DNA of 62,066 bases from Actinomycetes bacterium (GCA_021838445.1 JAKCDU010000021.1:1-62066), one strand, 5' to 3'; numbered from the stretch's first letter, positions 1 to 62,066 are shown. The notes: generated by a model not told the origin, from the letters alone. Translations and numbers: made by a program.

Positions 1-50
1 CTCCTCCTCCTCCCCCCCTTCATCCGCCCCGCCCGCCGGCGCCGGCGCCG

Positions 51-425
51 ATGTCGAGGGAGGCCGGCGCCCGGCCGACGGTCGATCTGAGGTCGGGACC
101 GGCCTGGCCCCCCGCCCCCGAGACGGTCGGGGGGGACACCCCCACCGACCTGGGGCCGCGCCCTGAGGCTGGCGCCGACACACCCGTGTTCGTCGATCCC
201 GAGCCCTCCGAGTGGCCCGAACCCCCGTCGGCTCCGGAGCCGGTCTCGAACATCCATCAGCTGAGCCAACGGCGCCCGCGGTCCGGCCCGTCGTCATCCG
301 TGGCCTTCGGGCCGAGCCAGCAGCCCCGGTCGGCAGTCGGGCTGCCGGCGTGGGCGCTCTATTCCCTCGTTCTGGCCGGTCTGGTGGTGGTCGCCGCGGT
401 GCTTCTGGCGACCGGGGTCCTCTGA
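51..425 (+). CDS. Hypothetical protein with C-terminal membrane anchor (5' end possibly outside window)
   Basis: The product from the ATG at 51 is 124 residues. The first 95 or so are Pro/Gly/Glu-rich and look disordered, and a single hydrophobic helix lies at about residues 98-122, so it is probably a tail-anchored or single-pass membrane protein. The same frame is open to the left edge of the window, so the true start may lie upstream and this may be only the C-terminal part. It converges on mscL, with stop codons directly abutting. No family recognised. Confidence 0.5.
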   Translation: MSREAGARPTVDLRSGPAWPPAPETVGGDTPTDLGPRPEAGADTPVFVDPEPSEWPEPPSAPEPVSNIHQLSQRRPRSGPSSSVAFGPSQQPRSAVGLPAWALYSLVLAGLVVVAAVLLATGVL

Positions 426-857
426 CTAGGTAGTGACAGGCTCGATGTCGCTTCCGCAGTAGCGGCACTTGGTCGCGGCCAACGGCAGGTCGTCGGACAG
501 GCAGGCCGGGCAGGCCCGCACCGGATCGGGTGAACCGAACACCACCACACCCCGCTTGGCCGAGATGGACTTGTAGGGGATGACGATGACGAAGTAGATG
601 ACCGCCATGAAGATCACGAAGTAGATGATGGCGGAGATGAAGTTGCCGAAGTTGAGGAACGTCGAGCTATTGCCGCTGGCGCCCAGCTGCACTCCCAGGC
701 CGAGGGGGTGCTTGCCCTCGGCCCGGTTGACGAGAGGCGTGATGACGTTGTCGGTGAAGGACTTGATGAGTGTTGAGAAGGCCGTGGCCACAATTAGTCC
801 TATGGCGATGACCACCACGTCGCCCCGCAGAAGGAAATTCTTGAAACCTTTGAGCAT
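426..857 (-). CDS. mscL: Large-conductance mechanosensitive channel MscL with C-terminal zinc ribbon
   Basis: A 143-residue MscL that opens under membrane tension to release solutes during hypo-osmotic shock. The N-terminal amphipathic start (MLKGFKNFLLRG), TM1 at about 14-40 and TM2 at about 72-95 fit the family. The ATG at 857 is chosen over an upstream in-frame ATG at 914 because AGGGGA precedes it at good spacing and MscL begins with this sequence. Unusually, the cytoplasmic tail carries a CPxC...CxxC zinc ribbon (C116, C119, C131, C134) in place of the usual charged helix bundle. It lies 87 bp downstream of glnE on the same strand. Confidence 0.95.
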   Translation of the reverse strand: MLKGFKNFLLRGDVVVIAIGLIVATAFSTLIKSFTDNVITPLVNRAEGKHPLGLGVQLGASGNSSTFLNFGNFISAIIYFVIFMAVIYFVIVIPYKSISAKRGVVVFGSPDPVRACPACLSDDLPLAATKCRYCGSDIEPVTT

Positions 858-944
858 GGTGTGTTCCCCTTGTCGGCTGTCCGTCACCCGGAGTGGGCAC
901 CGGCCGCAGGCCAAGTTAGTGCCGTCCCGGCGACTGATCGGCTT

Positions 945-3689
945 TCAGGGTCGGGGTGGGGGACCGCCGGCCCCGTAGAACAGGCGCTCGGTGACCCCCC
1001 GGGCCCGTCGGGTCACCCGGGTGTACTCGTTGCGCAGAGCGCTGGGGCTGCGCCCCAGGCTGCGGGCCAGGGTCGACAGCACCGCTCCCGGAGCGGGCAG
1101 CGCCTCGGCCGGCAGGTCGCGGATGAGGAACAGCCGGTTGCGCGCCGCGGAGCAGAAGTTGTAGGCGTCGCGCAGGACGGCGGCGTCGGCGCGGCCCACC
1201 ACGCCCGAGCGGGTGAGCCGGTCGAGGGTCTCCATCGTCCCCGCTCCCGGTACCCGGTGCGCCAACTGGAGGAGCTGCACGGTCCATTCAACGTCGGAGG
1301 TCGAGCCCGGACCCAGTTTCAAATGGAATTTCGGGTCCTCGCCGGCGGGCACCCGCTCCTTCTCCATTCTCGCCTTGGTCCTGCGGATCTCCACGACATC
1401 GGCGTTACCGAACGGCCTCTGCAGCACGAAATGTCCGACCAGGTTCTCGAAAGCGGCCCCCACGTCCGCGTCGCCGGCGACGAACCGGCAGCGCAGCAGG
1501 GCCTGACGTTCCCATGGCGCGGCCCACCGCTCGAAGTAGGCCTCGTAAGCGGCCAGGCTGCGCGCCGGCGGCCCCTGACGACCCTCGGGGCGCAAATCCA
1601 GGTCGACCCGATAGGCGCCGGTTGAAGGTGACGAACCGCCGATCAGGCGGAGGAGAGCCAGGGCCGCGCCGTCGGCCTCCCGCTCGTCCTCGGCGGTGGC
1701 CGTAGAGGCGGTATCCCAGACCATGAGGAGGTCCAGGTCGCTCCCGTAGCCGATTTCCCGCCCACCCAGCCGGCCCATCCCGAACACCGCGAAAGGTACC
1801 TTGGGGGCGACCCGCTCGAGGGCGGCATGGATCACTGCGTCGGCCAGGTCCGACAGGGCCCCGCCGACACCCCCCAGGTCATCCAGGCCGAGGATGTCGC
1901 GGGCCGCGATGCGGAGCCGCTCGGCCTGGGCGAAATGGTGCAATCCCTGCTCGGTGGCGCCGTTACCGGACCGCCACGCGAGCGACCGGAGAGCCTGATC
2001 CTGGAGCTGGCGCGCCGGGCGTACCGCCGGGAACTCCCCCGAGGCCAGGCCCGCCAGGGAGTCGGGATGGTGCTGCAGGTCGCGGGCCAATCGCGGGCCG
2101 GTACCGAGCAGCAGGCAGAGCTGGCGGGCGGCGGTGGGTGATTCCCGGCAGACCGTGGTGAGCCGGTCACGCGATTGAGCTCCGCCGGCCAGGATGCGCA
2201 GACCGAGCAGGCCCTGGTCCGGATCGGCCGAGCCCGAGAGCCAGTCGAGCAGCAGGGGGAGCATCTGCTGCATCAGCTGGCTCATGCGACTGAAGCCCCG
2301 GGTCAGTTCCGAGACCGCCTGGGCGGTGCGGGCGGTGTCGGCGAAGCCGAAGGCGGCCAGGCGGTCGGCGACCGCGGCCTCCGACAGGACCGGGGGGGGA
2401 CCGGTCGGCGAAGCGCTGAAGGCCTCCAGGAGGGGGCGGAAGAAGAGCCTCTCGTGGATGGCCCGGGCGTTGCTGCGGTGACGGCGCAGCTCCTCGTCGA
2501 GTTGCTGCTCGGCGCTGCGGGTTCCCTCGGGCCGGTAGCCCATCACCAACGCCAGGTGCCGCCGGCGTTCGGCGGAGGTGGGCAGGGTGTGCGCCGGCTG
2601 CCCGGCGAAGAGCTGGAGGCGGTGCTCCAAACGTCTGAGGAAGCGGTAGGCCGAGGCCATGGCGTCGGCGTCCTCTGGCGCCACGTAACCTCCGGCGGCG
2701 AGCCCGTCCAGACCCTCGAGGGTGGCGGCCCGACGCAGGGTGTCGTCACTGCGACCGTGGACGAGCTGGAGCAGTTGGACCGAGAACTCGATGTCGCGAA
2801 TCCCGCCCGGGCCCCGCTTCAGCTCCCGCTCGGCCAGGTTGCGGCGGTGGAGATGCTGCTCGGAACGGGCCTTCAAGTGGCGCAGTTGGCGCAGCTCGTC
2901 GGCGCCGAAGGGGCGGCCCCAGACCGCTGCGGCGGCGGCCAGGGCGAAGCGCCGACCCAGGTCCGGCGGTCCGGCGACCGGTCGAGCTTTGAGCAGGGCC
3001 TGGAATTCCCACGGCTCGGCCCAGCGGGACCAGTAGGCGCGGTAGGAATCCAGGCTGCGGACGACGGCCCCGGCGCGGCCTTCGGGCCGAAGGTCGAGGT
3101 CCACGCGCCACGCCGTCCGAGCCAGTTCGAGCAGCGGTCTGGCGTCGGTGGATGCGTCACGGTGGGTCGGGTCGTCGTCGGCCACCAGCACCAGGTCTAC
3201 GTCGCTCGAGTAGTTGAGCTCGCGGGCGCCGAGCTTGCCGAGGGCCACTACGGCCAGGCCTTGCGCCGCCGGGGCGGATTCGCTCGCCTCGGCCAGCACG
3301 GCGTCGGCCACCTCCGACAGCGATCGTCCCACGGTCTCTATGCCGTCGAGCCCGAGGAGGTCCCGGGCCGCGACGCGCAGAACCCCGAGGTCGTGGATTC
3401 GCCGTACCCGCTCGTAGGGGTCCACCGCGTCGATCACGGGTACGACCGGGCCCGTCAGGTCGGCCAGCACGTCGAGGGCGGCGGGGTCGGTGGCGCAGAT
3501 CCGGGCCAGCCAGGGGCCCGCCCCGGTCACCGCGACCACCGCCGCTTCGAGGTCGCCGTCGGCATCCAGGCGGCCGGCGGCGTCCGCCCGGGCCGCCATG
3601 AACCACGAGAGGGAGCTGTGACCGGCGTCCCGGCTGTCCCCGGCGCCGGACCAGAAAGGCCCGCGGGCGGTGTCGGCCTCGGCGGTCAC
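945..3689 (-). CDS. glnE: Bifunctional glutamine synthetase adenylyltransferase / adenylyl-removing enzyme
   Basis: A 914-residue GlnE, which adenylylates and de-adenylylates glutamine synthetase in response to nitrogen status. Two nucleotidyltransferase domains are visible, each with an intact G-S/D-x-D active site: NYSSDVDLVLV near residue 160 (removing domain) and GYGSDLDLLMVWD near residue 650 (transferase domain). Each is followed by the conserved YRVDLDLRPEG-type segment and a helical GlnD-UR_UTase-like region. The GTG at 3689 is chosen because GGAGAA lies just upstream; a longer frame to 3851 would run into divergent nadE. Length is normal for the family. Confidence 0.96.
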   Translation of the reverse strand: MTAEADTARGPFWSGAGDSRDAGHSSLSWFMAARADAAGRLDADGDLEAAVVAVTGAGPWLARICATDPAALDVLADLTGPVVPVIDAVDPYERVRRIHDLGVLRVAARDLLGLDGIETVGRSLSEVADAVLAEASESAPAAQGLAVVALGKLGARELNYSSDVDLVLVADDDPTHRDASTDARPLLELARTAWRVDLDLRPEGRAGAVVRSLDSYRAYWSRWAEPWEFQALLKARPVAGPPDLGRRFALAAAAAVWGRPFGADELRQLRHLKARSEQHLHRRNLAERELKRGPGGIRDIEFSVQLLQLVHGRSDDTLRRAATLEGLDGLAAGGYVAPEDADAMASAYRFLRRLEHRLQLFAGQPAHTLPTSAERRRHLALVMGYRPEGTRSAEQQLDEELRRHRSNARAIHERLFFRPLLEAFSASPTGPPPVLSEAAVADRLAAFGFADTARTAQAVSELTRGFSRMSQLMQQMLPLLLDWLSGSADPDQGLLGLRILAGGAQSRDRLTTVCRESPTAARQLCLLLGTGPRLARDLQHHPDSLAGLASGEFPAVRPARQLQDQALRSLAWRSGNGATEQGLHHFAQAERLRIAARDILGLDDLGGVGGALSDLADAVIHAALERVAPKVPFAVFGMGRLGGREIGYGSDLDLLMVWDTASTATAEDEREADGAALALLRLIGGSSPSTGAYRVDLDLRPEGRQGPPARSLAAYEAYFERWAAPWERQALLRCRFVAGDADVGAAFENLVGHFVLQRPFGNADVVEIRRTKARMEKERVPAGEDPKFHLKLGPGSTSDVEWTVQLLQLAHRVPGAGTMETLDRLTRSGVVGRADAAVLRDAYNFCSAARNRLFLIRDLPAEALPAPGAVLSTLARSLGRSPSALRNEYTRVTRRARGVTERLFYGAGGPPPRP

Positions 3690-3753
3690 TTCTCCAGTGT
3701 GCCGCGCCCACCGTCGAGCCTGTAGGTGACGCCGCGCCCTACGCTCTGGTGGC

Positions 3754-5514
3754 GTGAGCCGCCTACGAGTCTCGCTGGCCCAGATCGACCCGGTGGTGGG
3801 CGATCTCGAAGGCAACGCCGAGCGCATCATCGAGGCCGTCCGCCGGGCCACCCAGGAGCGCGCCGACCTGGTCGTCTTCCCGGAGCTGGCCGTGACCGGT
3901 TATCCCCCCGAAGATCTCCTGCTGAAGCCCGGCTTCGTGGCCGACAACGTGGCGCTGATGGCCAAGATCGCGGCGGCCACCGAGGGTTGCGTGGCCGTGG
4001 TGGGATTCGTCGACGAGCAGGTCGACCTCTACAACGCCGCCGCGGTGTGCGCCCACGGCGAGGTGCGCGGCGTCTACCACAAGCAGATGCTGCCGAACTA
4101 CGGGGTGTTCGACGAGCAGCGCTACTTCGCCCGGGGGAGGGGCGCCACCCAGCTCTTCGGGGTGTCGGGCGTGCGGATCGGCATCTCCGTGTGCGAGGAC
4201 GCCTGGAGTCCGTCGGGTCCCATCGCCGCCCAGGCCGCGGCCGGCGCCGAGCTCATGGTCAACGTCAATGCTTCTCCCTACTCGGCCGGCCGGGTCGGTG
4301 AGCGGGAGCGCATGCTGGCCACCCGGGCGGCTGACGCCAGCTGCGGTCTCATCTACCTCAACTGCGTGGGCGGCCAGGACGAGCTCGTCTTCGACGGGGC
4401 CTCCATGGTCTTCGACGCCGAGGGGCATCTCGTCGCCTCCCTGCCCCAGTTCGAGGAGACCTTCGCCACTATCGACATCGAGGTGCGCCCGGTGTTCCGG
4501 AAGCGGCTGATCGACCCGAGGGGTCATCAGAGCACCACGCCCCTGCCGGTGACCGAGGTGATCCCCCCGAGGCCGCTCGATCCCGTGACCACCCCCGATC
4601 AGCTGGAGCCGGTGGCCGGCGCGGCCCGCGGGGAAACCTCGCGTCGCCCGACCCTGGCCCCCCGCCTGTCCCCGGACGCCGAGATCTACCGGGCTCTCGT
4701 GACCGGCACCAGGGACTACGTGCGCAAGAACGGTTTCAGCGACGTCGTCATCGGGCTGTCGGGGGGAATCGACTCGTCGCTCGTCGCTCTGGTGGCCGTC
4801 GACGCCCTCGGCCCCGAGCACGTCCACGGCGTGGCCATGCCGTCGCGCTATTCGAGCCCCGGCTCCGAGACCGACGCCTCGCGGCTGGCTGACAACCTCG
4901 GTATCGACCACCGCACGATTCCCATCGAGGCGGCCCACGCCGCGTTCCTGTCGGTCCTGGCGCCGAGCTTCGAGGGAAGTGCGCCCGGCCTCACCGAGGA
5001 GAACCTCCAGAGTCGGATCCGGGGGGTGATCCTCATGGCCCTCTCCAACAAGATGGACTGGTTGGTCCTGACCACCGGCAACAAGAGCGAAGCGGCCGTG
5101 GGGTACTCCACCCTCTACGGGGACACCGCCGGGGGCTTCGCAGTGATCAAAGACGTGGTCAAGACCACGGTCTACCGGCTCTGCCAGTGGCGCGACGCAG
5201 CCGCCCCCACGCCGCTCCTACCCCCGGATGTCCTCACCAAGCCCCCCTCCGCCGAGCTCCGCCCCGACCAGCGCGACGATCAGTCCCTCCCGCCCTACGA
5301 GGTGCTCGACCCCGTGCTGCTGGCCTACGTGGAGCACGACCTGACGGCCAGCGAGCTGATCGAGGCGGGCTACTCCGAGGAGCTGGTCCAAAGAGTCGTG
5401 CGCCTGGTGGATCTGGCCGAGTACAAGCGCCGCCAGACGCCCCCCGGCATCCGGGTGACCCCCAAGGCCTTCGGTCGCGACCGACGGATGCCGATCACCA
5501 ACGGGTACCGCTGA
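3754..5514 (+). CDS. nadE: Glutamine-dependent NAD+ synthetase
   Basis: A 586-residue two-domain enzyme that makes NAD+ from deamido-NAD+ using glutamine-derived ammonia. The N-terminal carbon-nitrogen hydrolase domain shows the Glu-Lys-Cys triad (E44 in FPELAVTGYPPE, K110, C147 in SVCEDAW). The C-terminal synthetase domain has the PP-loop SGGIDSS at 336-342 and the TGNKSE motif. The start is GTG, 64 bp from the divergent glnE start, so the two promoters share that gap. The pairing links nitrogen control with a glutamine-consuming enzyme only by position. Confidence 0.96.
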   Translation: MSRLRVSLAQIDPVVGDLEGNAERIIEAVRRATQERADLVVFPELAVTGYPPEDLLLKPGFVADNVALMAKIAAATEGCVAVVGFVDEQVDLYNAAAVCAHGEVRGVYHKQMLPNYGVFDEQRYFARGRGATQLFGVSGVRIGISVCEDAWSPSGPIAAQAAAGAELMVNVNASPYSAGRVGERERMLATRAADASCGLIYLNCVGGQDELVFDGASMVFDAEGHLVASLPQFEETFATIDIEVRPVFRKRLIDPRGHQSTTPLPVTEVIPPRPLDPVTTPDQLEPVAGAARGETSRRPTLAPRLSPDAEIYRALVTGTRDYVRKNGFSDVVIGLSGGIDSSLVALVAVDALGPEHVHGVAMPSRYSSPGSETDASRLADNLGIDHRTIPIEAAHAAFLSVLAPSFEGSAPGLTEENLQSRIRGVILMALSNKMDWLVLTTGNKSEAAVGYSTLYGDTAGGFAVIKDVVKTTVYRLCQWRDAAAPTPLLPPDVLTKPPSAELRPDQRDDQSLPPYEVLDPVLLAYVEHDLTASELIEAGYSEELVQRVVRLVDLAEYKRRQTPPGIRVTPKAFGRDRRMPITNGYR

Positions 5515-5558
5515 GAGCCCAATTCCGGCCGTCGCGGGGCCGGGAGTACCATCGCAAG

Positions 5559-6236
5559 GTGCCCCTTGCCCGTTCCGCTGAAGCAGTCGCCGGGGAAGGC
5601 CCCCCTCGGGCCGCCACGGTCCGACGGTCGCGTTCGCCGCGGGGCCAGGGCGAGCAGCTTCGCGAGGAGATCCTCCTGGCGGCCGAGCGCCTGCTCATCG
5701 AGACCAACGACGAGTCGGCGCTGTCCATCCGGGCCATCGCCAACGCCGTCGGAGTGACCCCACCGTCGATCTACCTGCACTTCTCCGACCGCAACGACCT
5801 GGTCTTCGCCGTATGCGAGCGCCAGGCCAAGGAGATCGACATGGTGATGGAGCGGGCCGCAGCCGAGGGCTCCGACCCGTGGGACCGGGTGCGGCGGCGA
5901 GGTCTGGCCTACCTGAGATGGGGTCTGGCCAATCCCGAGCACTACCGCATCCTGATGATGAGCCGTCCCGACGCCACGCCCGAGCGCTTCGTGGATCAGC
6001 GCCTCTCGGATGCCACCGGCCTCGAGGCGGTGGCCTCCGACATAGTCCTGGCCGCCGAGGCCGGGATCATCGAGGCGGTGGCCGACCCGCTGCGAGAGGC
6101 TGAGCTGTTCTGGATCATCATCCACGGGATGGTCTCGATGCTCGTAGCCAAACCCGAGTTCCCCTTCGGCGCCCCCGACGATCTCTTCGACGCCATGTTC
6201 GACCTGGTCCAGCGCGGCCTCATACCCCGTTCGTGA
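5559..6236 (+). CDS. TetR family transcriptional regulator
   Basis: A 225-residue regulator. An N-terminal helix-turn-helix (about residues 30-75, with LSIRAIANAVGVTPPSIYLHFSDRNDL) matches TetR closely, followed by a helical ligand-binding domain with the C-terminal pattern of the TetR_C_33/WHG type. The GTG at 5559 is chosen because the reading frame upstream lies inside nadE. It begins 44 bp after nadE on the same strand. Ligand unknown. It could regulate itself or the following helical protein gene. Confidence 0.9.
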   Translation: MPLARSAEAVAGEGPPRAATVRRSRSPRGQGEQLREEILLAAERLLIETNDESALSIRAIANAVGVTPPSIYLHFSDRNDLVFAVCERQAKEIDMVMERAAAEGSDPWDRVRRRGLAYLRWGLANPEHYRILMMSRPDATPERFVDQRLSDATGLEAVASDIVLAAEAGIIEAVADPLREAELFWIIIHGMVSMLVAKPEFPFGAPDDLFDAMFDLVQRGLIPRS

Positions 6237-6255
6237 TCGCCAGAGAGGCTCCCTG

Positions 6256-6807
6256 ATGGCCCAGACCCTCGCGGAGTCGGCCCGACGGGCCGGTTCTTAC
6301 CAGTGGAGCGAGTCGAGGCTGTTCGAGATCCTCGGCGGGTGGGTGACCTCCACGCCCGAGCCGGAGCTCAGACTGGTGTTGGACCGTCACAGCCGCCACG
6401 CCGCCTGGCGGGCGCGCGAGTGGTGGGACCGGTTGCCGGTGCTGGCCGACGTCGACCGCCCGGCGCGGTGTGCGCCGCCGGGCCCGATCGCGGCGGCCGC
6501 TGCCGACCGGTTGGCCGCGCTGGAGGGGAGCGGGCCCCGAGCGGCCGCCGCCTACCGGGTGATCCTGCCGCGCCTTTGGTCCTCCTACCACCGCTACGGG
6601 GAGGCGTTGGGGGCTTCGGGGCAGGTCGCCGACGGCTCGACCCTGCGCACCTTGGAGATCGTGGCCCGTGACGTCGCCGGCGACTGGCGGGAGGGCGAGC
6701 TGGTGTGCCAGCAGGTGCTGGTCGCGCCGGCGGTCATTCGGGCCGGCGCCGAGGCGGTCGGGGCCCTCGAGGAGTTTCTGGTGGGCGAGCAGCAGGCGGC
6801 GTCGTGA
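6256..6807 (+). CDS. Conserved helical protein, ferritin-like fold suspected
   Basis: A 183-residue protein with no family I can name with certainty. It is predicted to be almost wholly alpha-helical. It contains an N-terminal YQWSESRLFEILGGWV segment and a later SRHAAWRAREWWDRLP segment of the kind seen in ferritin-like actinobacterial hypotheticals, but a full set of metal ligands cannot be assigned. It starts 20 bp after the TetR gene (AGAGG upstream) and precedes the RsbV/RsbW-type pair, so it may be co-transcribed with either. Confidence 0.8.
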   Translation: MAQTLAESARRAGSYQWSESRLFEILGGWVTSTPEPELRLVLDRHSRHAAWRAREWWDRLPVLADVDRPARCAPPGPIAAAAADRLAALEGSGPRAAAAYRVILPRLWSSYHRYGEALGASGQVADGSTLRTLEIVARDVAGDWREGELVCQQVLVAPAVIRAGAEAVGALEEFLVGEQQAAS

Positions 6808-6900
6808 GCGGGAAGTATCGGCAACTTGGGGCGCGCTGAAGGCGCCGTCACGGGTAAGGTCAAGGGCAGCGGACCCGACACTGAGGGAGGAAGTACCCAC

Positions 6901-7242
6901 ATGGAGCTCGGCTTGCAGGTCGACGACAGCCGATCGCCGTTCACGGTTCTGTCGGTCAAGGGCGAGGTCGATGTGTACAGTGCGCCTCGCCTGCGGGAGA
7001 AGCTCGTCGAGCTGGTGAGCGAGGGTCACCGCCAGATCGTGGCCGACCTGGAGGGCGTCGACTTCCTCGACTCGACCGGGCTGGGAGTACTGGTCGGGGG
7101 ATTGAAGCGCCTCCGCAGCCACGACGGTGACCTCACGCTGGTGTGCACCCAGCCGCGGATTCTGAAGGTGTTCGAGATCACCGGGTTGACCACGGTGTTC
7201 CGCATAAGCGGCTCGATCGACGAAGCCACTTCGGCCAGCTAG
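6901..7242 (+). CDS. STAS-domain anti-sigma factor antagonist (RsbV/SpoIIAA type)
   Basis: A 113-residue single STAS domain. The segment [19 protein letters not shown] contains the serine normally phosphorylated by the partner kinase. The ATG at 6901 has a clear GGAGGA ribosome site; a longer in-frame start at 6826 lacks one. It lies 16 bp before an RsbW-like ATPase gene, the usual antagonist/kinase pairing of a partner switch. The target sigma factor is not next to it. Confidence 0.92.
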
Positions 7243-7258
7243 ACCGGGACTAGCCGTT

Positions 7259-7744
7259 ATGGCCGTGGAGAAGGCCCTCGAGCTCTCGGTGCCGGCCCGC
7301 GTCGAGTACATCGCGGTGGTGCGCCTGGTGGTCTCCTCTCTGGCCACGGCCCGTCGGGCCCTGGTCGACGACCGGGTGGACGACCTCAAGCTGGCTGTCT
7401 CCGAGGCCTGCACCAATGCCATCGAGGCCAACCGCGAGGCCGGCGTGGACCAACCCGTGGTGGTCAGCTGCTGGGAGGCTCCGGATCGCTTCGAGGTGTG
7501 TGTGACCGACCGGGGCCGGGGTTTCGATCCCGATGCCCTGCCCGAGCACCCACCGGTGACCGACCCCGACCGGCTCAACTTCGAGCGGGGGCTCGGGATT
7601 CCCCTGATCCGTTCCCTGGTCGACGAGGTCCGCTTCGAGTCGGGCGCCGACGGCACGTCGGTGTGGATGACTCTCTTCGGTGGGCCCGACTACGGCGATG
7701 AGACCTCCGAGATCGTCCGCGTGGTTATCGCCGAGCAGGAATAG
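7259..7744 (+). CDS. Anti-sigma factor serine kinase (RsbW/HATPase_c type)
   Basis: A 161-residue GHKL ATPase. The N box is visible as LKLAVSEACTNAIEAN, the G1 box as DRGRGFDP, and the G2/G3 region as RGLGIPLIRSLVDEV, ending in GTSVWMTLF. Such proteins bind a sigma factor and phosphorylate the STAS antagonist, here encoded immediately upstream. No SpoIIE-type phosphatase or cognate sigma-B gene lies in the window. Confidence 0.92.
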   Translation: MAVEKALELSVPARVEYIAVVRLVVSSLATARRALVDDRVDDLKLAVSEACTNAIEANREAGVDQPVVVSCWEAPDRFEVCVTDRGRGFDPDALPEHPPVTDPDRLNFERGLGIPLIRSLVDEVRFESGADGTSVWMTLFGGPDYGDETSEIVRVVIAEQE

Positions 7745-7809
7745 CCGGTCCTCGGCGGCCGCCGCATCGGGCTGGCCGCAAAGCCGACCTTTTGAGTAGG
7801 GTTTAGGTC

Positions 7810-8316
7810 ATGGCCGGCTGGTTCGATTTTCCCAATCCTGTCAACGAGACATCCGCCCGCGTCGTGGCATCGGGTGTGGTGGCCATGGCCGCGACCGCGG
7901 TTGTGGCCGATCAGCCCTGGGTGATGGTGCCGCTGGCCTATGGCTTCGCCGCCCGCGTCGCCACGGGCCCCCGTCTGAGCCCGCTCGGTCAGGTCGCCAC
8001 CAAGGTGATCGAGCCTCGTCTCCCCGGGTCCCGGCGCTACAGCCCGGGGCCGCCCAAGCGTTTCGCCCAAGGCATCGGGCTGGCCTTCAGCGCCACCGCC
8101 CTGGTGCTGCACTACGGCTTCAACCGGCCCCGGGCGGCCAAGGCGGTGCTGGGCGGCCTGCTCGCCGCGGCGTCGCTCGAAGCCGGCTTCGGTTACTGCC
8201 TGGGCTGCCGGGCCTTCGCCTTGGGTATGCGCGCCGGCGTGGTTCCCGAGAGGGTGTGTACCGAGTGCCAGGACATCTGGTCGCGCCGCGACGACCGGGT
8301 TCTCCAGAGCGCTTGA
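7810..8316 (+). CDS. DUF4395 membrane protein
   Basis: A 168-residue protein with the DUF4395 hallmarks: FPNPVNETSARVVA at the N terminus, two hydrophobic hairpins (about 22-50 and 95-135) and a late CLGC motif followed by CTEC. Members are membrane proteins often found near thiol-redox or metal genes; their function is not established. It lies just before the DtxR-type regulator, whose candidate operator begins 2 bp after its stop codon. Confidence 0.88.
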   Translation: MAGWFDFPNPVNETSARVVASGVVAMAATAVVADQPWVMVPLAYGFAARVATGPRLSPLGQVATKVIEPRLPGSRRYSPGPPKRFAQGIGLAFSATALVLHYGFNRPRAAKAVLGGLLAAASLEAGFGYCLGCRAFALGMRAGVVPERVCTECQDIWSRRDDRVLQSA

Positions 8317-8317
8317 C

Positions 8318-8334
8318 TTTTCGGCATACCAAAA
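8318..8334. promoter_or_regulatory. Candidate DtxR/MntR-type operator
   Basis: TTTTCGGCATACCAAAA is a T-rich/A-rich imperfect inverted repeat with a GGCATACC core. It resembles the TTTAGGxxxxCCTAAA layout of DtxR/MntR/SirR sites. It ends 23 bp before the start codon of the DtxR-family gene and stands out as AT-rich in a high-GC background. Autoregulation is inferred from position. Confidence 0.5.
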
Positions 8335-8357
8335 ACTAGCGTCGGCGCCGCAAAATC

Positions 8358-9105
8358 ATGGATGCGGCCCTGACGAAATCCGAACGCGAGACGTTGAAGG
8401 CCATCTGGCGGATCACGTCGCGGGCCCCGTCAGGAACCGACGAGCACCTCGGTGCCCGCACCGGTGATCTGGCCGCCTCACTCAACGTCACCCCGGGCAC
8501 CATGACCTCGACGGTCAAGAAGTTGGCCGACCGAGGTCTGGTCCTGCACGCTCCCTACCACGGGGTCGAGCTGACCGACGACGGCCGCCGCCTGGCCATG
8601 AGCGTGGTCCGCCGCCACCGCATCGTCGAACGTTTCCTCGCCGACATGCTGGGCTACAGCTGGTCGGAAGCCGACCGCCTGGCTCCCCTCTTCGAGCACT
8701 CCCTCCCCCAGGAGGTCGAGGATCGGCTCTACACCGCCCTCGACCGCCCGGCCACCTGCCCCCACGGGTTCCCGATCCCCGGCACCGGCAGCGAGGGGCT
8801 GCCCAACATGCCGCCTCTGTACGATCTCGGCCCGGGGGACCGGGCGGTGGTGGCCCTCCCCGGTTCCACCGACCCGGAGGTGGCCATGTTCCTCGAGGAG
8901 CTCGGCGTGCGCCCCGGAGTTGAGGTGGAGGTCAAAGAGAAGCATCCTTTCGACGGACCGCTGGTCGTGGCCGTCGACGGCCGCGACCGGACCCTGGGGG
9001 AGAAAGTGGCCCGCCAGATCCTCGTACGCCGGGTCAATGGCCGGGCTTTCGACCTGAACACCAACGAGCTCGATATGAAAAACCAAAGAAAGGATCCGTC
9101 TGGCG

Positions 9106-9122
<17 letters not shown>
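8358..9122 (+). CDS. DtxR/MntR family iron- or manganese-dependent repressor
   Basis: A 254-residue regulator with three parts: an N-terminal winged helix (about 8-75), the dimerisation/metal domain with RHRIVERFLADMLG, FEHSLPQEVEDRLY and CPHGFPIPG (His/Glu/Cys ligands), and a C-terminal FeoA/SH3-like domain (about 150-235). Family members repress metal-uptake genes when loaded with Fe2+ or Mn2+. Its 3' end overlaps the hppA start by 17 bp, so translation of the two is probably coupled. The specific metal cannot be decided from sequence. Confidence 0.92.
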
Positions 9123-11454
<2,332 letters not shown>

Positions 11455-11477
11455 TCCAGTTTCGCCGAGCGGTTAGG

Positions 11478-11507
11478 GATGGCCGGGCCCCTGCGGGCCC
11501 GGCCATC
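11478..11507 (+). terminator. Strong stem-loop downstream of hppA
   Basis: Arms GATGGCCGGGCCC and GGGCCCGGCCATC (13 bp, perfect) flank a CTGC loop, 24 bp after the hppA stop. There is no run of T after it, as is common for actinobacterial terminators. Confidence 0.7.
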
Positions 11508-11603
11508 TCCGTTGACGGCGGCCGGTCGCTATACCCTGTGCCCGGAGCGGCCCGGGCGCGCCCCCCGCCCGGCCCCTTTTTCCTCTATCAATTTGGAATC
11601 CCC

Positions 11604-14360
11604 ATGCCGAAGCCTCTTGTCATAGTGGAATCTCCGGCCAAGGCCCGGACCATCGCCCGGTTCCTCGGCTCCGATTACGACGTCGAATCGTCGATCGGCC
11701 ACATCCGGGACCTGCCGCGAAACGCCGCCGACGTGCCTCCCGCCTACAAGTCGGAGTCCTGGTCACGTCTCGGGGTGGACGTGGACAACGACTTCAAGCC
11801 GCTGTACGTGGTCTCCCGGGAGAAGAAGGACCAGGTCCGCAAGCTGAAGCAGATGGTGAAGCAGGCCAGCGAGCTGTACCTGGCCACTGACGAGGACCGC
11901 GAGGGCGAGTCCATCGCCTGGCACCTCCTCGAGGTGCTGGCTCCCACGGTGCCGGTGAAGCGGATGGTGTTCCACGAGATCACCCGGCCGGCCATCGAGC
12001 GGGCCGTCCGGGAGTGGCGTGAGCTGGACCGCCGCCTCGTCGACGCCCAGGAGACCCGCCGCATCCTGGACCGTCTCTACGGCTACGAGGTCAGCCCCGT
12101 GCTGTGGAAGAAGGTCATGCCGTCGCTGTCGGCGGGTCGGGTCCAGTCGGTCGCCACCCGGCTGCTCGTGGAGCGCGAGCGGGCCCGGATGCGTTTCACC
12201 GCGGCCTCCTACTGGGATGTGGCCGGCCACTTCACCGCCTCCTCGACCCCCTTCGGAGCCTCCCTCGTCGAGCTCGACGGTCGTCGTCTGGCCAGCGGGC
12301 GGGACTTCGACGAGCGGGGCGTACTGATGCGCCAGGATGCCGTGCTGCTCGACGAGGTGGCCGCCACCCGACTGGCCGAAGGCCTGACCGGCTCTTCGTT
12401 CGCGGTGCGCTCGGTAGAGGAGAGGCCCTGGCGGCGCACCCCCCACCCGCCTTTCATGACCTCGACCCTCCAGCAGGAGGCGGGCCGCAAGCTGCGCTTC
12501 ACCGCGGCCCGGACCATGCGGGTAGCCCAGGACCTCTACGAGTCGGGCTACATCACCTACATGCGGACCGACTCCACCACTCTCTCCGAGGAGGCGCTGA
12601 CCGCGGCCCGGGCCCAGGCCCGCTCCCTCTACGGCGATCGCTACGTGCCCGACTCGCCGCGTCGCTACGACAAGAAGGTGAAGAACGCCCAGGAGGCCCA
12701 CGAGGCCATCCGCCCGGCGGGGGACACGTTCCGCACGCCCGAGGAGACCGGTCTCACCGGCGACCAGCGGCGGCTGTACGAGCTGGTGTGGATGAGGACC
12801 GTCGCCTCGCAGATGGCCGACGCGCTGGGCCAGAGCGTCGCCGTCCGGCTGGGGGCCCTCTCGGCTGACGGTCGTGACGCCGAGTTCGCCACCTCCGGTC
12901 GGGTCATCACCTTCCCCGGATTCCTGCGGGCCTACGTCGAGGGTTCCGACGATCCCGACGCCGAACTCGAAGACCGGGAGGTGCGGCTCCCGGTGCTCGC
13001 CGTCGGTGACGCCATCGACGTGGAGTCGCTCGAGGCCGAGGGGCACAGCACCTCGCCTCCGGCCCGCTACACCGAGGCGTCTCTGGTGAAGGCGCTCGAG
13101 GAGATGGGCGTCGGCCGCCCGTCCACCTACGCGTCCATCCTCGACACCATCCAGGGCCGCGGCTACGTGTGGAAGAAGGGCTCGGCTCTCGTCCCTTCGT
13201 GGACGGCCTTCGCGGTCATCGGCTTGCTCGAGCAGCATTTCGGCGAGCTGGTCGACTACGGGTTCACCGCCTCCATGGAGGAGGACCTCGACGGTATCGC
13301 CAACGGTGAGCGGGAGGCGGTGCCCTGGCTCACCCGGTTCTACTTCGGGGGCGGTAAGGACTCCTCGACCCGACCCGGACTGAAGAAGATGGTGTCGGAG
13401 CACCTGGGCGAGATCGACGCCCGGGAGATCAACTCGATCCCCATCGGTGGCCCCGACAGCGGCGTGGTCGTCCGGGTGGGTCGCTACGGGCCCTACGTCC
13501 AGCGCAGCGATGACCGGGCCTCCCTCCCCGAGGACCTGGCCCCCGACGAGCTCACCGTTGAGCACGCCGAGTCCCTGCTCGAGGCCGGGTCCTCCGACCG
13601 GGAGCTCGGTGAGGAGCCGGCCACCGGTCTGCCCGTGGTGGTCAAGGCCGGTCGTTACGGTCCGTACGTACAGGTCGGCTCGGCCGACGACAGTGCGGGC
13701 GAGAAGCCCCGGACGTCGTCGCTGCTGCGCACCATGGATCCGTCCACGGTGACGCTCGAACAGGCCCTCCGCCTCCTCAGCCTGCCCCGGGTGCTGGGCG
13801 CCGATCCCGCCGACGGTGAGGAGATCATCGCCACCAACGGTCGCTACGGGCCGTACCTGCGCAAGGGCACCGACTCCCGGTCACTCGAAGCCGAGGAGCA
13901 GCTGTTCACGGTGACCCTCGAGGAGGCGTTGTCCATCTTCAGCCAGCCCAAGGCCCGGCGGGGTCGGGGGGCGGCGGCCGCGCCCCTGAGGGAGCTCGGC
14001 AACGATCCCGAGAGCGGAGGGCCCATCCTGTTGAAGGAGGGCCGTTTCGGTCCCTACGTCACCGACGGGACGACCAACGCCTCCCTGCGCAAGGGGGACA
14101 CCGTCGAGGGCATCACCCCCGAGCGTGCCGCCGAGCTCCTGGCCGACCGGCGGGCCGCTCCCCCTCGGCCGGGCAAGCGGGCCGGGGTCAAGAAGGCGAC
14201 ATCCGGCGCGGCCAGAAAGGCGACCGGAGCCAAGAAGGCGACCGGAGCCAAGAAGGTGACCGGAGCCAAGAAGGTGACTGCCGGCGCGGCCAAGAAGGCG
14301 GCGGGGACCAAGAAGGCGGCGGGGACCAAGAAGGCGGTCGCTAGGAAGAGGGCCGACTGA
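11604..14360 (+). CDS. topA: DNA topoisomerase I
   Basis: A 918-residue type IA topoisomerase that relaxes negative supercoils. The TOPRIM domain begins with LVIVESPAKA and contains DEDREGES. The catalytic tyrosine is Y319 in GYITYMRTDST, the same number as in E. coli. The C-terminal half has four GRYGPYV-type repeats instead of the E. coli Zn fingers, then a Lys/Ala/Gly/Thr-rich tail, as in other actinobacteria. The ATG at 11604 is chosen because the family starts MPKPLVIVES; an upstream in-frame start would add an unrelated Pro-rich stretch. Confidence 0.97.
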   Translation: MPKPLVIVESPAKARTIARFLGSDYDVESSIGHIRDLPRNAADVPPAYKSESWSRLGVDVDNDFKPLYVVSREKKDQVRKLKQMVKQASELYLATDEDREGESIAWHLLEVLAPTVPVKRMVFHEITRPAIERAVREWRELDRRLVDAQETRRILDRLYGYEVSPVLWKKVMPSLSAGRVQSVATRLLVERERARMRFTAASYWDVAGHFTASSTPFGASLVELDGRRLASGRDFDERGVLMRQDAVLLDEVAATRLAEGLTGSSFAVRSVEERPWRRTPHPPFMTSTLQQEAGRKLRFTAARTMRVAQDLYESGYITYMRTDSTTLSEEALTAARAQARSLYGDRYVPDSPRRYDKKVKNAQEAHEAIRPAGDTFRTPEETGLTGDQRRLYELVWMRTVASQMADALGQSVAVRLGALSADGRDAEFATSGRVITFPGFLRAYVEGSDDPDAELEDREVRLPVLAVGDAIDVESLEAEGHSTSPPARYTEASLVKALEEMGVGRPSTYASILDTIQGRGYVWKKGSALVPSWTAFAVIGLLEQHFGELVDYGFTASMEEDLDGIANGEREAVPWLTRFYFGGGKDSSTRPGLKKMVSEHLGEIDAREINSIPIGGPDSGVVVRVGRYGPYVQRSDDRASLPEDLAPDELTVEHAESLLEAGSSDRELGEEPATGLPVVVKAGRYGPYVQVGSADDSAGEKPRTSSLLRTMDPSTVTLEQALRLLSLPRVLGADPADGEEIIATNGRYGPYLRKGTDSRSLEAEEQLFTVTLEEALSIFSQPKARRGRGAAAAPLRELGNDPESGGPILLKEGRFGPYVTDGTTNASLRKGDTVEGITPERAAELLADRRAAPPRPGKRAGVKKATSGAARKATGAKKATGAKKVTGAKKVTAGAAKKAAGTKKAAGTKKAVARKRAD
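14220..14273 (+). repeat. 18-bp tandem repeat in the topA C-terminal tail
   Basis: Three consecutive 18-bp units (GCGACCGGAGCCAAGAAG and one GTG variant) encode the repeated ATGAKK/VTGAKK of the basic tail. Related Lys/Ala units continue to about 14340. The in-frame unit length fits expansion and contraction without frameshift. Confidence 0.85.
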
Positions 14361-15007
14361 GCCACCCCGGCCGGGGCCGCTTCATCGTGTTCGAAGGCGG
14401 CGAGGGCTCCGGCAAGACCACTCAGGCGGCGCGCCTGGCGGCGTCGCTGGACGCGGTGTTGACCCGCGAGCCGGGGGGCACCCGGGCGGGAGAGAACATA
14501 CGCCAGCTGTTGCTCGACCCGACCATGCCGGCGGTGGGGGCCCGGGCCGAGACGCTGCTCATGCTGGCCGCCCGGGCCGAGCACGTCGATCAGGTCGTGG
14601 CCCCCGCGCTCGAAGCCGGTCGCGACGTGGTGTGCGACCGCTTCAGCGGCAGCACCATCGCCTACCAGGGTTACGGCCGGGGGCTGGATCCGGGTGAGCT
14701 GGGAGGGCTGTCGCGGTGGGCCTCCGTCGGCCTCGAGCCCGACCTGGTCCTGCTCGTCACCGTCCCGCCCGAGGAGGCGGCCCGCCGGCGCGCCGCCCGC
14801 TCGGGCGATGGCCGGCCCACCGATCGCATGGAGGAGGAAGCACCGTCCTTCCATGCCCGCATCGCCGACGGATTCGCCGAGCTGGCCCGCCTCGACCCGG
14901 ACCGCTGGGTTCCGATCGACGGTAGTGGCACCCCCGAGGAGGTGGCGGCCCGGGTCATGGCCGCTCTGAGGCGCCTCCCGGCACCGCCTGACCCCGGCAC
15001 CGCCTGA
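14357..15007 (+). CDS. tmk: Thymidylate kinase (probable CTG start)
   Basis: Phosphorylates dTMP to dTDP. The P-loop is EGGEGSGKTT, with the DR motif in VVCDRFSGSTIAYQGYG and a lid containing the Arg-rich segment. The first GTG (14387) would begin at FEGGEG and delete the first beta strand. The only start that keeps the conserved RFIVFEG is CTG at 14357, which overlaps the topA stop as CTGA and has AGGAAGAGGG upstream; the next in-frame stop lies just upstream, at 14342. With this start the product is 216 residues, normal for the family. Confidence 0.9.
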   Translation: MSHPGRGRFIVFEGGEGSGKTTQAARLAASLDAVLTREPGGTRAGENIRQLLLDPTMPAVGARAETLLMLAARAEHVDQVVAPALEAGRDVVCDRFSGSTIAYQGYGRGLDPGELGGLSRWASVGLEPDLVLLVTVPPEEAARRRAARSGDGRPTDRMEEEAPSFHARIADGFAELARLDPDRWVPIDGSGTPEEVAARVMAALRRLPAPPDPGTA

Positions 15008-15085
15008 CCCCGGTGGTTGTGAGCCCGCTACCGGTGGTCGTGAGTCTCCCGCCGGGTGGCAGACTGGAGCGGCCGTGAAGGAGCT

Positions 15086-16198
15086 GTGGGTGCGTTGACC
15101 GATCTATTCGACGATGTCGTCGGTCAGGAGCGGGCGGTGGGCCTCCTGCGGACGGCGGCCCGCCGGCCCGTGCACGCCTACCTTCTGGTCGGCCCGGCGG
15201 GCACCGGCAAGGCCGCCGCGGCCCGCTCCTTCGCCGCCGCCCTGCTGTGTCCCACCTCCGGCGATCACGGCACCGACGGCCCGTGCGACTCCTGCCGGCG
15301 GGTCCTTGCTGGTCTCCACCCAGATGTCGTCTCGGTGGAGCGCGAAGGTGCGTCGATCGGCATCGGGGTGGCCCGGGAGGTGGTGCGCAGCGCCTTTCTC
15401 AGCCCGGTCGAGGGCGCCCGGAAGGTGATCGTGCTCCACGACTTCCACCTGGTGCGCGACACCGGCCCGGCGCTGCTCAAGACCTTGGAGGAGCCACCCC
15501 CATCGACGGTGTTCGTGGTGCTGGCCGAGTTCCTGCCCCCCGAGATGGTCACCATCGCCAGCCGGTGCGTAACCGTCGGGTTCGAGCCTCTAGGCATGGC
15601 ACAGGTGGCCCAAGCGCTGATGGCGTCGGGTATCGGCGAAGGGCGCGCCGCGGCCCTGGCCGAGTCGTCGGGGGGTCGGCTGGAGCGGGCCCGGTTGCTG
15701 GCTGCCGATCCGGGATTCGAGGCGCGCCGCCAGGCGTGGCGTTCGATCCCGGGGCGCCTGGACCGAACCGGGGCAACGGCCGTCCGGTTGGCGGATGAGC
15801 TGGTCGCCCTGCTGGATCAGAGCGCCTCTCCCCTGAGCGAGCGCCAGGAGGCCGAGGTCGTGGCGCTCACCGAGCGCAATGCCCGCAACGCCGAAGTGGT
15901 CGGCAGCGGTCGGGGGGCCAAGGGCCGGGGCCGGGCGACCAAAGCCGCTCTCAACGCCGGCGTGGCCGACCTGCAGGAGCGCCACCGGCGCGAGCAGCGC
16001 CGCCAGCGCACCGATGAGCTGCGCGCCGGCCTGGCCTTCCTCGCCTCGGCCTACCGCGAGCGACTCACCTCGGGTGGCGCGGCTCGAGCCGTCGCGGCCA
16101 TCGCCTGCATAGACCGCACCGCCAAGAGCCTCGAGTTCAACCCCGGCGAGCTTCTGGCCCTCCAGGCGTTACTGGCTCGCCTGTCCCACATCGACTGA
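15086..16198 (+). CDS. holB: DNA polymerase III subunit delta'
   Basis: A clamp-loader subunit of 370 residues. It starts LTDLFDDVVGQERAV, has a Walker A of GPAGTGKAAA, a zinc module around LLCPT...CDSCRRV, and the family LLKTLEEPPP and SRC motifs. The tmk-holB order is common in bacteria. The start is uncertain: GTG 15086 is very close to AAGGAG, and TTG 15095 is a little far from it. The last 30 bp overlap the convergent flotillin-like gene. Confidence 0.9.
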   Translation: MGALTDLFDDVVGQERAVGLLRTAARRPVHAYLLVGPAGTGKAAAARSFAAALLCPTSGDHGTDGPCDSCRRVLAGLHPDVVSVEREGASIGIGVAREVVRSAFLSPVEGARKVIVLHDFHLVRDTGPALLKTLEEPPPSTVFVVLAEFLPPEMVTIASRCVTVGFEPLGMAQVAQALMASGIGEGRAAALAESSGGRLERARLLAADPGFEARRQAWRSIPGRLDRTGATAVRLADELVALLDQSASPLSERQEAEVVALTERNARNAEVVGSGRGAKGRGRATKAALNAGVADLQERHRREQRRQRTDELRAGLAFLASAYRERLTSGGAARAVAAIACIDRTAKSLEFNPGELLALQALLARLSHID

Positions 16199-17443
16199 CC
16201 GGCGGCCCGGCTGGTCCCGGGGCGGTGCACTGGGAGGCTCGTCCGCCGCGACGTCGGGGCGGCCGGCACCGAGTGCGGACGGGGCCGGAGGCTCGGTGGT
16301 TCCCGGTGTGCGGGGTCCGGGCCGGGGCGGCACAGGCGGGGTCGCAGCCGAAGGGCCGGACCCGTTGGTATTCAGGCCGTCCTGGACCAGCCGCAGAAGC
16401 TGGCCGGCCTGGCCGGCGAGACCGGCCACCATCTGGCCCAGGCCGTCGGCCCCGTTCAGCACCGTCACATTGGCGTTGGCCAGCTGCGAGGCCGCAGCGG
16501 CGATGATGTCGGGCATGCGCTCCACCAGCATCCGCTGCAGGGCGAGGCCCTGCTCGGTGGCGGTGGCCTCGGCTTGCAGTCGGGTCCGGTCCGCCTCAGC
16601 CTGGGCCAGGGTGCGGATCCGGTAGGCCTCGGCCTGGGCCGGCTTCTCCACCGAGGCGATCAGTTCCTTCTCCCTCAGCTCGGCGTTCTTCACCGCCAGC
16701 TCGGCCTGGGCGGCCAGTACCGCCTTCTGGGCTTCGGCGGTGGCCAGCGGTCCGGCGGCCGCGGCTTGGGCCTGGGCCCGGTCGACCTCGGCCTTGTACC
16801 CGGCCTGGGTGACCGACGTCTGGCGCTGGTATTCGGCCTGGTTGCGCAAAGACTCCTGCTGGGCCTGGGCGGCGGCCTGCTCGGCTTGGGCCTTGGCGAT
16901 GTTGGCATCGCGCTGGACAGCCGCCTGATGGGGGGCGGCCAGCGCCGCGATGTACCCCGAGCCGCGGTCGTCGATGCTCTGGATCTGCAGCGAGTCCACG
17001 ACCAGGCCGATCTTCTCCATCTCCGGTTTGGACGCGTCGAGGACCTCTTCGGCGAGGCGCTGGCGTTCCCGGATGATCTCCTCCACGGTCATGGAGCCGA
17101 TGATCGAGCGGAGGTGCCCGGCGAAGATGCGACCGGTCAGGATCGACATGCGGTCCTGGTCCTCCAGGAAACGCCGGGCGGCGTTGGCGATGCTCTCGTG
17201 GTCGTCGCCGACCTTGAAGGCGATCACCGCCCGGCACTGTAGGGCTATGCCCTGCTTGGTGACGCACTCCTCGGCCACTTCCGACTCCTGCAGGGCCAGG
17301 GTGAGGGTGCTGACCCGGGAACGGACGGGCAGCACGAAGGCGCCGTGGCCGGTCACGATACGGAACGGGAGGTCGTCGCCCCGGGACTTCTTCCCGCTTA
17401 CGAGCAGGGCCTCGTCAGGAGCGGGCACGTGCCAACCGAACAT
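16169..17443 (-). CDS. Flotillin-like SPFH/band 7 protein
   Basis: A 424-residue protein with an N-terminal SPFH domain (about 1-160; no clear transmembrane helix, so probably membrane-associated). A long Ala/Gln/Glu-rich coiled coil (about 165-320) follows, with the AQAEA-type repeats of flotillins, then a Pro/Gly-rich tail. Flotillins organise ordered membrane regions. GGAGGG precedes the ATG at 17443 at good spacing. It is the second gene of a two-gene unit with the small beta-barrel protein upstream. Confidence 0.9.
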   Translation of the reverse strand: MFGWHVPAPDEALLVSGKKSRGDDLPFRIVTGHGAFVLPVRSRVSTLTLALQESEVAEECVTKQGIALQCRAVIAFKVGDDHESIANAARRFLEDQDRMSILTGRIFAGHLRSIIGSMTVEEIIRERQRLAEEVLDASKPEMEKIGLVVDSLQIQSIDDRGSGYIAALAAPHQAAVQRDANIAKAQAEQAAAQAQQESLRNQAEYQRQTSVTQAGYKAEVDRAQAQAAAAGPLATAEAQKAVLAAQAELAVKNAELREKELIASVEKPAQAEAYRIRTLAQAEADRTRLQAEATATEQGLALQRMLVERMPDIIAAAASQLANANVTVLNGADGLGQMVAGLAGQAGQLLRLVQDGLNTNGSGPSAATPPVPPRPGPRTPGTTEPPAPSALGAGRPDVAADEPPSAPPRDQPGRRSVDVGQASQ

Positions 17444-17455
17444 GGGTAATCCCTC

Positions 17456-17677
17456 CTAGCTCAGGGCCCCCGCGAAAGAGGTGACCCGTACCGTTCGGGC
17501 CGACAGGTGGGCCACTACCAGCACCTCGGTGTCGCGGGCGAGGTCGGCATCAGCCACGGCCATGTAGGTCTCGGTCCCTCCCCGGATATGCAGCACGACC
17601 TCGCCCGTGGTACCCGGAGCGATCGGATGACTCACCCGGCCTAGCTTCCCGACCACCGGATCGTCTCGCTCGGACAT
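17456..17677 (-). CDS. Small NfeD/OB-fold-like partner of the flotillin
   Basis: A 73-residue protein with alternating beta strands (VGKLGRVSHPIAPGTTGEVVLHIRG ... VLVVAH), ending in TVRVTSF. This pattern resembles the OB-fold C-terminal domain of NfeD, without the membrane part. It lies 12 bp upstream of the flotillin-like gene on the same strand; NfeD proteins are known flotillin partners. The assignment rests on fold pattern and context. Confidence 0.75.
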   Translation of the reverse strand: MSERDDPVVGKLGRVSHPIAPGTTGEVVLHIRGGTETYMAVADADLARDTEVLVVAHLSARTVRVTSFAGALS

Positions 17678-17713
17678 GGATCCGACGGTAGCGGCAACCG
17701 ACCGGTAAGTGCG

Positions 17714-18025
17714 TTACGGAACCGAGGTGGTGGTGGTCGAGCAGGACAGTGATCCGGGGGGTAGCCCGGCGGCCTGGGCCAGGCTGCCGAGGTTGGGCAT
17801 CGAGGCCGGATCGGGGAGGGTCTGGGGGGAGGTATCCCCGCTGGCTGCGGCGGTGGCCTGCTGGTTGGCGCACAGGCTGTTCAGCCCGTTGCGGGTCAGG
17901 GTGGAGGGGTCGAGCGGGGACGTGTGCGAGCCGCCGCCCAGGGCGTGCGCAGAGAAGATGGTGAGGACCACGGCCACCGCCAGGCCGACCAGTTTCATGG
18001 TGAGGCGGGTTCGCATCATTCCCAC
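17714..18025 (-). CDS. Secreted hypothetical protein
   Basis: A 103-residue product with a typical signal peptide (basic MMRTRLTMK, hydrophobic LVGLAVAVVLTIFSAHA, probable cleavage after AHA near residue 28). The mature part is short and Ser/Thr/Pro-rich with two cysteines. No family recognised. It lies between the flotillin unit and the devR-like gene, all on the same strand. Confidence 0.65.
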   Translation of the reverse strand: MGMMRTRLTMKLVGLAVAVVLTIFSAHALGGGSHTSPLDPSTLTRNGLNSLCANQQATAAASGDTSPQTLPDPASMPNLGSLAQAAGLPPGSLSCSTTTTSVP

Positions 18026-18124
18026 GTACGGCCCGTCGGCACGCCGTGGCCAGCACTGGAGACTTCGGAAAAATCAGACAGACCGGTTGGCCGCCCGCCG
18101 CTCGTCAACGGGACCGGGAGATCC

Positions 18125-18814
18125 TCAGAGGTGGTTCTTGCCGGCTTTCTTCACCGCGTAGACGGCGGCCTCGGTCCGGCGGCTCATACCCAGTTTGGAC
18201 AACAGGTTGGACACGTAGTTCTTCACCGTCTTCTCCGACAGGTACATCACCTCGGCGATCTGGCGGTTGGTCATGCCTTCCGCGATCAGCTCCAGAATGC
18301 GCTGTTCCTGATGGGTGAGATGGTCTCCGGGGTCGGCGACCCCGCCTCGCCGCACCCGTTCGAGGACCCGCTCGGTGACGGCCGGGTCGAGCAGGGAGTG
18401 CCCGGCGGCCACCCTGCGAATGTCATTGACCAGCTCCGAGCCGCGCACCTCCTTCAGCACGTATCCGGCGGCCCCGGCCATGATGGCGTCGAACATGGCT
18501 TCGTCGTCGGTGAACGAGGTCAGCATCAAGCACGCGATCCCATGGTGGTGAGAGCGGATCTCCCGGCACACCTCCACCCCGCTGATGTCCGGCAGCCGGA
18601 CGTCGAGGACGGCCACTTGGACCCGTTCGGCGTCGATGAGGTCGATGGCCTCCTGCCCGGTGGCTGCTTCCCCGACCACTTCTATGTCGTCCTCGGCCGC
18701 CAGCAGGTGACGAAGACCCTCCCGGACCACCTGGTGGTCGTCGAGCAGGAACACCCCTATGGTCCGCCGCTCGTTATCGGTCAAGCTGGCTCCTGACGGG
18801 TCGGTGAGAGTCAT
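18125..18814 (-). CDS. DevR/DosR-like NarL-family response regulator
   Basis: A 229-residue regulator. The receiver domain has FLLDDHQVVREGL, the phospho-acceptor Asp in VAVLDVRLPD and the Lys in GYVLKEV. The LuxR-type helix-turn-helix reads LTHQEQRILELIAEGMTNRQIAEVMYLSEKTVKNYVSNLLSKLG. The order and wording of motifs match mycobacterial DevR (DosR), the hypoxia/NO dormancy regulator. The ATG at 18814 is chosen for its GAGGG site; an in-frame start at 18850 is possible. No histidine kinase gene is adjacent. A DosR-box-like element lies just upstream. Confidence 0.88.
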   Translation of the reverse strand: MTLTDPSGASLTDNERRTIGVFLLDDHQVVREGLRHLLAAEDDIEVVGEAATGQEAIDLIDAERVQVAVLDVRLPDISGVEVCREIRSHHHGIACLMLTSFTDDEAMFDAIMAGAAGYVLKEVRGSELVNDIRRVAAGHSLLDPAVTERVLERVRRGGVADPGDHLTHQEQRILELIAEGMTNRQIAEVMYLSEKTVKNYVSNLLSKLGMSRRTEAAVYAVKKAGKNHL

Positions 18815-18852
18815 ACGACCCTCATGCTGATCCGATGGTCCCTCCTTCAACA

Positions 18853-18866
18853 GGGGCCAAGGACCC
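18853..18866 (-). promoter_or_regulatory. Candidate DosR-type box upstream of the devR-like gene
   Basis: On the minus strand this reads GGGTCCTTGGCCCC. It keeps the invariant GGG-x-C, TT and G-x-CCC positions of the DosR core, with a T where A is usual. It lies 39 bp before the start codon, a fitting place for autoregulation. A neighbouring perfect 14-bp palindrome CGGCCGATCGGCCG (18884-18897) may be a second site. Confidence 0.4.
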
Positions 18867-19018
18867 TATTGATGGCCAGGAGGCGGCCGATCGGCCGATT
18901 TGGTGCTTTCCGACCCCCGACGGTACCACGGCGGTCCGGGCAGCTACTTCTTCCCCCGGCCGGTCAACTTGTCCATGGCGGCGCTCAGGCGACTGCTGGA
19001 ACATCAGTTGCGGACCAA

Positions 19019-19030
19019 CTTGCATACAAG
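19019..19030 (+). promoter_or_regulatory. Candidate FadR/GntR-type operator
   Basis: CTTGCATACAAG is a near-palindrome close to the TTGTATACAA-like sites of FadR-subfamily GntR regulators. It ends 26 bp before the start of the GntR gene, consistent with autoregulation of the GntR-MFS operon. Confidence 0.35.
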
Positions 19031-19056
19031 ATGGCATGGATGGGTAGGCTCTCGGG

Positions 19057-19698
19057 GTGGCTCAGCTACCTTCGGCCCAGCGGGTCTACGAGGAGACCAA
19101 GGAGCAAATCCTCTCTGGCGAATTGCCGGGAGGAACGCTGCTCAGCGAGAACGAGGTGGCCCGTCGGCTCCAGGTGAGCCGGACCCCGGCGCGGGAGGCC
19201 TTCGTGCGCCTCGAGGCGGAGGGATTGCTCAGCCTCCAGCCCCGCCGCGGCGCGGTCGTGGTGCCGGTTCCCGTCACCGAGGCCGTCGACGTGCTCGAGG
19301 TCCGCGAAGCCCTGGAGGTCGGGGCCGTCCGGCGGCTGGCCCGACGGGCCGAGAGATCGCGACTCCTGGCGTCGGCGCACGCCGAGCTACAGGCCCAGGG
19401 GGTCCACGTGAAAGCCCGGGATCTGGAGGCCTTCGCGGTGTCGGACCACGCCTTCCACCGGGCCATCGTCGACGCGGCGGGTAACGCCGTGGCCTCATAC
19501 CTCTACGCCACCCTCGGTGACCGGCAGCGCCGCATGACGGCGCAGGCCATCGGTGCCGATCTCCACCGCCTGGGGGACCTGCGGACCCAGCACCAGGGTC
19601 TTCTGCGCCGGGCCGAGGCGGGCCAGGTCGACAGCTTCGCCTCGGAGTTGCGCGCCCACTTCGAGGTCACCCACCGGGTCCTCCTTCCCGGCCTGTGA
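19057..19698 (+). CDS. GntR family (FadR/FCD subfamily) regulator
   Basis: A 213-residue regulator. The winged helix is at about 5-72 (LSENEVARRLQVSRTPAREAFVRLEAEGLL). It is followed by an all-helical FCD domain (about 78-208) with the D...H...H metal/ligand pattern around SDHAFHRAIV. The GTG start overlaps no gene. The gene overlaps the next (MFS) by 4 bp, so the transporter is its most likely target and its substrate the likely inducer. Confidence 0.92.
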   Translation: MAQLPSAQRVYEETKEQILSGELPGGTLLSENEVARRLQVSRTPAREAFVRLEAEGLLSLQPRRGAVVVPVPVTEAVDVLEVREALEVGAVRRLARRAERSRLLASAHAELQAQGVHVKARDLEAFAVSDHAFHRAIVDAAGNAVASYLYATLGDRQRRMTAQAIGADLHRLGDLRTQHQGLLRRAEAGQVDSFASELRAHFEVTHRVLLPGL

Positions 19699-20951
19699 CC
19701 GTCACTGCGCTGGAGACGTCGCGGTCGGCCGAGTCCGGCCCCGCGGGGAACTGGAGGTGGGCCGGCGCCGCCCTGTTCGTCTGTGGATGGGGCGGAAATC
19801 AGTTCACCCCGCTTCTCGACATGTACCGCTCGGTCAATGGTTGGAGCGCCACCGTGGTCAACGCCCTCCTCGGGGCATACGTCTTCGGCCTGGTACCGGC
19901 GCTCCTGCTCGGAGGTGGCGCGGCACGGCGGTTCGGCCGCAAGGGAACGGTCTCGTTGGCGGTGCTGTCCTCCGTGCTCGGAAGCTGCCTGATCGCCGCC
20001 CAGGGGCTCGGGGGTGTAGCCGTCGGCCGACTCTTCAGTGGCGTCGGCGTCGGGTTGGCCATGGCCGTGGGGACCAGTTGGACCACCGAGTTGAGCGTCG
20101 CCTCGGGCGCCTCGCCGCAGACGGGCGCCAAGCGGGCGGCCCTGTCGCTCACCGCCGGCTTCGGCCTCGGAGCGGGGGTGGCCGGGGTGCTGGCCCAGTG
20201 GGGCCCGTGGCCGGAATTGCTTCCCTACGGCGTGCAGGTGGCGGTGGGTCTGTCGGCCCTGGCGGGGCTGCGGAAAGTGGACCCCGCGCCACTCGTCGCT
20301 GATCACCCGACCCCTTCGGGACATCGGGACGGCCGGCCCGCAGACCGGGGCGGCCCGCTCGGGGAACGGGACCGCCGACGGCGGTTCAAGACGCGGGTGC
20401 TGCCCATGGCCCCTTGGGTCTTCGGCACGGCGGCGGTCGCCTACGCCATCGTCCCACAGGCCCTCGCCCCTCGCCTCGGGCACCACGTCCTGATATTCGC
20501 CACCGCTCTGACCGTGGTGACCCTCGGCGCCGGCATGCTCACCCAGTCTCTGGCCCGCCGGCTCGACCACCCGGTCACCCCCCGCGCGCCACGCAGCGCC
20601 ATGGCCCTGGTCGTTGCCGGCCTGGCGATCGCCGCGACGGCGGTCGCCACCGCCCAGCCGATCGTCGCCCTGGGCGCGGCGGCGGTCCTCGGGGCCGGCT
20701 ACGGGATGAGCCTTCTGTCAGGCCTGCTCGAGGTCCAGCGCATCGCGCCGCCCGGGAGACTGGTGGCGGCCACCGGGGCGTTCTACTCCCTTACCTACGT
20801 CGGGTTCCTTCTGCCCGCGCTGCTCGCCTCGCTCGCCCACGCCGTGCCGGTGACCACTGAGCTGATCGGGCTCACGGTGGTCGCCGCCGTCTGCGCGGCG
20901 GTGATCTGGCGGCCTGGCGAACGCTCCGGGCTCGGTTCCGGCTCGGCCTGA
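19695..20951 (+). CDS. MFS transporter
   Basis: A 418-residue protein with about 12 hydrophobic segments in two halves separated by a polar loop (about 198-240). GGGAARRFGRKG between the second and third helices is the MFS loop 2-3 signature. GTG start in a GTGA overlap with the GntR gene. Substrate unknown. Confidence 0.92.
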   Translation: MTVTALETSRSAESGPAGNWRWAGAALFVCGWGGNQFTPLLDMYRSVNGWSATVVNALLGAYVFGLVPALLLGGGAARRFGRKGTVSLAVLSSVLGSCLIAAQGLGGVAVGRLFSGVGVGLAMAVGTSWTTELSVASGASPQTGAKRAALSLTAGFGLGAGVAGVLAQWGPWPELLPYGVQVAVGLSALAGLRKVDPAPLVADHPTPSGHRDGRPADRGGPLGERDRRRRFKTRVLPMAPWVFGTAAVAYAIVPQALAPRLGHHVLIFATALTVVTLGAGMLTQSLARRLDHPVTPRAPRSAMALVVAGLAIAATAVATAQPIVALGAAAVLGAGYGMSLLSGLLEVQRIAPPGRLVAATGAFYSLTYVGFLLPALLASLAHAVPVTTELIGLTVVAAVCAAVIWRPGERSGLGSGSA

Positions 20952-21010
20952 GTTGGGGGCGCCCGGCCGCCGAGATGCCCACCGTCGCAGCCGGCCGGTA
21001 CGGTTGCCAC

Positions 21011-22165
21011 GTGGGGATGTATTTCAAGTTGGCCCCGGGAGTGAGGGTCCGAGTGACCACCCGAGGCGTGCGCACGTCGCTCGGTCCACGGGCGGCCAGG
21101 GTCCACGTTGGCGGCGGCTACCGACCCGGGGTCTCCACCGGTGCCGGTCCGGTGACCTTGTACCAGAGTGTCGGGGGGAGCCGGCGGCGCAGGAGCCCCG
21201 GCGGGAGCGGTCACGGCGGCCGGGCCGGCGCTTCGGCCACGGTGGCCGCCCGACAGCGCCAAGCGGCGGCCGCCGCCAGGTCGTCGGAGGCCGAGCGTCT
21301 GGCGGCCGCCATCGCGTCGCTGCAGTCCCTGCACCGTGACCCGGTCGAACCCGTGTCCCATCCGGTGGCTCCCGACGAGCCACCGGTCGATGCCGCCGCC
21401 GTGCGGGAACGGCACGAGAAGTCGGCGCTGAGAGGTGTTCCCTTCTGGAAGCGGTCCGACCGTCGAGCGGCCCGCGAGGCGGCTCGCGCCTCTGCCGAGC
21501 AGGAGATCGACCAGCTCACCTCCGAGCGCGACGGTCGCCGTCGCGACGCTCAGGCCCTTCTCGACCGGCGATGGGCCGAGCTGGTGGCCAACGAGCCCGA
21601 CGTCGTACAGGCCACGCTGGCAGAGGCCTTCGAGGAAGGTGAGCTGCATTCGTCGCCTCTGGCCGTCGAGGGCGGTGAAGTGAGCTTGGCGGTATTCGTG
21701 CCGGGGGAGGACGTGGTGCCCGAGCGCAAGCCGGGGACCACGCCGGCGGGCAAGCCGACCATCCAGAAGATGACCGTGACCGAGCAGGCCGACCTCTACA
21801 CCGCGGCGGTGTGCGGCCATGTGGTGGCGGCGGTGCGCGAGGCCTTCGCGGTGGCTCCCGGCCTCGGCCTGGCCCGGGCCGTCGCAGTAAGGGTCTCGGT
21901 CGCCGACGCCTACGGGCGGCGCGGGCTGGAGTGCCTCCTCGCCGTCACGCTCGCCCGGAGCGCGCTGGACGGCATCGATTGGTCATCAGCGGGCGCCTAC
22001 GACGTCCTGCGCCAAGCCGGCCCGGATCTGACCGTCAACCTGACCGGCCGGGCCCGGCACCTCTCGCCCCTGGACCTCGCCCACGAGCCCGACCTGGCCG
22101 CCTTGCTGCAGGCCGTGGACCTCGACGAAGCCGCCGAGGCGACCGGAGGGCCGCCGGCCGGCTGA
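21011..22165 (+). CDS. DUF4236-domain protein
   Basis: The N terminus (MYFKLAPGVRVRVTTRGVRTSLGPRAARV) matches DUF4236, a short beta-rich domain with SLG and GG motifs. A long Ala/Arg-rich and probably coiled-coil region (about 85-190) follows, then a C-terminal alpha/beta domain of unknown type. The start could be GTG 21011, ATG 21017 or ATG 20975; 21011 and 21017 fit the domain best. Function unknown. Confidence 0.8.
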   Translation: MGMYFKLAPGVRVRVTTRGVRTSLGPRAARVHVGGGYRPGVSTGAGPVTLYQSVGGSRRRRSPGGSGHGGRAGASATVAARQRQAAAAARSSEAERLAAAIASLQSLHRDPVEPVSHPVAPDEPPVDAAAVRERHEKSALRGVPFWKRSDRRAAREAARASAEQEIDQLTSERDGRRRDAQALLDRRWAELVANEPDVVQATLAEAFEEGELHSSPLAVEGGEVSLAVFVPGEDVVPERKPGTTPAGKPTIQKMTVTEQADLYTAAVCGHVVAAVREAFAVAPGLGLARAVAVRVSVADAYGRRGLECLLAVTLARSALDGIDWSSAGAYDVLRQAGPDLTVNLTGRARHLSPLDLAHEPDLAALLQAVDLDEAAEATGGPPAG

Positions 22166-22188
22166 GAGGCCGACCTTCCGCCGTCGTA

Positions 22189-23055
22189 TCAGGAATCGAT
22201 CGCCAGGCGGGCGCTCACGGGCTGGTGATCGCTGCCCATGGGGCCCAGAGCTCGGCCCGAAAGCACCTTCAGCGGGCCGCGCACGAGGATGTGGTCGACC
22301 TGGCTGTGGGGCCGCCATGCCGGCCACGTCCGTTGGCGTACCGCCCGGTGCCAGCCGGGGAAGAAGGCGGTTACGGGTGGCCCCCACAGGTTCATGTCGC
22401 CGGCGAGGATGGCGGCGGGGGTGGAGACCCGCCGGCGGAGGGCCCGAGCCAGGCGCAGGAATTGGAGCGGGGCTCCGTAGGTGATGTGCGACATGTGGGT
22501 GCCGATGACGGTCGCCGGGACGCCGCCCACGTCGATACGCACCACGACGGCCAAGCGACGGGCCGGGTCCTGCTCGAGGCGGCCCAGGGCGATGACCTCC
22601 TCGGTCCGGGCCGGCACGCGGCTGAGGACGGCGACTCCCCAGCGGCCCGGGGGGGCGTCGATGTAGCGCCGGGACGACGAGACCTTGGCCGGCAAGGGGC
22701 GTTCGCTGTCGAGGTACAGGGCGTGGCTCGATCCCCTCCAGTCGAGAGGTTTCATCCACCGGTGGTCGCCCAGAGGGTCCGGGCCGGCGAGTCGTCCCGC
22801 CGCCAAGGTCTGCTCGAAGGTCGCGTAGCCGAGCGCTTCGCCCACCGTGGCTGCCAGCCCCGGGCCGTCGTCGGGCGTCCAGGTCTCCTGCAGTACCAGC
22901 ACGTCGGCATCGATGGCCCGGCAGGCGGCCACCACGTCGAACGGCCGTCCCCACCCGTCGACTCCGGCGTGCAGGTTGAACGTGGCGACGCTGAAGGTGG
23001 CTCCGTCCGCCCGGCGGCCATCGCTATCGGTATTGGTAGGTGGAGATGACGCCAA
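22189..23055 (-). CDS. Endonuclease/exonuclease/phosphatase (EEP) family hydrolase
   Basis: A 288-residue metal-dependent hydrolase. The EEP motifs appear in order: ATFNLHAG, LVLQETW, GTHMSH, LAGDMNLW and the terminal GSDHQPVSARL. There is no signal peptide, so it is probably cytoplasmic. The start is TTG at 23055; nothing in frame downstream offers a better one without losing the first strand. It is convergent with the DUF4236 gene. Substrate not predictable. Confidence 0.88.
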   Translation of the reverse strand: MASSPPTNTDSDGRRADGATFSVATFNLHAGVDGWGRPFDVVAACRAIDADVLVLQETWTPDDGPGLAATVGEALGYATFEQTLAAGRLAGPDPLGDHRWMKPLDWRGSSHALYLDSERPLPAKVSSSRRYIDAPPGRWGVAVLSRVPARTEEVIALGRLEQDPARRLAVVVRIDVGGVPATVIGTHMSHITYGAPLQFLRLARALRRRVSTPAAILAGDMNLWGPPVTAFFPGWHRAVRQRTWPAWRPHSQVDHILVRGPLKVLSGRALGPMGSDHQPVSARLAIDS

Positions 23056-23163
23056 GACCCCCGAACACTAGGCCCCCGCCGGGCCCCCGCCGCCCGGCGC
23101 CACCGTGAGGCGGCCGGATGACCGTCGTCGAAGCACAGGAAGTGGTGGCCGGCGACCTGACCG

Positions 23164-24309
23164 CTAATAGGCGTCGATGCAGGAGTACATGGCCCGCAGG
23201 TAGGTCTCGGCCCGGGACGATCCGATGATCCCCGGGGCCATCCGGTTCATCATGTAGGCGAAGGTCAACCGGCGGTCGGGGTCCATGATGATCATCGATC
23301 CGCCCCAGCCACCCCAGAAGCAGATACGTCCCGACGGCAGGTAGGGAATCGTCTTCGGTTCGGGGAGAGCGAAGCCGACACCGAAGCGCAACGGGACTCC
23401 GAGCACCAGGTCGACGCCGTCGGACTGCGGTTCGAAGATGGTGTCGATGGCGTCGCTCGAGAGTAGCCGCACGCCGCCTGACGCCCCACCCAGGCTGACC
23501 GCAGACAGCATCTTGGCCACCGAGCGGGCGTTCCCGTGGCCGTTGGCCCCTCCGATGTCGGCTGCTCGCCACGCGTCGGTGTTGGCCGCGTTGGCGTCGA
23601 CCGGCGGTCCGGTGAAAGTCCGCACCGCCGGGGAGGTGACCTCGATGCTGGCCAGGTCGATGGGTAATGGAGGTGGCGGCGTGACCGGGGCGATCCGCTC
23701 TGAGTCGCCGGGGGCCGCCCCGATGGAGAAATCGGCGCCGAGCGGTCCGGCGATCTCATCGGCCACGAACTGCTTCAGGGATTTCCCCGTCACCCGCCGG
23801 ATCACCTCGCCGAGGAGGTGTCCGTAGTTGAGGGCGTGGTATCCCGAAGCTGTGCCCGGCTCCCACCACGGGGCCTGGGCGGCCATGCGGCCGGTCGAGG
23901 TCTCCCAGTCGTAGAGGTCCTCCATCACCGCCGGTTGGTCCAGGCCCGATACCCCCGACGTGTGCGAGAGCAGGTGACGGACCTCCACACCTTCCTTGCC
24001 GGCCGCGGCGAACTCCGGCCAGTAGCGGGCGACCGGTGCGCTGACGTCCACCAGCCCCCGCGAAACGAGGATCAATGTGGCCAGGCTGGTGACGGTCTTG
24101 GTGGTCGACCACACATTGACGATGGTGTCCCGCTCCCACGGCCGGGAGCGGGCCTCATCACTCCATCCGCCCCAGATGTCGACCAGCACGTCACCGTCGA
24201 TGTCCAAGGTGATCGACGCGCCCAACTCCTCGTCGGCGGCCAGGTTGGCCTCCAGGGCGTCCCGCACGTCTTGGAACCGACTGTCGCATACCCCCGATAC
24301 TTCGGCCAC
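23164..24309 (-). CDS. Beta-lactamase/CubicO-type serine hydrolase (esterase EstB-like)
   Basis: A 381-residue class C beta-lactamase-fold protein. The SxxK motif is STTK (about residue 68), the tyrosine motif lies in GYHALNYGHLLGE, and LLSHTSG is the usual HTS signature. There is no signal peptide, which favours an esterase/transesterase over a periplasmic beta-lactamase. GTG start at 24309. Confidence 0.9.
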   Translation of the reverse strand: MAEVSGVCDSRFQDVRDALEANLAADEELGASITLDIDGDVLVDIWGGWSDEARSRPWERDTIVNVWSTTKTVTSLATLILVSRGLVDVSAPVARYWPEFAAAGKEGVEVRHLLSHTSGVSGLDQPAVMEDLYDWETSTGRMAAQAPWWEPGTASGYHALNYGHLLGEVIRRVTGKSLKQFVADEIAGPLGADFSIGAAPGDSERIAPVTPPPPLPIDLASIEVTSPAVRTFTGPPVDANAANTDAWRAADIGGANGHGNARSVAKMLSAVSLGGASGGVRLLSSDAIDTIFEPQSDGVDLVLGVPLRFGVGFALPEPKTIPYLPSGRICFWGGWGGSMIIMDPDRRLTFAYMMNRMAPGIIGSSRAETYLRAMYSCIDAY

Positions 24310-24642
24310 CAGGTACCCCCATCATCAGATGATTCGTCGCATCGGAACATAACGCGTGGGCGGCCCGGCGACACGGCCGAGCCGGCCCGGCCGGCCCCGA
24401 ACGGCTCGGGACGACCCGGGCGGTCCCTGACGGCCTGACGGCCGGACGGCCTGACGGCCTGACGGCCTGACGGCCGGACGGCTCCAGCCCACACCCACAC
24501 CTACACCTACACACAGGCCGACGCCCGTGCCGCAACCGTCGACGGGCTTGCACGGGCTCGGGTCAGCCCGTCGTCGCGTCCGGATCGTCGGTCAGGGCAT
24601 CTCCGGTGCGACCCGCCGCCCACGGGCCTACCATCAGCCCCC
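24310..24642. other. Intergenic region with simple repeats
   Basis: About 330 bp between two divergent genes. It holds an 8-bp tandem repeat (listed separately) and an ACACCTACACC-type simple repeat at about 24490-24515. No credible gene was seen. The promoters of both flanking genes should lie here. Confidence 0.7.
24427..24482. repeat. 8-bp tandem repeat, seven copies
   Basis: Seven adjacent copies of CTGACGGC, two of them as CGGACGGC, span 56 bp exactly. Confidence 0.9.
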
Positions 24643-25203
24643 ATGTCCGAAGTATCCGATCGCTATCGTCGTGTCGCCACGGGCTTCGCCGCTCGCCTCG
24701 AGCACTGCCCGCCCGACGGCCTCGAAGCGCCGTCGCCGTGTGAGGGTTGGAAGGCGCGCGACGTCGTCTCCCACGTGGTCCACGTGCACCGCCGGGTGGT
24801 CGCCGGTCTCGACGGATCGGAGGCCAGCGAGCCCCAACACGGCGAGGACCTGGCCGAAGCCTTCAGTGTGGCGTCAGCCGCGGTGAGCGCCGCGCTCGAC
24901 CATCCACAACGTGCCAGCCAGACGGTCTCGGGGTTGTTCGGAGCGCAGTCGTTCGAGGACCTGGTCGGCCGGCTCCTGTGCGCCGACACGCTGGTTCACA
25001 CCTGGGACCTGGCCCGGGCCACTGGCCAGGACGATCGCCTCGACATCGAGGCTGCGACCAAGGCTCTCGAGTCCCTGATCCCCATGGACGAGGCCATGCG
25101 GCGCCCCGGGGGTTTCGGGCCGCGGGCGGACGCCGCAGCCTTGGACGGGGCCGAACCAGACGTGCAGGCTCAGCTCATCGCTTTCACGGGGCGTCACGCG
25201 TGA
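24643..25203 (+). CDS. TIGR03086 family metal-binding protein (DinB/mycothiol-dependent isomerase-like)
   Basis: A 186-residue four-helix protein with SPCEGWKARDVVSHVVHVH near the N terminus and DTLVHTWDLARATG near residue 115. These are the two histidine-bearing motifs of TIGR03086, a group related to mycothiol-dependent maleylpyruvate isomerase. It is typical of actinobacteria. The reaction is unknown. Confidence 0.92.
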   Translation: MSEVSDRYRRVATGFAARLEHCPPDGLEAPSPCEGWKARDVVSHVVHVHRRVVAGLDGSEASEPQHGEDLAEAFSVASAAVSAALDHPQRASQTVSGLFGAQSFEDLVGRLLCADTLVHTWDLARATGQDDRLDIEAATKALESLIPMDEAMRRPGGFGPRADAAALDGAEPDVQAQLIAFTGRHA

Positions 25204-25224
25204 CGAGAGCGCGAAGTCGGTGAC

Positions 25225-25250
25225 ATCCACCGGGCGGCCGCCCGGTGGAT
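25225..25250 (+). terminator. Perfect 26-bp palindrome after the TIGR03086 gene
   Basis: ATCCACCGGGCGG is followed directly by its exact complement. It lies 22 bp after the TIGR03086 stop and can act as a terminator hairpin. It also coincides with the point where the macro-domain pseudogene on the other strand breaks off. Confidence 0.6.
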
Positions 25251-25360
25251 GGCACCGTCGACTCTGCCACCCACGGCCAGAACCGAGTTGGCGGCGTTGA
25301 CCACGGCAGCTACGGCCAGTTCGGCGATGTCGGCTTCACGGCTTCGATGCTCGCCACCAT
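25230..25360 (-). pseudogene. Frameshifted and truncated macro-domain (ADP-ribose-binding) gene fragment
   Basis: On the minus strand MVASIEAVK starts at 25360, and at 25333-25332 the frame is lost. One base added there joins it to DIAELAVAAVVNAANS and then GGRVDGAIHRAA, the start of a macro domain (usual form GDI...VNAANS..GGGVDGAIHRAAG). The match stops at the 26-bp palindrome, and the remaining two thirds of the domain are absent. The gene is therefore both frameshifted and truncated. Confidence 0.7.
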
Positions 25361-25588
25361 GTCGACATCTTCGCGTGGAGGGGTTCGCGGGTCGCCGGCG
25401 ACTCTGTCGTCTCTCTCGGCGCCAGCGGAGCCTGCGCCGGGACCCGAAGTGACGAAACCCGAGGTGATGGGGCAACCCTGGCGGTGGTACCCGTCGGCAC
25501 TGAAGGCTCCGCACTCGGGGCAGACCCGATTGGCCCAGCAGGCGGGGTCGCCGCCGGCGTCGGGTGGGAGGGGACCCGGCCGAGCCAT
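25310..25588 (-). CDS. Small Cys-rich protein (zinc-ribbon-like), runs into the macro-domain remnant
   Basis: A 92-residue frame starting MARPGP. It contains ACWANRVCPECGAFSADGYHRQGCP, a plausible metal-binding cluster, then a low-complexity linker. Its 3' end is the first nine codons of the macro-domain remnant, in the remnant's original frame. It may once have been the N terminus of a zinc-ribbon/macro fusion, or may just run into it for lack of a stop. Coding status is uncertain. Confidence 0.4.
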   Translation of the reverse strand: MARPGPLPPDAGGDPACWANRVCPECGAFSADGYHRQGCPITSGFVTSGPGAGSAGAERDDRVAGDPRTPPREDVDMVASIEAVKPTSPNWP

Positions 25589-25597
25589 GGGCCAAGC

Positions 25598-26113
25598 CTA
25601 GATCGCGACGCCCCCTCCACTACGACCTAACCGCTTGTGTACGGCGATGACCTCGCCCCAGCCGCGATCGTCTATGACCATCCGGCTGGCCGGGAACAGG
25701 TCGTACTCCTCGACGCTGATGTGCTCGGCGAGGCGGTCCAGTCCTGACAGGACCCGGCTCTGCCAGCCGCTGACCCGGGGATCGGCGCCGAGCAGGTCGT
25801 TCCGGGCAGCGCGGTGATCGGCCATCAACTCGCCCAGATACCAGGTGAACCCGTCCCGGCGGGACAGCTGGGCGAACACCCCGGCCTCCTCGAGCTCGAG
25901 ATGCGGCCTCAGAGCGTCTTGGAGGTCCCGGAGGGACCTCTCCCCGTCGGCGGCCGCCTCAGCCCCGGTTGGGCCGCCGGTGCCCTTCGCCGTCAGGGCC
26001 TGGCCCAGCCGAGTGGCGAGCTGGCCGATGGTCTGGTGGTCCTCGGAGAGCTCCCGGATGGGTGCCACGTCGCGGCAGTCGCAGTAATCGCACACCTCGC
26101 GAGCATCGGCCAC
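25598..26113 (-). CDS. Hemerythrin HHE-domain protein with N-terminal Cys cluster
   Basis: A 171-residue protein. The first residues hold CDYCDC, a thiol cluster. The four-helix HHE domain follows with H/E ligands in LSEDHQTIG, LRPHLELEEAGVF, LMADHRAARN and LAEHISVEEYDLFP. A di-iron centre binding O2 or NO, or an iron-sensing role, is likely; the Cys cluster may add a second metal site. GTG start. Confidence 0.9.
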   Translation of the reverse strand: MADAREVCDYCDCRDVAPIRELSEDHQTIGQLATRLGQALTAKGTGGPTGAEAAADGERSLRDLQDALRPHLELEEAGVFAQLSRRDGFTWYLGELMADHRAARNDLLGADPRVSGWQSRVLSGLDRLAEHISVEEYDLFPASRMVIDDRGWGEVIAVHKRLGRSGGGVAI

Positions 26114-26152
26114 GGCGACTCCGGGAGGCAGAGGCCAAGGTCCCAGAAGCGT

Positions 26153-27121
26153 CTAGACCAGCCGCTGGTTCCACAGCAGCGCCGCCCCTCCGGCGAGGGC
26201 CATCAGGGCCAGGGCGATGGCGATGAACCAGGCGGTGATGTCGCGGTGGCCCACGTCGTAGCCGACGGCCCGGCCGATCTCGTCATAGACCGACTTGAGC
26301 TGCCCGGAGCTTTGGGCGCTGAAGGTGTGGCCGCCGGTGGACGAGGCGATCCGAGCCATGGCGGCTGGGTCGGCGGGCACCGGGATCGTCTCCCCGCTGA
26401 TGGTCACTATCCCGTTGGCCGTGCCGAAGGCGATGGTGTTGATCTTGACTCCGGCGCGGCGGGCGGCCGCCTCCTCGGTGGACAACGACTGGCTGAGGGA
26501 CATGCCTGGCTCGGGGATGTTGGGGGAGCCGTCACTCATCAATACGATGGCTCCCGGTGCCTTCTGGCCTCCTTTGGCCACCGGGACGGCCTCGACAGCC
26601 TGCACCGAGAGTTTGATGGCGGCCGCGGTGGCGGTGCCCCCTTGGGCCCTGAGAGAGTCGATGGCGGCCGTGACCGAGCTCCGGTCGGAGGTCGGGGCGA
26701 CCAGGACGTTGGCGGTGCTCGAGAACTGCACCAGCCCTACCTGCACCCCCTTGGGCAGCGCCTGTACGAACTGGCGGGCCGCCTGCTGGGCTGCGTCCAG
26801 CCGGCTGGGCGACACGTCGGTGGCGATCATCGAACCGGAGGTGTCGAGGGTCAGGATGACGGTGGCCCGCGGGTTAGGGGTGCGCACGACACGCGATGGC
26901 TGAGCGAAGGCCAGCACGAACATGAGCATGGCGCAGAGGAACGCCGCGGTCGGGACGTGACGCTGCCAGCCCGGGCGGCGGGGTGCGACCGACGCCAGGA
27001 GATCCACGCTCGAGAAGCGCACGGCTGCTTGGCGGCGGCTGCGCTCGGCCAGCAGATAGGCCAACAGGAGCACCGCGGGAATGGCTACGAAGGCCAACCG
27101 CCAGGTGACGAGGAAGGTCAT
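26153..27121 (-). CDS. VWA-domain membrane protein (BatA-like)
   Basis: A 322-residue protein with two N-terminal membrane helices (about 5-22, 55-75), a von Willebrand A domain with the MIDAS motif DTSGSM near residue 93, and a C-terminal membrane helix (about 298-318). This is the Bat/aerotolerance-type layout. The ATG overlaps the DUF58 stop as ATGA. It is the third gene of a MoxR-DUF58-VWA operon. Confidence 0.92.
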   Translation of the reverse strand: MTFLVTWRLAFVAIPAVLLLAYLLAERSRRQAAVRFSSVDLLASVAPRRPGWQRHVPTAAFLCAMLMFVLAFAQPSRVVRTPNPRATVILTLDTSGSMIATDVSPSRLDAAQQAARQFVQALPKGVQVGLVQFSSTANVLVAPTSDRSSVTAAIDSLRAQGGTATAAAIKLSVQAVEAVPVAKGGQKAPGAIVLMSDGSPNIPEPGMSLSQSLSTEEAAARRAGVKINTIAFGTANGIVTISGETIPVPADPAAMARIASSTGGHTFSAQSSGQLKSVYDEIGRAVGYDVGHRDITAWFIAIALALMALAGGAALLWNQRLV

Positions 27122-28161
27122 CGGGGGCTTGACCGCAGACGCGCCCCACGACGGCCGGACCGGCTGGAGACGAAGTGAGCGAAGTCGACCAGCCAGTCGC
27201 GATCGGTGGACAGGTGGAGGTACTCGGCTCCGGCCCCGATCAGCCGGGCTCGGGTCCCGTGGTGGCGCAGCAGGGCGGCCTCCCGGTAACGGGCCCGCAG
27301 CGCCTCCGAGTCGGTCTGCACGTGCAGGCGCCGTCCGGTCTCGGGGTCGATCACGCCGAGCATCCCCACGGCCGGCAGGTCGAGCTCTCTCGGGTCGGTG
27401 ACATGTACCGCGATCACCTGGTGGCGCAGCGCCAGGCGGGTCAGCCCCTCGCCCCACGACGAGTCGTCGAGGAAGTCCGACACCACCACGACCTGGCCGC
27501 GTGGGCGACGAAGGCGGCCCAACTGGTCGAGGGCGGCCGCCAGATCGGCCTCCGGCACCGGCCGTCGGTCGGACCGGCCGGTGTCGTACAGCTCGGTCAG
27601 GGCGGCCATCAGGGCGGAGCGGCCGCTGCGGGCCGGCCGCCGGAGCAGTTCGTCGCCTCCCGGTGCGAGCAACCCGAGTCGGTTCCCGTGGCGGGCCGTG
27701 AGGAAGCCGAAAGCGGCGACCGCGGCAAGCACCAGGTCCCGCTTCTCGCAGCCCGCGGTGCCGAAATCGAGGCTGGCCGAACGGTCGGCCACGATCCAGC
27801 TCTCCATCTCGCGGTCGGCGTCGGTGGTGCGAACGTGGGGGTCGAGGGCCCGGGCGGTCAGGTTCCAGTCCATCCGCCGGGCGTCGTCGCCGGGCTGGTA
27901 GGCCCGGGCTCCGGCCCGCTCGCTGCCCGGCCCCGAGGTGAGCGCCAGGTGGTCACCGCTCAGCATCCCGTCGAGGCGCCGGGTGACCTGCAGCTCCAGT
28001 CGTTTGAGCACCTCGGCCCGGGCGGCCACCGTGGCCGGCGGAGCCGACAGGAGCGGTCCCGGCCGGCCCCGCATCGACGGCCGCCCAGTAGCCGCGTGGG
28101 CGGCGGCGGGAGAGGCAGCCATGGGCCGCCCGGCGGTGAGGTGCCACCGGTTGGCGGTCAC
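27118..28161 (-). CDS. DUF58 family protein
   Basis: A 347-residue protein with the DUF58 core YQPGDDARRMDWNLTARA and a following VWA-like fold (WIVADRSASLDFGT ... VVVVSDFLDD). The GTG start overlaps the moxR stop as GTGA. In the MoxR-associated systems this protein works with the AAA+ ATPase and VWA proteins; the client is unknown. Confidence 0.92.
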   Translation of the reverse strand: MTANRWHLTAGRPMAASPAAAHAATGRPSMRGRPGPLLSAPPATVAARAEVLKRLELQVTRRLDGMLSGDHLALTSGPGSERAGARAYQPGDDARRMDWNLTARALDPHVRTTDADREMESWIVADRSASLDFGTAGCEKRDLVLAAVAAFGFLTARHGNRLGLLAPGGDELLRRPARSGRSALMAALTELYDTGRSDRRPVPEADLAAALDQLGRLRRPRGQVVVVSDFLDDSSWGEGLTRLALRHQVIAVHVTDPRELDLPAVGMLGVIDPETGRRLHVQTDSEALRARYREAALLRHHGTRARLIGAGAEYLHLSTDRDWLVDFAHFVSSRSGRRGARLRSSPR

Positions 28162-29345
28162 GCCGCCCCCGGGGCGCCGGGTGACTCGCCCACCCGCCAG
28201 TCGTCGTCGTCCCGCCCGTTGGCCCGGACCCGCTCGGTGCGCCACGGGAGGGCCCAGCCGGTGGGAGCCCGCTCGGGGCCCCCTGTGGTCGCGGCTCCGG
28301 TAGGGGAGGGCAGCGGGGGCTCGGGGGGAGCGGCGTAGATCGCGGCGCGGGCCGCCTCGTCCTGCTGGGGAGCGATACGGGGCTCCTCCACCCGGTTCAG
28401 AACCTGGGCCACGATCTCCTCCACCCCGGTTCCCGCGGCCAAGGCGTCGTAGCTGAGCAGGATGCGGTGGCGCAGCACCTCGGGGGCGACATCGCGCACG
28501 TCGGTGGGTACCACGAAGCGCCGGCCGCGCAGCAGTGCCAGGGCCCGCCCGGCGCTGAGCAGCCCGAGGGTGGCGCGGGGGCTGGCCCCCAGCTCTATGT
28601 GGGGGACCAGCTCGGGCAGTCCCCAACGGGCCGGCTCACGCGTCGCCATCACCAGGCGCACGGCGTAATCGGCGACCGCGTGGTGGACGAACACCTCCTC
28701 GGCGGCGTGCTGCAGCACCGACAACTGCCCGAGGTCGAGCACCTGCTCCACCTCGGGCCGACCGGCGAGCATGCGCCGGGCGATCTCCATCTCCTCCACA
28801 TAGGACGGGTGCTCGACCATCACCTGCATCAAGAACCGGTCCCGTTGGGCCTCGGGAAGGGAATAGACCCCCTCCGACTCGATGGGGTTCTGCGTGGCCA
28901 GCACCAAGAAGGGCTCGGCTACGGAGCGCACCGCGCCACCGATGGACACGTGTCCTTCGGCCATGACCTCGAGCAGGGCGGCCTGCACCTTGGCCGGAGC
29001 CCGATTGATCTCGTCGGCCAACACGATGTTGGCGAACACCGGTCCCCACTCGATGTCGAACTCCTCGCGCGACGGGCGCCATATCCGGGTCCCGGTGATG
29101 TCGGCCGGCACCAGATCCGGGGTGAACTGGATGCGGGAGAAGTCGCCGCCCACCACCTTGGCCAGGGTCGACACCATCAGCGTCTTGGCCAGTCCCGGTA
29201 CCCCCTCGATCAGGCAGTGGCCGCCGGCGAGGAGACAGATGAAGGTCCTCTCGATCATGCGGTCCTGGCCCACGATGACCCGCTTCACTTGGAATAGCGC
29301 GTCTTCGAGCAGGGCCGCCTGCTCGGCCTGGAGATCGGTCGTCAT
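28158..29345 (-). CDS. MoxR family AAA+ ATPase
   Basis: A 395-residue ATPase. Walker A is EGVPGLAKT, Walker B is VLADEINRAP, sensor 1 lies in LVLATQNPIE, and the arginine-finger region is in LPEAQRDRF. The ATG at 29345 is chosen over 29441 because the family starts shortly before the VIVGQD segment. The last 60 residues are an extra Pro/Ala/Arg-rich tail. Confidence 0.95.
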   Translation of the reverse strand: MTTDLQAEQAALLEDALFQVKRVIVGQDRMIERTFICLLAGGHCLIEGVPGLAKTLMVSTLAKVVGGDFSRIQFTPDLVPADITGTRIWRPSREEFDIEWGPVFANIVLADEINRAPAKVQAALLEVMAEGHVSIGGAVRSVAEPFLVLATQNPIESEGVYSLPEAQRDRFLMQVMVEHPSYVEEMEIARRMLAGRPEVEQVLDLGQLSVLQHAAEEVFVHHAVADYAVRLVMATREPARWGLPELVPHIELGASPRATLGLLSAGRALALLRGRRFVVPTDVRDVAPEVLRHRILLSYDALAAGTGVEEIVAQVLNRVEEPRIAPQQDEAARAAIYAAPPEPPLPSPTGAATTGGPERAPTGWALPWRTERVRANGRDDDDWRVGESPGAPGAA

Positions 29346-29477
29346 GGGCTCAGACTGTCGCAGACCAAGCTGAAACGAGCTGGGGTCAGGAACTGAGAAT
29401 CTCCTGAAGGCGATCCCATCGCCGCCCGCCTCCCGCGACACGCGTCGCGCCCCTCGCCGCCGCCACAGGCCCCCGGC

Positions 29478-30320
29478 TCAGCCCCGCCACCGGCGGGTAG
29501 CCGGTCGGGACGGCCCCCCGCCGGTGCGCCGGGGGGCCCACGACCAGCGCCGGGCGGCGACCACCGCCGCCACCACTCCCCATATGGCCAGAGCGCCGAC
29601 GTCGCCCCACGCCCATCCCGAGACCCCCGGGCGCGAGTCGAAGGGGGCGAAGACGGCCACGATCATGTGTCTTATGGGGAAATACGACGAGATCTGGGCC
29701 AGCCCGGAGTGGGGTTTGATCGGGTACCAGAGGCCGGAGAGGAACAGCAGCACGAAGAAGACGATGCTGACCACCGGGCCGGCGGCCTCCTGGTTGGGGA
29801 TCAGGGTGCTCATGGCCATGCCGATGGCCGTGAACGCCGCCGCCCCCACCGCCAGGGCCACCACCAGGGCGCCCACGTTGTGGGGCATGTGGACGCCGTA
29901 GCCGAGCCGGCCGATGAGCAGGAGCACCACGATCTGGATGAACGAGATCACCAGCGCGTTGGCGCATATGGCGGCCAGCATGGCCGAGGTCGGCAGGGGC
30001 GATAGCCGCAAACGCTTGAGCAGGCCCATCTCCCGGCGCACGACCAGCGATGTGGCCAGTGAGTTGAAGCAGGTGGACATCACCCCGTAGGCGAGGAAAC
30101 CCGGGACGTAGTACTGAATGACCCGGACGCCGCCCAGGGTCGAGCTGGTCGAGTTACCGGCGCTGGAGCCGAGCAGCACCAGGAACACTACCGAGAAGCC
30201 CAGGGTGAACACCGCGGCCAGCGGGTTCAGCCAGAAGTTGAGCTGTTCGAAGTAGAGCTGGCGTGCGATCATCCGCCCGTAGCTCGCCGCGCTCCGCCGC
30301 GGTTCTACGACGGCGGTCAT
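29478..30320 (-). CDS. ABC-2 type transporter permease
   Basis: A 280-residue protein with six hydrophobic segments. The ABC-2 signature region is near the fifth helix (VFFVLLFLSGLWYPI). ATGA overlap with the upstream ATPase gene shows they form one exporter. It probably exports a drug, lipid or polymer; the substrate is unknown. Confidence 0.92.
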   Translation of the reverse strand: MTAVVEPRRSAASYGRMIARQLYFEQLNFWLNPLAAVFTLGFSVVFLVLLGSSAGNSTSSTLGGVRVIQYYVPGFLAYGVMSTCFNSLATSLVVRREMGLLKRLRLSPLPTSAMLAAICANALVISFIQIVVLLLIGRLGYGVHMPHNVGALVVALAVGAAAFTAIGMAMSTLIPNQEAAGPVVSIVFFVLLFLSGLWYPIKPHSGLAQISSYFPIRHMIVAVFAPFDSRPGVSGWAWGDVGALAIWGVVAAVVAARRWSWAPRRTGGGPSRPATRRWRG

Positions 30321-31336
30321 CGGGTCGAGTCCCCCTCGGCACTCACCGCGGCCAGCTCGCCGGGGCCGGAGCGGTAACCGGTGAGGCGTAGGTACACGTC
30401 TTCGAGGGTGAGGCGTTCGACGGTGAGCCCGGCCAAATCCACCCCTTCGCGCAGAGCCCAGGTCGTCAGGGCGGCGAGGACCTCCACCGGCCGGTCGGAG
30501 CGAATCTCCACCTGCCCACCCGACCCCGAAGCGCCCGTCCCCCCTGAAGCGCCCGTCCCCCCTGAAGTGCCCGTCCGTCCCGACGAGGCCGTCACCGAAG
30601 AGGCCGCCACCGGCAGGTCGGACACCTGGCGGCCGGGGGGCAGGCCGAAGCGGATCCGGGTCTCGCCCACGTCGCGTCCACCCAGGGACTGCGGTGTCCC
30701 CTCGGCGACGATGCGCCCGGAGTTGATCACCGCCACCCGGTCGGCCAGGGCCTCGGCCTCGTCCATGTAGTGGGTGGTCAGGATGACCGTGGTCCCGCCA
30801 CCGGTCAGGGCCCGCACCAGGTCCCACGCCCCCCGCCGCGCCGTAGGGTCGAAGCCGGTGGTCGGCTCGTCGAGGAAGAGCAGGGACGGGTTGCCGATGA
30901 TGCCGAGCCCCAGGTCGAGCCGTCGCTGCTGGCCGCCGGAGAGGTTCTTGATCCGGCTGTCGGCCTTGGCCTCGAGGCCGACCAGGGCCAGCACCTCGTC
31001 GACCGGACGGGGCCGCGGGTAGTAACCGGCGTTGCGGCGGAGAGCCTGTCGGACGGTGAGGAAGGGCTCCACGGCCAGTTCCTGGAGTACGACGCCCATC
31101 CCTTCGCGCAGGCGTTGGCCGTTGGCGGGGTCGGCGGGGTCCATGCCGAGCACCCTCACCTGGCCCCCGTCTCGGCCGCGGAAGCCCTCGAGGATCTCGA
31201 CCGTGGTGGTCTTGCCCGCCCCGTTGGGCCCGAGCAGGGCGAACACCTCGCCGTCGTCCACCTCGAACGAGACGCCGTCCACCGCTCTGAGGCCGCCGTA
31301 GCGCTTGATGAGGCCATCGACCATGACCGCCGTCAT
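30317..31336 (-). CDS. ABC-2 type transporter ATP-binding protein (DrrA-like)
   Basis: A 339-residue ATPase. Walker A is GPNGAGKTT, the signature is LSGGQQRR and Walker B is LLFLDEPTTGFDP. The C-terminal DrrA-like domain is interrupted by a Gly/Ser/Thr linker encoded by an 18-bp repeat. The ATG at 31336 matches the usual short N terminus. Confidence 0.94.
   Translation of the reverse strand: MTAVMVDGLIKRYGGLRAVDGVSFEVDDGEVFALLGPNGAGKTTTVEILEGFRGRDGGQVRVLGMDPADPANGQRLREGMGVVLQELAVEPFLTVRQALRRNAGYYPRPRPVDEVLALVGLEAKADSRIKNLSGGQQRRLDLGLGIIGNPSLLFLDEPTTGFDPTARRGAWDLVRALTGGGTTVILTTHYMDEAEALADRVAVINSGRIVAEGTPQSLGGRDVGETRIRFGLPPGRQVSDLPVAASSVTASSGRTGTSGGTGASGGTGASGSGGQVEIRSDRPVEVLAALTTWALREGVDLAGLTVERLTLEDVYLRLTGYRSGPGELAAVSAEGDSTR
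30528..30581 (-). repeat. 18-bp tandem repeat in the ABC ATPase gene
   Basis: Three in-frame 18-bp units encode the GTGASG/GTSG linker between the nucleotide-binding and C-terminal domains. In-frame length makes copy-number change harmless to the frame. Confidence 0.85.
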
Positions 31337-31416
31337 GTCACCACCATAGGCAATCCGGCGAGTCGCCCGCCCGCTTCCGCCGGTCGCAGTACCACCGTCA
31401 AAAGACCCTCGCGACA

Positions 31417-31444
31417 CCACCGGCCGCCCGCAGGCGGCCGGTGG
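31417..31444 (-). terminator. Stem-loop terminator of the secreted-protein operon
   Basis: CCACCGGCCGCC and GGCGGCCGGTGG (12 bp, perfect) flank a CGCA loop. It lies 27 bp beyond the stop of the minus-strand gene ending at 31472. Confidence 0.7.
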
Positions 31445-31471
31445 CAGGGGAGTGCCGGGTGGACCGGAGGG

Positions 31472-32272
31472 TCAGGTGGCGGCGGGAGTGGTGGTGGAGC
31501 CGGCCGACGGGTTGATCTGGCTGTCGTGCTGGGTCAACACGTTACGGATGGTGACCAGGTCGCCACGGGCGGCGGTGAGGTCGGTGCCGGCTTGGCCGAG
31601 GGACGAGCGAGCCGCGGTGAGCGGTCCCTCGTCGCCCGGGTAGCCCTGGGGGGTGACGGCCAGGACGGCCGGGATGTTGGCGGCGCCCGTCGCCTGAGTG
31701 GCGTGGGTCACCTGGGTGACGAGGTCGTTGTAGGCGGCGACGGCGTCGGGTGGGTTCCCGGCCTTGGTGATGGCGGCCTGAATCCGGGACTCATTGTTCT
31801 CCAGTTTGGTCTCGACCGTGGTCTGGGCGTCGGCGGCCTCGGTCAGGTGCACCTGGCGGGCCATCACCAGGTACACCCGGTACTGGTCCACCATGGTCTT
31901 GCCGTCGGCCAGCAGCTGGGCCACCGTGGTGTTCTGCGGGGTGGCGGTCTCGACGGTGGCGAGGAGCTGATTGATGCCGGAGGTCTCATTGGACAGCAGG
32001 CCGCTGAGGGCGGTCTTGTCCTGCGGTGAGAGCGTCTGATCGGAGCCGACCGAGCTGGTCAGCTGGCCGAGGATCTGAACCCGGGCCTGCAGCTGGGATT
32101 CCAGCTTGGCCTGCACCTGCTGCCAGGTGGTCGACCCGCCCGGTGACACCGCGGTTTGACCCGAAGGGGCCGCCGCTCCGCTGCCACTGGTCGTGGCGAA
32201 TACGGCACCCGCGGGTGCCAGGACAGAGAGGGCTGTGGCCGTACCGACGGCCGCCCGTGCCAGGATTCTCAT
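31472..32272 (-). CDS. Secreted helical hypothetical protein
   Basis: A 266-residue product with a signal peptide (MRILARAAVGTATALSVLAPAGAVFA). The mature part is Gln/Thr/Ala-rich and predicted as long helices, with no cysteines after the signal. No family recognised. GGAGA precedes the ATG, which overlaps the stop of the upstream lipoprotein gene (ATGA), so the two are co-translated. Confidence 0.85.
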   Translation of the reverse strand: MRILARAAVGTATALSVLAPAGAVFATTSGSGAAAPSGQTAVSPGGSTTWQQVQAKLESQLQARVQILGQLTSSVGSDQTLSPQDKTALSGLLSNETSGINQLLATVETATPQNTTVAQLLADGKTMVDQYRVYLVMARQVHLTEAADAQTTVETKLENNESRIQAAITKAGNPPDAVAAYNDLVTQVTHATQATGAANIPAVLAVTPQGYPGDEGPLTAARSSLGQAGTDLTAARGDLVTIRNVLTQHDSQINPSAGSTTTPAAT

Positions 32273-32715
32273 GGTGTTGCGTCTCCTTGTTCGTTGTGCG
32301 CCGCATCGGCGTCTGATTGGGTTAAAGCCGACTGTGCGCCGGAGAGGCCCTGGCTGATCGAGTTCCAATCAGCCGAGGACATACCGGCGTACTGGTCGGA
32401 GGGCTGGGTCGGGTCGGCGGCTGGGGCCGGTGAGGAACCCGTTGCCGATCCGCTCCCGGTTGCACTCCCGGAGCCGGACGACCCGTTCGGCGTCGATCCC
32501 GACGTCGCCGGGGCGACCTGGGGGGCGTGGGAGGCCGCCCCACTCCCGGAGGACGTCCCCGGGAGCGTCGGAGCTTGGGTGCTGGCGGTGACCGGGGAGG
32601 AAGCCCCGGCGCCGGTGGCACGGCTGGTAGCGGCTGGGCCACCAGCTCCACATGCTGACGCGGCCAGCGCAACCAGCGCCACGGCAGCTGCTGTTCCCAA
32701 CCTGATGACCGCCAC
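32269..32715 (-). CDS. Small Ser/Gly-rich lipoprotein
   Basis: A 148-residue product with a lipobox ending LAASAC (lipidated Cys about residue 22) and then a Ser/Gly/Thr-rich disordered stretch. The short C-terminal helix (SDQYAGMSSADWNSISQGL) is the only structured part. GTG start with GGAGG six bases upstream. First gene of a two-gene secreted-protein operon. Confidence 0.85.
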   Translation of the reverse strand: MAVIRLGTAAAVALVALAASACGAGGPAATSRATGAGASSPVTASTQAPTLPGTSSGSGAASHAPQVAPATSGSTPNGSSGSGSATGSGSATGSSPAPAADPTQPSDQYAGMSSADWNSISQGLSGAQSALTQSDADAAHNEQGDATP

Positions 32716-33266
32716 GGGCCACCTCCTCTCGCTCCTACTTTCCGGTGCCGATAGTCATGGTGCGGGGCAGGTTTGAGGCGGCTGCGCTGAAAGTGTCAGA
32801 GCAGTGTGAGCTGTCGCGGCGGAAGGTGTGGCGGGACCGGGCGGCGAACACCCAGTGGTCCCACCCTGCGCCGAGAGGGGTCGGGGGAAGAAGGAGCCCG
32901 CGATCACCGTTGGAGACCACCCGGGCCGGCGCACCGATCGGGGCCTGGCCGACCGGGCCACATCGCGACGCGTCCCCGTAGGGGCTGGCCTTGGAGGGTC
33001 TGAGCGATCCCGAGGTGGTGGGCGTCGACCCTGCGACCCTGCGACCCCCGCGGGCCGGCTGCGCCGGCCCTGGGGCCCGGGCGTCGGCCTCTCACCTCCT
33101 CACTCTTTCTGAGCGGCGCTACCTACGTCCTCGGCCCGGGTTGGCCGACCTACCGGTCGCGCACCTGCCCGAGGCCCGCCACCGACGGGCCACGACGGCC
33201 GCCGTGTCCCTCTCCTGAGCGGCCGGGCCCGGCTCGGCTCCCGGGGACGGCGTCACCCCTCGACGG
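32716..33266. other. Intergenic region without a credible gene
   Basis: About 550 bp. Several short frames exist on both strands but none has a good start, family pattern or codon signal. It contains an 8+3+8 hairpin (GGGCCGGC/GCCGGCCC, 33052-33070), which could terminate the NlpC/P60 transcript, and must hold the promoter of the lipoprotein operon. Confidence 0.6.
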
Positions 33267-34790
33267 TCAGCCCACCCGGCCGAAGCCGATGGGGATGCCG
33301 TCCCAGTCGAGGTTCTCCACCTTGACGACAGTGCCGGGGGAGTCGGCGGTGATGATCTGGCCGTTGCCGATGTACATCGTGACGTGACCGGGCTCGGCTC
33401 CGTCGCCGGTGTCGTAGAACACCAGATCCCCGGGCTGGAGTTGGCTCTCGGAGATGCGGGTGGTCTCCTGGTACTGCGAGACGGTGTAGTGGGCCAGCTG
33501 GACCCCGGCCGCCTGCCACGCGTACATGACCAGCCCCGAGCAGTCGAAGGCGTTCGGCCCGGCCCCGGCCCACAGGTAGGGTTTGCCGACCTGGGCCAGG
33601 GCGGTGGCGACGGCGATCTGGGCTCCCGAAGCGGCCGGCGCGGCCACCGGGGCCGGTGCAGGTGCGGATGTCAGGCTGGAGGACAGCGCCACGGTCGAGT
33701 GCACCGCGGCGGCCTGGCTGGCCGACCCGGCCACCTCCAGCACCTGCCCCACCTCGATCAGGTTCGGGTTGGCTATGCCGTTGAGCTGGGCCAATGCCTC
33801 GAAGTTGGTCCCGAACCGGGCGGCTATGGAGGACAAAGTGTCGCCCGCCGCCACCGTGTAGCTGCTCCCTGCGGCACCCGACGTGCTCGACGCACCGGCC
33901 GAGGCCGGGGGGGCCGGGGCCGCCGGCGCGCCGCCACCGATGAGCAGCACCTGCCCCACCTCGATCAGGTTGGGGTTGGCCAGGGCGTTGAGCTGGGCCA
34001 GCGCCTCGTAGGTGGTCCCGAACCGGGCGGCGACGGCCGAGAGGGTGTCCCCCGCCACCACGGTGTAGCTCGACGGGGCGGCCTGGGCCACCAGCCCGAC
34101 CCCCGCGGCGGCCGGCACCCCTGCGCCGGCGGACGCCACCGGCCCCGGCGCGGCGGCCGCCGCCCCGGCCCCAGACAGCAGCGCCGCCCCGACCCCAGTG
34201 ACGCTCGCCGTGGCCGCGGCCGAGACCATCAGCGTGCGCATCGACTGGTCCTTGAGCCGCACCTGGGTGCTCTGCAAGGTGGCCAACCAGCGTTGACCGG
34301 CGGTGTCCTTGGGGGTTCGTCCCACGGCGACGGTCAGGGCGAACACGAGGGGAGCGAGAGCCCACCCGGCGGCGTACGACGCCATGAACCGGAGCAGGGC
34401 CAGCGTCTGGCGCCAAGCCGGAACGGCGTCGACGGCGACCATCCGGAGCGCGGACGGCTCGGGGTAGGAGTCCTGCGGCTCCAGGTGGAGGGAGGAGATG
34501 TCGGCGAGGAAGGCCAGCTCGTCGAGCGGGACCGGACCGTCCCCGGCGGCGGGGGCGAACGCGCGCTCGACGGCCAGCCGGCGGGAGCGCTGGAGGAGCG
34601 CCAGGTACGAACCGGTGACGACCACGGCCACGCTGAATACGGCCCAGGCCGCCGGCGAAGGCGCGCCCAGGGCGAACACCCCGCTCAGCCCGTCGAGGGC
34701 GGCCAGCGTGAGCAGCACCCGGCGGCGCCGGAACGTGGTGGGAGCCACCGTTCGGGGCGCCATCGTCATCGGTTCATCCACCAGCGTCAT
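33267..34790 (-). CDS. Membrane-anchored LysM-NlpC/P60 peptidoglycan hydrolase
   Basis: A 507-residue protein. A membrane module (about 21-215, four hydrophobic segments) is followed by two LysM domains (about 240-284 and 309-353) and a C-terminal NlpC/P60 peptidase (about 390-507). C417 lies in FDCSGLVMY and H469 in PGHVTMYIG. It should bind and cut peptide cross-links in the wall. Most NlpC/P60 proteins have a simple signal peptide; here the membrane module resembles that of the anti-sigma factor encoded at 35480-36655. Divergent from the ECF sigma gene. Confidence 0.93.
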
Positions 34791-34869
34791 ACGGCAGTCT
34801 CCTCCTCGGTCCCCCGCCTTCCTCGCCTCGAGGACAGCGGCCGCCTCACCTGGTTCTACGATCTCTACC

Positions 34870-34897
34870 GACCCCGAGATTGGCCAATCTGGGGGTC
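34870..34897. promoter_or_regulatory. 28-bp near-perfect palindrome between the wall hydrolase and the ECF sigma operon
   Basis: Two 14-bp arms (GACCCCGAGATTGG and its complement) match at 13 of 14 positions, with a perfect AGATTGGCCAATCT centre. It lies 23 bp before the sigma start and 79 bp before the hydrolase start. Because the genes diverge it cannot be a terminator of either, so an operator acting on both is likely. Confidence 0.6.
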
Positions 34898-34920
34898 ACC
34901 CCGACACGTATGACTCTTCG

Positions 34921-35490
34921 ATGACCCAGCCGGTCGATGACGACGCCCTTCTCGCCGGCATGGCGGCCGGCGACCGGGCCGCGGCCGCCAGCTTCGTGCG
35001 CCGTCACGCCGGCGCCGTCACCGGGGTGGCCTTCCACGTGGTGCGCGACCGGGCCCTAGCCGAGGACATCTCCCAGGAGACGTTTCTGAGGGCCTGGCGG
35101 TCGGCAGGCACGTTCGACCCGCGGCGGGGTAACGCCAGATCTTGGCTTCTGTCCATAAGCCGTAACGCCGCCATCGACGTGGTCCGGGTCCGCCAAGCGT
35201 CCCCGGTGAGCCCCGAGCACCTCACCGACCTGCTCGCCGCCGAGACCAGCCTCAGCGCCCCCGATGACCGTCTGGTCGCCGAGGCCGACGCGGTGGAGGT
35301 CCGTCGGGCGTTGGACCGGCTGCCCGACGAGCAGCGCCGAGCGGTGCTGCTCGCCGCCGTGGCGGGCCGCAGCGCGGCCGAGGTGGGCCGGATCGAGGGC
35401 ATCCCTCTCGGTACGGCCAAGACCCGGATCCGGGCCGCTCTCATGCGCATGCGCGACTCACTCGAAGTGGAGGCCCGCCGTGGCGTATGA
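34921..35490 (+). CDS. ECF sigma factor
   Basis: A 189-residue sigma-70 family ECF factor. Region 2 reads DRALAEDISQETFLRAWRSAGTFDP and region 4 reads LDRLPDEQRRAVLLAAVAG with the HTH GRIEGIPLGTAKTRIRAAL. The ATG at 34921 is the first Met that fits the family. It overlaps the anti-sigma gene by 11 bp. Confidence 0.95.
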   Translation: MTQPVDDDALLAGMAAGDRAAAASFVRRHAGAVTGVAFHVVRDRALAEDISQETFLRAWRSAGTFDPRRGNARSWLLSISRNAAIDVVRVRQASPVSPEHLTDLLAAETSLSAPDDRLVAEADAVEVRRALDRLPDEQRRAVLLAAVAGRSAAEVGRIEGIPLGTAKTRIRAALMRMRDSLEVEARRGV

Positions 35491-36655
35491 GGACTGCAGC
35501 CAATACCGGTCCGAAGCGGTGGACCTGGTGTTGGGTGACCTACCCGGGGATCGACGGGCCCAGGTGGTCGCCCACATCGAGGGGTGCCGGGGCTGCAGCA
35601 GGGAGGTGGCCGCCCTCAACGCCACGCTCGACGCCCTGAGCGCGGCCACGTTGCCCGTGGAACCCCGTTACGGCTTCGTCGAGGGGGTGCTCGCCGCCGC
35701 CGAGCGCGACCCGGCCCTGGCTGCCCTCACCTCCGCCGAGGCCAGATGGGTGCCCGAGGCGGCCGGGGCGGGCTGGGTGGCGGCACCGGGGGTGCCCGAC
35801 CACCCGGTGCGGGCGGCCAGCGGTCGTCCCCGGCGGGAGGCCCGTCGGCCGGTGGCGGTGGTCATGCGCCGCCGACGGACCCTACTCGGCCTCACCGGCC
35901 TCACCATTCTCCTGGCCGTCCTGGCCGCCGGCTCGGGGAGCTGGGTGTTCGCCGGCTCGGCCATCGCCTTCGCCGTCCTCGACGTCGCCTACCTGGGCCT
36001 GGTCATGGCCGTGACCCACTTGAAGGCCCGGGAGGAACTAACCGGCGGTCTGGCGGCCGACGATGGCTGGTGGCGCCAGCTCGTGCCGGCACCGGGCCGG
36101 TCCGCCTCTCCGGACCCCGCGGCGGGAGCAGCACCGGTGCCGGCACTTACGGCGGTGGCGCCGGTGTCGGTGGACGACCTGGCCCTGGCCCGCTTCGTCC
36201 TGTCCTACTTCACCGGCTGGCTTCTCATGCCGGTGGTGGCCCTCATCGCCGTGGTCCGCGGCGACCTGACGGGCGTGGAGCAGTCCCCCGTGCTGGGGCG
36301 GATCGTCGCTCTGCAACGCCAGGGGCGGTCCCAGTCGCTGCGGCTACTGGCAGCGGGCGCTACGACCGTGGCGGTGGCCAGCGGGGGGACCCTGGCCGCA
36401 GTGGTGGCGCCCAGCATGGCCTCGGCGGCCACCGCGGTGCCGGCGGCCCACGCGGCGGCGGCCCCGGCTGCGGCGGCCCCCTCGGGGCCGGCTGCCGGCC
36501 CGTACGCGCCGAGTTCAACCTTCTCGGCGGCGTCCACCGATCTGACCGTCACCTACCTGGCCCAGCTGAGCCCCGTCACAGACGAGGCCGCCTCGGGGAG
36601 CCCGTCGCCGGCCGCTCCACCCGACACCGCGCGGCCGGGTGCCGACAGGCACTAG
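35480..36655 (+). CDS. Membrane anti-sigma factor with zinc-binding (ZAS) domain
   Basis: A 391-residue protein. The N-terminal zinc-finger anti-sigma domain has H32-x3-C36-x2-C39 (HIEGCRGC). Four hydrophobic segments follow (about 133-155, 158-180, 233-260, 287-312), then an Ala/Pro-rich outer tail of about 80 residues. It should hold the ECF factor at the membrane until a signal arrives. The GTG at 35480 has GGAGG upstream. It is longer than usual for this class because of the extra membrane module shared with the NlpC/P60 protein. Confidence 0.9.
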   Translation: MAYEDCSQYRSEAVDLVLGDLPGDRRAQVVAHIEGCRGCSREVAALNATLDALSAATLPVEPRYGFVEGVLAAAERDPALAALTSAEARWVPEAAGAGWVAAPGVPDHPVRAASGRPRREARRPVAVVMRRRRTLLGLTGLTILLAVLAAGSGSWVFAGSAIAFAVLDVAYLGLVMAVTHLKAREELTGGLAADDGWWRQLVPAPGRSASPDPAAGAAPVPALTAVAPVSVDDLALARFVLSYFTGWLLMPVVALIAVVRGDLTGVEQSPVLGRIVALQRQGRSQSLRLLAAGATTVAVASGGTLAAVVAPSMASAATAVPAAHAAAAPAAAAPSGPAAGPYAPSSTFSAASTDLTVTYLAQLSPVTDEAASGSPSPAAPPDTARPGADRH

Positions 36656-36744
36656 CGCCGCCCCTTCGCCGTTACCCGGCCGGGGTGCCGGCACAGACCA
36701 CCGAAACGCTGATCTCGTCGCAGTGGGGGTTCCGGGGGCGCTGC

Positions 36745-37704
36745 TCAGGCCCCCGAACCTGTGAACAGGATGTTCAGCGGCGCGGCTGTGCTCGGTAACT
36801 TCACCGAGGAGCCGTTGGCCTCGATGTGGACCCCCGGAGGGAAACCGATACGTATCCACACATCCGTAGCCTGGAAGGCTTTCACCGTCCCCTGGGTCAG
36901 CACCCCTTGGTACATAAGAGGTCCCGAAGCCGAGCTCGACCGCAGCTCCACCCAACAGCCGGCGGTGGCCGACACCGACAGGCTCACGACTCGGGCGCCG
37001 ACGGTGTAGTCGACCTGTGAGGGGTTCGAGCCGAGCGGCACCAGGACCGCCGGTAACGTCGTGGCCGGAGCGCTGAGCGGTGCCGCGACCCTGGCCGGCG
37101 GGTGGGCCGTGGGGGAGATGGGCCGCAGCGGTGACGGCGGCCGCGACGACGGTGCGGCGCTCAGCATCACGACGGTGACGGCGGCGGCGGCGACGACGGC
37201 CGCACCCGCGGCGGCCGTCGCCGGCAAGCCCAGGCGGCGACGGGCGGACATCCGTGACGGTCCGTGGGCCTTGGCGTGGCGGGGGGAGCGCCCGCCGACG
37301 GGGGGCTCCGCTCGGGCGTCGGCATCGAGACCACAGAAGCCGGGCGGGTCATCGCCCACCTGTCCCGTCTCGACCTGACGGGCCCGGGCGGTCTGCCCGG
37401 TCGCGGGCGAGGGATGGCCGCCCAAGGCACGGCTGGTCCGGGGACCTGAGCCAGCAGGGCGGTCCGCCCCGACTGCTGCGTCGAAGACGGCGCGGCGGTC
37501 GCCTCCGAGCTGGGGCCAGGGGCCCCGGGCGTCGCCCCCGCAGCCGCGTTCGAGCACTCGGACATGGGGTATGGGGCCGCCGTCGGTGGCTATCGGCGAC
37601 TCCCTGTCGGGGGTAGCCAGGTGCTGAAGGCGTTCGAGCACGTCGCGGTGAGCTTCGAGGGAGCGCTCGTCACCGCCGAACCAGCGAAGCCATCGGGCGG
37701 CCAC
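36745..37704 (-). CDS. Membrane protein with C-terminal DUF4115/RodZ-like domain
   Basis: A 319-residue product with an N-terminal short helical segment, a long low-complexity stretch (about 40-150), one membrane helix (about 160-182) and a C-terminal beta domain. The C-terminal domain (CWVELRSSS ... VKAFQATDVWIRIGFPPGVHIEANG) has the DUF4115 pattern found at the C terminus of RodZ. The helix-turn-helix of RodZ is missing. GTG start 4 bp after the DUF4388 gene. Confidence 0.75.
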   Translation of the reverse strand: MAARWLRWFGGDERSLEAHRDVLERLQHLATPDRESPIATDGGPIPHVRVLERGCGGDARGPWPQLGGDRRAVFDAAVGADRPAGSGPRTSRALGGHPSPATGQTARARQVETGQVGDDPPGFCGLDADARAEPPVGGRSPRHAKAHGPSRMSARRRLGLPATAAAGAAVVAAAAVTVVMLSAAPSSRPPSPLRPISPTAHPPARVAAPLSAPATTLPAVLVPLGSNPSQVDYTVGARVVSLSVSATAGCWVELRSSSASGPLMYQGVLTQGTVKAFQATDVWIRIGFPPGVHIEANGSSVKLPSTAAPLNILFTGSGA

Positions 37705-37708
37705 GCCG

Positions 37709-38653
37709 TCACCACCATCGAGGTCGCAGATAACCCCGCCGCTCGGATGCGTGACCTAGCCCGACCGTCGACGGCCTGGTCGTCAGGACCGGTGGCGCTG
37801 CGGCCCGCTGGTCCAAAGGCGCGTCTGATCCCCCCGCCCCCTCCAGCGCGGCGGGGGGTGGAGGCGGCTCCGGCCGAGCGGGGATATCGCCGGTCGGCCT
37901 TTGCGGAGGGCCCGCCGCCGACACCCCGTCGGTGGACTGTTCGGCTTCGCCGATCTCAGCGGTGGGTGGATCGTCGAAGATCAGGTCGTCGGCCACGAAC
38001 ACCGGTATGTGCTGGCCGCTCTCGGGGCGGTCCAAGCGTACCTTGGGCAGGTTCTTGACCCGCCCCTTCGGATGCTGCATCTCCACCGCACCCTGCTCGA
38101 TGAGGGCCTGTAGGACCTCGCAGAAGTCGAGGACCTCGAGCTCCAGTCGTCGGGCCAGGCCGACCACGTTCCGTCGGCCGTCGATGGCTACCAGGACCTT
38201 CCAGGCTTCGTCGTCGACGGTGATCTCGTTGCCCAGGCTCTCGGCCAGTCGGGGGACCGCTTCCAACGATCGGATGATGGGCTCCAGTCGGCGCCACCGC
38301 TCGAGGCGGTTCCGGGCCGCGTCCAGCGCCTCCTGCAGATCGCAGCGTTCGTCCGGCAGGGGTTCCACTTCTTCCTGGGCGACGAACTCGAAGCTTCCCC
38401 GGGCCGATTTGAGAGCGTCGAAACAGATGTCCTCGAGCAGGCTCCTGCCCTTGGTCTTCAGCTCCAGGGTGTTCATGCCCGTCACCTCGGCCATCACCGA
38501 CTGGCCGGCACCCAGCCAGATACTGGCCAGCACCGTCTCTGTGCGTACCTGCAGGCGCCCCGTGCTGCTTTTGCGGATGAGCAGGTCGACCAGTTCGGCG
38601 AAGTCGAGGACATCGAAGGTTCCAGCCAGTGGCACGTCCGTCTCGCATTTCAT
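37709..38653 (-). CDS. DUF4388 (PatA N-terminal-like) protein
   Basis: A 314-residue protein. An N-terminal DUF4388-like domain (LAGTFDVLDFAELVDLLIRKSSTGRLQV) is followed by a helical middle and a winged-helix-like segment (RRNVVGLARRLELEVLDFCEVLQALIEQGAV), then a Pro-rich tail. DUF4388 proteins occur in gliding/polarity and signalling systems. A TTG start at 38758 would add 35 residues; the ATG at 38653 begins just before the domain. It is paired with the DUF4115 gene. Confidence 0.8.
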   Translation of the reverse strand: MKCETDVPLAGTFDVLDFAELVDLLIRKSSTGRLQVRTETVLASIWLGAGQSVMAEVTGMNTLELKTKGRSLLEDICFDALKSARGSFEFVAQEEVEPLPDERCDLQEALDAARNRLERWRRLEPIIRSLEAVPRLAESLGNEITVDDEAWKVLVAIDGRRNVVGLARRLELEVLDFCEVLQALIEQGAVEMQHPKGRVKNLPKVRLDRPESGQHIPVFVADDLIFDDPPTAEIGEAEQSTDGVSAAGPPQRPTGDIPARPEPPPPPAALEGAGGSDAPLDQRAAAPPVLTTRPSTVGLGHASERRGYLRPRWW

Positions 38654-38936
38654 TCGGAAGCGGTCATCCGGCCGAAGCCGTTCGGCGCGGCCGATCACAT
38701 CCCGAGTCTCGCGTTGCTCGGAGGGAATCAGTACGCGGTCGACGAGAATCTTCCCCAAGGCGGCGGGAGGAAACCGCGCCCCGGACCCCGGACCCCGGAC
38801 GGCGGGGCGCGCACAGCGGGTCCTCTTGCGGTCGCCGCGGTCACGCCCGGGTGTCGCTTGTGCTCAGCTGGGGGTCAGCAGCAGCGATCCTCACAGGGCG
38901 TCACCTTGGGCCCGTCGAGGAGGAATGGAGGGTGCA

Positions 38937-40325
38937 ATGGCAGGGGTTCACCACAGGCGCCGACATGGCGGTCGTGCGACGGCGAGCCGGGCATCGGGGC
39001 TCGAGGTGCAGCTGCCCGTCTCGGAGCTGCCAGCCCGAGGAGTGGGCGGGGACGAGGCCTACGACCTGATCAGCAGCGAGCTCCTCCTCGACGGCAGCGC
39101 CCGTCTCAACCTGGCGACCTTCGTCACCACGTCGATGCCCGAACGGGCGGCCCGCCTCATGGCCGAGACAGCCGACAAGAACATGATCGATAAGGACGAG
39201 TACCCTCAGACCGCCGAGATCGAGCGGCGTTGCGTCGACATCATCGCCAACCTGTGGCACGCCCCCGCCGGGGAGGAGGCCACCGGCTGCTCCACCACCG
39301 GATCGAGCGAAGCGGTGATGCTGGGCGCCCTGGCCCTCAAGTGGCGCTGGCGGGCCCGTCGACGGGCCGCCGGTCAGTCCACCGACCGACCCAACCTGGT
39401 CATGGGGGCCAACGTCCAGGTGTGCTGGGAGAAGTTCTGCCGCTACTGGGACGTCGAAGCTCGCCTGGTTCCCGTCGAGGGTGACACGCTGCACCTGACC
39501 GCCGAACGGGCCGTGCAGTACTGCGACGAGAACACCATCGGCGTCGCCGCCATCCTCGGTTCCACCTTCGACGGTAGCTACGAACCGGTGAGAGCCATCG
39601 CCGCGGCGCTCGACGACCTGGAGGCGCGCACCGGACTGGACGTCCCCATCCACGTGGACGCCGCCTCGGGCGGGTTCGTGGCCCCGTTCGTCCAGCCCGA
39701 CCTGGAATGGGACTTCCGGCTCCCCCGGGTGGCGTCGATCAACGCCTCGGGCCACAAGTACGGCTTGGTCTATCCCGGCGTGGGCTGGGCTGTCTGGAGG
39801 GACCGGGACGCCCTCCCCGAGGATCTGGTCTTCGACGTCGACTACTTGGGAGGTCACATGCCGACCTTCTCGCTCAACTTCTCGAGGCCGGGCAGCGAGG
39901 TGGTCGCGCAGTACTACATGTTCACGAGCCTCGGCTTCGAGGGCTACCGCAACCTGCAGCAGCACTCGTCTGCGATAGCCCAGCACCTGGCCGCTGGGGT
40001 GGCCGACATCGGCCCCTACCGGCTGATCAGCTCGGGCCGGGAGCTGCCGGTGCTGGCCTTCGCCCTCGACCCGGGGGTCGACCACTACACCGTCTTCGAT
40101 GTGTCGGACCGCCTGCGAGAGCGCGGCTGGCTGGTCCCGGCCTACAGCTACCCCCCCAACCGGGAGGATCTGTCGGTACTACGGATAGTCGTACGGGCCG
40201 GAATGACCTTCGACATGGCCGACCAACTGCTCGCCGACCTGCGCTCCAAGACCGATGATCTCGGGAGACTGGATCGTCGCCTTCCCGAGACCCTCGCCGG
40301 CGGGGTCAGGGCCTTTCGTCACTGA
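38937..40325 (+). CDS. gad: Glutamate decarboxylase
   Basis: A 462-residue PLP enzyme converting glutamate to GABA, normally for acid resistance. It has TADKNMIDKDEYPQTAEIE, TGCSTTGSSEAVMLG, HVDAASGGF and the PLP lysine in ASGHKYG. The ATG at 38937 has GGAGGG five bases upstream and is preferred to the ATG at 38925. No glutamate/GABA antiporter gene is nearby. Confidence 0.95.
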   Translation: MAGVHHRRRHGGRATASRASGLEVQLPVSELPARGVGGDEAYDLISSELLLDGSARLNLATFVTTSMPERAARLMAETADKNMIDKDEYPQTAEIERRCVDIIANLWHAPAGEEATGCSTTGSSEAVMLGALALKWRWRARRRAAGQSTDRPNLVMGANVQVCWEKFCRYWDVEARLVPVEGDTLHLTAERAVQYCDENTIGVAAILGSTFDGSYEPVRAIAAALDDLEARTGLDVPIHVDAASGGFVAPFVQPDLEWDFRLPRVASINASGHKYGLVYPGVGWAVWRDRDALPEDLVFDVDYLGGHMPTFSLNFSRPGSEVVAQYYMFTSLGFEGYRNLQQHSSAIAQHLAAGVADIGPYRLISSGRELPVLAFALDPGVDHYTVFDVSDRLRERGWLVPAYSYPPNREDLSVLRIVVRAGMTFDMADQLLADLRSKTDDLGRLDRRLPETLAGGVRAFRH

Positions 40326-40362
40326 TACCGACCGAAGCGGATCCAACGAATCCTCACCGGGA

Positions 40363-40378
40363 ATACCCCCTGGGGTAT
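40363..40378. promoter_or_regulatory. CsoR/CstR-type operator upstream of the SOD gene
   Basis: ATACCCCCTGGGGTAT is a perfect 7+2+7 inverted repeat, the classic shape of CsoR-family (copper, persulfide) operators. TATATATG follows directly and may be the -10 region, so a bound repressor would block the SOD-OsmC promoter. No CsoR gene lies in the window. Confidence 0.65.
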
Positions 40379-40434
40379 ATATGTTCCGAACGGGAGAGGC
40401 GGTGAGTTCAGCCGCCGAACCAGTGGAGTTACCA

Positions 40435-41052
40435 ATGCCCTACGTACTGCCCGACCTTCCCTACGATTACAGCGCGCTGGAGCCCTACTACCGGGCCGAG
40501 AGCCTCGAAATCCACCACTCGAAGCATCATGGGGCTTATGTGGCGGGGGCCAATGCCGCCCACGCGGCGCTCCAGGAGGCTCGCCAGGCCGACGATTTCA
40601 CCAGTTTGATCGGGCTGGAGAAATCGCTGGCCTTCAATGTCTCGGGTCACCTCCTGCACTCGATGTTCTGGAAGAACCTCTCTCCCGACGGCGGCGGTCG
40701 GCCCGAGGGCGACCTGGCCGCGGCCATAAACGACTCGTTCGGGTCGTTCGAATCGTTTCGGTCCCATCTCACCGAGGCGGCCGTGACCGTCCCGGGCAGC
40801 GGCTGGGGGGCCTTGGCTCTCGAGCCCCGGGCCGGGCGGCTGGTCGTCGAGCAGATATACAACCACCAGGACAATCTCGCCCACGGGGCCGTGCCTCTTC
40901 TCGTGTTCGATGTCTGGGAGCACGCCTACTACCTGCAGTACCGCAACAATCGGGCCGATTTCGTGGGCTCGCTCTGGAACCTGGTCCACTGGGCCGACGT
41001 CGAATCGCGCCTGGCCATCGCCGAGGGCATAGCGGTGGAGGTCCACTCGTGA
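40435..41052 (+). CDS. Fe/Mn superoxide dismutase
   Basis: A 205-residue SOD. Metal ligands are visible in IHHSKHHGAYV, HLLHSMFW and the Asp/His of VFDVWEHAYYLQY. The ATG at 40435 (MPYVLPDLPYDYSALEP) has GGAG eight bases upstream and matches the family start. Metal specificity is not certain from sequence. Overlaps the OsmC-like gene. Confidence 0.96.
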   Translation: MPYVLPDLPYDYSALEPYYRAESLEIHHSKHHGAYVAGANAAHAALQEARQADDFTSLIGLEKSLAFNVSGHLLHSMFWKNLSPDGGGRPEGDLAAAINDSFGSFESFRSHLTEAAVTVPGSGWGALALEPRAGRLVVEQIYNHQDNLAHGAVPLLVFDVWEHAYYLQYRNNRADFVGSLWNLVHWADVESRLAIAEGIAVEVHS

Positions 41053-41570
41053 CCGCACCCGTGCCCCCGTCGGCACATCCCTTACCGGACGGTGGCGGCG
41101 GGCCCGACGCGGGCCCGGACGCGGGGGGATTCGAGGTCCGACTCGAGCAGCAGGACCTGTACCGATTCCTGGCCCTGTTCGACCAGGAGGGAGTCGAGCC
41201 GCTCACCATCGACGAGCCGGCGCCTCTCGGTGAGGGCGCCGGACCCAACGCCTCACGCTTGCTGGCCACCGCAGTGGGGCACTGTCTGAGCGCCAGCGCC
41301 CTGTTCTGCCTGAGCAAAGCTCGGATCCCCGTGCACGGGGTCCGCACCACCGTTACCGGTGAGTACGAGCGCAACGAGCGTGGCCGCCTGAGGATCGGTG
41401 GCCTGAAGGTGCACGTCCAGTTGGACGTCGACGACGCCGACCGGCCCCGGATGAGCCGCTGCATGAGCCTCTTCGAGGATTTCTGTGTGGTCACCGCCAG
41501 CGTCAGGGACGGAGTCGAGGTCGACGTAGAGGTCGGCACCGGGGCCTCGCCGGGCGACCTGGACGGCTGA
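41049..41570 (+). CDS. OsmC-like protein
   Basis: A 173-residue protein with the OsmC pattern. The first Cys is in VGHCLSASALFCLSK and the second in FEDFCVVTASVRDGV, as in organic hydroperoxide reductases, though the sequence is divergent. The first 30 residues are Pro/Gly-rich and extra. GTGA overlap with the SOD gene indicates an oxidative or persulfide stress operon. Confidence 0.85.
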   Translation: MTAPVPPSAHPLPDGGGGPDAGPDAGGFEVRLEQQDLYRFLALFDQEGVEPLTIDEPAPLGEGAGPNASRLLATAVGHCLSASALFCLSKARIPVHGVRTTVTGEYERNERGRLRIGGLKVHVQLDVDDADRPRMSRCMSLFEDFCVVTASVRDGVEVDVEVGTGASPGDLDG

Positions 41571-41635
41571 GGTCCGAAGTCCGAACGGCCTGTGACCCTC
41601 CCCGGTCCGGCCGGGACGGCCGCTCGGGACGACAG

Positions 41636-42076
41636 CTAAGACGCGGCAGTGGTGCGGATCCGGGTCGCCGGTACCCCGTTGGCCAGGTCCATGATGTCTC
41701 CCGGGTCGCCGGTCACGACCAGGCCGCCGCCGGAGGCGACGCAGACCCCCACGACGTGAGCGTCGACAATCCGCTCGCTGCCCACCTTCGCGGCTTCCAG
41801 GATCGCCCCGACCTGACGGGCCAGGTCGAAGGTCGTGTCCACCAGGCGTAGGGCCGGGCGCTCTGCCTTGGTCCGGTCGTGCCGTCCCACAGCGGCCTCG
41901 AGGGAGGCCGTGCGAGCTCTACCCCGGGCTATTTCCGCACACACCAGTGTGGGGGCGACGACGTCGCGACCTCGACGGTGTGCTTCGGCGAGCAGGGCCC
42001 GGAACCGGTCGGGTGGCCTGGGCGCCGACAGGGCTTCGAGGCCCGCCGCGTCGAGCACCAGCGGAGCTCCGCTCAC
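41636..42076 (-). CDS. PIN-domain toxin (VapC-like)
   Basis: A 146-residue PIN domain RNase. The acidic residues lie in PLVLDAAGLEAL, VCAEIARG, IVDAHVVG and VVTGDPGDI. GTG start overlapping the antitoxin stop as GTGA. Target RNA unknown. Confidence 0.85.
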   Translation of the reverse strand: MSGAPLVLDAAGLEALSAPRPPDRFRALLAEAHRRGRDVVAPTLVCAEIARGRARTASLEAAVGRHDRTKAERPALRLVDTTFDLARQVGAILEAAKVGSERIVDAHVVGVCVASGGGLVVTGDPGDIMDLANGVPATRIRTTAAS

Positions 42077-42366
42077 GCTGCGCCGCGGCGCCGGCGAGTC
42101 CCCCCGCTCGGTGGGGTGGCCTGGTCGGCGGAGGCGTCGAGGTCGTCGAACGCGGCCACGGCGGCCACAAGGAGGTGATCGGGCACCGGCCCGAACGCTC
42201 CGTCCCAGGTGGCGATCAGATGGCCGAGAGCGGCGGAACGGGCCCGGCGGTCCACTTCTGCCGCCAGGGCAACGTTTACAACGGCAGAGAGTGACTCAGC
42301 TCCGAGGGTCTGGACGGCTTCAACGAGCGTCTCGTCCACCGTAACCGTTATCTTTCTTTTTGCCAT
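42073..42366 (-). CDS. Ribbon-helix-helix antitoxin (VapB-like)
   Basis: A 97-residue protein with an N-terminal RHH (KITVTVDETLVEAVQTLG, ESLSAVVNVALAAEVDRR) and a longer C-terminal toxin-binding part. The first codons and upstream sequence are AT-rich (TATAAAAGTATG) and lack an SD, so the message may be leaderless. The base-composition change suggests acquisition by transfer. Pairs with the PIN toxin downstream. Confidence 0.85.
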   Translation of the reverse strand: MAKRKITVTVDETLVEAVQTLGAESLSAVVNVALAAEVDRRARSAALGHLIATWDGAFGPVPDHLLVAAVAAFDDLDASADQATPPSGGTRRRRGAA

Positions 42367-42515
42367 ACTTTTATACTACTCCGGCACCGGCTCTCGATTT
42401 CGTGCAGCGGCCACCGCGTCTTGGGCCGGTGTCGCGGTCGAGATACCCCTCTACGGGCAGCGGGTCCTCAGGAGGTGGGGTGTGGCCTCGATGGGGGACC
42501 GGTAGCTTGGGTTTC

Positions 42516-42971
42516 GTGCCCGCCCCTGCCGCTCGCTCCCTGGGTGACGTCTACCGGCAGATTCCGGTGGTCGAGTGCCGGGGTCACTGCGTCGAGTCGT
42601 GCGGGCCCATCTCCATGACCGTCGACGAGGCGGCCAGACTACGGGGCCGGGGCGTGGACATTCCGCCGCTGCTCGATGCGGTGGCCGCCATCGACCGTGG
42701 CGAGGATTACTACTGCCCGGCTCTCGAGGACGGCCGGTGCCGGGTCTATGAGGACCGGCCCACCATCTGCCGGCTGTGGGGCGCCACGGAGTCCATGCGC
42801 TGCCCGCACGGATGCACTCCCGAGGGGGCCCTGTCACAGGCCGAGAGCCACCGGCTCCTGCGCCTCGCCGCCGAGCTGGGAGGTGGCATGGTGGACCGCT
42901 TCGACGGGTCCTCAGAGGCACGGCAGGATGTCGCGGCCGGGACCGACAGCCCCGCCACCGGAGTGGATTGA
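42516..42971 (+). CDS. YkgJ-family Cys-cluster protein
   Basis: A 151-residue protein with CRGHCVESCGP, YYCPALEDGRCRVYEDRPTICRLWG and RCPHGC, the Cys pattern of the YkgJ/CxxCxxCC zinc- or iron-chelating family. The GTG at 42516 is taken because the longer frame begins inside the vapB promoter. Function unknown. Confidence 0.85.
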   Translation: MPAPAARSLGDVYRQIPVVECRGHCVESCGPISMTVDEAARLRGRGVDIPPLLDAVAAIDRGEDYYCPALEDGRCRVYEDRPTICRLWGATESMRCPHGCTPEGALSQAESHRLLRLAAELGGGMVDRFDGSSEARQDVAAGTDSPATGVD

Positions 42972-43266
42972 CGGTGGCGCGTGGCTGACGAGATGGGATC
43001 GTTCAGGATGCTCGCCGGTGCCTGGTTGCTGTGGACGCTCAGTAGGCTGCTACCCAGAAGTGTCGACGACGCGACGGCTGTCGGTCCCGTCCGAGTCCGG
43101 TCCGGCCCGGGTGCGGCCGGCTTCGGTCTGCGACGGGCCCCACGGGGCCGGGTGTGGCTCCGGCCGACAGTCGGGCGAGAGGAGCGCCGAGCATCATGAG
43201 CTTTACCGCCAAGCCGGGTCGGACCCGGTCCGCAGCCGGTCGTTGCGGGGCCCGTCGGGGTGAGCC

Positions 43267-44526
43267 GTGACCGACTCGAAGACCTCCCGAAGCGACACCC
43301 CGGCATCGGAGGCGAGCGGAACCGAGCCTTCTCGGTCCACCCGCCGGGGACTGCGCTTCGCCGGCCTCGGCGTGGTGCTGGCGGCCGCGCTGGTCGCGGT
43401 GCTTCTTTCGGTCCACGGCGGTTCCGGGGCCGCCCCGAGTTCGGCCACGGCGTCTGGGACCCTCCCTGGGATATCCCCGTCTACGGCCGCTCTCCTGTCG
43501 CTGTCACCTCTGTCGGGCACCGGGGTGGTGGCCAAGGACTTCCACCTCACCGACCAGCGTGGCCAGCCGGTGTCGCTCGGCCATTTCCGGGGTAGTTCGG
43601 TCGTTCTGTCGTTCAACGACGACCGCTGCACCGATGTCTGCACCCTGTTGGCCGAGGACGTCGTGCGGGCCGACCAGTTCCTCGGGGCGGCCGGTCGCAG
43701 CCACGTGGTGTTCCTGTCGGTCAACGTCAACCCCTTCTTCGCGACCCCCGCGTACACCAAGGAGTGGACCGACCAGAACGGGTTGGGCGCGGTGGGCAAC
43801 TGGTACTTCGCCACGGGGTCGGTGCCGACCCTGCAGGCGGTGTGGAAGGACTACGGGGTCTATGTGGGCACCGAGGCCAAGACGCAGTCGGTGACCCACG
43901 GCACGGTGATCGAGTACATCGACACCGAGGGCCGCATCCGGGCCGCCGGTGACTTCGGTCAGAACGCGGTGGACGTCGACCCCTACTCGCACGGTATGGC
44001 CCAGGCCGCGGTCGATCAGCTGCCCCCGGCGCAACGGACCGTGGTGGCCGGCCCGCAGGCACCCGCCGGCGGCGGGACAGGAGCTGGCCTCGGTCAGCAG
44101 GCTCCCCTCTTCGATCTGCCCGTCCTCGCTGATCCGGCCACCAAGCTGTCCCTGGTGGGCCAGCGGGGCCAGCCCGTGGTGCTCAACTTCTGGGCGTCCA
44201 CCTGTGTCAACTGCCGGACCGAGCTGAAGGCTTTCGCCCAGGTCGCGACCGAGGACCCGAGGATCCACTTCATCGGTGTGGACGTCGCCGACCCCTCGGC
44301 ATCGACGGCGACCTCGTTGCTGCGCTCGGCCGGGGCCGCCTACCCGACGGTGGTCGACTCGGGCGGCCAGACCGCCTCCCGCTACCAGGTCGCCGGCCTG
44401 CCCACCACCGTGTACATCGACGAGACGGGCAAGATCACCGTGGTCCACCCAGGGGCCATGACGGCCGAGCAACTCGTGTACACCCTCGGCCAGTTCTTCC
44501 CCAACTTCGTACCATCGGGGCCCTGA
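43267..44526 (+). CDS. SCO1/SenC - TlpA thioredoxin fusion protein
   Basis: A 419-residue secreted protein with one N-terminal anchor (about 30-50). The first thioredoxin fold (about 85-245) is SCO1-like with C121-x3-C125 and H211, the Cu-binding trio. The second (about 275-415) is TlpA/ResA-like with C313-x2-C316. The combination suggests copper insertion and thiol reduction for cytochrome oxidase assembly in a single chain. GTG start. Followed 2 bp later by a CtaG-like gene. Confidence 0.92.
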   Translation: MTDSKTSRSDTPASEASGTEPSRSTRRGLRFAGLGVVLAAALVAVLLSVHGGSGAAPSSATASGTLPGISPSTAALLSLSPLSGTGVVAKDFHLTDQRGQPVSLGHFRGSSVVLSFNDDRCTDVCTLLAEDVVRADQFLGAAGRSHVVFLSVNVNPFFATPAYTKEWTDQNGLGAVGNWYFATGSVPTLQAVWKDYGVYVGTEAKTQSVTHGTVIEYIDTEGRIRAAGDFGQNAVDVDPYSHGMAQAAVDQLPPAQRTVVAGPQAPAGGGTGAGLGQQAPLFDLPVLADPATKLSLVGQRGQPVVLNFWASTCVNCRTELKAFAQVATEDPRIHFIGVDVADPSASTATSLLRSAGAAYPTVVDSGGQTASRYQVAGLPTTVYIDETGKITVVHPGAMTAEQLVYTLGQFFPNFVPSGP

Positions 44527-44528
44527 GG

Positions 44529-45557
44529 GTGACGTCCCTCCCGTCTTCCCTGTGGCCCCATCTGGGCCTGCTGGCTGGATCTGACCCGACCAGCCCCAAT
44601 CTCCAGTGGCACGTCCTGCTCACCGACGTTCAGACCGACACCCTGGCGCTGGTGGCCGACGTCGTTCTGCTGGTCCTGCTCGGCCTGTACCTGACCGGGG
44701 TTCGCCGCCTGGCCCGCAAGGGCCGGTCCTGGTCGCGCTGGAACGGTGCGGCTTTCGTGGGGGGGCTGGTCGCGGTGTGGGTCGCCATCGGCTCGGGGCT
44801 GGCCGCCTACGACGAGATGAGCGTGGTGGCCCATGTCGTCCAGCACATCCTGCTGATGATGGTGGCCGCGCCCCTGCTGACTCTCGGTAAGCCCGTCACC
44901 TTGGCCAGCCAGGCGGCCAGCCGGGCCAACCAGGTGCGGATACTGAAGGTGGTGCACAGCTGGCCGGCTGCCGTGCTGACCTTCCCGGTGCTGACCTGGT
45001 TCCTCTACTTCGGGTCCATGTACACCTTCTTCTTGGACCGTGGGCTCTACCACTACAGCATCGACCACGTCCTGTTCCACGACGCCACCCACCTGTTCAT
45101 GATCTCCGTCGGCTTCCTCTACTGGCAGCCCGTGATCGGGGCCGACCCCACCCGGTGGCGGCTGTCGCACCCGGCCCGGCTCCTGTCGGTGTTCACCGGC
45201 ATGCCCTTCGAGGCCTTCCTCGGCATCTCGGTGTACATGTCCAAGACCCCCCTCGACCCCGTCAACACCCTGGCCAACACCCACGCCGGCGGCCAGACGT
45301 TCTGGATCCTCTCCATGACCGTCACCGGCGGGGCCATTGCGGTGCTGGCCCTCCAGTGGTACCGACAGATGGACCGCCAGACCCCAGCCGAGGACCGAAT
45401 GGCGGCCCGGGTGGCCACCGACTCCGAGGTCCGGGCCGCAGAGCTCGGGGTCCGGCCCGAGCGGGAAGGCTGGACCGTACCGCCGTGGCGGCTGGCCCAG
45501 CTCGAGGCCCAGGGGCGCCGCCGCGCCGTTGACCGCGGGAGCGAGCCGGGCCGGTAG
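44529..45557 (+). CDS. Cytochrome c oxidase assembly protein (caa3-type CtaG)
   Basis: A 342-residue polytopic membrane protein with about seven to eight helices. Histidine-rich segments (VVAHVVQHILLMM, LYHYSIDHVLFHDATHLFM) are typical of the caa3_CtaG family. GTG start 2 bp after the SCO1-TlpA gene, so the two form an oxidase-assembly unit. The oxidase genes themselves are not in the window. Confidence 0.92.
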   Translation: MTSLPSSLWPHLGLLAGSDPTSPNLQWHVLLTDVQTDTLALVADVVLLVLLGLYLTGVRRLARKGRSWSRWNGAAFVGGLVAVWVAIGSGLAAYDEMSVVAHVVQHILLMMVAAPLLTLGKPVTLASQAASRANQVRILKVVHSWPAAVLTFPVLTWFLYFGSMYTFFLDRGLYHYSIDHVLFHDATHLFMISVGFLYWQPVIGADPTRWRLSHPARLLSVFTGMPFEAFLGISVYMSKTPLDPVNTLANTHAGGQTFWILSMTVTGGAIAVLALQWYRQMDRQTPAEDRMAARVATDSEVRAAELGVRPEREGWTVPPWRLAQLEAQGRRRAVDRGSEPGR

Positions 45558-45587
45558 CGGTTCTTGGCCGGCGAGCATTTTCCTGGG

Positions 45588-45604
45588 TAGTCAGTAACTG
45601 ACTA
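45588..45604. promoter_or_regulatory. Inverted repeat before the binding-protein gene
   Basis: TAGTCAGTAACTGACTA is a perfect 7+3+7 inverted repeat, 23 bp before the start codon. It is likely an operator for the binding-protein gene; the regulator is unknown. Confidence 0.5.
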
Positions 45605-45627
45605 TTCCATGGGCTACCCTCGCCGTC

Positions 45628-46584
45628 ATGAGACGACAGACCACGAGGCGACAGATGAGATGGATGGCCCCGTGTGCGGGTGCCGCGGTACTGGTCGCGG
45701 GCTGCGCCAGCTCGTCCAAGACGACCGCTCCCACCACCACGCCCGTCACGGCGGCCGCCGCCCCGACGACGACCACCGCCGGCTCGGTCGCCCGCGGGAG
45801 CGGTCCGGTGAACGTCCTCTACGCCGGATCCCTGGTCAACCTCATGGAGAAGCAGATCGCCCCGCCGTTCGGTCAGGCCACCGGGTTCAGCTTCAACGGC
45901 TTCTCGGGTGGCTCAACGGGGTTGGCCAGCGAGATCAAGGGCAAGGTCCGCCAGGGCGACGTGTTCATCAGCGCCGCCCCGAGCGTCAACGACACCCTCG
46001 AAGGGTCGGCCAATGGCAACTGGGTGTCGTGGTACGCCACCTTCGCGGACTCCCCGCTGGTGCTCGGCTACAACCCCGACAGCAAGTTCGCCAACGACTT
46101 GAAGACCAAGCCGTGGTACCAGGTCCTCGCCGAACCCGGCATCCTGGTCGGCCGGACCGACCCCGCGACCGACCCCAAGGGCAAGCTGACCGTCACCGCG
46201 CTGCAGGCGGCGGCTCAGCAGTACAGCGAGCCGGCCCTCACCGGCGAGGCCGCATCGACGAGCAACGTCTTCCCCGAGGAGACCCTCGTGGGGCGTCTCC
46301 AGGCGGGCCAGCTCGACGCCGGGTTCTTCTACTCGAGCGAGGCCACCGCGGCGTCCCTCCCGGCGGTACCCGTTACCGTGCCCGGCCAGAGCCTGAAGGC
46401 CACCTACACGGTGACCGTCCTGTCCGGGGCACCCAGCGAGGCTGGGGCCGAGGCCTTCGTCGCCTACCTCCTGGGGCCCCGGGGCCGGGCCGTGTTGCAG
46501 AAGGACGGCTTCAATCTGGTCACCCCGCCCAAGGTCACCGGTTCGGGCGTGCCGTCGGCGCTGTCGAGCCTCCTCGCCGGTTAG
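45628..46584 (+). CDS. Molybdate/tungstate-type ABC substrate-binding lipoprotein
   Basis: A 318-residue lipoprotein (lipobox VAGC, Cys26). The mature protein starts VNVLYAGSLVNLMEKQIAPPF and contains GDVFISAAPSVND, the WtpA/ModA pattern of oxyanion-binding proteins. No permease or ATPase gene is adjacent, so it is an orphan here. A Thr/Ala-rich linker (about 30-58) precedes the binding domain. Confidence 0.88.
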   Translation: MRRQTTRRQMRWMAPCAGAAVLVAGCASSSKTTAPTTTPVTAAAAPTTTTAGSVARGSGPVNVLYAGSLVNLMEKQIAPPFGQATGFSFNGFSGGSTGLASEIKGKVRQGDVFISAAPSVNDTLEGSANGNWVSWYATFADSPLVLGYNPDSKFANDLKTKPWYQVLAEPGILVGRTDPATDPKGKLTVTALQAAAQQYSEPALTGEAASTSNVFPEETLVGRLQAGQLDAGFFYSSEATAASLPAVPVTVPGQSLKATYTVTVLSGAPSEAGAEAFVAYLLGPRGRAVLQKDGFNLVTPPKVTGSGVPSALSSLLAG

Positions 46585-46607
46585 CGCCGTCCTCGCCGGT
46601 TGGCGCC

Positions 46608-46661
46608 GCCCCGCTGGTCGACCCCGCCCCCCTGGTCGACCCCGCCCCGTTGGTCGGCGCC
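46608..46661. repeat. 18-bp tandem repeat, three copies
   Basis: Three adjacent 18-bp units of the form GCCCCGCTGGTCGACCCC lie between the binding-protein stop and the SH3 lipoprotein stop. The third copy is degenerate. Confidence 0.8.
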
Positions 46662-46710
46662 CCCCTTGGCCCGCCCACACCATCGGGACGCCGGTGGTGT
46701 CGGTCCCCGG

Positions 46711-47775
46711 TCAGCCGGTGCACTGCTGGGCCGGGAAGGTGACGGAGGCGACGATCTGGCGGAAGGTCTGCAAGGGGCCGGCGAGGCTGGAAAGGTCCCC
46801 GTAGATGCCGAGCGCCGTCTGGGGGTCGATGGCCACCCGTATCTCGGCCAGGTAGGGCAGGTCACTGGGTGGGGCGCTGGTGGGGGTGGTCGCACCGCCG
46901 GCCGCGGCCACGGTGGTCGACACCCCGCCGGCGGCATTGGTGGCCGGGGCGGTCGTGGTGGCAGGAGGGGCGGTCGTGGTGGTCGAAGCGGGACTCGCCG
47001 GGGAGGGAGTGGCCGTGGTGGTCCTCCGGTAGGTGACCAGGTTGGAGGTGATGCCGCAGACGACGACGGTCGATGACCCGACCGGGTCGAACCCGGGGCG
47101 GCCGCGGGGCAGCGCGGCCACGGCGGCGGCCTCGGTCATGGAGACGCGGTCGGGGCTGCTGCCCGAGGTGAACAACGCCCCCGAGGGCGGCGCGTCGGTC
47201 GCCGTCCAGCCCGACGGGTACAGGGCAGTGAACTGGCCCGAGGAATAGGCCTGGAACTGGCCCGGGGCGCTCAGAGCTGGATCGGCGCTGATCCACCCCT
47301 TGACCGACGTCCCCGTCACCTGGTACCACCCGCCGTTGGCGGCCGCGTAGCCCACCACCGTCAGTGCGCTGCCCTGGGCCGCAGTGGCCAGGACCTTGGC
47401 CGCCAGGTCGGGTTGGGCCCGCACGTTGAGCCCCACCGGGCTGAGGATGGTGCGCGGACCGCTCCCCTGAACGCCGGGCAACGTGGTCGAAGTCGACGAG
47501 GTGCTCGACGAAGACGTAGACGACGGAGGGGTGGGGCTGCCCCCCGGGTGGCAGGCGGTGGCCAGCGCGATGACCGCCGACAGGGCCAGCACCCGTCGCC
47601 CCGCCCAACGGTATCTCGCCCGGCGGTATCTCGCCTGGCGGTGTCGCACCTGGCGGTGCCCCGCCTGGTTGCGCCCGGCCCGCCTTGGTTGGGCCCCCCA
47701 TACCCATGCCGCCGAGGCCCCCTGGCCCGGCACGCCGACCGGTCTCGATGCGCCGGTGGGCTCAGGCAGTTCCAC
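46711..47775 (-). CDS. Secreted SH3-domain lipoprotein
   Basis: A 354-residue product if started at GTG 47775. A basic, repeat-encoded N terminus leads to a lipoprotein signal (VLALSAVIALATAC). A Ser/Thr linker, a bacterial SH3 domain (about 118-180: GLNVRAQPDLAAKVLATAAQG, with WYQV and GWI), a second domain and a Thr/Ala-rich stretch follow, then a final structured part. A wall-binding role is likely. The start is uncertain; the frame continues to 48057, into the SulP gene. Confidence 0.75.
   Translation of the reverse strand: MELPEPTGASRPVGVPGQGASAAWVWGAQPRRAGRNQAGHRQVRHRQARYRRARYRWAGRRVLALSAVIALATACHPGGSPTPPSSTSSSSTSSTSTTLPGVQGSGPRTILSPVGLNVRAQPDLAAKVLATAAQGSALTVVGYAAANGGWYQVTGTSVKGWISADPALSAPGQFQAYSSGQFTALYPSGWTATDAPPSGALFTSGSSPDRVSMTEAAAVAALPRGRPGFDPVGSSTVVVCGITSNLVTYRRTTTATPSPASPASTTTTAPPATTTAPATNAAGGVSTTVAAAGGATTPTSAPPSDLPYLAEIRVAIDPQTALGIYGDLSSLAGPLQTFRQIVASVTFPAQQCTG
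47609..47668 (-). repeat. 15-bp tandem repeat, four copies
   Basis: Four 15-bp units (CGGTATCTCGCCCGG and variants on the plus strand) encode the HRQAR/YRRAR/YRW basic run before the signal helix of the SH3 lipoprotein. Confidence 0.85.
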
Positions 47776-47845
47776 CCTGCCATGATGACCGAATCCGGTG
47801 GCCGACCTGGCGGACCGTCGGGGCTGGCGACTCCCCCGGCCAGGC

Positions 47846-49534
47846 TCAGGTGACCAGGGCGTCCACCGCCTCGCCGACCGACGCGAAGAACCGGTCGTCA
47901 CCGATGCGCTCGGCCAGCCCGGCCCGGGCCAGGCTGTCGCGAGTGCGCTGTCCGGCCCGGGCCACAGCGAAGGTCGTGTGGCGCGCTTCCATGTCGGCGA
48001 GGACCTGGCGCAGGGCCCGGGAACCGGTGTAATCGACGTCGGCCATCCCCACCGCATCGAGGACCACCAGTCGGGGGACGGGCCGGGTCCGCTCCAACGC
48101 GTCGCGGACCTGGGCCCTGAAGTGGCCGGCGTTGGCGTACCACAGGGGAGTGGCGAACAGCACGACCAGCACCCCGGGGATCTGTACCGGTCGCTCGGGG
48201 CTGGACAAGGGTGCCCAGCTGGTCGTGCCGGAGATCAGCCCGAGGACGTGCAACTGGGGCCGGGCGCTCAGCCGGGTCCGGTCGAGGATGGCCAGGGCCA
48301 CCGCTGCGCCGATGCCCTCCTGCACCCCGACGAAAGCCACCGTGAGCATCGTGACTGCGGCCAGCACGAACTCGAAACGGTCGAAACGGGCGATGGAGAT
48401 CAGCTCCCGCACATGGAACAGCCGCCCGGCCACGAAGAGCAGGACAGCCGCCAGCGTGGCCTGGGGGACGTCGCGCAGCAACCCGGCGGCCGGTATGAGA
48501 GCCACCACCGCGGCGGCCGCCACCAGCCCCGACAGCTGGCTGCGGCCCCCGGCCCGGGCTACGGCCGCGGTGCGCGGCGGGCTGGCGTCGACCGGGAAAG
48601 CCCCGACCAGGCCGGCGGCGACGCTGCCCACGCCGACGCCGACGAAGTCCCGGCTGACGTCCACTTCGTAGCCGCCCTCGTCGGCGAACGCGGTGGTCGT
48701 GGCCGCCGACTGGCTCACGACCACGAGGGCCACCAGCCCGGCCAGGGGCAAGATTTGGCGCAGCGCCGACCACGACCAAGCGCGCAGGCCGAACGTCGGC
48801 ACGCCGTGGGCGAAGCTGCCCACCGTGGCCACCCCCCGCGCCGACAGGCCCGCCCCGGCGACCACCGCTGCGGACACCACCAGACCGATCAGCGCGGCCG
48901 GCAGACGCCGGTCGATCTGCTCCCCGGCCACGACCACGACCAGCACCGCCCCGCCGATGGCCAGCGACCACCCCCGGGTGGCCCCCAGCTGGCTGGCGAT
49001 CAGGTGCAACCGGTGCACCATGCTGCCCCCGCCCAACCCCGTGCCGAGCAGGTCGGGCAGCTGGTGCACCACGATTATGACGGCCACGCCGGCGAGGAAG
49101 CCGGCGATGATAGGGGCCGAGAGGAACTCGGCGATCCACCCGAGGCGCAGTATTCCCACCAGGGCCACCGTCACCCCGACGGCTACCGCCATGATGGCCA
49201 CGAGGGAGATGAAGCGGGGCGAGCCGCTGGCCGCCAGGTGACCGACGCCGACGGCGAAGAGAGGGGCGATGGTCGAATCGGCGCCGACCGACATCTGGGG
49301 GTTGGAGCCGAGCAGGGCGAACATCACGGTCCCGGCCACGAAGGCGTAGTAGCCGGTCACCAGGGGCATGCCGGCCAGGCGAGACGTGGCCAGCTGCTCG
49401 GGGATGGCGATGGCGAGGAGGGTCAAGCCGGCCAGGAAGTCCGAAGCCAGGGCGGCCCGCGGGTAGTGGCGCAGGCTGAGGAGCAGGGCCAGGTCAAACC
49501 TCCGCTTCGTCGGCCCCGGCGGTGGCTGCTCCAT
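47846..49534 (-). CDS. SulP family anion transporter with STAS domain
   Basis: A 562-residue SLC26/SulP protein. The transporter domain (about 20-400) starts ALASDFLAGLTLLAIAIPEQLATSRLAGMP, and the C-terminal STAS domain is at about 440-555. It probably carries sulfate, bicarbonate or a dicarboxylate. Downstream of the TauE/SafE gene on the same strand, 30 bp apart. Confidence 0.94.
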   Translation of the reverse strand: MEQPPPGPTKRRFDLALLLSLRHYPRAALASDFLAGLTLLAIAIPEQLATSRLAGMPLVTGYYAFVAGTVMFALLGSNPQMSVGADSTIAPLFAVGVGHLAASGSPRFISLVAIMAVAVGVTVALVGILRLGWIAEFLSAPIIAGFLAGVAVIIVVHQLPDLLGTGLGGGSMVHRLHLIASQLGATRGWSLAIGGAVLVVVVAGEQIDRRLPAALIGLVVSAAVVAGAGLSARGVATVGSFAHGVPTFGLRAWSWSALRQILPLAGLVALVVVSQSAATTTAFADEGGYEVDVSRDFVGVGVGSVAAGLVGAFPVDASPPRTAAVARAGGRSQLSGLVAAAAVVALIPAAGLLRDVPQATLAAVLLFVAGRLFHVRELISIARFDRFEFVLAAVTMLTVAFVGVQEGIGAAVALAILDRTRLSARPQLHVLGLISGTTSWAPLSSPERPVQIPGVLVVLFATPLWYANAGHFRAQVRDALERTRPVPRLVVLDAVGMADVDYTGSRALRQVLADMEARHTTFAVARAGQRTRDSLARAGLAERIGDDRFFASVGEAVDALVT

Positions 49535-49564
49535 GCGCCCGTCGACGGTAGCGGACGGCCGGGC

Positions 49565-50476
49565 TCAGCGCGAGGGGACTTTGGCCTGCAGTGTCGTCAT
49601 CTGAACTGACGAATTGAGCCGGCGGGCCCGGCGGGTCAGGCCGAGGTCGGCGACGGCGGCCACCGCGACGACCGCCGCCACCGAAACGACCTCAGTCGGG
49701 GTGAACCCGGCGTATTTCAGGCCCGAGGCCACCACCACGCAGAAGATGGCCGGCCGCAGCCATCTGTCGTCGACGCGCGACGACAGAAGGGAGCCGACCA
49801 GCACCGCCGGCACCGAGCCGACGATGATGGCGGCGGTAACGGGGAACTCGATGTGGCCGAACGCCAGGGCGCCGAGCGCCGCCGCGGCGGCCAGGGGAAC
49901 CGCCTGGACCAGGTCGGTCCCAACGAGGCTGCGGGCCGACAGGTTCGGGTAGGCGAACATGAGCAACACGATCAGGAGCGAGCCCGAGCCCACCGAGGTC
50001 AGGCCCACCACCAGGCCGCCCAGCGCGCCTATGGCCACCGTCGTGGCCGGGCGGACGGCCGTGGCGGCGACGGTGCCGGCCCGGGCGTTGGCCGAGCGCC
50101 GGTCCAGCACGTAGCGCACGAGCATGGCCGCCGCCCCGAGCAGCAGCGCCGCCCCGAGGGCCCGCTGCACCACGGCGCTCGCCGACGACCCGCCGTCCAA
50201 TAGGTGCAGCAGCCACGAGCCGAAGAAGGCGGCCGGTACCGAGCCGACCGCCATCCAGCGCACCAGCGCCAGGTTGACGTTACCCCGACGGAGGTGGACG
50301 ACGGCCCCGAAGGGGCGCATGGCGACGGCCGCCACCAGATCCGAGCTGATGGCCGTCGAGGCTTTGACCGAGAACAGCAGGACCAGCATGGGCGTCATCA
50401 GGGCTCCGCCCCCGGCCCCGGTCAACCCGACTAGCAGGCCCACCACCGCGCTCCCGACCACCACGTATCCGTTCAC
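49565..50476 (-). CDS. TauE/SafE family sulfite/anion exporter
   Basis: A 303-residue membrane protein with about eight helices in two halves, each carrying a GLxxGLTGxGGG- or GLTSVGSGS-type motif, the TauE/SafE signature. GTG start at 50476 (a GTG at 50488 is also possible). It lies beside the SulP gene, which suggests a shared sulfur-anion role. An ATTCTATAGAAT palindrome at 50515-50526 upstream may be an operator. Confidence 0.9.
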   Translation of the reverse strand: MNGYVVVGSAVVGLLVGLTGAGGGALMTPMLVLLFSVKASTAISSDLVAAVAMRPFGAVVHLRRGNVNLALVRWMAVGSVPAAFFGSWLLHLLDGGSSASAVVQRALGAALLLGAAAMLVRYVLDRRSANARAGTVAATAVRPATTVAIGALGGLVVGLTSVGSGSLLIVLLMFAYPNLSARSLVGTDLVQAVPLAAAAALGALAFGHIEFPVTAAIIVGSVPAVLVGSLLSSRVDDRWLRPAIFCVVVASGLKYAGFTPTEVVSVAAVVAVAAVADLGLTRRARRLNSSVQMTTLQAKVPSR

Positions 50477-50514
50477 GGCCCATCCCACAGCTTCTGAATC
50501 GAGTGTTACTAGTG

Positions 50515-50526
50515 ATTCTATAGAAT
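50515..50526. promoter_or_regulatory. AT-rich palindrome upstream of the TauE/SafE gene
   Basis: ATTCTATAGAAT is a perfect 12-bp palindrome in a short AT-rich patch 38 bp before the start. It probably marks the promoter or operator. Confidence 0.4.
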
Positions 50527-50583
50527 AAATAGCACTGAGCGCGTGGGGAGACTTCGGCGCCGCTGGTCCGGGTCCGGCGGCGG

Positions 50584-50853
50584 TCAGGTCCGAGCGGGGC
50601 GACCGCTCCAGTAGCGGCGCAGGGCGATCACGCACCAGATGGCTTCCACCGAGCCGAACGGCCAGGCCCCCGACGCGAAGCCGTAGCTCGATGACAGGGC
50701 GCATCCCAGAGCGAAGGCGGCCACGTAGCGGCGGCTGCGGCTCTCGAGGGAGTACATGGCCATCATGAACACGAGGACCACCACGCCGTAGGCGGTGAGG
50801 GTGCTCACGGCCTGGGCCACAGTCGGGGCGCCCCGGCCGACGACTCGAGCCAC
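50584..50853 (-). CDS. Small membrane protein
   Basis: An 89-residue product from GTG 50853 with two or three hydrophobic segments (AYGVVVLVFMMAMYSLE, YVAAFALGCALSSSYGF). It ends EAIWCVIALRRYWSGRP, a pattern seen in small actinobacterial membrane proteins. No family name. An in-frame GTG at 50892 would add 13 residues. Confidence 0.65.
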   Translation of the reverse strand: MARVVGRGAPTVAQAVSTLTAYGVVVLVFMMAMYSLESRSRRYVAAFALGCALSSSYGFASGAWPFGSVEAIWCVIALRRYWSGRPART

Positions 50854-50945
50854 GACGGGGCCATCCCCGCAACCTACCCCTCCTCTTTGCACCCTGCGCC
50901 CCCGCCGGGGGTGCGGGCCGGGTCAGGGCCGTAGCCTGGCGGTGC

Positions 50946-51332
50946 ATGCACATCGAGCCCACCAGGAGCCAGATCGAGTCGCTCGTGGCGGCCGACGACG
51001 ACGTCCCGGTCGTCATGATCAACCTCCTACGCTTCGCACCCGACGGCGGTGCCGCCGCCTACGCCCGCTACGGGGAGGGCGCCCTGCCCTGCCTGGCCCG
51101 GGCCGGGGCCCGGGTGCTCTGGCAGGGCCGTCCGGAGGCGGTCGTGACCGGCCCCGAGGCCGACCTGTGGGACGCCGTGCTGCTCGTCGAGTACCCCTCC
51201 CGGCGGGCCTTCATCGACATGGTCGCGTCCCCCGAGCACCAGGCCATCGCCGGGCGGCGGACCGCCGCCCTGGTCGACTCCCGCCTCATTGCCTGTCGGC
51301 CCGGCTCAACTCCGCCAGATTCGCCGTGCTGA
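50946..51332 (+). CDS. DUF1330 protein
   Basis: A 128-residue ferredoxin-like fold protein. VVMINLLRFAPDGGAAAYARYGE, VLLVEYPSRRAFIDMVASPEHQ and the final IAC match DUF1330. Function unknown. The last 27 bp overlap the convergent membrane protein gene. Confidence 0.85.
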   Translation: MHIEPTRSQIESLVAADDDVPVVMINLLRFAPDGGAAAYARYGEGALPCLARAGARVLWQGRPEAVVTGPEADLWDAVLLVEYPSRRAFIDMVASPEHQAIAGRRTAALVDSRLIACRPGSTPPDSPC

Positions 51333-52235
51333 GTGGAGGCGCTCCAGACCGGCCGCGGCCAGGGCCACCGCGACCAATCCCACCAGGGCGGTGAGGGCCA
51401 GGTTCCAGGCGAAACCGGATGCCGCCGCCGGGGCGGTCGCCCCGTGCAGCACCCAGGGGGCGTCGCGGGCCACCGAGACCCACCACCCGAGCATCGCCGC
51501 CACCAGGGAGACGGTGGCCGTGGCGGCCACCACGCCAGCCGCCCACACGGTGCGCAACTCCGGGCGGCCCAGGTCGAGTTGGCGCTCGACGCGCAGGGCC
51601 ACGGCCGTCCACGAGCCGATCACGGCGACGAACAGCAGCGCCCACCCGAGGAACGCCGCCAGGTAGAGGCCCGACCCGCCGTTGCGCTGGGCCGGCCCCA
51701 GGCCGTGGGCCCACGACGCCAGGGCCGCCGTGGCGGAGGCCCAGGCGGCGCTGGCCGCCAGCGCCAGGCTCCCGGCCCGGCCCACCCGGGGCGCCTGCCC
51801 GCGCCGCCAGGCCCGGTAGAGGGCCACCAGACCGGCCACCGCCCCGATCACCACGGCCAGACCACCCAGCGCCGCCGAGCCGTAGACGACGCTGAACGCA
51901 GTGTCGGCGGGAGCCCGCTGGTCCGCCGGCATCGCCGACGACCAGTGCTCGGTGACCTTGGCGAACATGGACCCGCTCACCACCAGCACGGCCCAGCCGC
52001 AGAGGACGAGCGAGGCCCCGGCCCGGGCCCGTTGGCTGTCGGGTCGGTCGCCGCTGATGAGCCCCCGGTGGCGCAGGCGTTCCTCGAGTCCGAAGCGCAT
52101 GAGCTGGCGCCGGAGCCGTCCCGGCACGGGCCGGCCCCCGCACGAATCGTCGATCATGGCCAGCATCTCGACGCCGTAGCGCTCGACCCACCCGGCCGGG
52201 TACCACCGCAGGAGGCGCCGCTGTTCGGGGTTCAT
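51306..52235 (-). CDS. PadR-associated membrane protein
   Basis: A 309-residue protein. The first 60 residues (RRLLRWYPAGWVERYGVEMLAMID) resemble the cytoplasmic HAAS-like segment common beside PadR regulators, and about six membrane helices follow. The ATG overlaps the PadR stop (ATGA). Probably controlled by that PadR; function unknown. Confidence 0.85.
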   Translation of the reverse strand: MNPEQRRLLRWYPAGWVERYGVEMLAMIDDSCGGRPVPGRLRRQLMRFGLEERLRHRGLISGDRPDSQRARAGASLVLCGWAVLVVSGSMFAKVTEHWSSAMPADQRAPADTAFSVVYGSAALGGLAVVIGAVAGLVALYRAWRRGQAPRVGRAGSLALAASAAWASATAALASWAHGLGPAQRNGGSGLYLAAFLGWALLFVAVIGSWTAVALRVERQLDLGRPELRTVWAAGVVAATATVSLVAAMLGWWVSVARDAPWVLHGATAPAAASGFAWNLALTALVGLVAVALAAAGLERLHSARRIWRS

Positions 52236-52564
52236 GCCAGGCCCAGCCCGGGAAGGGTCCGCCCCAGCCGCTGCGACGCGGCGGTGACGACGCGGTCCAT
52301 GTCCTCGACCGCGGTCGCCAGCTCGGCCCGCCCGGCCGGGGTGATGCGGTACGGGCGGCGCCGGTCCTCGGCGGGGAGGGGCTCGATCAGGCCCCGCTCC
52401 TCGAGACGGGTGATGGCTCCGTAAAGCGAACCCGGCCCGAGTCGGACCCCGGCGAATTCCTCTATGTCGGCGGCGAGGGCGTGGCCGTGGCGGGGGGCCG
52501 AGGCCAGGCTGGTCAGTATCAGCACGGCCGGGTCGTTCTGGCGGGGTGTCCGGGAAGATCGCAC
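52232..52564 (-). CDS. PadR family transcriptional regulator
   Basis: A 110-residue winged-helix regulator (AVLILTSLASAPRHGHALAADIEEF, LGPGSLYGAITRLEERGLI, YRITPAGRAEL). A palindromic site lies just upstream. It forms an operon with the membrane protein gene. Confidence 0.93.
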   Translation of the reverse strand: MRSSRTPRQNDPAVLILTSLASAPRHGHALAADIEEFAGVRLGPGSLYGAITRLEERGLIEPLPAEDRRRPYRITPAGRAELATAVEDMDRVVTAASQRLGRTLPGLGLA

Positions 52565-52576
52565 AGCCCAATAGTA

Positions 52577-52591
52577 CTACGTATCACGTAG
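52577..52591. promoter_or_regulatory. Candidate PadR operator
   Basis: CTACGTATCACGTAG is a perfect 6+3+6 inverted repeat, 12 bp before the padR start, and TAGTACTA (52572-52579) adjoins it. The position over the promoter fits autorepression. Confidence 0.6.
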
Positions 52592-52617
52592 CTACGCTAG
52601 AGGTAGTAGCGGGGACC

Positions 52618-54936
52618 TCAGCCGGTAGGGGAGAGCACCGCGGCCGCCGGGCGGCCGAGGGCGAGCAGGTCCGACGGTGACAGGGTGGCCGGCTGCGGCT
52701 TGCCGATGTGGAAGCCCTGGGCCAGGTCGCAGCCCAGGTCACGCAAGACGTCGAGCTGCTCCTGGGTCTCCACGCCCTCGGCTATCACCTTCTTCCCCAG
52801 CCCCTGGGCCAGGGCGATGATCGCCCTCACGATGGTGCCGTCATCGTCGCGGTCGGTGACCCCTGAGACGAACCGGCGGTCGATCTTGAGCGAGTCGAAG
52901 GGGTAGCGGCGCAGGTTGGACAGCGATGAGTAGCCCGTGCCGAAGTCGTCCATGGCCAGCTTCAGGCCGAGGGCCTTGAGCTCGGCGATGCGCCTGTCCA
53001 CCGAATCGGGCTCGCTGATGAGGACCCGCTCGGTGATCTCGAGGGTGATCTCGGGGCTTACGACGCCGGGCGGGAGAGTGGCGATGGGGGCCACCGCCTG
53101 GCGCACCCGCTCGACGAAATCTTCGTCGGCCAGCTGGCGGGCCGACACGTTGACGGCCAGGTCGATGGCCTCGCCCCGCCGGGCCCAGGTGAGAGCCTGT
53201 TCGCAGCCCGTGCGCAGGGCCCAGTCGCCGATGGCCACGATGAGGCCGGTCTCCTCGGCGGCGTCGATGAAGTCGCCGGGGGTGATCAACCCGAGCAGGG
53301 GGTGCTGCCAGCGCAACAGCGCCTCGGCGCCGACCACCCGATCGGTCCGCAGGTCGAGCACCGGCTGGTAGAAGAGCCTGAGCTCGGCCCGCTCGACGGC
53401 GCCCCGCAGGAGATGCTCGATGCGGACCCGGTTGAGGGCGTCGGCCCGGGCTGCTTCGTCGAAGACGGCGAGCCGGCCGCGGCCCTGCTCCTTGGCCCGG
53501 TACATGGCGGTGTCGGCGTCGCGGATCAGGTCGGCGGGGTTCAGGTCGGCGGGGTTCAGATCGGTTGACTCGGGGCCGGCCACGCCGATCGACGCCGACA
53601 GGAAGTAGCTCTGGCCGGACAGCTGGAACGGTCGCTCGAAGGTGGACAGCAGCCGGGCGGCCAGGTCGGCTGCGTCGGTGCCGGCGGCGCAGAGCACCAC
53701 GAACTCGTCCCCGCCGAAGCGGGCCACCATGTCATCGACCCCGATGGCCTCCACCAGGCGGCGGGCGGCGTCTATCAGCAGTCGGTCCCCGAGCTCGTGC
53801 CCCAGGCTGTCATTGATGAGCTTGAAGCGGTCGATGTCGAGGAACAGCACCGCCGGGCGGCAGCCGTCGGATCCCCCGCTCAGGCATTGGCCCAGCCGTT
53901 CGAGGAACAGTGTCCGGTTGGGCAGCCCGGTGAGCGCGTCATGGGTCGCCTGGTGGGCCAGCTGGGCCTCCACCCGGCGGCGGTCGGTGACGTCGCGGAC
54001 GTTGAGCACCACCCCGCCTACGGCCTGGTTGTCCCTCAGGTTGGAGCCGACCACCTCGAGGTGGCGCCACTGGCCGTCGATGTGGCGGGCCCGCAACTCG
54101 ATGGGAGCAGTCGGGCCCGGTTCGACGATGGCCCAGCCGAGGCAGGACCGCACCAGTTCGACGTCCTCGGGGTGGACCAGGGCGGCGAGGTCCACCGCCT
54201 TCAGCTCGTCGGCTGACCGTCCGAGCAGGCGCTCGCAGGCGCCGCTCACGTAGATGGCCACCGCCGCCTCGTCGAGCACCATGATCAGATCCGAGGAGTT
54301 CTGCACGAGGGCCCGGAACTGCTCACCGCTGGTCTCGAGCGCCCGCCACGCCTCGTCGCGCTCGGCGGCCACGGTCGAAGCCATGTGCGATACCAGAAAG
54401 AAGGTGAGCAGGCCGAGGGCCGCCGCTCCCTGATCGGCCGGCCGGCTGATCAGTGACGGCACCCAGCCGAGGGCGATCCCCGCCTGGCCGCAGACCACCC
54501 CCAGGGTGACCCAGAGGCGCACCACCCGCCAGCTGGCCCGACTGGTCTGGCCGACCAGCTGCTGGGCCGCCACCAGGTAGGTCAGGCCCAGTTCGGGCCC
54601 CCATCCGGTGGCGTAGACCACGATGGTGGTGGCGACGGCGTCGGATGCGGCCCGGAGATGAAGGGTCCACCGCGTAGGGCGCTGTCGGTAGAGCAGGTTG
54701 GTCACTGCGGACACCGTGAAACCCGGCGCGATGAGCAGTGCGAAATACACCCACAGGGGTCGATCCACGATGAGATCGAGGTCTCGGAGGATCCACAGGG
54801 GCAACAGGCACAGCGGGCCGATGGTGTAGGCCAGCAGCATCGGGGAGTGCGCGATACTCCTCAACCGGGGGACCCGACCTCCCGTTCTCGCTGTCTTCGC
54901 CTGTGGGGAGGCCCCCAAGCCGCACCTCCGATGCAT
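52618..54936 (-). CDS. Membrane PAS-GGDEF-EAL protein (c-di-GMP turnover)
   Basis: A 772-residue protein with an N-terminal membrane region of about six helices (30-195), a PAS domain (about 205-325), a GGDEF domain (GGDEF intact, about 335-490) and an EAL domain (EALLR, DDFGTGYSS; about 510-755). Both catalytic signatures are complete, so it could make and break c-di-GMP. A short in-frame duplication (DLNPADLNPADLI) lies within the GGDEF domain. The start may be later than 54936. Confidence 0.93.
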   Translation of the reverse strand: MHRRCGLGASPQAKTARTGGRVPRLRSIAHSPMLLAYTIGPLCLLPLWILRDLDLIVDRPLWVYFALLIAPGFTVSAVTNLLYRQRPTRWTLHLRAASDAVATTIVVYATGWGPELGLTYLVAAQQLVGQTSRASWRVVRLWVTLGVVCGQAGIALGWVPSLISRPADQGAAALGLLTFFLVSHMASTVAAERDEAWRALETSGEQFRALVQNSSDLIMVLDEAAVAIYVSGACERLLGRSADELKAVDLAALVHPEDVELVRSCLGWAIVEPGPTAPIELRARHIDGQWRHLEVVGSNLRDNQAVGGVVLNVRDVTDRRRVEAQLAHQATHDALTGLPNRTLFLERLGQCLSGGSDGCRPAVLFLDIDRFKLINDSLGHELGDRLLIDAARRLVEAIGVDDMVARFGGDEFVVLCAAGTDAADLAARLLSTFERPFQLSGQSYFLSASIGVAGPESTDLNPADLNPADLIRDADTAMYRAKEQGRGRLAVFDEAARADALNRVRIEHLLRGAVERAELRLFYQPVLDLRTDRVVGAEALLRWQHPLLGLITPGDFIDAAEETGLIVAIGDWALRTGCEQALTWARRGEAIDLAVNVSARQLADEDFVERVRQAVAPIATLPPGVVSPEITLEITERVLISEPDSVDRRIAELKALGLKLAMDDFGTGYSSLSNLRRYPFDSLKIDRRFVSGVTDRDDDGTIVRAIIALAQGLGKKVIAEGVETQEQLDVLRDLGCDLAQGFHIGKPQPATLSPSDLLALGRPAAAVLSPTG

Positions 54937-55029
54937 TCGACGCGCGCTGCTGAGTTCTCAGTCTGTTAGTGCTAATCGGCAGGGAGGGAGCCCGGGTGGA
55001 GAACAAACCCCACCCCGGCGTCGCCCCGG

Positions 55030-55059
55030 GGCCGCCCGCCTTGGGGGGTGCGGGCGGCC
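55030..55059. other. Stem-loop upstream of tRNA-Arg
   Basis: GGCCGCCCGC and its complement GCGGGCGGCC flank a 10-nt loop. No gene on either strand ends here, so its role is unclear. Confidence 0.4.
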
Positions 55060-55115
55060 GTTGGCCGCCGCCTACGACCTCTGGGTGGTTTCGGCTAGAG
55101 TTCGTCGTTCAACCA

Positions 55116-55188
55116 GCGCTCGTAGCCCAATGGATAGAGCATCTGACTACGGATCAGAAGGTTGGGGGTTCGAGTCCCTCCGAGCGCG
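55116..55188 (+). tRNA. tRNA-Arg (anticodon ACG)
   Basis: A 73-nt cloverleaf. Acceptor GCGCTCG pairs with CGAGCGC, the anticodon stem TCTGA/TCAGA holds the loop CTACGGA (anticodon ACG), and the T arm contains TTCGAGT. CCA is not encoded. The 3' part is duplicated 795 bp downstream. Confidence 0.95.
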
Positions 55189-55190
55189 CT
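55144..55190 (+). repeat. Attachment-like direct repeat, copy 1 (3' part of tRNA-Arg)
   Basis: 47 bp from the anticodon stem to just past the tRNA 3' end. It repeats at 55939-55985 with one mismatch (G55174 to A55969). Such repeats mark integration of mobile elements into tRNA genes. Confidence 0.8.
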
Positions 55191-55224
55191 TACTGACCGG
55201 AGTCCGCGGAAGATTCCGACCCGA

Positions 55225-55485
55225 TTACTTCTCGTAGTGGTATCGGGCCTGTAGGACGACGATGTCATCGCCGTCAATCAGGTAGACCAGCTGGTGTTCC
55301 TCGTCGATGCGTCGGGACCAGCACCCGGCCAGAACGTGGCGGAGGTGCTCGGGTTTGCCGATTCCGGTGAACGGGTCGCGTACAACATCATCGAGTAGGC
55401 GGTTGATCCGTTTGAGGGTTGCCTTGTCGGTGGATTGCCAGTAGCGGTAGTCATCCCATCCGTGTGGGGTGAAGCACAGGCGCAT
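55225..55485 (-). CDS. yoeB: YoeB family mRNA interferase toxin
   Basis: An 86-residue RelE-fold toxin. It starts MRLCFTPHGWDDYRYWQ and has the catalytic end YHYEK and the conserved LVYLIDGDDIVVLQARYHY. It cleaves ribosome-bound mRNA. The start shares one base with the antitoxin stop (TGATG). Confidence 0.95.
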   Translation of the reverse strand: MRLCFTPHGWDDYRYWQSTDKATLKRINRLLDDVVRDPFTGIGKPEHLRHVLAGCWSRRIDEEHQLVYLIDGDDIVVLQARYHYEK

Positions 55486-55727
55486 CAGCCGAGTTCGTGT
55501 TGTTCTCGCTGACCTTGGCGAGCCTGATCCAAGCTTTCGAGGAGGCGGCGGGCATTGGCGGGAACGCGCAGCAGCCACGCTGTCTCGGTGAGGGCTTCAT
55601 AGTCGGCTTTGGAAAGAAGGACAGCGTCTCCGCGCTTGGAGGTGATCTCGACCGGCTGGCGGTCGTCGTTGACCCGCTCGATTAGGGGAAACAGGTTCTT
55701 ACGCGCCTCGCTGGCGGTTATGGACAT
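55485..55727 (-). CDS. yefM: YefM family antitoxin
   Basis: An 80-residue Phd/YefM protein (MSITASEARKNLFPLIERVNDDRQPVEITSKRGDAVLLSKADYEAL). The ATG at 55727 matches the family start; a longer frame to 55757 would add ten residues. It neutralises YoeB and, with it, represses the operon. Confidence 0.95.
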   Translation of the reverse strand: MSITASEARKNLFPLIERVNDDRQPVEITSKRGDAVLLSKADYEALTETAWLLRVPANARRLLESLDQARQGQREQHELG

Positions 55728-55750
55728 GACACCACCTCCCCGGAAGAGTA

Positions 55751-55766
55751 GTACCAATTATGGTAC
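55751..55766. promoter_or_regulatory. Candidate YefM operator
   Basis: GTACCAATTATGGTAC is a perfect 6+4+6 inverted repeat 23 bp before yefM, fitting autoregulation by the toxin-antitoxin complex. Confidence 0.6.
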
Positions 55767-55938
55767 CAGTTGTGAGGTCTTGGGGCGAGTGAGAAACCCA
55801 ACAGCGCACCCAACAAGACCGTTCCGCCTTGTGGCACTCTGTCCCACGCTGGATCAGCTGCGGGCCAGATCGGCTTCGTGGAGCGGGGAGAACGGGACGA
55901 TCCGGGATGCCGGCGGCCGGACTGGGACGCTGCCGAAT

Positions 55939-55985
55939 TGACTACGGATCAGAAGGTTGGGGGTTCGAATCCCTCCGAGCGCGCT
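55939..55985 (+). repeat. Attachment-like direct repeat, copy 2 (tRNA-Arg 3' part)
   Basis: 46 of 47 bases match the tRNA-Arg 3' part. There is no 5' half, so it is not a functional tRNA. It closes a 795-bp unit that starts in the intact tRNA gene and holds the YefM/YoeB pair. Confidence 0.85.
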
Positions 55986-56064
55986 GAAAGGGCTGTTCAA
56001 GCCCGATGTCTGGCAAAACAAGTGAACCAGGCGAAGCTTGGAATCGAGTTGATCCGGTCTCTGC

Positions 56065-56839
56065 TCACCGGCCCCGACCCATTTCCCGACCCAGGGTACG
56101 GCGGAGTTCCATGGACATCTTTCGCCAACCCTGACCTTCTCGGTCCGCCTGAACTCGTTGCGACGGAGCCGATCGAACCGTCCCAGCATCTCGGCGAATA
56201 CTTCGATCGAGAAGCCTGGATCCTCTCGGGCGGCAAGCTTGAACAAGGCATCCAGCCCCGAAGTTGTCCACCACGGCGGCGAGGTCTACGAAGTCCCGGG
56301 CCTCGGCTCGGCCGAAGATAGCGAGGACCTGGTCGACGGCGAGCTCGGTAGCGTTCAGTAGGGGGAGGCCGTCGCCTATCTCCAGTGGAAACAGTCGAGC
56401 GTCGGCGGCGAGGTCCACGAAGTCACGCGCCTCGGCCCGACCGACGATGTCGACCGACGATGTCGAGCGCCTTGTCGACCGCCAGCTCGGTTGCGCTGAG
56501 AAGGGGTAACCCGTCGTCGATCTCGAGCGGGAACGATCGAGCCTTGGCCGCGAGGTTCACTTCGGTCGTGTCGCCATCTCTTGCGACGGCGAGTCGAACG
56601 AAGCCGGGGCCTTCGCGAACCCGGCGGACGTCGAATCCTGGTGCCTGGAGCGCCGATTCGGCTGCCGGTGCCCGCCGTCGTACGTCGGCGGTGCTCAACC
56701 CGAAGAAGTCGAGGTCCTGGGTGCGACGGTCTACGTCCCGGCGCAGGATCAACGCGGCCCCGCCCGCCAGCGCGAAGCCCTCTGCAGCTTCCAGGCCGGC
56801 GACGACCTCGGCGATCTGCCGCTGGAACGGCGTCAGCAT
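56065..56839 (-). pseudogene. AbiEii-like nucleotidyltransferase, broken by duplications and indels
   Basis: The intact 5' part starts MLTPFQRQIAEVV at 56839 and has FALAGGAALILR...RTQDLDFFG, the AbiEii/DUF1814 nucleotidyltransferase active-site region (toxin of the AbiE type). A 13-bp tandem duplication (56439-56464) breaks the frame. The segment after it repeats the previous 43 residues (129-bp tandem duplication, 56281-56409 and 56410-56551). An extra G in GGGG at 56256-56259 breaks the frame again before LFKLAAREDPGFSIEVFAEMLGRFDRLRRNEF, and a third shift near 56150 seems needed to reach the last stop at 56065. Confidence 0.85.
56281..56551 (-). repeat. 129-bp tandem duplication inside the AbiEii-like pseudogene
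   Basis: Two diverged copies (56281-56409; 56410-56551, the latter carrying the 13-bp insert) encode FPLEIxDGLPLLxATELAVD and what follows. The unit is 43 codons, so the duplication itself kept the frame. Confidence 0.85.
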
Positions 56840-56873
56840 CGAAGGTTGATCCTCCGATCGTCCCGCATCCAGA

Positions 56874-57053
56874 ACACGCGTTGGTGAACCGGTAGCGTGT
56901 GATGAAGGAATCGCTGGTCCACGGGGCGGGCTCGCCGCGCGCTCGGCGGTGGAAGGCATCGTGGCGGAGGGCTGCGAACTCGCAATAGGTGTCGTAGACC
57001 GGGGATGGGACGGGCGGGCGCATGGGGACGTGGACCCCAAGACGCCTGCTCAC
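56874..57053 (-). pseudogene. Fragment of a 5-hmdU DNA kinase-like helical domain (base-hypermodification family)
   Basis: The minus-strand frame reads PVYDTYCEFAALRHDAFHRR then ARGEPAPWTSDSFITRYRFTNA. This agrees with the start of the HMUDK_hel / nucleotide-kinase-like domain (usual form VYDTYWRFAAERQ...RRxRGEPPPWTxDPIL..YRFTNxYRASDRV). The match ends at TNA, just before the AbiEii pseudogene; the rest of the domain is missing. The call is from memory of the family pattern. Confidence 0.55.
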
Positions 57054-57484
57054 CGTGCGCAGCCAGAGAACGAGTTAGCGTCGCCGAGTCAGCGGTGCCT
57101 GGTTTCAGTGGCCGTCTAGTGGAAGGGTCCACCTGTTGGGTGGGCCACCGGGCGTGACACGGGACGGCCGCTTGGTGCACGAGTCGGAGCCCGTTCAGTT
57201 CGCAATGCTTGGGTAGAGGGCTTCTTCGGCTGGGGCCGAGGTCTTACTCCGGGTCCCACCGGGGCCGGGGCGCCGGGCCGGCGCAGAGCCGGGCGGGAAG
57301 GGGCGATCCCTAGTCAAAATCCCGTCTCCGAGGCACTCTCGCCCCCATCGACCCAGAACCGAGTATCAGACGTGGAAATGACGACCAAACGGGAATCCCA
57401 CCCCGACGCCGGCCAGCGCCAGCCCCGCTGGGACCGGCCGGTGGCAGCCACGTCCACCACGCAGCCGGCGCCGGCCCCGCCACC
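57054..57484. other. Intergenic region without a credible gene
   Basis: About 430 bp between the decayed islet and the response regulator stop. Short frames on both strands show no family pattern. It may hold more remnants of the islet; none could be identified. Confidence 0.6.
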
Positions 57485-58180
57485 TCAACTCTCGAGGTAA
57501 CGCAGCACGGCCAGCACACGCCGGTGGTCGGTGGGTGTCGCCGCCAGGTTGAGCTTGGCGAAGATGTTGGCCACGTGCTTCTCGACCGCCCCCTCGGAGA
57601 TGACCAGGCTGGCGGCGATGGCGGAGTTGGAGCGTCCCTCGGCCATGAGCGCCAGCACCTCTTTCTCCCGCCCGCTCAGGCCGGCGAGGGTGTCGGTCCG
57701 TCGCGAAGCGCCCATCAGCTGGGTGACCACCTCGGGGTCGAGGGCGGTGCCACCGGAGGCGACCCGGAGCAGGGCGTCGACGAAGTCGGACACGTCGGCC
57801 ACCCGGTCCTTCAGCAGGTAGCCGACCCCGCCAGCGCCGTTGGCCAGCAGTTCCGCGGCGTAGCGGGTCTCGACGTACTGGGAGAAGACGAGGATCCCCA
57901 CGTCGGGGTGGTCCCGGCGCAGGGCGAGGGCGGCCCGCAGGCCCTCGTCGGTGAAATCCGGTGGCATGCGGATGTCGACCACCGCCACATCCGGCGGGTG
58001 GGAGGCGACGGCCTGCTGCAGGCCGGCGGCGTCGCCGACGGCACCGGTGACCACAAAGCCGCGGTCGAGGAGCAGCTGGACCAGCCCGTCGCGCAGGATG
58101 GCCGAGTCCTCGGCGATGACAACCGCCACCGGCGCCACGGGCGCCCCAGGTGCGGGGGAGGCAACTCCGGATGTGGTCAA
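57485..58180 (-). CDS. NarL/LuxR family response regulator
   Basis: A 231-residue regulator with receiver domain (VVIAEDSAILRDGL, phospho-Asp in VAVVDIRMPPD, Lys in GYLLKDRV) and C-terminal LuxR helix-turn-helix (LSGREKEVLALMAEGRSNSAIAASLVISEGAVEKHVANIFAKL). The start is TTG at 58180, overlapping the kinase stop as TTGA. Confidence 0.92.
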   Translation of the reverse strand: MTTSGVASPAPGAPVAPVAVVIAEDSAILRDGLVQLLLDRGFVVTGAVGDAAGLQQAVASHPPDVAVVDIRMPPDFTDEGLRAALALRRDHPDVGILVFSQYVETRYAAELLANGAGGVGYLLKDRVADVSDFVDALLRVASGGTALDPEVVTQLMGASRRTDTLAGLSGREKEVLALMAEGRSNSAIAASLVISEGAVEKHVANIFAKLNLAATPTDHRRVLAVLRYLES

Positions 58181-59520
58181 GACCGCAACGGTAGGTCGAC
58201 GGTCACGACCGACGGCCCTCCTGGTGGGCTGGCGATGCTCAGCTGACCGTCGATGGCACCGACCCGGTCGGCCAGGCCGGCCAGGCCACTGGAGGAGGAG
58301 CCGATCCGATTGATGGCGGCGCCCCCCCGGCCGTTGTCGCGCACGACGATCCGGAGCCATGGGCCGTGTTGGGCGCACGTGAGCGAGGCGCGCGACGCCT
58401 GAGCGTGCTGGGCCACGTTGGCGAGCAGTTCGGCGGCGCAGAAGTAGCTGATGGCTTCAACGGTGGTGCCTGGTCGGGATAGTACGGAAACCCTCACCTC
58501 GGTGGGCACGGGACTGCGGGCGGCCAGGGTGGCCAGGGCGTTCTCCAGTCCGGTGTCGAGAGCCGGGGGGTGGATGCCGCGGGCCAGGTCACGCAGGTCG
58601 GTGATGGCCTCCTTGGCGCCCCGGTGGGCGTCGGCGACCAGGCGGTGAATGGCCTCCAGCTCCGGGCTTTGCTGGTCGGCCGGCAGGTCGTCCAGCTTCT
58701 CCTTGGCCTGACCGAGGCGCATGGCCAGGGCGACGAGCTGGGCTTGGGTGCCGTCGTGCAGGTTCCGCTCGATGCGCCGAAGGGTCTCGGTGGCGGCCGA
58801 GATGGTCTTGGACCTCGACTCCTCCAGGCTGCGGACCCGGGAGGAGGCGGCGTCGGGTCCGAGGAGGATGTGCATCAACCGCTTGTCGATGAACACGACC
58901 AGCCTCATCATCCACGGGGCGAGGAGGAGCAGAACGAGGCCGGTGACGAACAGCCCGACGTGGGTGACGAGCCCGGTCGGACCTCCGACCGGGCTGGGTG
59001 AGAAGAGGCGCCCGAAGGGACCGAACCTGGTGCCCCCGCTGGCGCCGGTCAGGGGGGAGGCCAGGTTGAACAACGCTTCGATCCAGACGCTCAGGGCGAA
59101 CCACACCCCGAACAGGGTCAGAGGGACCCGGGCTCCGAAGTAGGCGGCGGCCCGCCAGGCGGCCCGGTCGCCCAGGGCGGCCCGCAGCCACCCGGCCCAC
59201 CCGGACCGGGGATGGAAGGGCTCGGGCTCGAGGAGCTCCTCGCCGAGCAGCTGGCGGGCCAGTTCCCGTTCCCAGCGGCCGTAACCCCGGGCCAGGCGCA
59301 GGCCGCCGGCGAGGACCACGATCCCGACCAGGACCGCCGTGAGCATCACCCCGGCCAGCCCAACGGCCAGCAACACGAACACGGCCACGCTGGCCAGAGC
59401 CGAGCTGAGTATGAAGAAGGCCAGCTCGGCCCAACTACGCTTGGAGAAGGGCTCCTTGGCGATCCGAAGGGCCAGCAGCCTGAGCTGGTCAACTCGTTCC
59501 TGAGGGATCCGAATCTGCAT
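58177..59520 (-). CDS. Sensor histidine kinase (NarL-type, HisKA_3)
   Basis: A 447-residue kinase with about four membrane helices in the N-terminal half. The HisKA_3 phospho-His is in RIERNLHDGTQAQLVALAMRLGQ; the HATPase N box is in ELLANVAQHAQAS and the G1 box is DNGRGG. The ATG at 59520 is the first in-frame Met after the upstream stop region that keeps normal length. In operon with the ABC exporter upstream (26 bp) and the response regulator downstream. Confidence 0.94.
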   Translation of the reverse strand: MQIRIPQERVDQLRLLALRIAKEPFSKRSWAELAFFILSSALASVAVFVLLAVGLAGVMLTAVLVGIVVLAGGLRLARGYGRWERELARQLLGEELLEPEPFHPRSGWAGWLRAALGDRAAWRAAAYFGARVPLTLFGVWFALSVWIEALFNLASPLTGASGGTRFGPFGRLFSPSPVGGPTGLVTHVGLFVTGLVLLLLAPWMMRLVVFIDKRLMHILLGPDAASSRVRSLEESRSKTISAATETLRRIERNLHDGTQAQLVALAMRLGQAKEKLDDLPADQQSPELEAIHRLVADAHRGAKEAITDLRDLARGIHPPALDTGLENALATLAARSPVPTEVRVSVLSRPGTTVEAISYFCAAELLANVAQHAQASRASLTCAQHGPWLRIVVRDNGRGGAAINRIGSSSSGLAGLADRVGAIDGQLSIASPPGGPSVVTVDLPLRS

Positions 59521-59546
59521 CCAGCCCTCCTCCCCGCCGGCCTGGG

Positions 59547-60380
59547 TCAAGCGTCCCGTCCCATGAATAGTACGACCCCGGCGGTCACGCACACGGCGGC
59601 ATACAGCACCATGAGCAGCAAGCCGGCCGCCGGAGACAGATCATGGATGATCCCGCCCTGTCCCGGCTGGTGGACGGTCGACATGACCGAGTTGGTCAGG
59701 ATCTGGGTCGGTACGTAGCGCACGTCGGGCTCGGAGATGCCCCGCATGACGAGCGGGAGCACGAAGACCACACCGACGAAGGAGGCGATCGCCCCGGCCG
59801 TGCTGCGGACGATGAGCCCGAACCCGAAGGACATGAGAGCCAGCAGGGACACGAAGAGGCCGGTCATCAGCACGGCCCGGGTCGCCCCCGGCGTTCCGAG
59901 TGAGGCGCTCGGAGCCCCCCCACCCGAAAGGATGGCCTGGCCGAGGAAGAACGACGCCAGGCTCAGCAGCTCACAGAAGAGGACCATGACAGCGGTGGTG
60001 ACCGCAATCTTGGCGGCCAGGAGCATCGGTCGCCTCGGGGAGGCGGCCAGCGTGGTTCGGATGGTCCCGCTCGAGTACTCGCCGGTGATGAGCATGGCCC
60101 CTAACACGCCGCTGGTCAGGGCGGCGACGATCATCCCCGCGAGGGAGCTCTGGGTCGGGTCGAAGCCCTGGTAGAAGCCCGGTCCGTGATGGAGTTGGGC
60201 GTTGGCGACCAGACCGCTGACCAGCAGGGCCAGGACCACGGCCAAGCCGAGCGTGATGGCGGTCGAGCGGAGGGTGGTGATCTTGGCCAGCTCGGCCTTG
60301 ACCACGTGCTGGAACCGGTAGTGCCCGGGCGGGACGGCCGGGGCGGCGTGGCCGATGGGAAGGGAAACGGCCTGGGTCAC
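59547..60380 (-). CDS. ABC-2 type permease
   Basis: A 277-residue protein with six membrane helices. ITGEYSSGTIRTTLAASPRR in the first cytoplasmic loop is typical of ABC-2 permeases of the peptide/antibiotic export type. The GTG start overlaps the ATPase stop as GTGA. Confidence 0.93.
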   Translation of the reverse strand: MTQAVSLPIGHAAPAVPPGHYRFQHVVKAELAKITTLRSTAITLGLAVVLALLVSGLVANAQLHHGPGFYQGFDPTQSSLAGMIVAALTSGVLGAMLITGEYSSGTIRTTLAASPRRPMLLAAKIAVTTAVMVLFCELLSLASFFLGQAILSGGGAPSASLGTPGATRAVLMTGLFVSLLALMSFGFGLIVRSTAGAIASFVGVVFVLPLVMRGISEPDVRYVPTQILTNSVMSTVHQPGQGGIIHDLSPAAGLLLMVLYAAVCVTAGVVLFMGRDA

Positions 60381-61297
60381 GCGACTACCTCCGGCATGGT
60401 GGGGCGATATTCGACATCGTCCTGGGTCAGCTCCATGAAGGCGTCCTCCAAGGAGACGGCGATGGGCATCAACTCGTGGACCCGGAGCCCGCGCTGGGCG
60501 GCCAGGTCACCGATCTGGGGGGCGGTCAGACCCTCGACGGTGAGGGCGCCGCCTTCGCCGTCGCTGACGGTCGCTCCTTCGGTCACCAAGGCAGAAGTAA
60601 AGGTTTCGCGGTCGGGAGTGACGAGCTTGACGGCGCTGCGACCGCTGCGGCTGACGAAGTCGGCCACGCTGGTCTCGGCGATCAGGCGTCCCCGGCCGAT
60701 CACGACCAGCCGGTCGGCCGTCAGCGCCATCTCGCTGATCAGGTGGCTGGAAACGAACACCGTTCGGCCCTCGGCGGCCAGGCTGCGCAGGAAGTTGCGG
60801 ACCCAGCGGATGCCTTCGGGGTCGAGGCCGTTGACCGGCTCGTCGAAGAGCAACACACCGGGATCACCGAGCAGGGTGGCGGCGATACCGAGACGCTGGC
60901 CCATACCGAGGGAGAATTTGCCGGCCCGACGGTTGGCGACCGATGTCAAGCCGACCTGGTCGAGGACCTCGTCGACGCGGCGGAGAGGGATGTCGTTGTT
61001 GAGGGCCAGCCACCGGAGGTGGTTCCGGGCCGTGCGGGCTGGATGGTAGGCCTTGGCCTCGAGAAGGGCGCCGACCTCGCGCAGCGGCCAGGCCAACTCG
61101 GAGTAGTGCTGCCCCGCGATCAGGGCCGATCCCGAGTTGGGCGTGTCGAGGCCCATGATCATGCGCATGGTGGTGGACTTTCCTGACCCGTTGGGCCCGA
61201 GGAAGCCGGTGACCACACCGGGCGGGACCTCGAAGGTCAAGCTGTCCACTGCGGTGGTGGCGCCGTAGCGTTTCGTCAGTGAGTGTGCCGTAATCAT
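60377..61297 (-). CDS. ABC transporter ATP-binding protein
   Basis: A 306-residue ATPase with Walker A GPNGSGKST, signature FSLGMGQRLG, Walker B VLLFDEP and an H-loop in VFVSSHL. First gene of a four-gene exporter/two-component operon. The kinase probably senses the exported compound or the damage it causes. Confidence 0.95.
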   Translation of the reverse strand: MITAHSLTKRYGATTAVDSLTFEVPPGVVTGFLGPNGSGKSTTMRMIMGLDTPNSGSALIAGQHYSELAWPLREVGALLEAKAYHPARTARNHLRWLALNNDIPLRRVDEVLDQVGLTSVANRRAGKFSLGMGQRLGIAATLLGDPGVLLFDEPVNGLDPEGIRWVRNFLRSLAAEGRTVFVSSHLISEMALTADRLVVIGRGRLIAETSVADFVSRSGRSAVKLVTPDRETFTSALVTEGATVSDGEGGALTVEGLTAPQIGDLAAQRGLRVHELMPIAVSLEDAFMELTQDDVEYRPTMPEVVA

Positions 61298-61577
61298 CAC
61301 GACTAAGGCTACGGATCGGGGTACCCGGGGGGAATGGCGCTGGTCGGCGTCTCCGAGACCGGGCGGCCCCCCGGGTGAAGGTGGGGCTACCCCCACCCTC
61401 CGAAGGGGTACGGAATGGTCGCGCTCATCGGTTGAACACGTCGGGCTTGGTCTCCCAACCCCGACCGCAGCGGTGGGTGCGGGTCAGGATTCGCAGCTCG
61501 GGTCGCTGCGCCAGCGCCGCCAGAGCGCCGAGAGGGGTCGGCTCAGGCGGGCGAACCGGACGAGCACCCAGGGCCCG

Positions 61578-62048
61578 TCAGTCGTGTTCGACCCTCCGGA
61601 GTCCCCCGGCCGCAGTCCACCACTCGACCACGAGCTTGGTGGCCAAGGCGTTCAGTCCGGTGATCGCCACTTCGCCGATGTCCGCCACGAACATCTCACC
61701 GTCGGGCGCCTCCCCGTCACCCTCGGTGGTGACCGGGCCGGCCGGGACGGCGCGCCCGGCGAGCTTGGCCTCACCCGGCCAGTCGCCCTCTTTGCCTTCT
61801 TCGGGGTGGACGGTCGGACCGTGCAGCGCGAAGCGGGGGTCGCGGTGGAGATCGTGACCTTTGCGGGCGCCCGGCATGGACCCGAAGCGCAATTCGCCGT
61901 CGATGAACTCGCATTCGATCCCTGAGATGCGAGGCGAGCCGTCGGCTCGGACGGTGGCAATCGTCTTGTGGCGCCCGGCCTCGAACATGGCGCGCACCCG
62001 TGCCGCGAACGCCGGCTCGGCCTCCTCGATCGAGCCCCACGATGTCAC
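61578..62048 (-). CDS. Pyridoxamine 5'-phosphate oxidase-like (PPOX/F420-type) protein
   Basis: A 156-residue split-barrel flavin-binding protein. TIATVRADGSPRISGIECEF and LRFGSMPGARKGHDLHRDPRFALH match the PPOX/F420-dependent family. GTG start at 62048. After its TGA the same frame stays open for 50 more codons to 61425. Confidence 0.88.
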   Translation of the reverse strand: MTSWGSIEEAEPAFAARVRAMFEAGRHKTIATVRADGSPRISGIECEFIDGELRFGSMPGARKGHDLHRDPRFALHGPTVHPEEGKEGDWPGEAKLAGRAVPAGPVTTEGDGEAPDGEMFVADIGEVAITGLNALATKLVVEWWTAAGGLRRVEHD

Positions 62049-62066
62049 GGAGCCGAGCCTACCTAG

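Follow-up and report, generated by a model that had tools for sequence, protein, structure and literature searches.

How bacteria, particularly actinobacteria, gauge the state of their peptidoglycan and set the levels of their wall hydrolases is an open question, and it arises in concrete form at a locus of an uncultured member of an acidophile-rich actinobacterial family. In a 62,066-nucleotide stretch of this genome (the window), a LysM-NlpC/P60 wall hydrolase is encoded divergently from an ECF sigma factor and a zinc anti-sigma factor, and an initial annotation, made by eye, proposed that hydrolase and anti-sigma factor share one membrane module and belong to a wall-sensing circuit. Why would an anti-sigma factor and a wall hydrolase have such a module in common, and what would connect them? 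The reading that we regard as probable is that the ECF sigma factor, a zinc anti-sigma factor descended from a wall hydrolase, and the membrane-bound LysM-NlpC/P60 hydrolase constitute a single wall-homeostasis circuit. The wall-related regulation in the earlier proposal is well supported, by intergenic ECF promoter motifs facing in both directions and by natural fusions in two other genera; that the signal is a wall defect, we infer.

The three genes and their domains

The features of the locus, numbered from the first letter of the window, are as follows.

33267-34790 (-): LysM-NlpC/P60 wall hydrolase, 507 aa, with a subfamily A membrane module at its N-terminus (Pfam and orthologues)
33309-33590 (-): NlpC/P60 catalytic domain of the hydrolase, aa 401-494 (Pfam NLPC_P60, 8.3e-25)
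33732-34073 (-): two LysM domains of the hydrolase, about aa 240-353 (Pfam LysM, two stretches)
34146-34742 (-): membrane module of the hydrolase, aa 17-215 (alignments, hhalign, AlphaFold2)
34857-34883 (-): predicted ECF promoter of the hydrolase, CCAATC-N17-CGTA (motif; conserved in G001 and G002)
34878-34889 (no strand): palindrome GATTGGCCAATC with both -35 elements (sequence)
34884-34910 (+): predicted ECF promoter driving the sigma and anti-sigma genes, CCAATC-N17-CGTA (orthologous and paralogous ECF genes also have the motif upstream)
34921-35490 (+): ECF sigma factor, 189 aa (Sigma70_r2 9.8e-20, r4_2 2.6e-11)
35480-36655 (+): zinc anti-sigma factor with a subfamily B membrane module, 391 aa (Pfam, gene call)
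35495-35596 (+): zf-HC2 / ZAS domain of the anti-sigma factor, H-x3-C-x2-C (HIEGCRGC) (Pfam zf-HC2, 2.2e-5)
35834-36445 (+): membrane module of the anti-sigma factor, aa 119-322 (alignments, hhalign, tree, AlphaFold2)
36419-36427 (+): A-x-A, aa 314-316, at the end of the signal-peptide-like last helix of the anti-sigma factor (alignment)
36446-36652 (+): Ala/Pro-rich tail of the anti-sigma factor, predicted disordered (AlphaFold2 pLDDT 32-54)
36542-36583 (+): probable LysM remnant LTVTYLAQLSPVTD in the anti-sigma tail, aa 355-368 (comparison with the LysM of G031)

Pfam agrees with the initial annotation in placing a zinc anti-sigma domain beside one copy of the module and LysM and NlpC/P60 domains beside the other. 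The paired LysM domains of the hydrolase score 7e-35, its sequence carries the FDCSGL cysteine and the PGH histidine (PGHV) of a LysM-NlpC/P60 wall hydrolase, and its orthologues are 91% identical in G001 and 77% identical in G002. The sigma factor belongs to the ECF family, with regions 2 and 4 only and with 70.6 bits for Sigma70_r2 and 43.4 bits for Sigma70_r4_2, both over the cut-offs. The anti-sigma gene has a GTG start that overlaps the stop of the sigma gene, and its product scores 24.9 bits against a zf-HC2 cut-off of 22.2; the H-x3-C-x2-C motif is kept in five of five module-bearing anti-sigma factors. By motif and gene position it is a zinc-binding class I anti-sigma factor, for which inhibition of the sigma factor is predicted, and when an RsgI N-terminal domain was sought, Pfam at E <= 1 reported only zf-HC2. 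Two neighbouring genes were noted: the product of 36745-37704 (-) carries a RodZ C-terminal domain by Pfam (3e-8), a possible link to cell shape, and sequence related to it lies close to the ECF genes of both G001 and G002; 37709-38758 (-) encodes a DUF4388 protein with a possible winged-helix segment.

The analysis draws on few genomes, mostly metagenome assemblies, and a genome scan returned named relatives including Acidiferrimicrobium sp. IK and an Acidimicrobiaceae MAG; module hydrolases are present in Acidiferrimicrobium sp., but no anti-sigma factor with the module was found there. The G031 assembly is 80% complete and that of G001 is 7% contaminated, one G001 record being titled Acidobacteriota. 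The divergent layout of hydrolase and sigma/anti-sigma genes comes from three species of one genus (the window genome, G001 and G002).

Homology and descent of the membrane modules

The alignment first drawn by eye holds up, in that hhalign identifies the two membrane regions as full-length homologues and the motifs quoted for them are found in both proteins. Compared pairwise by BLASTP, the regions match with E = 7e-5 and 34% identity across 73 aa. An HMM-HMM comparison of profiles from five anti-sigma modules (A1) and seven hydrolase modules (A2) aligned 186 columns (probability 99.2, P = 2.1e-19, score 123.6), whereas the reversed A2 profile scored only 21.6 and the best of 100 shuffled profiles, their columns permuted inside blocks of eight so as to keep hydropathy, reached 48.6. 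Because these control profiles score far lower, the similarity exceeds generic hydrophobicity, and a coincidence of hydrophobic and basic residues is ruled out; the sequences establish a common ancestry of the two modules. Conserved in them are RRR at the start of the hairpin, a tyrosine at its end, [RK]F....GW.L.P, Q..R..S.R and the terminal A-x-A. AlphaFold2 predicts four helices in the same order in both, at residues 131-152, 155-193, 233-260 and 270-300 of the anti-sigma factor and, with low confidence, at 19-42, 46-78, 125-156 and 167-206 of the hydrolase. These models are weak (mean pLDDT 60 and 48, respectively), that of the anti-sigma factor being moderate overall, good in the zinc domain and hairpin and poor in helix 4 and the tail; a fold search with the model gave no significant match, the best being RslA at E 1.8.

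The hydrolase and the anti-sigma factor are not recent duplicates, because their modules fall in two deeply split subfamilies (A and B, each 100/100), the window hydrolase being in subfamily A; this rules out that the module was recently duplicated within the window genome. The near-identity of one 14-residue segment and LALARFVLSYFTGW was also considered as pair-specific co-evolution, and was rejected on the 20-residue segment of the unlinked G011. Full-length modules are almost confined to the family of the window genome (20 of 32 genomes there), and in the rest of the sampled order and phylum only the ~60-aa hairpin of the module was matched. In most module proteins the module is followed by LysM repeats and an NlpC/P60 domain; in G007 it precedes an M23-type domain, and L067 combines module and M23. 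Because NlpC/P60, M23-type or Rpf-like domains accompany it, the module is, judged by its domain company, a membrane module of wall-lytic enzymes. A third catalytic type was seen at L134 7557-8711 (+), from Centralia_MAG_56, where the module is fused to an Rpf-like transglycosylase domain and LysM. The C-terminal M23-like domains of L082 6485-8275, L070 6602-8572 and L067 8525-10312 look degenerate, their first metal-binding histidine being replaced, and they may bind peptidoglycan instead of cutting it.

The first hairpin of both window proteins is matched by NCBIfam profiles for SepX/GlpR, although neither protein is a member of that family because the curated cut-off is not reached (30.4 bits versus 110 for NF050101, in the hairpin only). 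Conversely, the module profile matches a SepX/GlpR-like protein of the window genome (C80, 4e-6), which has the same hairpin likewise ending in R-x-AEREM, and SepX/GlpR-sized proteins phylum-wide. The SepX/GlpR divisome membrane proteins thus resemble the module in a basic RRRR hairpin that ends in R-x-A-x-E-R-E-M, but they have no counterpart of helices 3-4 or of the LysM, NlpC or zinc domains. These matches speak for a competing explanation that we hold to be possible though clearly the less likely, namely that the module is a SepX/GlpR-like membrane tag that places wall enzymes and, independently, the anti-sigma factor at one place, such as the septum, where GlpR binds Glp and Wag31 (PMC10522489). 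The two proteins would then not touch, the anti-sigma factor would sense something else, and transcription would be their only functional link. That the module also carries Rpf-like and M23 domains, as a general carrier would, fits this explanation; against it, the match to SepX/GlpR is limited to the first ~60 aa, and the conserved second half (RF..GW..P, LQ..R..S.R.L and A-x-A) has no known match or role.

The origin of the anti-sigma factor, a main element of the wall-homeostasis circuit, is suggested by its relatives. Contig C7 of G009 and contig C836 of G031 each have an ECF gene with 78-81% identity to that of the window, followed by the gene for one fused protein in which the zinc domain and the module are joined to LysM repeats, two or three in number, and to an M23 domain that is degenerate. 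The five module anti-sigma factors form one clade (100/100) nested inside the clade of subfamily B hydrolases. ECF orthologues more than 75% identical occur only in five genomes, exactly those with a module anti-sigma factor, while ECF paralogues of 48-53% identity, including one in the window genome, have, where inspected, an ordinary short anti-sigma factor without the module. The tree thus points to descent of the anti-sigma factor from a subfamily B wall enzyme, and the most economical course would be that such an enzyme acquired a zinc anti-sigma domain at its N-terminus. In the genus of the window the wall-binding part would later have been lost, shrinking to a disordered tail. The anti-sigma tails of its three species hold a LysM-like stretch (VTYLAQLN...), which is clear in G002 and G001 and weaker in the window: against the LysM of G031, the G002 tail scores 57 (shuffle maximum 35), the G001 tail 43 (34) and the window tail 40, a weak score that 1 of 500 shuffles reached. 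A LysM remnant in the window tail is probable on this comparison. No zinc anti-sigma factor with LysM was found in a non-exhaustive search of the open-access literature, on which the novelty of this combination rests, and LysM is unmentioned in the text of the ASD classification paper (PMC7406223).

The initial annotation had gone further, in proposing that, if the homologous modules associate, release of the ECF factor could be gated directly by the grip of the hydrolase LysM domains on peptidoglycan. We consider this unlikely, even though LysM is covalently part of the anti-sigma factor in G009 and G031, the anti-sigma factor of the window genus has lost its own LysM and lies beside a divergent LysM hydrolase with a homologous module, and RsiP/PbpP is a case of an envelope enzyme as sensor for an ECF factor (PMC8092216). 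Between paralogues as deep as subfamilies A and B binding need not occur, the LysM parts may be cut off the module to judge by the invariant A-x-A, and co-targeting by a SepX/GlpR-like hairpin would explain the shared module equally well as contact between modules. Hetero-association, in which the LysM-anchored hydrolase would be a detachable wall-sensing subunit of an anti-sigma factor that formerly had its own LysM, is similarly doubtful. If true, a covalent wall sensor would have been split in two proteins, with the sensor also the effector and the target gene.

Promoter motifs and gene linkage

The 130-bp intergenic region contains the perfect 12-bp palindrome GATTGGCCAATC, from each half of which CCAATC is succeeded, at a distance of exactly 17 bp, by CGTA. 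None of 20,000 dinucleotide shuffles of this region holds either site, and the 4.0 Mb window genome has five sites of the form CCAATC-N16..18-CGTA, two of which are the back-to-back pair (reversed-pattern control, 4). G001 has exact copies of both sites; G002 has an exact copy on the sigma side and GCAATC-N17-CGTAGAACC on the hydrolase side. ECF genes of G031, G020, G029 and G013, and the G009 paralogue on C77, are preceded by this motif too, as expected for an autoregulated ECF promoter. The motif is absent upstream of the window-genome ECF paralogue at C33 and at the subfamily A hydrolases of other genera. As back-to-back ECF promoter motifs share a palindromic -35, we predict that the sigma factor directly transcribes the hydrolase gene, an arrangement kept by all three species of the genus. 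The motif may instead be read by a paralogous ECF factor, since it is also found before paralogues in other genomes, which counts against the circuit. That the palindrome is the operator of an unrelated regulator, leaving the hydrolase outside the sigma regulon and the neighbourhood incidental, is improbable: its perfection in the window and the unlinked module-family hydrolases of other genera would fit, but it is imperfect in G002 and not perfect at a paralogous ECF gene of G020 where CCAATC-N17-CGTA is yet kept, both CGTA elements keep their exact 17-bp distance, and TGGTTCTACGATCT on the hydrolase side is conserved in three species while the spacer diverged.

Several further observations concern these sites. 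The predicted -10 (CGTA) lies only 10 bp before the sigma start codon (34907-34921), which suggests a nearly leaderless sigma mRNA; the leader of the hydrolase is ~66 nt long and includes GGAGGAG as its ribosome site. A third CCAATC-N17-CGTA site at 32365-32391 (+), in or antisense to minus-strand genes and kept in G001, could be an antisense promoter or a chance match in coding sequence. The two other sites, outside the window and with spacers of 18 and 16, were not judged promoters.

The linkage of the two genes expected in related genomes is found in three of three genomes of the genus and is confined to it, the hydrolase being unlinked elsewhere. The subfamily A hydrolases of other genera mostly adjoin tRNA-Arg(ACG), as seen at eight loci (L065, L069, L071, L073, L074, L075, L079 and L085). 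This neighbourhood is absent in the genus of the window, where tRNA-Arg(ACG) lies at 55116, 20 kb from the hydrolase. Because the subfamily A hydrolases of other genera lack the motif and mostly adjoin this tRNA gene, it seems that in the window genus the hydrolase gene was relocated beside that of the ECF factor and came under its control. For the same reason the circuit is, by gene context, specific to that genus, which also counts against it as the best explanation.

A candidate wall-homeostasis circuit and its relatives

How would the circuit operate? The A-x-A at the end of the module is invariant in 13 of 13 aligned modules (alignment A5), helix 4, which it terminates, is weakly hydrophobic and rich in Ala, Thr and Gly, and the loop preceding helix 4 has a net positive charge in nearly all family members (0 to +5). 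Because of these three properties helix 4 resembles an internal signal peptide, which speaks for an exported C-terminal part and puts signal peptidase forward as a candidate site-1 protease for the anti-sigma factor. Against this, with four helices and the N-terminus in the cytoplasm, the C-terminus would also lie inside unless helix 3 were re-entrant or interfacial, as it must be if the C-terminal part is exported. In the wall-homeostasis circuit, the zinc domain of the anti-sigma factor would hold the sigma factor at the membrane until a wall defect, sensed by the module or the ectodomain, left the anti-sigma factor open to proteolysis, with the signal-peptidase-like A-x-A as the probable first site and a further cut within the membrane. 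The freed sigma factor would read the two back-to-back putative promoters with their one palindromic -35, raising its own operon and the hydrolase, and the hydrolase would restore wall turnover and so end the signal.

Known systems resemble parts of this scheme. In Bacillus subtilis, SigI is no ECF factor under the control of a zinc ASD, RsgI enters the membrane with a single segment and, to our knowledge, LytE is secreted and has no module in common with RsgI; in these respects all three differ from the window trio. The likeness is that SigI controls the LysM/NlpC-type LytE (PMC7299342, PMC7478892), so that a LysM-NlpC/P60 D,L-endopeptidase is transcribed by a sigma factor which is itself restrained by a membrane anti-sigma factor whose extracytoplasmic part is disordered (PMC7299342, PMC7478892, PMC10128001). 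The best reading of the window circuit is as an analogue of SigI-RsgI-LytE with what would be a new kind of anti-sigma factor.

In Clostridium thermocellum, the RsgI paralogues have fused sensing or catalytic ectodomains. They are likewise anti-sigma factors that sense extracellular polysaccharide substrates (PMC12203970), but their ligands are plant polysaccharides, and their anti-sigma domain and sigma family are different. In Bacillus thuringiensis, the SigP-RsiP-PbpP-SipP system resembles the window locus: its ECF factor is paired with a membrane anti-sigma factor that has a signal-peptidase site, and activation depends on an envelope enzyme. RsiP is cut by signal peptidase, and PbpP is the sensor (PMC8844934, PMC8092216). 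Unlike the hydrolase, PbpP is a penicillin-binding protein without a reported shared module. By analogy, the A-x-A of the window anti-sigma factor is a candidate for RsiP-like site-1 cleavage. The class I zinc-binding anti-sigma factors (ASDI, e.g., RslA and RskA) have the same N-terminal H-x3-C-x2-C domain and a gene that follows the ECF gene, but in the window protein a four-helix module common with wall hydrolases replaces the usual membrane part, and its relatives have a LysM and M23-like ectodomain.

A previously undescribed membrane module is thus found on wall enzymes of the NlpC/P60, M23-like and Rpf-like types. In one branch of its family a wall hydrolase appears to have been converted to an anti-sigma factor, and with a paralogous hydrolase as the predicted target gene, the locus would form a compact sensor-effector loop.
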